Shown here: in pieces, positions 1-27,811 of the stretch
How positions within the stretch are numbered: the first letter of the stretch is position 1
Layout of the letters: each line of letters begins with the position of its first letter
Virus record (IMG/VR): IMGVR_UViG_3300030090_001608
Span: 1 to 27,811 of that record
Length of the DNA stretch: 27,811 bases
Source: a virus
Strand: one strand, 5' to 3'
Translations under genes and position numbers: made by a program
Notes under the pieces: model-generated
Told to the model about the DNA's origin: nothing
Databases searched by the model: none
The model's input: the letters and a program-made list of their open reading frames with translations, nothing else

Positions 1-25
1 GCGCCCGCACTCTAAGGAGAAAACA

Positions 26-625
26 ATGACTAAGAAATACGTGCTAAAAGAGTTTATGAATCTAGATTATAGTGATGATCTTCTTACCGAAGAGGAGAGA
101 GAAGGTAATCGCAGGGGTGATCATCTCATTTTGGCTGGTAAAATTCAAATGGCAGAAGCTAAGAATGGGAACAATCGTGTTTACCCACGAGGAATTCTAG
201 AAAGAGAAATTAAGAACTATGAGAAATTGGTTCGTGAACGTCGCTCACTTGGTGAGTTGGATCATCCAGACGAATCAGTTATCAATTTAAAGAACGCAAG
301 TCATATAATCACCGAAGTTTGGTGGGATGGTGACAATGTTATGGGTAAAGTTAAGATTCTTGACACCCCATCAGGACAAATTGCTAAACAATTGGTTGAA
401 GGCGGTGTATGTCTTGGTATCTCAAGCCGTGGTCTAGGTTCCACTCGTCAACAGGGCGGGGTTACCATGGTTGAGGACGACTTCCAATTACTTTGCTTTG
501 ATTTGGTATCTGAACCTAGTACGACTGGTGCTTTCTTAGTAGCCGAGAATAAAAAATTAGACACTCATTTGAATAAATCAGATCGTATTTATCGTGCGAT
601 CAACGATGTTTTGGGGGATGAATGA
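26..625 (+). CDS. 21: Prohead core protease, T4 gp21-like
   Basis: A 199-residue protein of the herpesvirus/T4 prohead protease type, which processes scaffold and capsid proteins inside the immature head. Visible signature: the GELDHPD segment with probable catalytic His80, the GISSRGLGS segment with probable nucleophile Ser133 or Ser134, and FDLVSEPS around Asp159, in the order expected for the family. Length is close to T4 gp21 (about 210). The start is set by AAGGAG eight bases upstream of the ATG. The stop overlaps the next start (ATGA), so the two are translationally coupled. Its place ahead of the scaffold and capsid genes repeats the T4 order 21-22-23. Family assignment is firm; the exact catalytic serine is inferred. 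Confidence 0.93.
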   Translation: MTKKYVLKEFMNLDYSDDLLTEEEREGNRRGDHLILAGKIQMAEAKNGNNRVYPRGILEREIKNYEKLVRERRSLGELDHPDESVINLKNASHIITEVWWDGDNVMGKVKILDTPSGQIAKQLVEGGVCLGISSRGLGSTRQQGGVTMVEDDFQLLCFDLVSEPSTTGAFLVAENKKLDTHLNKSDRIYRAINDVLGDE

Positions 626-999
626 AAAAGAGCGAGCTTAAGAATATCATTAAGCAATGTATTAGAGAAGTTATCTTTGAAGAAGGTGCTCTAACTAAAA
701 TCGTTGCTGAAGTAGCACAGGGCATGTCTATTGGGCAGGCCACTATACAGGAGAGCAAGCCAATAGCCCCTACAGACAATAGTCAGGTTCGTCAAAGAAT
801 CATGCAAGAGGTCGGTGGACGACCTGCAAGACAAGAAACAGAGCTAGAAAAGAAATTTAAAGAAATGCCATTTTTTGCTGGTACACAACCAATCAGTGAA
901 AATAAAAACCCACAGGGCGACGCAGGATTAGACATTACTAACATTCCAGGAATGTCGCAGTGGGGAAATGTTTTATCTAAAATAGAGAAAGGGAAATAG
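622..999 (+). CDS. Unknown small protein of the head module
   Basis: A 125-residue protein I cannot assign to a function. The N-terminus (KKSELKNIIKQCIREVIFEE) is a predicted amphipathic helix. The middle is rich in Gln, Glu and Pro, and the C-terminus ends in a short DITNIPGMSQWGNV segment. The start overlaps the protease stop by four bases, with GGGGGAT upstream serving as ribosome site. The stop directly abuts the bS21-like start. Lying between the protease and scaffold genes, it may be a minor prohead core or processed internal protein, but nothing in the sequence proves this. No membrane segment or signal peptide is visible. Confidence 0.75.
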   Translation: MKKSELKNIIKQCIREVIFEEGALTKIVAEVAQGMSIGQATIQESKPIAPTDNSQVRQRIMQEVGGRPARQETELEKKFKEMPFFAGTQPISENKNPQGDAGLDITNIPGMSQWGNVLSKIEKGK

Positions 1000-1299
1000 A
1001 TGAGAGGCAGAAGGTTTAATAACAGAAGAAAAAAGAAAATATCAGGCACCATAAAAGTTAGCATTGATGATTATGGAATTAAGGACACTGATTCATTAGT
1101 ACGCCGCTTCAACAGAAAAGTTAGAAAAGAAGGTGTCATAGAGGAAATAAGAAATCGTAGATATTTTATTCCTGACTCTATACGCAACGCTGAAAAGAAA
1201 AGAAAAAAGCAGCGTGTAATAGATAAAGTAAATCGCAAAAGGCAAGAGCTATTAGCGTTTGACGATAATAGTTATAAGAGCAAGCGGAGGAAAAAATAA
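1000..1299 (+). CDS. rpsU: Phage-encoded ribosomal protein bS21 homologue
   Basis: A 99-residue, very basic protein that matches bacterial bS21 along its length. IKV near residue 18, RRFNRKVRKEGVIEEIRNRR (35-54) and an Arg/Lys-rich helix (62-82) parallel the E. coli IKV, [20 protein letters not shown] and C-terminal basic helix. It also has a 15-residue basic N-terminal extension and a basic tail (SKRRKK). bS21 sits near the anti-Shine-Dalgarno end of 16S rRNA in the 30S subunit and aids initiation, so a phage copy could replace host bS21 and bias translation; that role is inferred. The gene abuts the previous stop and overlaps the next start by one base, so it is co-expressed with head genes, which points to late expression. 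Alternative: a generic basic nucleic-acid-binding protein. Confidence 0.83.
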   Translation: MRGRRFNNRRKKKISGTIKVSIDDYGIKDTDSLVRRFNRKVRKEGVIEEIRNRRYFIPDSIRNAEKKRKKQRVIDKVNRKRQELLAFDDNSYKSKRRKK

Positions 1300-1712
1300 T
1301 GGCAACCCCAAGAAATAGACGACCAGGCATAGGTAATGTAGGATCATATCAAGTATCAGGATTACCTCACTTAACCAGGTCACTGATGAATAATGGTGAT
1401 ATACTAACAGTAAATTTTCCTTCAGTTACTAAAAACATTCAACTGTTTGTAACAGGTGCTAATCCAGTGCGAGTAGCATTTTCTAGCCATGGGGCCGAAA
1501 TAAACGCCTTTGGAACTTTTGTGGAAGTAGCAGGATCAGGCGGTGGCGGCGGTGGGGCACCTAGTGGCTCGCTTAGTATGGATGTGAAATGTAAAACAAT
1601 ACACTTTCTTGCAAGTAATGGACAAACAGGGTTTCAGATGGTGTCATCCCTTACAGGTATTGAACCAGGCATGATGTTTGAGCTTACTGGATCAGGTATC
1701 AATACTAAATAA
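1299..1712 (+). CDS. Unknown probable virion-associated protein with Gly-rich linker
   Basis: A 137-residue protein of unrecognised function. A beta-rich N-terminal part (about residues 12-78, containing IGNVGSYQVSGLPHL) is joined by a glycine linker (residues 79-91, six Gly in a row) to a second beta-rich part ending ELTGSGINTK. No catalytic motif, membrane segment or signal peptide is seen. It is coupled to the bS21-like gene (stop and start share one base; AGCGGAGG upstream is the ribosome site) and precedes the scaffold operon. Two beta modules with a flexible linker in a head operon would suit a head decoration or fibrous protein, but this is only inference. Confidence 0.7.
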   Translation: MATPRNRRPGIGNVGSYQVSGLPHLTRSLMNNGDILTVNFPSVTKNIQLFVTGANPVRVAFSSHGAEINAFGTFVEVAGSGGGGGGAPSGSLSMDVKCKTIHFLASNGQTGFQMVSSLTGIEPGMMFELTGSGINTK

Positions 1713-1715
1713 AGC

Positions 1716-1736
1716 GCTACAATAATTTGATGTAGC
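1716..1736 (+). other. Short hairpin in the gap before the scaffold gene
   Basis: Six-base arms GCTACA (1716-1721) and TGTAGC (1731-1736) are perfectly complementary around a nine-base loop, just after the stop of the preceding gene. No T-run follows, so it is a poor intrinsic terminator. It could protect an mRNA 3' end. Confidence 0.35.
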
Positions 1737-1767
1737 AGATAAAAAGTAACGTTTGCTAATTCGCTAA

Positions 1768-1777
1768 CTATTTATTA
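1768..1777 (+). promoter_or_regulatory. Candidate late promoter element, copy 1
   Basis: CTATTTATTA preceded by CTAA, 43 bases before the scaffold start. The same CTAyTTAy core recurs in the gaps before the neck, sheath and 12393 genes. A phage-specific promoter role is inferred from this recurrence. No convincing sigma70 promoter is seen in the same gap. Confidence 0.4.
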
Positions 1778-1810
1778 TTGATCTATTGTGATCAAAGTGG
1801 AGTTTAAATT

Positions 1811-2848
1811 ATGTCTAACATGTTAGAGCAAGCTATAATTGACGCTAAGCAGCTTCGTGAAGCAGCATTACAAAGCGCCCAACAAGAAATTGTTGAGAAG
1901 TATTCTGAAGAGGTAAAGGCCGCAGTTCAGACGATACTAGAGCAACCAGAGGACGAACTCGGCGCTCTTGGTCTTGATGACCTTGGTGATGCAGGCGACG
2001 CACCTGCTGATACTTTTGTAGATGATGTGCAGATGTCACACCTCTCTGATGATGATGAGATGATAGAAATTCCATTAGATCAATTAATACAGCAAGCAGC
2101 GATGGAAACACCCAGTGAAGATGACATGGTTGACCGTGAAGATCTTGATGTAGGTGTTCCTGAGTTGGAAGATGAAGAACAAGTTGCAGCAGATGCAGAT
2201 CCTGAAATGGAAATGGACGCTGCTAACCGCAACGATGAAATAGAAATTGACGATGATGAGATCCGTGAAGCACTTGAGGGCTTGATACAGCAAGAAGCAG
2301 TTCAAGTTGATGCTCCTGATTTCGCATTGGAAGAAATAGAACTTGAAGAAGATTCTAACGACGAGAAGGAAGAAGACGAAGAAATGGCTTTGTCAGAAGA
2401 AACTCCTACTCGTGATGGACAAGAAGAAATGAAAGAAGCTCTTAAGGCAAGTATAGTAGAAATAGAAAGCCTACAAGAGAAGATTAAACAATATAAGAAT
2501 ATTCTAACTGAGACTAAAGTGGCATTAGAAAAAGTTAATGCTTCAAATGCTCGGTTGTATTATACAAATAAGGTGCTAAGTGATTCCTCCTTGAATGAGC
2601 GGCAAAAATCTAAAATTGCTGATATGATCTCAGAAGCACAAACGGTTGATGAAGCAAAAACCATTTTTGAAACTCTTCAAAAGACAACGGCAGCAAATAA
2701 GACTGCCAGAGCTAAATCGTTGTCTGAAACAGTGGAAAGAAGGTCGTCTACAATAATCAGTTCCCGTAGAGAAGAAGTTTCGTCAACAAAACAAAACCCA
2801 GAGTTAAGTCGCTGGGCGGTTCTAGCAGGTCTCAAAAGAGATCAATAA
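1811..2848 (+). CDS. 22: Prohead scaffold (core) protein, T4 gp22-like
   Basis: A 345-residue, strongly acidic protein between the protease and the capsid gene, the position of T4 gene 22. The N-terminal 200 residues are Glu/Asp-rich and low in complexity. Residues about 205-260 form a predicted coiled coil (heptad-like EALKASIVEIESLQEKIK onward). The end, NPELSRWAVLAGLKRDQ, is a compact tail of the kind that contacts the capsid protein in scaffolds. Scaffold proteins assemble inside the prohead, guide the shell and are then degraded by the gp21-like protease. The start is 43 bases after the CTATTTAT element with a GTGGAG ribosome site. The assignment rests on composition, coiled coil and synteny; sequence conservation in this family is low. 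Confidence 0.8.
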   Translation: MSNMLEQAIIDAKQLREAALQSAQQEIVEKYSEEVKAAVQTILEQPEDELGALGLDDLGDAGDAPADTFVDDVQMSHLSDDDEMIEIPLDQLIQQAAMETPSEDDMVDREDLDVGVPELEDEEQVAADADPEMEMDAANRNDEIEIDDDEIREALEGLIQQEAVQVDAPDFALEEIELEEDSNDEKEEDEEMALSEETPTRDGQEEMKEALKASIVEIESLQEKIKQYKNILTETKVALEKVNASNARLYYTNKVLSDSSLNERQKSKIADMISEAQTVDEAKTIFETLQKTTAANKTARAKSLSETVERRSSTIISSRREEVSSTKQNPELSRWAVLAGLKRDQ

Positions 2849-2871
2849 ATCATTTAAAGGAGAAAAATAAA

Positions 2872-4638
2872 ATGAGCGTAATAGAAAAGCTAACTGAAGG
2901 CATCAGACAGCGCACACTAGCTCATGAAGGCGAGGCCCTACTTGCAAAGTGGGAAAAGACTGGTCTTCTTGAAGGTCTCAGAGATGACGTCCAGCGTAAT
3001 GGCATGGCACGTCTTCTTGAGAACCAAGCTGCTCAACTTCTTAAAGAGTCAAGTACACTTGGCGCACAAGACGTTGAAGGTTTCGCTGCCGTTGCATTCC
3101 CAATCGTCCGTCGTGTTTTCGGCGGTCTTATCGCACAGGATCTTGTTTCCGTGCAACCAATGAGTTTACCAAGTGGTCTTATCTTCTTCCTTGACTTTGT
3201 TTACAGTGGCGACCGTGCAGGTGTAGTCACAGGCGAAGACAGGCTAGCAGCAGGTGCTAAGGCTGACCAGTCAATTTATGGCGGTGGTCGTGTCGGTTCA
3301 GGTATCCGTCAGGGTATCCAACTTACTGATGGTGCCAACTCAGGTGCTGACCCACTTAAGGAAGAGCGTGGTCTTTACAACTTGAACACAGGTTACTCAC
3401 AACACACTGGCTCAGCCGCTGGCATTCTTTCACGAATTGCACACGGTACTGCATCAGCAACACAAGCTAGTGAAATCCAAATGTTGGACACAGACTATGG
3501 TTCAACCGCAGAAGACTTTAATAAGTTGCTACGTTATGACCCTGATCTTTCAGGTTCAGTCGTTTCAGTCTTTACTCTTCTCAAGCCAACCAACATGTCA
3601 ATGAGAAACCTTGTTACTCTTCACCACGACACTGTTGAGGGTTCAATTGTTCGTCGCTTGACGCAGCTTGACCCACTTTCAGGTTCAGAGAGCAACTTGT
3701 TGGTTGTCCTTCAGAACACTGGTTCCGCAGCCGCTTCATTGGCTGTTTTCGGTACAATCACCCAGGGTGCCAGCAAGACAATTACATTCGCTAAGGATGA
3801 TGTCTTCACAACTGGTACAGGCACTGGCGCTGTTCGTGCAGATAGCAGTGGTCTTGGACTAGAAGCCGAACGTTCCATCCCAGAAATTGATCTTAAGATT
3901 GATTCAGTGGCCGTCACGGCTAACACCCGTAAGCTCAAAGCTAAGTGGAGCCCAGAGCTTGCACAGGACTTGAACGCATATCACAACCTTGACGCTGAAG
4001 TTGAGTTGACAAGCGTTCTTTCCGAACACATCGGTCTTGAAATTGACCAAGAGATCCTTGGTGATCTTATCAATGGCGCAACTGCTGGTACTCGTTACTG
4101 GAGCCGTCGCCCAGGTCAATTTGTAAACCGTGAGACTGGCAAAGACATTACAACAAGTCTTGCCCCTGACTTCACAGGTACAGTCAGCGAGTGGTACGAA
4201 ACACTCCTTGAGTCAATCAACGACGTTTCATCACTCATCCACCGTAAGACGCTTCGTGGCGGTGCAAACTTTGTTGTTTGCTCACCAGAAGTTGCAGCTA
4301 TTCTTGAGTTCACCAGCGGTTTCCGTGCGGACGTTGCTGGCGATTCAGAAGCTAACAGTGGTAGCTGGGGTGCATCAAGAGCAGGAACCCTAAGTCGCAA
4401 GATGGACGTCATGGTTGACCCATACTTCCCACGTAACGTGGTCCTAGTTGGTCGTCGTGGCAACAGCTTCCTAGAAAGCGGCTATGTGTATGCTCCATAT
4501 GTGCCACTACAAGTCACACCAACCATCTTTGGTACTGAAGATTTCGTACCACGTAAGGGTGTCATGACCCGTTACGCTAAGAAGATGGTACGTCCTGACA
4601 TGTACGGTCTCGTTGTCTGCTTGCACTTGATTGACTAA
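2872..4638 (+). CDS. 23: Major capsid protein, T4 gp23-like
   Basis: A 588-residue HK97-fold capsid protein (T4 gp23 has 521). Diagnostic segments are FPIVRRVFGGLIAQDLVSVQ (about 84-103) with PMSLPSGLIFFLDF, ANFVVCSPEVAAILEF in the centre-right, and the C-terminal YVYAPYVPLQVTPTIFG. The N-terminal 60-70 residues look like the helical delta-domain removed during maturation; LLE50 and LKE59 fit the T4 protease preference (L/I-x-E) and are candidate cut sites. Residues about 265-325, rich in Ser, Thr, Gly and Ala, look like an insertion. AAAGGAG precedes the ATG. Arginine codons are mostly CGT/CGC, unlike many neighbours that use AGA, as expected for the most abundant protein. A strong terminator follows. 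Confidence 0.95.
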   Translation: MSVIEKLTEGIRQRTLAHEGEALLAKWEKTGLLEGLRDDVQRNGMARLLENQAAQLLKESSTLGAQDVEGFAAVAFPIVRRVFGGLIAQDLVSVQPMSLPSGLIFFLDFVYSGDRAGVVTGEDRLAAGAKADQSIYGGGRVGSGIRQGIQLTDGANSGADPLKEERGLYNLNTGYSQHTGSAAGILSRIAHGTASATQASEIQMLDTDYGSTAEDFNKLLRYDPDLSGSVVSVFTLLKPTNMSMRNLVTLHHDTVEGSIVRRLTQLDPLSGSESNLLVVLQNTGSAAASLAVFGTITQGASKTITFAKDDVFTTGTGTGAVRADSSGLGLEAERSIPEIDLKIDSVAVTANTRKLKAKWSPELAQDLNAYHNLDAEVELTSVLSEHIGLEIDQEILGDLINGATAGTRYWSRRPGQFVNRETGKDITTSLAPDFTGTVSEWYETLLESINDVSSLIHRKTLRGGANFVVCSPEVAAILEFTSGFRADVAGDSEANSGSWGASRAGTLSRKMDVMVDPYFPRNVVLVGRRGNSFLESGYVYAPYVPLQVTPTIFGTEDFVPRKGVMTRYAKKMVRPDMYGLVVCLHLID

Positions 4639-4670
4639 TAGTCACAAAGTGTACAGATAGTACGGCATTA

Positions 4671-4698
4671 GCCGCCCTTCGGGGCGGCTTTTGTTTTA
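4671..4698 (+). terminator. Intrinsic terminator after the capsid gene
   Basis: A perfect 7-bp GC stem (GCCGCCC / GGGCGGC) closes a TTCG tetraloop and is followed by TTTTGTTTT. This is a textbook strong intrinsic terminator. It separates the head operon from the neck/tail genes. Confidence 0.93.
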
Positions 4699-4723
4699 TG
4701 TTGTAAAAGACACTAAGAGCAAC

Positions 4724-4733
4724 CTATTTATAA
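4724..4733 (+). promoter_or_regulatory. Candidate late promoter element, copy 2
   Basis: CTATTTATAA preceded by GCAAC, 26 bases after the terminator T-run and 46 bases before the neck gene start. A promoter is needed here because the terminator isolates the downstream genes, and this is the element shared with the other structural gaps. On the opposite strand it reads TATAAATAG, like a T4 late promoter facing left; no leftward gene is present to use it. Confidence 0.45.
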
Positions 4734-4769
4734 AGAGTTACTTAATAACCTTTGCAGGAGGACAAATGA

Positions 4770-6032
4770 ATGCCAACAGATTTAAGTCCATCAAGTACAG
4801 TAAGTGCGCTGGTTTTACCCACAACAGGGACACATTCAGATGTTGTAAGCTCTTTAGCGTTCGGGATTTATAGCTCAGCACCTTTTGTTAGTGGGGCCGT
4901 AGATCAAGTATCTTATGTACACGGAAAATTAGGTGGTAATGTTTTAGATATAGAACTTCAGCCAGCAAATGTTTACAAAGCATATGAAGAGTCTTGTTTA
5001 GAATATTCATATATCGTCAATACCCACCAGGCTAAAAACGTACTAGCAGATATGATGGGTGGTGCAACTGGATCATTTGACGAAGATGGTGAATTTAGTG
5101 CATATAGAGATGATACTAATCTAAAGCCAAACATGAAGTTCACTAAATTAACTCTAGAATATGCTCGCCATGTGGCGTCCTCAGTGGCATCGCAAATTGG
5201 GCTAGGGCAAAACGAAAGAATATATTCAGCATCGTTTGACACTGTGTCAGACCAGCAAGATTATGATTTACAGACTTTGATATCAGCATCTTCTATAGAT
5301 GGTAGTGCAGCAGGCGCAGCGTTTACAGGTGCGGTGGGTAATAACAGAATCCTAATTGAAAAAGTATACTATAGAACTCCTGGTTCAGCATGGAGGTTCT
5401 TTGGTGGTGGTACCTATGGTATGGTTGGCAACTTGCAGGCCTATGGTATGTATTCTGATGATAGCACGTTTGAGTTAGTTCCAGTGTGGCAGCACGAACT
5501 ACAAGCAAGCGCTTATGAAAATAATCTAAAGATGAGATCTTCTCATTACTCTTATGAAATTGTAAACAATAGACTAAGAATATTTCCCATACCAAACACA
5601 AGCTCACCCGCTAAGTTTTATGTTAAATTTAGACTTAGTTCTACAGAGGCTTATGATGAAGAGTCAGATCGTCAATATGGTTCAGATGGGGTGAATAACA
5701 TGAACACACTACCATTCCCTAATGTACCATACGCTAATATTAATAGTATTGGCAAACAATGGATTAGACGTTTTGCATTAGCTCTATGTAAAGAAACATT
5801 GGGTCAAATAAGATCTAAGTTAGGTTCTTTACCAATACCTGGCAACGATGTTACTCTTAATGGTGCAGCACTAATTTCAGAGGGCAAGGAAGAACAAAAT
5901 GCTCTTAGAGAGGAATTGAAGGCTGTACTAGATGAATTAACATATGTTAAACTATCAGAGGGTGATGCCTCTCTAATGAACACAGTTAATGAAACATTGC
6001 AAAAGGTGCCGTATGGCATCTACGTGGGGTAG
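4770..6032 (+). CDS. Neck / head-tail connector protein, gp13-like by position
   Basis: A 420-residue protein placed first in the neck block, where T4-type phages carry gp13. The C-terminal part (FALALCKETLGQIRSKLGSL, then a glutamate-rich helix) and the N-terminal QPANVYKAYEESCLEYSYIV segment look like helical connector structure. A middle beta-rich region (about 150-320) contains YYRTPGSAWRFFGGGTYG. AGGAGG lies eight bases upstream of this ATG. A second ATG four bases earlier opens only a short ORF and has poor spacing. Function as a neck protein is inferred from order (capsid, this gene, two completion proteins, sheath, tube). T4 gp13 has 309 residues, so this one is enlarged. Confidence 0.6.
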   Translation: MPTDLSPSSTVSALVLPTTGTHSDVVSSLAFGIYSSAPFVSGAVDQVSYVHGKLGGNVLDIELQPANVYKAYEESCLEYSYIVNTHQAKNVLADMMGGATGSFDEDGEFSAYRDDTNLKPNMKFTKLTLEYARHVASSVASQIGLGQNERIYSASFDTVSDQQDYDLQTLISASSIDGSAAGAAFTGAVGNNRILIEKVYYRTPGSAWRFFGGGTYGMVGNLQAYGMYSDDSTFELVPVWQHELQASAYENNLKMRSSHYSYEIVNNRLRIFPIPNTSSPAKFYVKFRLSSTEAYDEESDRQYGSDGVNNMNTLPFPNVPYANINSIGKQWIRRFALALCKETLGQIRSKLGSLPIPGNDVTLNGAALISEGKEEQNALREELKAVLDELTYVKLSEGDASLMNTVNETLQKVPYGIYVG

Positions 6033-6036
6033 ATAG

Positions 6037-6537
6037 ATGTCAAATGAATGGACACAACCAGGTGCTCCTCCAGGGCCGTTATTTGTAGGTAAAAAAGAAC
6101 GTGATTTTACAAAGCAAATCACAGATGAAATTATAGAAAAGATTATTGGTCAAAGAATATTATACTTTCCTATTGATGTAGAGACAAGTAATTTTCACCC
6201 ATTGTATGGAGAAGCTATACGAAAGGTCTTCTTACCACCAGTCCATGTTCATGTTTTAGTGCAGTACGAAGGATCTAATACAACGTCTGAGGAGTTCGGG
6301 GTTGATCGTCTAGACAATGCTACTATATTATTTCACCGAAGAAGACTAACAGAGGATCAAGATTTATTTGTTCGTGTTGGTGATTACATCCAGTACGATA
6401 ACAAATACTATGAGATAGTAGAGCTAGCTGAGCCACGATATATCTTTGGACAAGATTCTGGTCTTGATGGACACAAGGTAGAGATAGCAGCATCAGTTAG
6501 AAGAGCAAGAAAAGGATTATTTGAGGGTACACCATAA
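6037..6537 (+). CDS. Head closure / neck protein, gp14-like
   Basis: A 166-residue protein four bases downstream of the previous stop, sharing its last base with the next start. TKQITDEIIEKIIGQRILYF is followed by LYGEAIRKVF and a beta-rich body ending with VRVGDYIQYDNKYYEIVEL, a compact beta-barrel pattern typical of head-closure or tail-completion connectors. The order after a gp13-like gene and before a gp15-like gene suggests a gp14-type neck protein. It is shorter than T4 gp14 (256 residues). The family call is inferred from context and fold pattern; it could equally be an adaptor of another myovirus family. Confidence 0.55.
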   Translation: MSNEWTQPGAPPGPLFVGKKERDFTKQITDEIIEKIIGQRILYFPIDVETSNFHPLYGEAIRKVFLPPVHVHVLVQYEGSNTTSEEFGVDRLDNATILFHRRRLTEDQDLFVRVGDYIQYDNKYYEIVELAEPRYIFGQDSGLDGHKVEIAASVRRARKGLFEGTP

Positions 6538-7406
6538 TGCCAAAGAAAACAGAATTTCGTGATCAGAACAGCCCATTGCCCATTCAAACCTCTACACTAG
6601 AGACAATTGATACAGCTTTGTTCAATTATGTCAAGGACTTAAATATTAGTGCTGACACTAATGAGGGTTATAAAGTAGTGCCAGTCTTTTTCAATACACA
6701 AGAACGTGTTGCTATGATGAAAACAACTCCTGACATTCGTGATGATAGCGACGGCAGGCAGGATACTTTAGTGTATCCATTGATAGCTGTTGCAAGAACT
6801 ACTATTGATAAAGATGTATCTAAACGAGGCAAGTACTACGCTCCTATTCCAGAGAATAGTGGATATGATAGAATCAAATTAGCTGTCAAGGTTAACCAGG
6901 AAAAAACAGCTTTGCGTGCAAATGCAGACTCTATCAGAAGATCTCACTCAAAGGAAGATAAAAATCGTAAAACATTCCCAAGAGAAACAAAGCGATTTGT
7001 GTATGACATTTATTCCATTCCATCACCTGTTTACCTCAGTGTTGGATACGAAATTACACTAAGGACAGAGTTTATTCAGCAGATGAATGAAATGGCTAGC
7101 CACTTTATGCTAACAGGTGGCACAAGAAATTATTTTATCCTAGAACATGAGGGTCATCGCTATGAGGCCTTTGTTCAAGGATCTTTCTCGCAGGATAATA
7201 ATGTAGGCTCACTTGGTACAGAAGAAAGAATTTTTACAACTAAGATTAATATAGAGGTTATGGGATATATCCTAACCGAAGAGAAGATTCAATCCGCAGT
7301 GAAGATAGAACAAACACCAGCCGAAATTACAATCAAGCGAGAGCGAGCAATTCTTGGGGATGAAATACCGTTTCACCTAGACGAAAAAAACAAAATTAGA
7401 AGATAA
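6537..7406 (+). CDS. Tail terminator / sheath stabiliser, gp15-like
   Basis: A 289-residue protein overlapping the previous gene by one base and lying immediately before the sheath gene. The central region (VVPVFFNTQERVAMMKTTPD, YDIYSIPSPVYLSVGYEITL, EHEGHRYEAFVQGSF) has an alpha/beta layout resembling tail terminator proteins that cap the tube and last sheath ring. Length matches T4 gp15 (272). The C-terminal 50 residues are charged and probably flexible. The job is inferred mainly from length and order (neck, neck, this, sheath, tube); no catalytic motif is present. Confidence 0.55.
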   Translation: MPKKTEFRDQNSPLPIQTSTLETIDTALFNYVKDLNISADTNEGYKVVPVFFNTQERVAMMKTTPDIRDDSDGRQDTLVYPLIAVARTTIDKDVSKRGKYYAPIPENSGYDRIKLAVKVNQEKTALRANADSIRRSHSKEDKNRKTFPRETKRFVYDIYSIPSPVYLSVGYEITLRTEFIQQMNEMASHFMLTGGTRNYFILEHEGHRYEAFVQGSFSQDNNVGSLGTEERIFTTKINIEVMGYILTEEKIQSAVKIEQTPAEITIKRERAILGDEIPFHLDEKNKIRR

Positions 7407-7438
7407 ATAGACGTCTGGTGTTTTAGCATTTTTTCAAA

Positions 7439-7450
7439 CTACTTATATTG
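7439..7450 (+). promoter_or_regulatory. Candidate late promoter element, copy 3
   Basis: CTACTTATATTG preceded by CAAA, 67 bases before the sheath start. It differs from the CTATTTAT core by one base. An inverted repeat (TGTATCC at 7449-7455, GGATACA at 7472-7478) begins at its right edge, so the leader may fold or hold a binding site. Confidence 0.38.
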
Positions 7451-7505
7451 TATCCGAGCGCAAGAAAGATTGGATACATACACGCTTTAGAGGAGAAATA
7501 CATAA

Positions 7506-10500
7506 ATGTCCGAGAAGAAATTCAAGTTTATCTCTCCAGGGGTTTTTACCTCAGAAATAGATAACTCACAAATTCCTAAATCGCCAGCGGAGATTGGCCC
7601 TGTTATTATTGGTAGAACTGCTAAAGGACCAGCATTTAAGCCTACTACGGTTAGCTCGTATGAAGAGTTCGTGCAATTGTTCGGTGATGCTCAAGCAGGC
7701 AATGGCAATGGAACAGATGATGCTTTCAGAAAAAACACCATCTTAGGTCCAACATATGCATCATATGCTGCTCAAGCATGGCTACGCAATAATAATGCAG
7801 CAACTATTGTTCGCTTGATTGGTGAACAACACCCAGAAGCCAGTGATGGAAACACAGCACTTGGTGCAGCAGGATATGACTTTGCTGGCATTGATGCATC
7901 AAATGACTCTCAAGGCGCATTCGGGTTGTTTGTGTTCCCATCAGCATCACTTCCAGCTAACCCAGCTACTGCAAGAAGTCTTTCAGGCACATTGGCTGCT
8001 ATCTTCTACGTTGAAGAGGGACGTCTTATTCTTAGTGGTGCAGGGCCACACGCAACCGCAGCGGGAGGAAACCGAGTAGCCTCTGGTTGTACAATGATTG
8101 AATCTGACGCAAACGGTGAATTTACTATGCAGATCAACCCTGCTGGTAATGCTGACGTTGATAGTCCAACAGAAAAAATTCTGTTTAACTTCAACGAGGC
8201 AAGTGACCGTTTTATTCGTAAAGTATTCAACACAAACCCAACATTAGTAAATGATAATGTTTCCACAGCAACACTAGCTGATGGCTCAAGTCGTGTCAAC
8301 TATGTTTTGGGTGAATCATTTGAAAAGAGAGTTGCTCAAGGAAGCACTTTCCGTGAAATGTTTGTCACAGGCACCGCATATACAGGTAATAAAATGCGTG
8401 GTGTTTTGCTACCTATGCAGAGCGCAGAAGCAACCTCTAATGAGCACGGTGACTTCATGTTTGCTGCCACAAAGGCAACAACAGGTTGGTTCATCTCTCA
8501 GGACTTGACAACTATGAGTAGCTCATATGCTGCGGCATCACAACAGAGATTGTTCCGTTTGGAAGCTCTCTTATCTGGACAATCCACACAAAGAGAAGTT
8601 AAAGTTTCTATCCAGAACGTCAAAGCATCTACAACAAATGATGATCCATATGGCACTTTTGATGTTGTGCTTCGTCGCCTAAGTGACACAGATAATAGGC
8701 AGGTAGTGTTAGAAAGATTCTCAGGATTGAATCTAAACCCATCCTCAGAAAATTACATTGCACGTCGTATTGGTGATCAGTACGAGGTGTATGATACAGG
8801 TGAGAAGAGAAATAGATCCTACGGTGAGTTCGGCAACCAATCAGACTACGTTCGTGTAGTTATGAATGAGGATGTTGCAAGAGCCCAGACTGATCAGCGC
8901 CTCCTTCCATTCGGCTTCTTTGGCCCAGTCAAGTATCGTGACGTTGATTTCCACAGTGGCTCAACAAGCTTTAGCTCATACGGCAAAGCCGAAGGTGGCA
9001 CAGCAGCAGGCGGCAGCGTACACTCAATCATTGATGGAGCGGGCGCAGCTACATTTGGTTCATTAGTGGGACACTCTCTCGCTAAGGTACCTGCAACTGT
9101 TTTGGTTGATACAGGGGTGATCAACATGACTGCAAGTATCCGCTTCCCAGAGTTGCCACTAGTCGCAAGCTCATCTTACGGCTCACCAAACAGCAAAGAG
9201 GTAACTCACTTTGGTGTTTACACAGGTAAGTCTTCAACAGATCCTAAGTTCAACGAAGAAATCCTTGACATCCAGCGCTCATTGAGTAGAGGATTGAAAG
9301 GTTATACGTCTGAAGCCGCACTAGATTTGGCTCAGGTAAATGCTGATGCAGACGATGAGCCAGCACTAGCACAAGTTGGTACTTCTACAGCAACCTCTAG
9401 CGGTAGAATGCACTCCTTTGTATTCTCCCTAGATGATGTTGGCCCAATCCCAGGCAAAACGCTTGAGGCAAAACATGCTTCTGGCTTGCGCAAGGGTGGC
9501 TTCTCATACACCGCAGGTGCCATATCAACTAGCGGTACTCGCACAGTAAGCCAGGGAACTGGATCTTACAAGAACGTGCTTGATCAGGGATATGATAGCT
9601 TCACAACCGTCCTACATGGCGGACATGATGGGCTAAACATTAAAGAAGCAGAGCCATTCAACAATACACGAATGGGAACTGTTGAAACAACTAACTACGC
9701 ACTACACTCAGTCATTAGAGGACTTGACTTAGTGCGTGACCCAGAGGATGTACAGGGTAACCTTTTGGTTGTTCCTGGCATTACAAAGTCACAAGTAACA
9801 GACAAGATGCTAGACATAGCTGAAGATCGTGGTGATATGCTTGCTATCGTGGATCTGGAAGGTGTTTACTCACCAGTAACAGAGAACACAAGCAACTACC
9901 AAACTCGTGCAGGAACAACAGTCAAGAGTGCAGTTGATACGCTAACTCTTCGTAGTCTCAACACCAGTTATGGTGCAGCATACTACCCATGGGTTCGCAC
10001 TCGTGACACCAGAACAAACCAGTTGTTGTGGTTGCCACCATCAATCCCAGCACTAGGTGCCATGTCCTTCACAGATCGTGTTGGCGCACCATGGTTTGCT
10101 CCTGCTGGCCTCCAGCGTGGTGGCTTGTCAGATGGTGCAGGTGGTCTTCCAGTCATTGATGTAACTAAGAAACTAACATCAAAAGATCGTGATGACCTTT
10201 ACGCAGCCAACATTAACCCAATCGCCAAGTTCCCAGCAGAGGGTATTGTAATCTTCGGTCAGAAGACACTACAAACAACTCCATCGGCACTTGATAGAGT
10301 TAATGTACGACGCATGATGATCTTTGTCAAGAGAGAAATCAGTAGAGTTGCAAGTCAGCTATTGTTTGCTGCAAACAGAAAAGAAACATGGAATCGTTTC
10401 ATTGCGCAAGCAGAACCAATCCTTAGAGGTGTGCAATCAAATCTTGGGATTGACGATTTCCGACTTATCTTAGATGAGTCAACAACAACACCAGACCTAA

Positions 10501-10610
10501 TTGATCGTAATATCATTTATGCTAAGGTTCTCATTAAACCAACTAGAACTGCTGAGTTCTTTGCAATAGACTTTAGTATTGCAAGATCTGGTGCTTCTTT
10601 TGCGGACTAA
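7506..10610 (+). CDS. 18: Tail sheath protein, T4 gp18-like, enlarged
   Basis: A 1034-residue sheath subunit, the contractile outer layer of the tail. The N-terminus (FISPGVFTSEIDNSQIPKSP, then GPVIIGRTAKGPAFKP) and the C-terminal domain (GIVIFGQKTLQTTPSALDRV, VNVRRMMIFVKREI, FRLILDESTTTPDLIDRNII) are classic sheath motifs. T4 gp18 has 659 residues; the extra mass lies in the middle (about residues 110-700) as Ser/Gly/Ala-rich insertions that probably decorate the outside of the tail. AGAGGAGAAA precedes the ATG. Strong codon bias fits a very abundant product. The tube gene follows 30 bases later. Confidence 0.93.
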   Translation: MSEKKFKFISPGVFTSEIDNSQIPKSPAEIGPVIIGRTAKGPAFKPTTVSSYEEFVQLFGDAQAGNGNGTDDAFRKNTILGPTYASYAAQAWLRNNNAATIVRLIGEQHPEASDGNTALGAAGYDFAGIDASNDSQGAFGLFVFPSASLPANPATARSLSGTLAAIFYVEEGRLILSGAGPHATAAGGNRVASGCTMIESDANGEFTMQINPAGNADVDSPTEKILFNFNEASDRFIRKVFNTNPTLVNDNVSTATLADGSSRVNYVLGESFEKRVAQGSTFREMFVTGTAYTGNKMRGVLLPMQSAEATSNEHGDFMFAATKATTGWFISQDLTTMSSSYAAASQQRLFRLEALLSGQSTQREVKVSIQNVKASTTNDDPYGTFDVVLRRLSDTDNRQVVLERFSGLNLNPSSENYIARRIGDQYEVYDTGEKRNRSYGEFGNQSDYVRVVMNEDVARAQTDQRLLPFGFFGPVKYRDVDFHSGSTSFSSYGKAEGGTAAGGSVHSIIDGAGAATFGSLVGHSLAKVPATVLVDTGVINMTASIRFPELPLVASSSYGSPNSKEVTHFGVYTGKSSTDPKFNEEILDIQRSLSRGLKGYTSEAALDLAQVNADADDEPALAQVGTSTATSSGRMHSFVFSLDDVGPIPGKTLEAKHASGLRKGGFSYTAGAISTSGTRTVSQGTGSYKNVLDQGYDSFTTVLHGGHDGLNIKEAEPFNNTRMGTVETTNYALHSVIRGLDLVRDPEDVQGNLLVVPGITKSQVTDKMLDIAEDRGDMLAIVDLEGVYSPVTENTSNYQTRAGTTVKSAVDTLTLRSLNTSYGAAYYPWVRTRDTRTNQLLWLPPSIPALGAMSFTDRVGAPWFAPAGLQRGGLSDGAGGLPVIDVTKKLTSKDRDDLYAANINPIAKFPAEGIVIFGQKTLQTTPSALDRVNVRRMMIFVKREISRVASQLLFAANRKETWNRFIAQAEPILRGVQSNLGIDDFRLILDESTTTPDLIDRNIIYAKVLIKPTRTAEFFAIDFSIARSGASFAD

Positions 10611-10640
10611 GAGATATATAATAATAAGGAGAAATAAATA

Positions 10641-11246
10641 ATGGCATTCTTTGCAGACCAAAAATCAGATCCAAAAAGAGGATTTAGGTTTATACTTAGC
10701 ATCGGAGGTATCCCAGCTTACACCATTAAAACTGTAAGCAAGCCTGGTGTGACAGTTAGTACAATTGAGCATCAGTTTTTGAATCACACCTTTAGGTACC
10801 CTGGGCGAGTGACTTGGGACTCTCCTATCAGCGTTACACTGGTTGATCCAGTAGATCCTGATGTTGCAAGAACTCTCCTTAATAAGATCAAGAATGCGGG
10901 CTACAAATATCCAACCGAGCCCTCAGACTCACAACAGTCAATGACTAAGGACGTTGCTGTTACCACTCTAGAGGGTTGTGTTATTGAGCAGCTTTCAGGC
11001 GATGGCACAACTGCCGTAGAAAGATGGGAACTTAAGAATGCTTTCCTATCTAAAGTAACCTACGGTGATCTTGATTATGGTAGTGAAGACCTTTCACAGA
11101 TCACTATTGAGATTACATATGATTGGGCTGAACTCCGTGAGTCAGGGGCAGTTGATCCATCCCAAACAGTGAGAGAATCACAAGTAGCCAACTCAAACTC
11201 AGAGGGTAGTAGCACGGCCGATCCTAACGCAGCGACGACCGCCTAA
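10641..11246 (+). CDS. 19: Tail tube protein, T4 gp19-like
   Basis: A 201-residue tube subunit (T4 gp19 has 163). It starts MAFFADQKSDPKRGFRFILS. FKNxL-type features of the family are seen in GRVTWDSPISVTLVDPVDPD, VERWELKNAFLSKVTYGDLD and the final strand QITIEITYDWAEL. The last 35 residues (Ser/Asn/Ala-rich) are a likely flexible tail. It follows the sheath directly with its own strong AAGGAGAAA ribosome site. It forms the inner tube through which DNA passes. Confidence 0.92.
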   Translation: MAFFADQKSDPKRGFRFILSIGGIPAYTIKTVSKPGVTVSTIEHQFLNHTFRYPGRVTWDSPISVTLVDPVDPDVARTLLNKIKNAGYKYPTEPSDSQQSMTKDVAVTTLEGCVIEQLSGDGTTAVERWELKNAFLSKVTYGDLDYGSEDLSQITIEITYDWAELRESGAVDPSQTVRESQVANSNSEGSSTADPNAATTA

Positions 11247-11261
11247 ACAAAAAACAAATGA

Positions 11262-11282
11262 TGTGATACAATAGTTATCACA
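11262..11282. promoter_or_regulatory. Inverted repeat before the gp26-like gene
   Basis: Perfect 7-base arms TGTGATA and TATCACA around a 7-base centre. The left arm also holds TGATACAAT, which resembles an extended -10 element (TGN-TACAAT); no -35 is visible. It could be a promoter with overlapping operator or an mRNA hairpin. This is the one larger structural gap without the CTATTTAT element. Confidence 0.4.
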
Positions 11283-11299
11283 GAAAGGTTATCTATAAC

Positions 11300-12166
11300 A
11301 TGGCTAGAAATAATAAACGAACAACTGCCAACTTGGGCGCAGATACCCCAGAGGTGTCTGCTGCCCCTGTTGCGCAGCAAAGTAACGATCAATCCTTTTC
11401 CTGGACAAACCCAACAGAATTTGTTGACTTGCCTTCAGAGGGACTTCGTTATCCACAAGGACATCCACTATATAATCAGACTTCCGTAGAGATTCGTCAC
11501 ATGACTGCTAAGGAAGAGGATATCTTAACATCAGAACCACTTATTCGCAAGGGTATTGTTCTAGATCGCTTGATAGATAGTGTATTAGTAGATAAGTCTA
11601 TTAGATCAGAAAGTCTGTTAATTGGCGATAAGAATGCCATTCTAATAGCGGCAAGAGTAACAGGCTACGGAGAGGACTATGATGTAGCTATTGACTGTCC
11701 TAACTGTGGGGCAAAGAGTAAAGAAACATACCTTATCCCTGAGATCACTAGAACAACAGAGGCCAGTGAGAATATTCCATGGGTGGAACACAATACCTTC
11801 AAGATTATACTTCCTAAAACAAAGGTTGAGGTTGTGTGTCGTTTGATGACTGGTAAAGATGAAGAGACTAATAGGCAAAGAAAAAAGAATATCAAAAAAG
11901 CAGGTTTAGGGCTTGGCATGGGCGAGCTAACATCACAAATGCTTTCTTTTATTGAATCCCTAAATGGAAATACAGATAAGGCTTTCATAAAGTCATTTGT
12001 TCAGAACATGCCTGCATATGACTCTAGGTATCTACGGAGAATATATGGCTCAGCCGTTCCTAATGTTGAATTGGTTACAGACTTTGAGTGCTCTAACTGT
12101 GATCATAGCACCGAAATGGAGGTGCCCCTTACGGCGGGCTTTTTTTGGCCTGACGCAAAGATATAG
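11300..12166 (+). CDS. 26: Baseplate hub / tail assembly chaperone, T4 gp26-like, zero-frame product
   Basis: A 288-residue protein of the T4_baseplate (gp26) type. It has FVDLPSEGLRYPQGHPLY near residue 41, then RHMTAKEEDIL (typical of the family), two Cys pairs (C133/C136 in CPNC, C264/C267 in CSNC) that could bind one zinc, and the end LTAGFFWPDAKI. It sits between the tube and tape measure genes, where tail assembly chaperones are encoded in many long-tailed phages. The codons for Phe281-Phe282-Trp283 lie on seven consecutive T (12140-12146), 18 bases before the stop. A +1-frame continuation overlaps this end, so a longer recoded product of about 343 residues is likely. Ribosome site: AGAAAGG, distant and weak. 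Confidence 0.75.
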   Translation: MARNNKRTTANLGADTPEVSAAPVAQQSNDQSFSWTNPTEFVDLPSEGLRYPQGHPLYNQTSVEIRHMTAKEEDILTSEPLIRKGIVLDRLIDSVLVDKSIRSESLLIGDKNAILIAARVTGYGEDYDVAIDCPNCGAKSKETYLIPEITRTTEASENIPWVEHNTFKIILPKTKVEVVCRLMTGKDEETNRQRKKNIKKAGLGLGMGELTSQMLSFIESLNGNTDKAFIKSFVQNMPAYDSRYLRRIYGSAVPNVELVTDFECSNCDHSTEMEVPLTAGFFWPDAKI

Positions 12167-12332
12167 CCAAAGTGTCTATGAAGAGTTTTTTCTGCTCAAG
12201 TACCATGGGGGCTGGAGCTTCGTAGAGGCATACAACCTACCAGTACGATTAAGGAGGTGGTTTCTGCAAAGACTAGCAGATCAAATTAAACAAGAGAACG
12301 AAGCTATGAAGGAGCAGACAAAGGGGAGGTAA
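12147..12332 (+). CDS. +1-frame extension of the gp26-like gene (probable frameshift product)
   Basis: About 61 codons, open in the +1 frame of the upstream gene, from the seven-T run to a TAA. The encoded SVYEEFFLLKYHGGWSFVEA, followed by YNLPVRLRRWFLQRL and a charged helix, is a plausible folded domain. It resembles the short second domains added to tail chaperones by frameshifting. No ATG, GTG or TTG occurs in this frame between the T-run and the conserved-looking part. The nearest upstream in-frame ATG with a ribosome site (12045, after ACGGAGA) would add some 34 residues read out of frame from the gp26-like gene. A +1 slip of tRNA-Phe on TTT-TTT-T re-pairs perfectly. Alternatives: internal initiation at 12045, or a homopolymer sequencing error. 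Confidence 0.6.
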   Translation, partial: GLTQRYSQSVYEEFFLLKYHGGWSFVEAYNLPVRLRRWFLQRLADQIKQENEAMKEQTKGR

Positions 12333-12349
12333 AACTCCTCTTTTGTTTT
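12323..12349 (+). terminator. Intrinsic terminator after the gp26-like region
   Basis: GGGGAG (12323-12328) pairs with CTCCTC (12335-12340), six pairs with one G-T, around GTAAAA, followed by TTTTGTTTT. The stop codon of the +1-frame extension lies in the loop. This supports the gene really ending here. Confidence 0.72.
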
Positions 12350-12361
12350 ATATAAAGCAAA

Positions 12362-12371
12362 CTATTTACTA
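12362..12371 (+). promoter_or_regulatory. Candidate late promoter element, copy 4
   Basis: CTATTTACTA preceded by GCAAA, starting 13 bases after the terminator T-run and 31 bases before the preferred start at 12393. The terminator-then-element order is the same as at 4671-4733. Confidence 0.43.
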
Positions 12372-12392
12372 AATAAGATGGGGTGTTATATT

Positions 12393-12713
12393 ATGGATTT
12401 TGAAAACACAGTTATAGATCTTGGTGCAAAGCGACGTGGAGAACTAAATGAAAGTGTTCTAAACATCTTTGCAGCATGGGTACAATACTTGTTAGAGAAG
12501 ATGTTCAAAGGTCAGACTATACCCGTCAAGGTCCGAGGTAACAAATTAGAGGTGATGCGTTTTACTGGTGCGCTTACCGCAGAGAAACGTTACATTGATG
12601 GAATTAAAAAATATGGATTAGATAGCCCACTCACTTACAAAAACAGAGTCAAGCTCCAACGTCAAATTAAGTTGTTTGAGCGTGAAACAGGTATTGAGTG
12701 GCCTATCAAGTAG
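12393..12713 (+). CDS. Small conserved-looking protein before the tape measure
   Basis: A 106-residue protein if begun at MDFENTVIDLG. An in-frame ATG five codons earlier (12378) has no ribosome site, while GGGGTG lies just upstream of this one. Helical segments (LNIFAAWVQYLLEKMFKG) and a charged C-terminal half (EKRYIDGIKKYGLDSP, RQIKLFERETGIEWP) are visible. No enzyme motif is present. Proteins of this length and pattern sit before tape measure genes in other T4-like marine phages, as I recall, but I know no function. It may help baseplate or tape measure assembly. Moderately confident that it is real, unsure of its role. Confidence 0.7.
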   Translation: MDFENTVIDLGAKRRGELNESVLNIFAAWVQYLLEKMFKGQTIPVKVRGNKLEVMRFTGALTAEKRYIDGIKKYGLDSPLTYKNRVKLQRQIKLFERETGIEWPIK

Positions 12714-12724
12714 AGGTGCTATAG

Positions 12725-15664
12725 ATGGCAGCCGATGATAAAACTATACAAAACTTAACTGGCGCTATAGAGCGCTTGATTAAGGCAGTTGAAGCAGGTG
12801 CTGAATCTGGAAACGGTGAAGCTGGTTCACCAAAGCCTGGTCAGAGTGTAATATCCGACGCAATCACTGCGGCACAGGCTGAAGCTGCACAGACCTTCAC
12901 AGACACCATAGAGGAACTTAATAAGAGACTAGAGAAGAAGCAAACCCTTGAGCAGATGTCAAATGATAATATCCAAAAAACCAAAGACGATCTTCAAGCA
13001 TTTCTTCAACTTCAAAAAGAAGCGGTGCAAAATGGTGAAGAGCTAACTCAAGAATTCTTAAACCAAGGAAAACAACTAGAATCTATTCTGAGTGCCCGCC
13101 AGACACAATTGTTATACGACGAAGAGCAAGTTAAACTGGCACAGGAAGAATTAGACAAAGCCAGTAAAGCCCAGGAACATTTTGAGAAGGCTGGTAAAAC
13201 CTCAGAGAAGATGCTAGGCTTCTTGAAAAAAGCTTTACAAGATACTAGAAAAGAGATGGGTCAATTCATAGATGCTACAACAGATACAAATCTTTCAGCC
13301 CAATTGTTTTCATTTATGGGAATGTTCAGCAAACTTAAAGCAGATATCTATCAAGGGGTCCAAGACTTTGACAAGGCTGTAGCCGACCTTAATAAGGAAG
13401 GCTTGGGAAATATAGTAACTTCTCTTGGAGATGCTCAGGTAGAATTTGCACAATTTGGTTTGGGTGCCAAAGAAGCAGAGGGTTTCTTAAAGGGCTTAGG
13501 CAGTTCAACCTCAACGTTTAGGTTTGAGTCGGAAGATGCCAGAGCAGAAATATTAAAGACTGCTGGTGCTTTTAACAAACTCGGAGTTGACGGTGCAGCA
13601 TTTGGTGAACTCCAGGCAACACTATCTAGAAACCTAAGAATGAATTCTGAGCAGGTCGCCGATTTTGGAGACAGATTAGCTGGACTGAGTAAGACAACTG
13701 GTAAATCTGTAGCATCTTTGGTAAGTGATTTCAATCAAGCTGGTGATGGTATTTTACAATTTGGTGATAAAGCTGCTGATGTTTTCATGGATACACAAAA
13801 GATAGCTGCAAAGTTTGGCATATCTGTTAGTGATGTTTTAGATGTCTTTGATAAATTTGACACAGTTGAAGGTGCAGCAGATATAGTTGGCAGACTAAAC
13901 GCACAGTTCGGAACTCAAATAGATATGTTATCCCTGATGCGGGCTGAAACACCTGAAGAAAGATTTAACATGTTGCGAGAGTCACTAGAAGCAACAGGTA
14001 GATCATTCAGCGACCTGTCCAGGCTTGAGCAGAAAGCTATGGCAGATATCATGGGTAAAGATATAGGCTTCTTAGATAGGATGATGGGCGACGGTGCTGT
14101 CCTAACTGAAAGTCAACAGGCCCTAAAAGATCTAGCCGAATCCGCAATGAGTGCGGGTGAGCGTGCAAAAGCTATTTTTGATAAGATTACAGCCAGACTA
14201 CAGAAGGATGGCGTCTTTGAAAAGATACAGAAAGTTATAACGGAAATCTTTGCCGAGGGTGGTCCGTTTGAGAAATTTGCTAATATGATGTTGCCTATTG
14301 CAGTTAGGGCAGTTAGCTATATGGTTAGCGGATTCAAGGCATTCTTAAGTATTGCTAATACTGTAGTGCCAATAATTGGCTTTATTGGTGGTGCGATCGT
14401 ATCATTTGTGATGACGCCTGTTTATGGTGTTATAAACTTGTTTAAGGGCTTGATAGGTATACTTGGTGGTGTGTTTGATATTATTGTAGGTATATTTACC
14501 TTTGACTTTGGTAGAATTGTTGATGGTTTCAAGGGCATCTTTGGTGGTCTTGTTAAAGGTGTGATAGGCGTATTTCAATTAGCTATTACTTTCTTTGCCC
14601 CAGCAAGAATCCTCGGGATTTTGGCAGCGCCGTTTAAAATGTTTGGTGGTTTTGTTCTTAATATGTTTAAAGGAGTTGGCTCGGGTGTTGGTAGTGTATT
14701 TGGAAAATTGTTGGGCCCCATCAAATCAGTCTTTGGGAAAATAGGTGATTTTATAGGTGGATTTGCTACTAAGGCGAAGGACAGCGTTAAATCTGTTACT
14801 GCTCCATTTACAAAACTAAAAGATGGTTTGACTAGTGCGCTCACAAAAGCAAAAGACTTTGCTGTTGGCGCATTTACAAAAATAAAAGACACGGCTGTTG
14901 GTGCGTTTACAAAAGCGAAAGAGATGACAGTTGGTGCATTCACAAAAGCAAAAGATATGGTAGTCGGCGCATTCGCAAAAGTAAAAGATACGATTGGCGG
15001 CGCAGTGAATTTTGTAAAAGAAAAGTTTGGCGCTGTTGGAGCCGCTATAGCAAAACCATTCGTAGCTGTAGGCAACTTCATTAGAGCCAAATTAATAACA
15101 CCAATTCAGAATTTCTTAGCCAAGGTCCAAAACAAAATCCGCAGTGTGATGAACAAGATCAGAAAAATACCAGGCGCTAGCTTCTTCTTTGGGCCAGCAG
15201 AAACCGTTGCTAAAGCAGGGGCAGAGGCCGCAAAAGCCACTGTAAGGGCTGGCACGGCTACGGCAGTCCAAACTGCGCAGGGCGTCGCCGTGCAGGGAGT
15301 ATTGAACGCCACAGGTGGGAATGCTCTAATAGATAAGGCAACAGGCGTTGAATCACTCACATCAACACCAGGCTCCTCAGTCTTCGGGTCAACACCTGCA
15401 CCAGAGCAGGCGCTGGCCAGGGGTGGTATTATTAAGCCAGGTGCTTCAGGAATTGTTGGTGACCCAATAACACCAGGCGTGCCAAACATAGAGCGTGTGA
15501 CCGTTACTTCACAAGGTGCGATGGTTCAACCCATGGCAGCCTCTGGTGGCGGCACTGGTGGCGCACAACAAGCAACTATAGTGCTTAATGTAGATGGTAA
15601 CGAAATGGGTAAAACAGTTGTTGACTTGCTTGATGGTCAGTACAATACAGTTCTAGGAAATTAG
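12725..15664 (+). CDS. Tape measure protein
   Basis: A 979-residue tail tape measure protein, which fills the tube and sets tail length. Residues 1-180 are a long predicted coiled coil (EELNKRLEKKQTLEQMSNDN onward). About 180-510 are helical with Phe-rich repeats. About 520-640 are very hydrophobic with several membrane-like stretches (VVPIIGFIGGAIVSFVM and following), as in other tape measures that insert in the inner membrane at DNA entry. Residues 707-761 are five tandem 11-residue repeats like TKAKDMVVGAF. The C-terminus is Ala/Gly-rich and ends in QATIVLNVDGNEMGKTVVDL. At about 0.15 nm per residue it would span close to 150 nm, a rough estimate. AGAGGTG precedes the start. It occupies the place of T4 gp29 (590 residues). 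Confidence 0.88.
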   Translation: MAADDKTIQNLTGAIERLIKAVEAGAESGNGEAGSPKPGQSVISDAITAAQAEAAQTFTDTIEELNKRLEKKQTLEQMSNDNIQKTKDDLQAFLQLQKEAVQNGEELTQEFLNQGKQLESILSARQTQLLYDEEQVKLAQEELDKASKAQEHFEKAGKTSEKMLGFLKKALQDTRKEMGQFIDATTDTNLSAQLFSFMGMFSKLKADIYQGVQDFDKAVADLNKEGLGNIVTSLGDAQVEFAQFGLGAKEAEGFLKGLGSSTSTFRFESEDARAEILKTAGAFNKLGVDGAAFGELQATLSRNLRMNSEQVADFGDRLAGLSKTTGKSVASLVSDFNQAGDGILQFGDKAADVFMDTQKIAAKFGISVSDVLDVFDKFDTVEGAADIVGRLNAQFGTQIDMLSLMRAETPEERFNMLRESLEATGRSFSDLSRLEQKAMADIMGKDIGFLDRMMGDGAVLTESQQALKDLAESAMSAGERAKAIFDKITARLQKDGVFEKIQKVITEIFAEGGPFEKFANMMLPIAVRAVSYMVSGFKAFLSIANTVVPIIGFIGGAIVSFVMTPVYGVINLFKGLIGILGGVFDIIVGIFTFDFGRIVDGFKGIFGGLVKGVIGVFQLAITFFAPARILGILAAPFKMFGGFVLNMFKGVGSGVGSVFGKLLGPIKSVFGKIGDFIGGFATKAKDSVKSVTAPFTKLKDGLTSALTKAKDFAVGAFTKIKDTAVGAFTKAKEMTVGAFTKAKDMVVGAFAKVKDTIGGAVNFVKEKFGAVGAAIAKPFVAVGNFIRAKLITPIQNFLAKVQNKIRSVMNKIRKIPGASFFFGPAETVAKAGAEAAKATVRAGTATAVQTAQGVAVQGVLNATGGNALIDKATGVESLTSTPGSSVFGSTPAPEQALARGGIIKPGASGIVGDPITPGVPNIERVTVTSQGAMVQPMAASGGGTGGAQQATIVLNVDGNEMGKTVVDLLDGQYNTVLGN
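14843..15007 (+). repeat. Five tandem 33-bp repeats in the tape measure gene
   Basis: Five in-frame units of 33 bases, starting at 14843, 14876, 14909, 14942 and 14975. Each encodes 11 residues on the pattern (T/A)KxK(D/E)xxxGA(F/V). Third positions vary between units, so the repeat is conserved at protein level. Gain or loss of a unit would change the protein by 11 residues. Confidence 0.9.
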
Positions 15665-15675
15665 GAGGCTAATAG

Positions 15676-16497
15676 ATGGCAAGGCAAAATGTAATGACGG
15701 GCGGTGGTGCTAATGCTCCAGCTAAGAAGCAAGCTGAAGAGGGGTCTAAGAGAGATGTAGAAGAAAAAGCACGACCAGTTGGTGTGCCACAAGAAGCCTC
15801 AACCGACCCAACAATTTCTGTAATGGCTAGATACGACATTGGCTTTACTCATGTACCAACAAATAAGTTTGTTAATTTCCCTGGTGCGATGCAAAGTTAT
15901 GACGATAGTTTCACAGCTAATTTCCAGGGCACAGCAGTATATGGAAGAATGGATGATATTGTTAGTTATCAGAGCACAAAAAGATCAATAAACTTTTCAT
16001 TTGACGTAATGGCATCCAGCGACCTTGACGCTAAGAAAAACTTAGAGAAGTTATCTACTCTACAGAGCTTTTTATATCCAAGTTATGAGGGTGGGCCAGA
16101 AGCGAGTGTCACAACAATTCAAGCTCCACCACTCATAAGAATTTCATTTACTAATCTAATCAAATCAAATGCAACTAATAAAGGATTGCTTGGGTACGTT
16201 AATACAGTGCAGAATGCACCTGACTTTGAAGCAGGATTTGTCACGGACAAAGATGGTAACATGTACCCAAAAAAATATACTATAAACTTAGCCTTCACTG
16301 TTCTTCATGAGCACGAGCTTGGTTGGTATAAGGATGGCTTAGCTTGGAAGTGGCGAGGTGACAAGAACGAGTATCCTTATGATCGTGAGCTTTCAGTAGG
16401 TCAATCAACAAAGGTCACTCAGGCCGCTGCCGAGAAACCAACCCAGCAGAAAAAAGCTGCTGAAAATAAGATTAATAAATCTCAAGGTAACACATAG
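15676..16497 (+). CDS. Baseplate tail-tube junction protein, gp48/gp54-like
   Basis: A 273-residue protein directly after the tape measure. A flexible, charged N-terminus (1-45) is followed by a tube-like fold: YGRMDDIVSYQSTKRSINFS, LEKLSTLQSFLYPSYEGG, PPLIRISFTNLI, and FTVLHEHELGWYKDG. Tube-initiator proteins at the baseplate (T4 gp48 and gp54) are relatives of the tube protein and occur after the tape measure, which fits. The C-terminal 30 residues are Lys/Gln/Ala-rich. AGGAGG gives a strong ribosome site. The exact T4 counterpart is uncertain. Confidence 0.55.
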   Translation: MARQNVMTGGGANAPAKKQAEEGSKRDVEEKARPVGVPQEASTDPTISVMARYDIGFTHVPTNKFVNFPGAMQSYDDSFTANFQGTAVYGRMDDIVSYQSTKRSINFSFDVMASSDLDAKKNLEKLSTLQSFLYPSYEGGPEASVTTIQAPPLIRISFTNLIKSNATNKGLLGYVNTVQNAPDFEAGFVTDKDGNMYPKKYTINLAFTVLHEHELGWYKDGLAWKWRGDKNEYPYDRELSVGQSTKVTQAAAEKPTQQKKAAENKINKSQGNT

Positions 16498-16505
16498 GAG
16501 TTAGT

Positions 16506-16850
16506 ATGGCATACCGAAGATACACAGAACGAGATATTATACTTAACGACGATGAGCAATATAGAAGGCAATTCTATAAAGGCAAAGATCTAGAGAATCT
16601 ATCTCACTATGAGACACCCGAACTAGTTTACCCAACACCAGAAGAAATAGAAGATCTTGATATAGTGACACTTACATGGAAAACAGGCACACGCTTATTT
16701 AAATTAGCGGATCAGTTTTACGGCGATCCTTCTTTGTGGTGGGTGATAGCATTCTTTAACCAGAAGCCAACAGATGCACATTTCAAGATAGGAGATATTA
16801 TCTCTGTACCAACTCCAATAGAAAGAGTATTAAGGATAATAAAGGTATAA
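16506..16850 (+). CDS. Baseplate wedge protein with LysM-like domain, gp53-like
   Basis: A 114-residue protein. The second half (TGTRLFKLADQFYGDPSLWW, then IAFFNQKPTDAHFKIGDIIS) is a LysM-type fold as found in T4 gp53 and in tail protein X families, where it binds other baseplate subunits rather than peptidoglycan. T4 gp53 has 196 residues, so this is a short version. TAGGAG overlaps the preceding stop as ribosome site. Four bases separate it from the next gene. Confidence 0.7.
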   Translation: MAYRRYTERDIILNDDEQYRRQFYKGKDLENLSHYETPELVYPTPEEIEDLDIVTLTWKTGTRLFKLADQFYGDPSLWWVIAFFNQKPTDAHFKIGDIISVPTPIERVLRIIKV

Positions 16851-16853
16851 AAC

Positions 16854-19469
16854 ATGTCGTCAGATAATTCCGTAACTGAGAGTCAGAATAGGCGTGCTAA
16901 CATACAGAATTTTTTGTTAGCAAACGCACATCTTCTTCAGCTAAAGAAAAAAAGAAATTACGATGCGCTGGGCATCAAGAACGGCGAGTACATGCACATT
17001 GTACCAACCGAGATGCAGCCAGGGCAACTTATTACCCGAGTTCTGGCTCTTACTAATACAGATGCGTACCTAAATGCAACACCAGCACAGATATCCTCCA
17101 TCATACCTCAGTTAAGATTATTTTTAGTTCAAGGTGGGGATAAAAAAGATATTGAGGTCCACTTTCATGGCAAAACAACAGTTGATATGTACGATCGGAG
17201 TTCAAGATTTGAGCGACGACCAGTAACAACAAGCATGATGTTTAGGATGCAATCTGAAAATGTAGCGGCAGGACTTAAGTCATTTAATATAAGTATTAAT
17301 GATCGTTATGGGCTTAGGGCTATCACAGGTAAGATGCAGTTGTTTTTCAGAAGTCCTGGCGATCTAATACACGGGCCATACAGAGATTTTATTGAGATAA
17401 TAAAAAGAGGTGGAGGAGCTATTGATCCTGATGAAAGAAGAGAGAATAAGATTGAATCAATCCGCAAGAAAATAAAAGCAACTGAACAATTCTTAAAGGA
17501 TAGAAATGACAAAAGTAAAAATGTTAAATCCTTCAACTCAAAAGGGCCAGCACCGCCATCGTTAAAAGCTGTCTTAGGGTGGGCAACCCCTGATGGCTCA
17601 GACGCAGCAGCAACAAAGAAAAAAGATCCTAAATCAAAAAAGTTTTATGATTTTTTGAAAAAGAACCGAGTTACCTTTATATTAAATGTATCCAAGCACA
17701 CCATGAGTTTCGGAGAGCAGGGTGAGCTTACTCTGGACATTGACTTGAATGGGTATGTTGATGACACAGGCGGCGCTTCTGAAGAGGCAGATATATTTAG
17801 GAACACTTACCTAATAAAGGGTCAAACAAAGAGTGGCAAAATCTTTAACTCTAAAAAGCTTAAACTAACAAATCAGCCGCTAAAAACAAGAGTCACTGGC
17901 GAAGCCTTATTTGGCACAAACAATCTTAAGGAAATTAAGGCTAAGCTTGATGAATTTCCTAAAAGCACTTATTTTGATTACCTAAGAAAATATGTTGATA
18001 AAAAGATGAGAGCTACGGGGAATGCTAACCCACCAATAGATCCTGCTACGTTTAAATATGCAGTGGATTTTGATGCTCTTTTAGCTGAGAGAGAGCTTGC
18101 TACGTTACGTTTGAGGCTAGCAGAATTGACTGCTAAAAATGATAAGAAAAAAGGTAACAAAAAAGGTACTAACAAAGATCCACACGGCCTCAAAAAGCTC
18201 ACCCAGCAATCTAGGCTAGTTAACGAGATATACGCTAGATGTCAAAAAGATTTGATACGCATTAAGCATAAGAACTTCTTTGAGGCGCTAGAGGCGGACG
18301 GCAAAATAAAGACAATCTCAGTTAACAAAGAGGATCTTGGATTCGTAGAGGCAACCTCTGATGGGTCTACCTATGTGCCTAAAACTTTTTCATCCAGGGA
18401 AGGAGGTATTGGCAGTGTTACTCCTGCTAACTCAAGAGCAGTAAACTCTAAGATTAAGGCAAGGTTTGAAGCTGAGCGCCAAGGTAAAGCAGAAAAGATG
18501 AAGGGCGAAGAGAACAATCCGTTCTTAGTGGGTTATGATAAGGAGAACAAGACGACCCGTGAAAGCATTAATTTTGTTCGCTTAGGTGATATTATAGATG
18601 TTGCTTTCCATAACACTGATTTAGCGGTTGCGAACAGAAACAGCAAAAAAGGTCCAACTTTTAGAATGATTTTTGATAGCATAAGCTTACCAGGTCCAGA
18701 TAAAAAAGAACACCGTTACTGTCTAGCCGATATGCCAATTTACCTAAATGTGTTCAATGCTTTCTTTTATAATAAGGTTATAAGACCTCAAATAAAATCA
18801 ATGACAATATCTGACTTCACAGAGAAGTTGTTAGAATATATCGCTAGTATTGTCACACAAGCACTTTCAAGATCTGAAGTGGTACAGACATACGTCCCTA
18901 ACCTTGTTCCAATATCTAGACCTGGCAAGATATTTAATCTTAGTCCAGGTGTAAGGTATAAACACTTCAACCCGAAAGCTACAACCGCCGCTTTTGTAGA
19001 AAGCCAAATAGCTAAGGCGGAAGATCATAACCGTATGCTTTTTGTTACCATGAGGGGTGTGGAGCCAAATAGCGCTGGAGATAGAAAACGAGATGAAGAG
19101 TTAGGTATTTATCATTTGATTGTTGGTGCTGCCAATGGGCCTCTGATGAAGATTTCTTTTAGTGAACAAAATAATCCCTATATTAAAAGTATGAATGTCG
19201 TGGAAGGGTCATCACAATTTCCGATTGTCCCACAAAATGCAGAGGTAACTCTGATGGGTTGTCCAATGTTTTATCAATCGCAGACGGTGTACATAGATGC
19301 AGACTTTGCCTTGAGGGGATCAGCTAGAGATCTTGGACTTGGTGGGTATTATGCGATTGGATCAGTTGAGCACAGCTTTGATGGCACTATGTTTACAACA
19401 AAACTTAAATGTATTTGGCAGTCATATGCATTAGCGCCTAAGCCAAGGCGCAAGAAGCAGAGGAAATAA
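16854..19469 (+). CDS. Large baseplate hub-type structural protein
   Basis: An 871-residue virion protein, probably in the baseplate. The N-terminal domain (about 1-185) contains GEYMHIVPTEMQPGQLITRV and SENVAAGLKSFNISINDRYG. Two Lys-rich, low-complexity insertions follow (about 195-265, and about 420-450 with KNDKKKGNKKGTNKD). The C-terminal domain contains QNAEVTLMGCPMFYQSQTVY and LGLGGYYAIGSVEHSFDGTM, a pattern seen at the end of gp27/gpD-type hub proteins that continue the tube. No lysozyme domain is visible, so it is not a gp5 analogue. The ribosome site AAAGG is weak. Hub function is inferred from the C-terminus and the location. Confidence 0.55.
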   Translation: MSSDNSVTESQNRRANIQNFLLANAHLLQLKKKRNYDALGIKNGEYMHIVPTEMQPGQLITRVLALTNTDAYLNATPAQISSIIPQLRLFLVQGGDKKDIEVHFHGKTTVDMYDRSSRFERRPVTTSMMFRMQSENVAAGLKSFNISINDRYGLRAITGKMQLFFRSPGDLIHGPYRDFIEIIKRGGGAIDPDERRENKIESIRKKIKATEQFLKDRNDKSKNVKSFNSKGPAPPSLKAVLGWATPDGSDAAATKKKDPKSKKFYDFLKKNRVTFILNVSKHTMSFGEQGELTLDIDLNGYVDDTGGASEEADIFRNTYLIKGQTKSGKIFNSKKLKLTNQPLKTRVTGEALFGTNNLKEIKAKLDEFPKSTYFDYLRKYVDKKMRATGNANPPIDPATFKYAVDFDALLAERELATLRLRLAELTAKNDKKKGNKKGTNKDPHGLKKLTQQSRLVNEIYARCQKDLIRIKHKNFFEALEADGKIKTISVNKEDLGFVEATSDGSTYVPKTFSSREGGIGSVTPANSRAVNSKIKARFEAERQGKAEKMKGEENNPFLVGYDKENKTTRESINFVRLGDIIDVAFHNTDLAVANRNSKKGPTFRMIFDSISLPGPDKKEHRYCLADMPIYLNVFNAFFYNKVIRPQIKSMTISDFTEKLLEYIASIVTQALSRSEVVQTYVPNLVPISRPGKIFNLSPGVRYKHFNPKATTAAFVESQIAKAEDHNRMLFVTMRGVEPNSAGDRKRDEELGIYHLIVGAANGPLMKISFSEQNNPYIKSMNVVEGSSQFPIVPQNAEVTLMGCPMFYQSQTVYIDADFALRGSARDLGLGGYYAIGSVEHSFDGTMFTTKLKCIWQSYALAPKPRRKKQRK

Positions 19470-19472
19470 ACA

Positions 19473-20744
19473 ATGCCAAGAGATCTATCAGATGACAAAA
19501 AGGTATCATTTGGCTCAAACGATATGGGTCCACAAGAGGCATTTAAACAGAAAAAAATATATTATGAAGAAATTTTTACTGAGGATCTCATAGATAATTC
19601 GTTTTCATTTTGGGATGAGTTTTATTTGTATGGACGAGTCAGCCGAAAAGGCGAAGCGATAGTGCCGAAAGAGAGCGCCTTAGATGCATTGGCGTTCACA
19701 AAGAAGAACGAGGCAGTCTTTGCACTGAATTTTGTAGCAGATGCCTTTGCTGACTTGGTTAATAAGATGACTGAGTGCATACAGGAGCAACGAGCTTTCC
19801 CAAGTGGGCCTTATTCTAACATAGTTGCGCACAAAGGGTGGTCTAGCGTCAACAGAATGTATGACAATTACATTAAAAAGTTTGTATACTCGCCGTTTGT
19901 TGAGGTCTTCATGGAAGACAAAAGAAATCAAAGAAAGTGTGTCAATTATAAAGGATTCTTAGAGGTATTTGGCTCTTTTGTAAAGCAGAGTTCTGTTATA
20001 GTGCCAACAACACGCACTGGATTCATAGAAAGTTCTTATTGTACGCCATATATTAGTGGATTAGTCATAGACTTAGCAAAAGCCGACTATTCAGAGGACT
20101 TTCTAAAGACAAGTAAGTACATATCCGATGGTAATTTCTTTTTCTTCGCTGATTTAGCTAAGCAGCACGGTTTTATGATAGATCGTAATGCCCCATGGAG
20201 ATTGATATGTAATCTAAACTCTGCGGCAACCAAAAGATACGCCTTAGCAAGAGGCATTGACCCAGGAGAAGAAAATTTTGTTGACTTTGTTCATAACAAT
20301 CTGTATACTAAATCAAACGAGCTTGACATGGTGATACATGCAGTGTACTTAAAAGATATGTATGATTCTTATGTTGAGAGGAACCCTCTACATTTTGATA
20401 TAAGGGTTCCATCACGAAAAACCTGTAGCATTATAGATGTTGTAACAGCCAGGCAAGAAACATCAGATAATGTTATGGACTTGAGTGTGGGCGAGTATAA
20501 ATATAAGTGGTCTATTAGGTCTTACTATTATCTAAGGATGCTTGAGAGGAATTCTTATTTTGATTCTACAGCTAGAGTTCCTGGATTCGTCACTTTTAAC
20601 GAGATACCTTCTTCAGTTCACTCTAAAAACTTGAGGTTCCTGTATGACGTATTTAAGGCCTCTGGTGGAGATGCAGATCCCCGAAGAGCATATTTGCAAA
20701 CGGTCGCACTGTTTGAGGAAGAAATTTTAGGGATCGCATTATAA
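19473..20744 (+). CDS. Structural-module protein of unknown function
   Basis: A 423-residue protein, last of the structural block, four bases after the hub-like gene (GAGG ribosome site). It is mixed alpha/beta and rich in Tyr and Phe, with no signal peptide or membrane span. Segments such as TRTGFIESSYCTPYISGLVI, FFFADLAKQHGFMIDRNAPW and PWRLICNLNS stand out as probably conserved. I recall similar segments in virion proteins of other marine myoviruses but cannot name a role. A baseplate or tail accessory part is most likely from context. A perfect TATAAT overlaps its stop codon. Confidence 0.6.
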   Translation: MPRDLSDDKKVSFGSNDMGPQEAFKQKKIYYEEIFTEDLIDNSFSFWDEFYLYGRVSRKGEAIVPKESALDALAFTKKNEAVFALNFVADAFADLVNKMTECIQEQRAFPSGPYSNIVAHKGWSSVNRMYDNYIKKFVYSPFVEVFMEDKRNQRKCVNYKGFLEVFGSFVKQSSVIVPTTRTGFIESSYCTPYISGLVIDLAKADYSEDFLKTSKYISDGNFFFFADLAKQHGFMIDRNAPWRLICNLNSAATKRYALARGIDPGEENFVDFVHNNLYTKSNELDMVIHAVYLKDMYDSYVERNPLHFDIRVPSRKTCSIIDVVTARQETSDNVMDLSVGEYKYKWSIRSYYYLRMLERNSYFDSTARVPGFVTFNEIPSSVHSKNLRFLYDVFKASGGDADPRRAYLQTVALFEEEILGIAL

Positions 20745-20745
20745 T
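20740..20745 (+). promoter_or_regulatory. Perfect -10 hexamer before the polymerase gene
   Basis: TATAAT overlaps the stop of the last structural gene, 35 bases before the polymerase ATG. The nearest -35-like TTGAGG (20713-20718) is 21 bases away, which is too far. The element sits exactly at the structural/replication boundary, where a host-type promoter would be expected, but it is incomplete. Confidence 0.4.
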
Positions 20746-20779
20746 AAACAAAAGATAAAATTTGTGATAGGTTACACAC

Positions 20780-21997
20780 ATGTTATTTCAGACACTAGAT
20801 GATAAGAGACAATGCGTTGGTATTTATTTTGACAGCGAATTGTATTTTGATTTAGATGACTTCCCGCAAGATCTGACCAGAAGCTGGAGATACACCCCAT
20901 TCATGCAAGGGTATAGGGGGGTAGAATATGCAGAGATATATGCGCTAGGTAAAACTATTGATGAGTGCTGCCCAGATCACCTACGAGATGACTGGGAACT
21001 GGCACAGCAACGCATCAAGGCTTTCATCAAAGCCAATAGAACTGCTGGCTTATCCTCCTCCGCTTATTGTATGTTTGACATGATACCGCCCACCTTTCTA
21101 AAGCAATTCTGTCATGCGAAAAACCTTATCAGCGACTGGGTGATATCAAACTACAAAAAGCCAATCAACTACAGGCACCTGTTAGCCACAACAGAGATGC
21201 TACGGGACATAGAGCACTACGATGTTCAGATTGATGATGATATATTGCAGTCTAAAGCTGATGATCCATCTGCTAGAGTGTTGCTTGAAAAGGTTAACAA
21301 TCGTAAAACAAAAGTAAAATATAATCTCTTTACCACCAGAACAGGACGCCTGGCAACGACTAAGCGATCATTTCCCCTGTTTACTCTTAAGAAAGAGCAC
21401 AGAGATGTGATAACCCCTAAGAACGATATGTTGGTAGAATTAGATTTCAACGGAGCAGAATTAAGAACACTACTGGCCTTGTCGGGCAAAGTTCAACCTG
21501 ATGGCGACGTCCATGACTGGAATGTACACAATGTATTTAATGATCGTGTTAGTAGAGAGGATGCAAAGGTGCTGTTCTTCTCTTGGTTATATGGATCAAG
21601 GTCTGATGATTTAAAAGAGTGGTCTAGGCCGCTTGGATTGGCTTATGAAACCAGGCAACTTAAAAGAAAGTATTTTGATGATGGGTTAGTACTAACTCCA
21701 CATGGCAGAAAGCTTGAATGCAGTGATCGTCTTTTTGTCAACTACTTGATACAATCTACAACTGCTGATCTATGTTATGAGCAATTTGTAAAAGTATGGT
21801 CTATGTTGCGGAACAAGTCTAGTGAAGTTGCCTTTGTTTTACATGATGCTGTTGTCATTGACCTAAAACTAGAGGATAAAGATTTGATAGAGCAGATGGC
21901 AAAAGTTATGAGCCAGACTCGTTTTGGTAAATTTTCAGTCAATGTTAGCATAGGGAAAAACTTCAAAGATATGAGGAAGACAAAAATAAGTGTTTAG
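20780..21997 (+). CDS. Compact family A DNA polymerase lacking an exonuclease domain
   Basis: A 405-residue polymerase of the Pol I type. Motif A is LDFNGAELR (Asp222, Glu227). Motif B fits Rx3Kx7YG exactly (Arg259, Lys263, Phe267, Tyr271, Gly272). Motif C is LHDA (His355, Asp356) with Ala357 where HDE is usual. The TRTGRLATTKRSFPL segment (about 187-200) and NYLIQSTTADL (321-331) also match the family. The roughly 180 residues before TGR are too few for a 3'-5' exonuclease domain and show none of its motifs. It presumably copies the phage genome with the UvsX, SSB, helicase and nuclease proteins nearby. T4 itself uses a family B enzyme. Phe267 corresponds to E. coli Phe762. The ribosome site is weak (GATAGG). 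The end overlaps the next gene by eight bases. Confidence 0.88.
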   Translation: MLFQTLDDKRQCVGIYFDSELYFDLDDFPQDLTRSWRYTPFMQGYRGVEYAEIYALGKTIDECCPDHLRDDWELAQQRIKAFIKANRTAGLSSSAYCMFDMIPPTFLKQFCHAKNLISDWVISNYKKPINYRHLLATTEMLRDIEHYDVQIDDDILQSKADDPSARVLLEKVNNRKTKVKYNLFTTRTGRLATTKRSFPLFTLKKEHRDVITPKNDMLVELDFNGAELRTLLALSGKVQPDGDVHDWNVHNVFNDRVSREDAKVLFFSWLYGSRSDDLKEWSRPLGLAYETRQLKRKYFDDGLVLTPHGRKLECSDRLFVNYLIQSTTADLCYEQFVKVWSMLRNKSSEVAFVLHDAVVIDLKLEDKDLIEQMAKVMSQTRFGKFSVNVSIGKNFKDMRKTKISV

Positions 21998-22805
21998 GGT
22001 AATAGGCGTAGGAAAAATAGGCTGCTCTGTTGCTAATCACTTTGCTGATCTGCCGCAGTATGATGTCACTCTTTTGAACGAGGAAAACTTAGGGACTTTC
22101 TCAAACATGGAGGAGTGCGAAAAAAAGGTAGATGTAAAAAAGTTTAGTGCGATAGCTAGAAGGTTTCGCAAGGGAGAAGAAGTACTAATAATAACTGACG
22201 GTGCTGATTCGCTAAATGGCTGTCTTCTATTATTGGGACAGAAGATTAGTAAGTGTAAGATCTCGTTTCTCCACATATGCCCAGACTTATCTTTCAGCAC
22301 TATTACAGAAGCTACTAACAATAAGATAACACTTGGGGTTTTGCAAGAGATGACCCGCTCAGGATTATTTGAGAGGTTCTATGTTGTATCGGCCGAGGAG
22401 ATAGAAAAGCATGTGGAGAACGTTGCTCTCAATGAAATAGAAGATAAGACCGCTGAATTATTGTTTGGCATGTTTAGTATGTTGATTTATTTTGATCACA
22501 CAACCCCTGTTAGGTCAAACTATGAATCCTCTAAAATTGCAGTTCGGATAGGCACAGTTGGTTACTTTGACGAAAACAGAGAAGAGCACCCGTTGTTTGA
22601 TTTAGGGAACATAAAAGAAAGAATATATTATTATGGCATACCTGAAGAGGATTTTAACACTCAAGAATTGAAGAACATCAAAGAGCATCAAATCGCCCTG
22701 AATCAACGGGAAAACAACTCCTTCTTTAAGGCTTTCTCACTTTCTGGCACACAAACCCATAGGTACTTTGTTCATTTAACTGATATTCCGCATATTAGCA
22801 ACTAA
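21990..22805 (+). CDS. Rossmann/tubulin-FtsZ-like protein, function unknown
   Basis: A 271-residue protein with a GTG start, placed inside the end of the polymerase gene (ribosome site GAGGAAG 10 bases upstream). The first strand and loop, FRVIGVGKIGCSVANHF (residues 2-18), are a glycine-rich nucleotide-binding turn. EEVLIITDGADSLNGC (63-78) falls where FtsZ has its T4 loop. LGVLQEMTRSGLFERFYVVS (115-134) and the following helix (about 148-170) parallel the helix-strand order of FtsZ/tubulin. The GGGTGSG signature itself is absent, so GTPase activity is doubtful. I infer a divergent tubulin-like or other Rossmann fold. A NAD-dependent enzyme or a ThiF-like fold is possible. Function is unknown; coupling to the polymerase hints at genome replication or organisation. 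Confidence 0.75.
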   Translation: MFRVIGVGKIGCSVANHFADLPQYDVTLLNEENLGTFSNMEECEKKVDVKKFSAIARRFRKGEEVLIITDGADSLNGCLLLLGQKISKCKISFLHICPDLSFSTITEATNNKITLGVLQEMTRSGLFERFYVVSAEEIEKHVENVALNEIEDKTAELLFGMFSMLIYFDHTTPVRSNYESSKIAVRIGTVGYFDENREEHPLFDLGNIKERIYYYGIPEEDFNTQELKNIKEHQIALNQRENNSFFKAFSLSGTQTHRYFVHLTDIPHISN

Positions 22806-22833
22806 TTAAACTACTGTAGAGATATGCGGAGTA
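22784..22833 (+). promoter_or_regulatory. Long stem sequestering the ribosome site of the 22840 gene
   Basis: Bases 22784-22795 pair with 22822-22833 over 12 consecutive positions (11 Watson-Crick, one G-T), core TCCGCATAT / ATATGCGGA. The right arm contains the GGAG ribosome site (22828-22831). The left arm lies in the last codons of the preceding gene, so a ribosome ending there (stop 22803-22805) would open the stem. This is a translational coupling device by inference. Confidence 0.6.
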
Positions 22834-22839
22834 CGTGAT

Positions 22840-23262
22840 TTGAAGCAAAGAAAACAAGGTATTCTATTAGCATCGTTTGTGTATGCCACTAATGACGATG
22901 AAGAGATGGATATAATTAATGAGATCATCAACAATGTTGAGTTCACTAATAAATACATTTTCGTGCTGGCAGAGAAAGATAACCCTGAGAAGAAAGTTAT
23001 CACATACAATACAAACTACGAAGGACAAACTAAGATAAAGGAGTTCTTCTATACGATCAGGGTCCATAGAAAAAAGAAAACAAACACTCTCTACACAATA
23101 AACGGTCTCAACTTAGCGTTAGAGAAAGAGCACGATGGCAAAAGAGGCAAAGACCTCAAGCTAAACTGGGAAGCACATAGAGGCACCATTATTATGTCCC
23201 AGGCTGGCCAGCTTAAAACGCTACAGCTTGAATTGCAAAAAATATTAGAGATTGAAATTTGA
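22840..23262 (+). CDS. Unknown protein of the replication region, TTG start
   Basis: A 140-residue protein with no function I can assign. The start is TTG, eight bases after GGAG; the first in-frame ATG would remove 22 residues including the hydrophobic strand GILLASFVYAT. Visible elements are this first strand, EKKVITYNTN, then EFFYTIRVHRKKKTNTLYTI leading to a central LNWEAHRGTIIM strand and a C-terminal helix. The basic RVHRKKK patch could contact nucleic acid. Its ribosome site is buried in a stem, so translation probably depends on the upstream gene. No relation to T4 RegA is apparent. The stop overlaps the -35 of the next promoter. Confidence 0.7.
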   Translation: MKQRKQGILLASFVYATNDDEEMDIINEIINNVEFTNKYIFVLAEKDNPEKKVITYNTNYEGQTKIKEFFYTIRVHRKKKTNTLYTINGLNLALEKEHDGKRGKDLKLNWEAHRGTIIMSQAGQLKTLQLELQKILEIEI

Positions 23263-23287
23263 CAAAGATATAATCTTGTAGTATATT
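23259..23287 (+). promoter_or_regulatory. Consensus sigma70-type promoter
   Basis: TTGACA (23259-23264), a 17-base spacer and TATATT (23282-23287). The predicted transcript start falls at about 23294, the A of the next gene's ATG. That would give a leaderless mRNA for the small membrane protein, or simply transcription of the ssDNA-binding gene 313 bases on. Confidence 0.68.
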
Positions 23288-23293
23288 TATTAT

Positions 23294-23503
23294 ATGGAAG
23301 ACAACAAACTAACCAAGAAAGCACTAATGTTTATCAGCGGATATTATTTTGCAATTATTTTCTTGACAGCTTGCGCATTACATGACATAGTATTATCACA
23401 AATAAACGGGTTTACTTTCGGCTATGTGTTTGCGCTTTTCTACTTCATCTTCAGACTCAAAGCAGTCCGTCAACTTATTGAAGAAAAAGAATATCACAAA
23501 TAA
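23294..23503 (+). CDS. Small two-span membrane protein
   Basis: A 69-residue protein. Residues about 10-32 (ALMFISGYYFAIIFLTACAL) and about 39-53 (GFTFGYVFALFYFIF) are hydrophobic enough for two membrane spans, and it ends with the charged tail RQLIEEKEYHK. No ribosome site precedes the ATG, and the promoter just upstream would start RNA at the ATG itself. The gene is therefore either leaderless or weakly expressed. Small membrane proteins of this kind in phages include holins and inner membrane modulators; its place in the replication region gives no direct lysis context. I would not assign a function. Confidence 0.55.
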   Translation: MEDNKLTKKALMFISGYYFAIIFLTACALHDIVLSQINGFTFGYVFALFYFIFRLKAVRQLIEEKEYHK

Positions 23504-23553
23504 CTGCAAAGCCAGTAAAAACAAAAAAACAATTAAAAAGACTCTACACAACG

Positions 23554-23591
23554 TACAATCTGTGGTAGATTGTATACAGGTCAACTAACCA
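23554..23591 (+). promoter_or_regulatory. Possible pseudoknot in the leader of the ssDNA-binding gene
   Basis: Stem 1: TACAATCT (23554-23561) pairs perfectly with AGATTGTA (23567-23574). Stem 2: TGGT in the loop (23563-23566) can pair with ACCA (23588-23591), giving an H-type pseudoknot with a one-base first loop and a 13-base last loop. The ribosome site AAGGAG and ATG follow 15 or more bases later in unstructured A-rich sequence. The palindrome could instead be an operator. Confidence 0.5.
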
Positions 23592-23606
23592 GCAAAGGAG
23601 AAAACA

Positions 23607-24380
23607 ATGGGTATTGATCTAGATAAAATGCGGCAGAAGCACTCTGCCTTAACCACGAAAGGTGGCGGTGGTAACAACGACACTTTTTGGAAACCAGAAG
23701 AGGGTATTAACAACATTCGTATTGTATGCCCAAAGGACGGTGATCCCTTCCGTGATTACTTGTTCCACTATCGCATGGGCGCAGATGGTAACACAACCAT
23801 GATCAGCCCTCGCACCTTCGGTCGCACAGATCCGATTGCTGAGTTTGGTAATCAGCTTTGGAATGAAGGCACCGAAGCCTCTAAGCAGGAGGCCCGTGAG
23901 TTCTTCCCTCGTATGCGAGTGTTCGCACCAGTAGTGGTTCGTGGCGAAGAGGATAAGGGTGTCCGACTTTGGGGGTTCTCAAAGACCACTTATGAGTCTT
24001 TGTTGAACATCGTGCTTGACCCTGAGTATGGCGATATCACTGACCCACACACAGGAACAGATTTGCGCTTGGAGTACGGAAAGAAGGCAGGACAAATGTA
24101 TCCTACAACTGACATCCGTCCTTTCCGTAAGGCTTCAAAGCTAGCCAAAAACGACAAAGAGATTGATACGCTCTTGGATACGATGCCAAACTTTGAAGAG
24201 GTATTCCCAGAGACTACGACCGAGCAAGCTCAACTATTGCTTGATCAAACTCTAAATGCAACCTCTGAGGATACGGGCGAAGGCACTGTAAAGTACAGCA
24301 ATCAAACCGCTAGTACCAAAGGCAATACTTCCAGCGATGGATCTGATATTGACCAAGCGTTTGATGATCTGCTGGCCTAG
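23607..24380 (+). CDS. 32: Single-stranded DNA-binding protein, gp32-like
   Basis: A 257-residue protein resembling T4 gp32-type SSBs of marine phages. It has a basic N-terminal segment (LDKMRQKHSALTTKGG) as used for cooperative binding. A core follows with FWKPEEGINNIRIVCPKDGD, FPRMRVFAPVVVRGEE and VRLWGFSKTTYESLLNIVLD. A Ser/Thr/Asn-rich linker leads to the acidic tip GSDIDQAFDDLLA that recruits partner proteins. Only one Cys (Cys41) is present, so the zinc site of T4 gp32 is missing. AAAGGAGAAAACA precedes the ATG and codon bias is strong, both fitting high expression. The leader can fold into a pseudoknot and a terminator follows. It works with the UvsX-like recombinase and polymerase at the replication fork. 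Confidence 0.82.
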   Translation: MGIDLDKMRQKHSALTTKGGGGNNDTFWKPEEGINNIRIVCPKDGDPFRDYLFHYRMGADGNTTMISPRTFGRTDPIAEFGNQLWNEGTEASKQEAREFFPRMRVFAPVVVRGEEDKGVRLWGFSKTTYESLLNIVLDPEYGDITDPHTGTDLRLEYGKKAGQMYPTTDIRPFRKASKLAKNDKEIDTLLDTMPNFEEVFPETTTEQAQLLLDQTLNATSEDTGEGTVKYSNQTASTKGNTSSDGSDIDQAFDDLLA

Positions 24381-24398
24381 TTGACCAGGCAGCCCGCA

Positions 24399-24431
24399 GG
24401 GAGGCACGGGGTACAGGTGCCTCTCCTTTTT
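24399..24431 (+). terminator. Intrinsic terminator between SSB and uvsX genes
   Basis: GAGGCAC (24401-24407) pairs with GTGCCTC (24417-24423), with two more outer pairs (one G-T), nine-base loop, followed by CCTTTTTGG. It probably lowers uvsX expression relative to the abundant SSB, with partial readthrough, because no clear promoter lies between it and uvsX. Confidence 0.75.
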
Positions 24432-24451
24432 GGAAATGGAGTAGAATATAA

Positions 24452-25540
24452 ATGTCAAAATCAAGTTTAGTGTCAGAACTAAGAAGTTCTCTCAACAAAC
24501 AAGCCAAGCACACAATTGCTTATGATTTGCACGGTGAGAATCCAACTGAGGTGAAGACTTGGATTCCAACTGGGTCAACAGTTTTAGACTTGGTTATCGC
24601 AAACCGTGAAGGCGGCGGCATTCCAGTTGGTAAAATTACAACTATTGCTGGAGAATCGCAAAGTGGTAAAAGTTTGATCGCCACACAGATTCTAGCTAAC
24701 TGCCAAAAGATGGGCGGCATTGCAATCTACATTGACACAGAGAATGCTAGTGATCCTCGTTGGATGTCCAACTTAGGACTAACAACGGATAAAGATTTTC
24801 TGTATCTCCAGACACAAACATTAGAGAGCACTTTCCAAGCGATTGAAAATGTGATCGGTAACGTCCGACAAAAAGCTCCTGATCGTTTGGTCTGTATTGT
24901 TTGGGATAGTGTAGCAGCTACCCCTGGGCAGGCAGAAGTAGAGGGTAGTTATGATCCTACCTCTCAGATCGGTTTGTCTGCTCGTATTATCTCTCGTGGA
25001 CTTCGCAAGATCACCGAGATGATTGGACAACAAAAGATTGCTTTAGTTCTTACCAATCAGTTGAAAACTAATATTGGTCAGATGTTTGGGGATACCCGTG
25101 TTGAGCCAGGCGGTAAAGGTCTTCCTTATCAGGCGTCAGCTAGGATCTGGTTGACTCGGCACACAGGCAAAGCTAACGGTATCATTACTAATGATCAAGG
25201 TCAATTGATTGGCTACAGAACGTCGGCACAAATTGTAAAGAATAGGTTTGGACCACCAAATAGAACCTGTGAGTTCAACGTTATGTTTGACTTGGCCAAC
25301 GGTGATGTTGGTATCAGAGATGAGGACTCTTGGTTGAAGGTTGTGGGAGGTTCGGATTCATGCCCAAGATCAGGAGCTTGGTATACACTCAAGTATGCTG
25401 ATGGAACCGAGAAGAAATTTCAAAAGGCGGACTATCATAAACTAATCAAAGAAGAAGAGTTTCGCCAAAGGTTCCTTGACATTCTACACAGTGAGCTTAT
25501 AATAGGATATGAGCAGAGTGTAGAAGAAAATGTGTCGTGA
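24452..25540 (+). CDS. uvsX: RecA-family recombinase, UvsX-like
   Basis: A 362-residue strand-exchange protein. Walker A is GESQSGKS (residues 67-74), preceded by the RecA-type PTGSTVLDLVIANREGGGIP. YIDTENASDPRWM carries the usual catalytic acid region, LVCIVWDSVAATPG is Walker B, and VLTNQLKTNIGQMFGDTRVE with GGKGLPYQASARIWL forms the DNA-binding loops. T4 UvsX has 391 residues. It forms filaments on ssDNA for recombination-dependent replication and repair, alongside the SSB encoded upstream. ATGGAG lies upstream as ribosome site. Its end overlaps the deaminase start by 11 bases. Confidence 0.92.
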   Translation: MSKSSLVSELRSSLNKQAKHTIAYDLHGENPTEVKTWIPTGSTVLDLVIANREGGGIPVGKITTIAGESQSGKSLIATQILANCQKMGGIAIYIDTENASDPRWMSNLGLTTDKDFLYLQTQTLESTFQAIENVIGNVRQKAPDRLVCIVWDSVAATPGQAEVEGSYDPTSQIGLSARIISRGLRKITEMIGQQKIALVLTNQLKTNIGQMFGDTRVEPGGKGLPYQASARIWLTRHTGKANGIITNDQGQLIGYRTSAQIVKNRFGPPNRTCEFNVMFDLANGDVGIRDEDSWLKVVGGSDSCPRSGAWYTLKYADGTEKKFQKADYHKLIKEEEFRQRFLDILHSELIIGYEQSVEENVS

Positions 25541-25940
25541 GAACAAGTTTCTAAAAGCAGCCATCAGGAAGATAGACTCTGCCAACTCCGATTACAGTGT
25601 ACAGCACAGACATGCTGCTATCATTGTAAAGAGTGGCAGGGTTTTATCTTCTGGTGTCAATCGCATCAAGACGCATCCAGATGCAGTTGTAGAGGCTGAC
25701 GACGGTGAGATAATCTGTAAATCAATTCATGCAGAGATGGATGCAATATTAAAAGTAAAAAACAAAGATCAACTCAAGGGGGCAACAATGTATATTGCTC
25801 GTAAAGGTAGGTTGGATCAAATAGGTTTGTCATTGCCCTGTAGCATGTGTCAAAGAAATTTGGCCAAGTATGGTTTTCGTAAGGCAGTGTTTACTACAGA
25901 GCATGACCATGGCGTAATATATTTTGGAGAGGAAGAATGA
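25530..25940 (+). CDS. Cytidine/deoxycytidylate deaminase family protein
   Basis: A 136-residue zinc deaminase. HAEMDAI gives zinc ligand His67 and proton shuttle Glu69, and PCSMC gives zinc ligands Cys104 and Cys107, the standard arrangement of the family. RHAAIIVKSGRVLSSGVN near the N-terminus is the usual first strand pair. T4 carries a dCMP deaminase of 193 residues that supplies dUMP for thymidylate synthesis; this one is shorter and lacks the extra region for allosteric control. Nucleotide supply is the most likely job. A tRNA or other base deaminase cannot be excluded, since PCxMC also occurs in TadA. It overlaps uvsX by 11 bases and the following small ORF by four (ATGA). Confidence 0.8.
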   Translation: MCRENKFLKAAIRKIDSANSDYSVQHRHAAIIVKSGRVLSSGVNRIKTHPDAVVEADDGEIICKSIHAEMDAILKVKNKDQLKGATMYIARKGRLDQIGLSLPCSMCQRNLAKYGFRKAVFTTEHDHGVIYFGEEE

Positions 25941-26098
25941 GAGGATTTATAATGCTGGAGATGCCGCAAAAGATCAAGATCGCAGTTCCGATTGAAGACG
26001 ATGGTCAGATTTGTGCATTTACATTGAAAAACATGAGGGACCGTGCCTGGGGTATAGTGGCAGATATGGAATATGAAGATGACCGACGTGACGCATAA
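25937..26098 (+). CDS. Small unknown ORF of 53 codons
   Basis: A short gene beginning MRGFIMLEMPQKIKIAVPIE and ending in the acidic/basic tail ADMEYEDDRRDA. It starts on the ATGA overlap with the deaminase stop, behind GAGGAAG, and runs 26 bases into the nuclease gene. It fills what would otherwise be a 132-base gap in a gapless operon, and its coupling signals are good. No motif or membrane span is visible and I recognise no family. Confidence 0.6.
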   Translation: MRGFIMLEMPQKIKIAVPIEDDGQICAFTLKNMRDRAWGIVADMEYEDDRRDA

Positions 26099-27062
26099 AA
26101 GATTATTACTTGTTGATGGAATGAACAATTTCCTCCGATGCTATGTTGTCAACCCAAGTTTAGACTTGAATGGCAATCATGTAGGCGGTGTTGTCGGATT
26201 TTTGAATGCGCTAAAGAATATCATGATTCAGACTAAACCTGATGAAGTTATTATTGCCTGGGAAGGCGCTAACGGCTCACGTAAGCGTAAAGAGATTTAC
26301 AAGGGTTATAAAGCAGGAAGAAAACCACCTAGACTAAATAGAGAATATGAAATCTCACCCGAAGACGAGGCAGAGAATAAATTACAGCAAATCATCAAGC
26401 TGACAGAGTTACTAGAACTCCTTCCCGTACATCAGCTTAGCTTAGAAGATGTAGAGGCTGATGATGTAATCGCTTGGGCTAGTAAGCAGCAAAAGTATTC
26501 TGATTGGCAAAAAGTAATCGTATCAAACGACAAAGACTTTTTGCAACTGTGTGACGATACAACCATCGTGTTTAGGCCAACACAGAAACAAATCTATACC
26601 TCAAAGAAAGTTTTAGATGATTTTTCCATCCACCCCTGCAACTTTGCAATTGCTAAAGCCATAGCGGGTGACAAATCTGATAATATTATTGGTGCAGACA
26701 GAGTTGGTATAGCGACTGTGGCTAGAAGAATACCGTTCCTATCAGAAGATAAAGACTACACATTGCAGCATGTGTTTGACTACTGCGAAGAGCAGGCCGC
26801 TAAACCAAAGTGCCCCAAAGCATATTTGTCTATCTTAGAGCATCGGGATGTTATAAGCATGAACTATGACATCGTTCAGCTTTATGAACCACTCATTTCT
26901 CTCCAGGGTAAATCTAGATTGATGGAGGCTGTTAGTCAAGGTGAACCAGGGCTACAAAAAAATGCCTTTCGGTTGATGATTAAGAAAGAGGGTTTTACCA
27001 GTGTAGCCACTGATAGTTTATTTGAAAATTGTATGAAAATCGTGGTAAACAAAAAGCAATAA
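26073..27062 (+). CDS. rnh: 5'-3' exonuclease / flap nuclease, T4 RNase H-like
   Basis: A 329-residue PIN/FEN-family nuclease that removes RNA primers and flaps during lagging-strand synthesis. Acidic sites in order: LLLVDG (Asp15), IAWEG (Glu64 where Asp is usual), VEADDVIA (Glu128, Asp130, Asp131), VSNDKDFLQL (Asp153, Asp155) and AIAGDKSDNIIG (Asp200, Asp203). KRKEIYKGYKAGRKPP (71-86) is the helical arch region and the helix-three-turn-helix follows Asp203. T4 RNase H has 305 residues. The start at 26073 lacks a clear ribosome site close by; MTDVTHK at 26082, with GAAGATG upstream, is an alternative. It lies 37 bases before the helicase gene. Confidence 0.9.
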   Translation: MKMTDVTHKRLLLVDGMNNFLRCYVVNPSLDLNGNHVGGVVGFLNALKNIMIQTKPDEVIIAWEGANGSRKRKEIYKGYKAGRKPPRLNREYEISPEDEAENKLQQIIKLTELLELLPVHQLSLEDVEADDVIAWASKQQKYSDWQKVIVSNDKDFLQLCDDTTIVFRPTQKQIYTSKKVLDDFSIHPCNFAIAKAIAGDKSDNIIGADRVGIATVARRIPFLSEDKDYTLQHVFDYCEEQAAKPKCPKAYLSILEHRDVISMNYDIVQLYEPLISLQGKSRLMEAVSQGEPGLQKNAFRLMIKKEGFTSVATDSLFENCMKIVVNKKQ

Positions 27063-27099
27063 ATAATGTACTCTAGTATTCCACCACAATGGAGAAAAC

Positions 27100-27811
27100 A
27101 TGACTGAAGCCAACATTAGCCAAGAGGAAAGTTTCTCTAAGTTTGGTAAGGCTTTCCAAGAGAAATTAGGCAGAGCTATCTTAGAAGATCGTTCATTTAG
27201 TAATCAGATGGTAGAGGTTCTAGATATTGGGTATCTAGAATTAAAATACCTACAAGCGTTTGTGCAACTAATATTTAGCTACAAAGATAAGTACAGCGTC
27301 CACCCCACGTTTGATACGCTGGTTTCTGTAATCAGAACAGAGATGGAAGATTATCCAGACGTTATTAAGAAGCAGGTCATTGAGTACTTATCCAAGATAA
27401 AATCAGGTCAGATAAACGCTGACGATCGTGATTATGTCAAAGAAAAGTCACTAGATTTCTGTAAGAAGCAAAAACTAAAAGAGGCTATCCTTAAGTCAGT
27501 AAACCTTTTACAGACATCTTCGTTTGAGGAGATTCAAAAGGTTATTGACGGCGCTCTCAATCTTGGACTGGACGACAGTCATGGGCATGATTTTGTGCAA
27601 GACTTTGAGGCAAGATACGTCAAAATATCTCGTGACCCCTCCATGACAGGCTGGCAAGAGATAGATAACATTACTAGGGGTGGATTAGGAAAGCGAGAGT
27701 TGGGTGTGGTTATTGCTCCAACTGGTGCTGGTAAGTCTATGGCATTAGTTCACTTGGGTGCGATGGCTGTTCTTAGCGGTAAGAATGTTATCCACTACAC
27801 ATTAGAGTTGG
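27100..27811 (+). CDS. 41: Replicative DnaB-type helicase, gp41-like (3' end beyond window)
   Basis: The first 237 codons of a hexameric replicative helicase, cut by the window edge. The N-terminal helical domain (residues 1-160) includes DRSFSNQMVEVLDIGYLELK and a helical linker. The RecA-like motor starts with MTGWQEIDNITRGGLGKREL and has Walker A APTGAGKS (206-213), then NVIHYTLEL leading toward the catalytic Glu. This is the DnaB/gp41 pattern. ATGGAGAAAACATG provides the start with a ribosome site seven bases away. Its partners here are the polymerase, SSB and UvsX-like proteins; no primase is seen in the window. Confidence 0.88.
   Translation, partial: MTEANISQEESFSKFGKAFQEKLGRAILEDRSFSNQMVEVLDIGYLELKYLQAFVQLIFSYKDKYSVHPTFDTLVSVIRTEMEDYPDVIKKQVIEYLSKIKSGQINADDRDYVKEKSLDFCKKQKLKEAILKSVNLLQTSSFEEIQKVIDGALNLGLDDSHGHDFVQDFEARYVKISRDPSMTGWQEIDNITRGGLGKRELGVVIAPTGAGKSMALVHLGAMAVLSGKNVIHYTLEL

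What the first reader, a model, noticed from the sequence alone, without database searches (positions are those of the whole stretch)
12140..12332. Probable programmed +1 (or -2) frameshift at a seven-T run in the gp26-like tail assembly gene
The zero frame ends 18 bases after TTTTTTT. The +1 frame is open across the run and then encodes about 55 residues of protein-like sequence with no start codon of its own, followed by a terminator. Tail assembly chaperones before tape measure genes commonly make a frameshifted long form. Here the tRNA on TTT can slip +1 with perfect re-pairing. Most known cases are -1, so this frame relation would be notable.
Basis: partly seen in the sequence, partly recalled or inferred. 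Interest (0 to 1): 0.72.

Follow-up and report, generated by a model that had tools for sequence, protein, structure and literature searches.

The report
Conserved +1 frameshift in tail chaperone
A phage tail-building gene appears to make a short and a long protein from one message by having some ribosomes skip one base at a run of T's; the same arrangement is kept in well over a hundred related phage sequences, although the T4 branch of this family is reported to use a different solution.

Summary
Window 11300-12166 encodes a T4 gp26/gp51-family tail assembly chaperone (PF12322). TTTTTTT lies at 12140-12146, and the frame entered at 12141 continues to 12332 as a 63-aa helical domain. In all 157 retrieved viral-contig loci holding both halves (120 distinct junctions), 7 of 8 phage records and 17 genome-contig loci, the second half lies in the +1 frame. 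In many, the +1 frame is closed 3-9 nt upstream with no start codon. All 144 sites keep UUU followed by U or C, allowing tRNA-Phe to re-pair after a +1 slip; 23 have no -2 option, and those also lack a long T run. This favours +1 ribosomal shifting over -2, transcript slippage or sequencing error. A codon-level-selected Shine-Dalgarno-like GGAGGT lies upstream; its role is unexplained. The extension is homologous to cyanophage gp51 and the C-terminus of T4 gp51. So this is the short/long (G/GT) chaperone pair of the T4-type tail, apparently made here by +1 shifting, in cyanophages at a -1 heptamer, and in T4 by two genes: a new variant of a known kind. Nothing was shown at the protein level.

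The parts
11300..12166 (+). Zero-frame short form, TAC-N ('G'), 288 aa, T4 gp26/gp51 family, with CxxC pairs
   Evidence: PF12322 39.2 bits (cut-off 24.5), phrog_150 E 1.6e-11; AlphaFold model pLDDT 86 matches gp26/51-type baseplate hub proteins
12117..12124 (+). Shine-Dalgarno-like TGGAGGTG upstream of the shift site, no start codon in the 15 nt between it and the T run
   Evidence: Duplex -10.6 kcal/mol; selected at codon level across 120 loci, observed minus null -4.4 kcal/mol only here in the gene
12140..12146 (+). Slip site TTT TTT T; tRNA-Phe on UUU re-pairs with UUU after +1
   Evidence: UUU followed by U or C in 144 of 144 sites; Phe column at this site invariant
12141..12332 (+). +1-frame extension ('T' domain), added to make the 343-aa long form TAC-NC; TAA at 12330-12332
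   Evidence: DUF6760 E 1e-4; hhalign to cyanophage gp51/T4 gp51 C-terminus E 1.2e-7; model pLDDT 90, three helices
12164..12166 (+). Zero-frame stop TAG, end of the short form
   Evidence: the stop lies 14-23 nt after the +1 segment start in relatives
12320..12344 (+). Terminator-like hairpin with T-rich tail at the end of the extension
   Evidence: pattern match only
10641..11246 (+). Tail tube protein (gp19-like), upstream neighbour
   Evidence: PF06841 E 2.5e-8, phrog_4542 E 2.9e-25
12378..12713 (+). 111-aa ORF of unknown function between chaperone and tape measure genes
   Evidence: no Pfam or PHROG match
12725..15664 (+). Tail length tape measure protein, expected client of the chaperone
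   Evidence: phrog_1535 E 9e-22

Best explanation
The locus encodes a tail assembly chaperone in two forms from one mRNA. Most ribosomes stop at 12166 and make the 288-aa short form. A minority, with peptidyl-tRNA-Phe on UUU in the T run, slip one base forward (UUU to UUU, or UUC in some relatives) and continue from GGC at 12147 to make a 343-aa long form with a C-terminal helical domain. By analogy with lambda G/GT, the short form would coat the tape measure protein and the extension would recruit the tail tube subunit. Shown by sequence: the frame relation, the slip site, the absence of alternative starts in many relatives, the homology of the extension to cyanophage gp51 and the T4 gp51 C-terminus, and a natural in-frame PF12322-DUF6760 fusion. 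Inferred: that the shift occurs, its efficiency, the role of the Shine-Dalgarno-like element, and the function of each form.
For: All 157 retrieved viral-contig loci with both halves have the extension in +1 (120 distinct junctions). +1 also in Mel-JY01, immuto, LIS04, SP-15, GXN1, RM378 and LR756508 and in 17 genome-contig loci. The +1 frame is closed 3-9 nt before the slip site in many, and 37 of 120 have no ATG/GTG/TTG from -60 to +30. UUU-Y in 144/144 sites, -2 impossible in 23. Slip codon 2 is never TTC (115 TTT, 4 CTT, 1 CTA) while TTC is 31% of the gene's other Phe codons. Upstream SD-like element selected beyond protein constraint, GAG 74: GAA 2 at its Glu codon. Extension homologous to the gp51 C-terminal domain. 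In-frame fusion of PF12322 and DUF6760 in L299. Position between tube and tape measure genes.
Against: No protein, ribosome-profiling or reporter data. The codon after the slip (UGG in most; UUU, CUU, AGU, CAC in others) is not a stop or an obviously starved codon, and no downstream RNA structure stood out. The SD-like element is far and variably spaced, unlike prfB (3 nt) or dnaX (10 nt). 52 of 120 relatives have an ATG between -60 and +30, most often at residue 9 of the extension, so an additional free T product cannot be excluded in those.
Confidence: 0.88

Rival explanations
1. The ribosome shifts -2 rather than +1 at the same run (one extra Phe in the product), as in phage Mu.
For: Same frame; perfect -2 re-pairing on TTTTTTT in 121 of 144 sites; an SD-like element at long spacing would be expected to pull backwards rather than push forwards; -2 is known in Mu tail genes (PMC5009743).
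Against: 23 of 144 sites in several lineages (TTC TTT TGG, TTT CTT TGG, TTT CTA TGG, TTC TTT CGT) have no -2 re-pairing yet keep the frame relation.
Confidence: 0.06
2. RNA polymerase slippage on the T run makes a mixed mRNA population, some with six T.
For: Seven T is near the length at which slippage begins; loss of one T gives the same product.
Against: Runs of only three or four T (TTTCTTTGG, TTTCTATGG, TTCTTTTGG) keep the arrangement.
Confidence: 0.02
3. The extension is a separate small gene with its own start.
For: GenBank calls it so in Mel-JY01; cyanophage gp51 has an ATG 5 nt after the stop; some relatives have start codons nearby.
Against: Many relatives have no start codon and a +1 stop 3-9 nt before the slip site; start positions are not conserved; the SD-like element has no start codon at initiation distance in the window.
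Confidence: 0.035
4. Indel error or decayed gene in this contig.
For: Homopolymers are error-prone.
Against: Same frame relation in 157 retrieved loci and in cultured phages.
Confidence: 0.005

Closest known systems
Lambda G/GT and other frameshifted tail assembly chaperones
   Same: Short and long chaperone from one gene between tail tube and tape measure genes; frameshifted extension; stop shortly after the slip site
   Different: Lambda is -1 (PMC5009743); here +1 at UUU-Y, in the PF12322 family. Homology of the short form to lambda G was not tested
T4 gp26 and gp51 (T4-like tail assembly chaperones)
   Same: PF12322/phrog_150 family; gp26 ends where the zero frame ends (phrog_150 position 235), gp51 carries the extension domain (to 280)
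   Different: T4 has two separate genes and no shift; the literature says T4-like phages use a mechanism other than frameshifting (Vladimirov 2022, title and citing papers only)
Cyanophage (P-SSM2) gp26/gp51
   Same: Short form followed by a 57-aa homologous domain, upstream SD-like element
   Different: Frame is -1 at invariant T TTT TTC, SD about 10 nt upstream as in dnaX, plus an ATG after the stop; poly-T -1 signals in T4-like chaperones appear to be already reported
+1 shifts of HSTV-2 and Listeria phages PSA/A118/A500, and E. coli prfB
   Same: +1 access to a C-terminal extension; in HSTV-2 a very likely +1 in the corresponding tail gene
   Different: PSA shifts on a proline codon next to a stop or pseudoknot; prfB at CUU before a stop with SD 3 nt upstream; here UUU-Y, no stop in the A site, SD-like element far upstream
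Phage 0305phi8-36 two-gene tail chaperonin
   Same: Short and long forms
   Different: Made by paralogous genes without a shift (PMC2147016)

Membership tests
T4 gp26/gp51 (PF12322) chaperone family | Sequence match over the family cut-off | tested here: met
   39.2 bits vs 24.5; fold match
T4 gp26/gp51 (PF12322) chaperone family | Long form carries the gp51 C-terminal domain | tested here: met
   hhalign prob 94%, E 1.2e-7, score 38.1; reversed 9.2, best of 60 column shuffles 15.6
T4 gp26/gp51 (PF12322) chaperone family | Short and long forms from two separate genes (T4 itself) | tested here: not met
   One gene with a frame change in window and relatives
Frameshifted tail assembly chaperones (G/GT type) | Overlapping frames between tail tube and tape measure genes | tested here: met
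Frameshifted tail assembly chaperones (G/GT type) | Conserved frame relation and slip site, no independent start needed | tested here: met
Frameshifted tail assembly chaperones (G/GT type) | -1 heptamer X XXY YYZ (commonest form, not obligatory: -2 and +1 members exist) | tested here: not met
   +1 relation in window and all close relatives; -1 only in cyanophages and LR756511
Frameshifted tail assembly chaperones (G/GT type) | Both forms made in a fixed ratio, absent from the virion, bind tape measure and tube proteins | not testable with these tools
   needs experiment
prfB-type +1 frameshift | Stop codon in the A site and SD about 3 nt upstream | tested here: not met
   Stop begins 17 nt after the run; SD-like element ends 15 nt before the run

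The most novel reading that the evidence does not exclude
A +1 programmed frameshift class in phages that needs neither a stop nor a starved codon in the A site: peptidyl-tRNA-Phe on UUU-Y shifts forward under the influence of a Shine-Dalgarno-like element roughly 16-30 nt upstream, outside the known working range of such elements, used throughout the non-T4, non-cyanophage part of the T4-type tail chaperone family.
Probability: 0.35. Interest if true: 0.75.

Novelty: new variant of a known kind. Interest (0 to 1): 0.62.

Why it matters
A major review names T4 as the exception to the conserved tail frameshift (PMC5009743), and T4-like chaperones are reported to be made without frameshifting. 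Here a large part of the same family, from sequences assigned to many host phyla, carries the marks of a shift, in the rarer +1 direction, so the T4 two-gene state looks like a lineage-specific alternative. [quoted passage not shown]

Tried and rejected
An extension profile against a small T4 gp51 alignment gave nothing; a broader extension profile against cyanophage gp51 plus T4 gp51 C-termini was needed. DNA search of phages found no near relative. No downstream stem-loop stood out at nine offsets (mean z between -1.04 and 0.02, mononucleotide shuffles only). Reading the fused protein through a four-base codon word failed because TTTT also occurs earlier in frame. PDB sequence search gave no relative of either part. 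The Virology 2022 paper is not held, so whether it already lists +1 cases could not be checked. Transcript slippage, -2 shifting, indel error and a separate gene were considered and are listed as rivals.

Full report
What is there. The window is a virus record of 27,811 bases with a T4-type contractile tail module: sheath (7506-10610), tube (10641-11246), the gene in question, a 111-aa ORF, and the tape measure gene (12725-15664). The gene at 11300-12166 encodes 288 aa and matches PF12322 (T4 gp26/gp51) above the curated cut-off. TTTTTTT is at 12140-12146, in frame as TTT TTT TGG, and the zero frame ends with TAG at 12164-12166. The frame starting at 12141 runs to TAA at 12330-12332 and encodes FFGLTQRYSQSVYEEFFLLKYHGGWSFVEAYNLPVRLRRWFLQRLADQIKQENEAMKEQTKGR.

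Conservation of the frame relation. Two scans of viral contigs, one with each half, gave 158 loci. In all 157 that contain both halves, down to about 37% identity in the first half, the second half lies in the +1 frame. 120 of the junctions (window included) are distinct. Loci were retrieved with either half as query, so the selection did not require the frame. The same holds for Microcystis phage Mel-JY01, Flavobacterium phage immuto, Listeria phage LIS04, Bacillus phage SP-15, Streptococcus phage GXN1, Rhodothermus phage RM378 and a 484-kb phage LR756508, and for 17 loci in bacterial or archaeal genome bins, probably prophages or binned phage contigs. Exceptions: LR756511 (595 kb) has the extension in -1 after T TTT TTC, and an Aquificaceae locus shows no extension.

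No start codon. In many relatives the +1 frame is closed by a stop 3 or 9 nt before the slip site and has no ATG, GTG or TTG before or just after it; 37 of 120 have none between -60 and +30. An ATG at residue 9 of the extension occurs in a subset but is not conserved. In the phages without a start the extension has to be reached from the zero frame.

Direction and site. Variants of the site are TTT TTT T (most), TTC TTT T, TTT CTT, TTT CTA, TTT TTT C, TTT TTT A and TTC TTT C. Every one of 144 sites offers a UUU codon followed by U or C, so that tRNA-Phe can re-pair after moving +1; 23 sites offer no re-pairing for -2. Several of the same variants break the T run to three or four, which argues against transcriptional slippage. 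The second codon is never TTC, although TTC makes up 31% of the gene's other Phe codons, and the Phe at this site is an invariant column. These counts are not phylogenetically independent, but the sequences are very divergent.

An upstream element. In the 120-locus set the best Shine-Dalgarno-like 8-mer (GGAGGT-type) starts 23 nt (71 loci) or 29-30 nt (38 loci) before the slip site. Against synonymous recoding with each gene's own codon use, predicted pairing with the anti-SD is 4.4 kcal/mol stronger here and about zero elsewhere in the gene. The Glu codon inside it is GAG in 74 and GAA in 2, while GAA is the majority elsewhere. In the window it is TGGAGGTG at 12117-12124. No start codon follows at initiation distance in the window, so use for initiation is unlikely. 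Its spacing is outside that of prfB (3 nt) and dnaX (10 nt; both from general knowledge). In distant members it varies in position or is weak. Its role is unexplained.

What the extension is. Alone it matches DUF6760 weakly. A profile of the +1 extensions aligns end to end with a profile of cyanophage gp51 plus the C-termini of T4-like gp51 (hhalign probability 94%, E 1.2e-7, score 38.1; reversed 9.2, best of 60 column shuffles 15.6). In phrog_150, T4 gp26 ends at position 235, T4 gp51 at 280, and the 57-aa cyanophage gp51 covers 239-278. The predicted three-helix model (pLDDT 90) resembles gp51 of phage P-HM1 (target TM 0.81), though Foldseek E-values are weak for so short a chain. A genome in the Bacteroidota search carries PF12322 and DUF6760 as one continuous protein, both above cut-off. 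So the long form joins two parts that are also found joined in frame.

Evolution. A tree of the first half (unrooted, drawn at the midpoint) puts all 49 +1 sequences together with the single -1 sequence LR756511, on a long and uncertain branch, and T4 (two genes) with cyanophages (-1 heptamer, invariant in 80 loci) on the other side. Three changes suffice to explain the three arrangements.

Relation to what is known. Frameshifted tail assembly chaperones are well known, mostly -1, with -2 in Mu and a very likely +1 in HSTV-2; T4 is named as the exception (PMC5009743). T4-like chaperones were identified by Vladimirov et al. 2022 (not held; title). One citing paper describes this as a short gene plus a long fusion gene in some T4-like phages (PMC10885494), another cites it for poly-T -1 signals in T4-like phages (PMC12846349). 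The identification of T4 gp26/gp51 with the short and long forms is therefore probably not new. What appears new, as far as the searched library goes, is the broad +1 clade, its UUU-Y site and its upstream element.

What is not shown. No protein evidence exists here. That the shift occurs, its efficiency, the ratio and function of the two forms, and the role of the SD-like element are inferred.

Noticed in passing
L286, L288, L289, L291, L292, L294, L295, L296, L298: In Actinomycetota genomes (and one from the Bacteroidota search) DUF6760 follows a chaperone-like gene in the -1 frame at ...CTG GGG GAA TCG TGA or similar, possibly an injection-system version of the same pair; either a -1 slip at G GGG or a GTGA overlap start (GTG absent in L292, L295, L298). 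The zero-frame gene of L291 matches phrog_508 tail assembly chaperone.
   Followed up: partly
L299, L300: Natural in-frame fusion of PF12322 and DUF6760 (domains confirmed for L299), i.e. the long form as a single ORF.
   Followed up: partly
L204-L283 and L203:6495-7390 (P-SSM2): Cyanophage gp26/gp51 junction keeps T TTT TTC invariant with an SD-like element about 10 nt upstream, a dnaX-like -1 arrangement, although gp51 is annotated as a separate gene.
   Followed up: yes
L168 (LR756511, 595 kb phage), near 3230: The only member near the +1 clade whose extension is in the -1 frame (GGT TTT TTC), suggesting a switch of shift direction at the same place.
   Followed up: partly
window 20780-21997: A 405-aa ORF that by eye resembles a short family-A DNA polymerase domain; not searched.
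   Followed up: no
window 12378-12713: 111-aa ORF between chaperone and tape measure genes with no family match.
   Followed up: no
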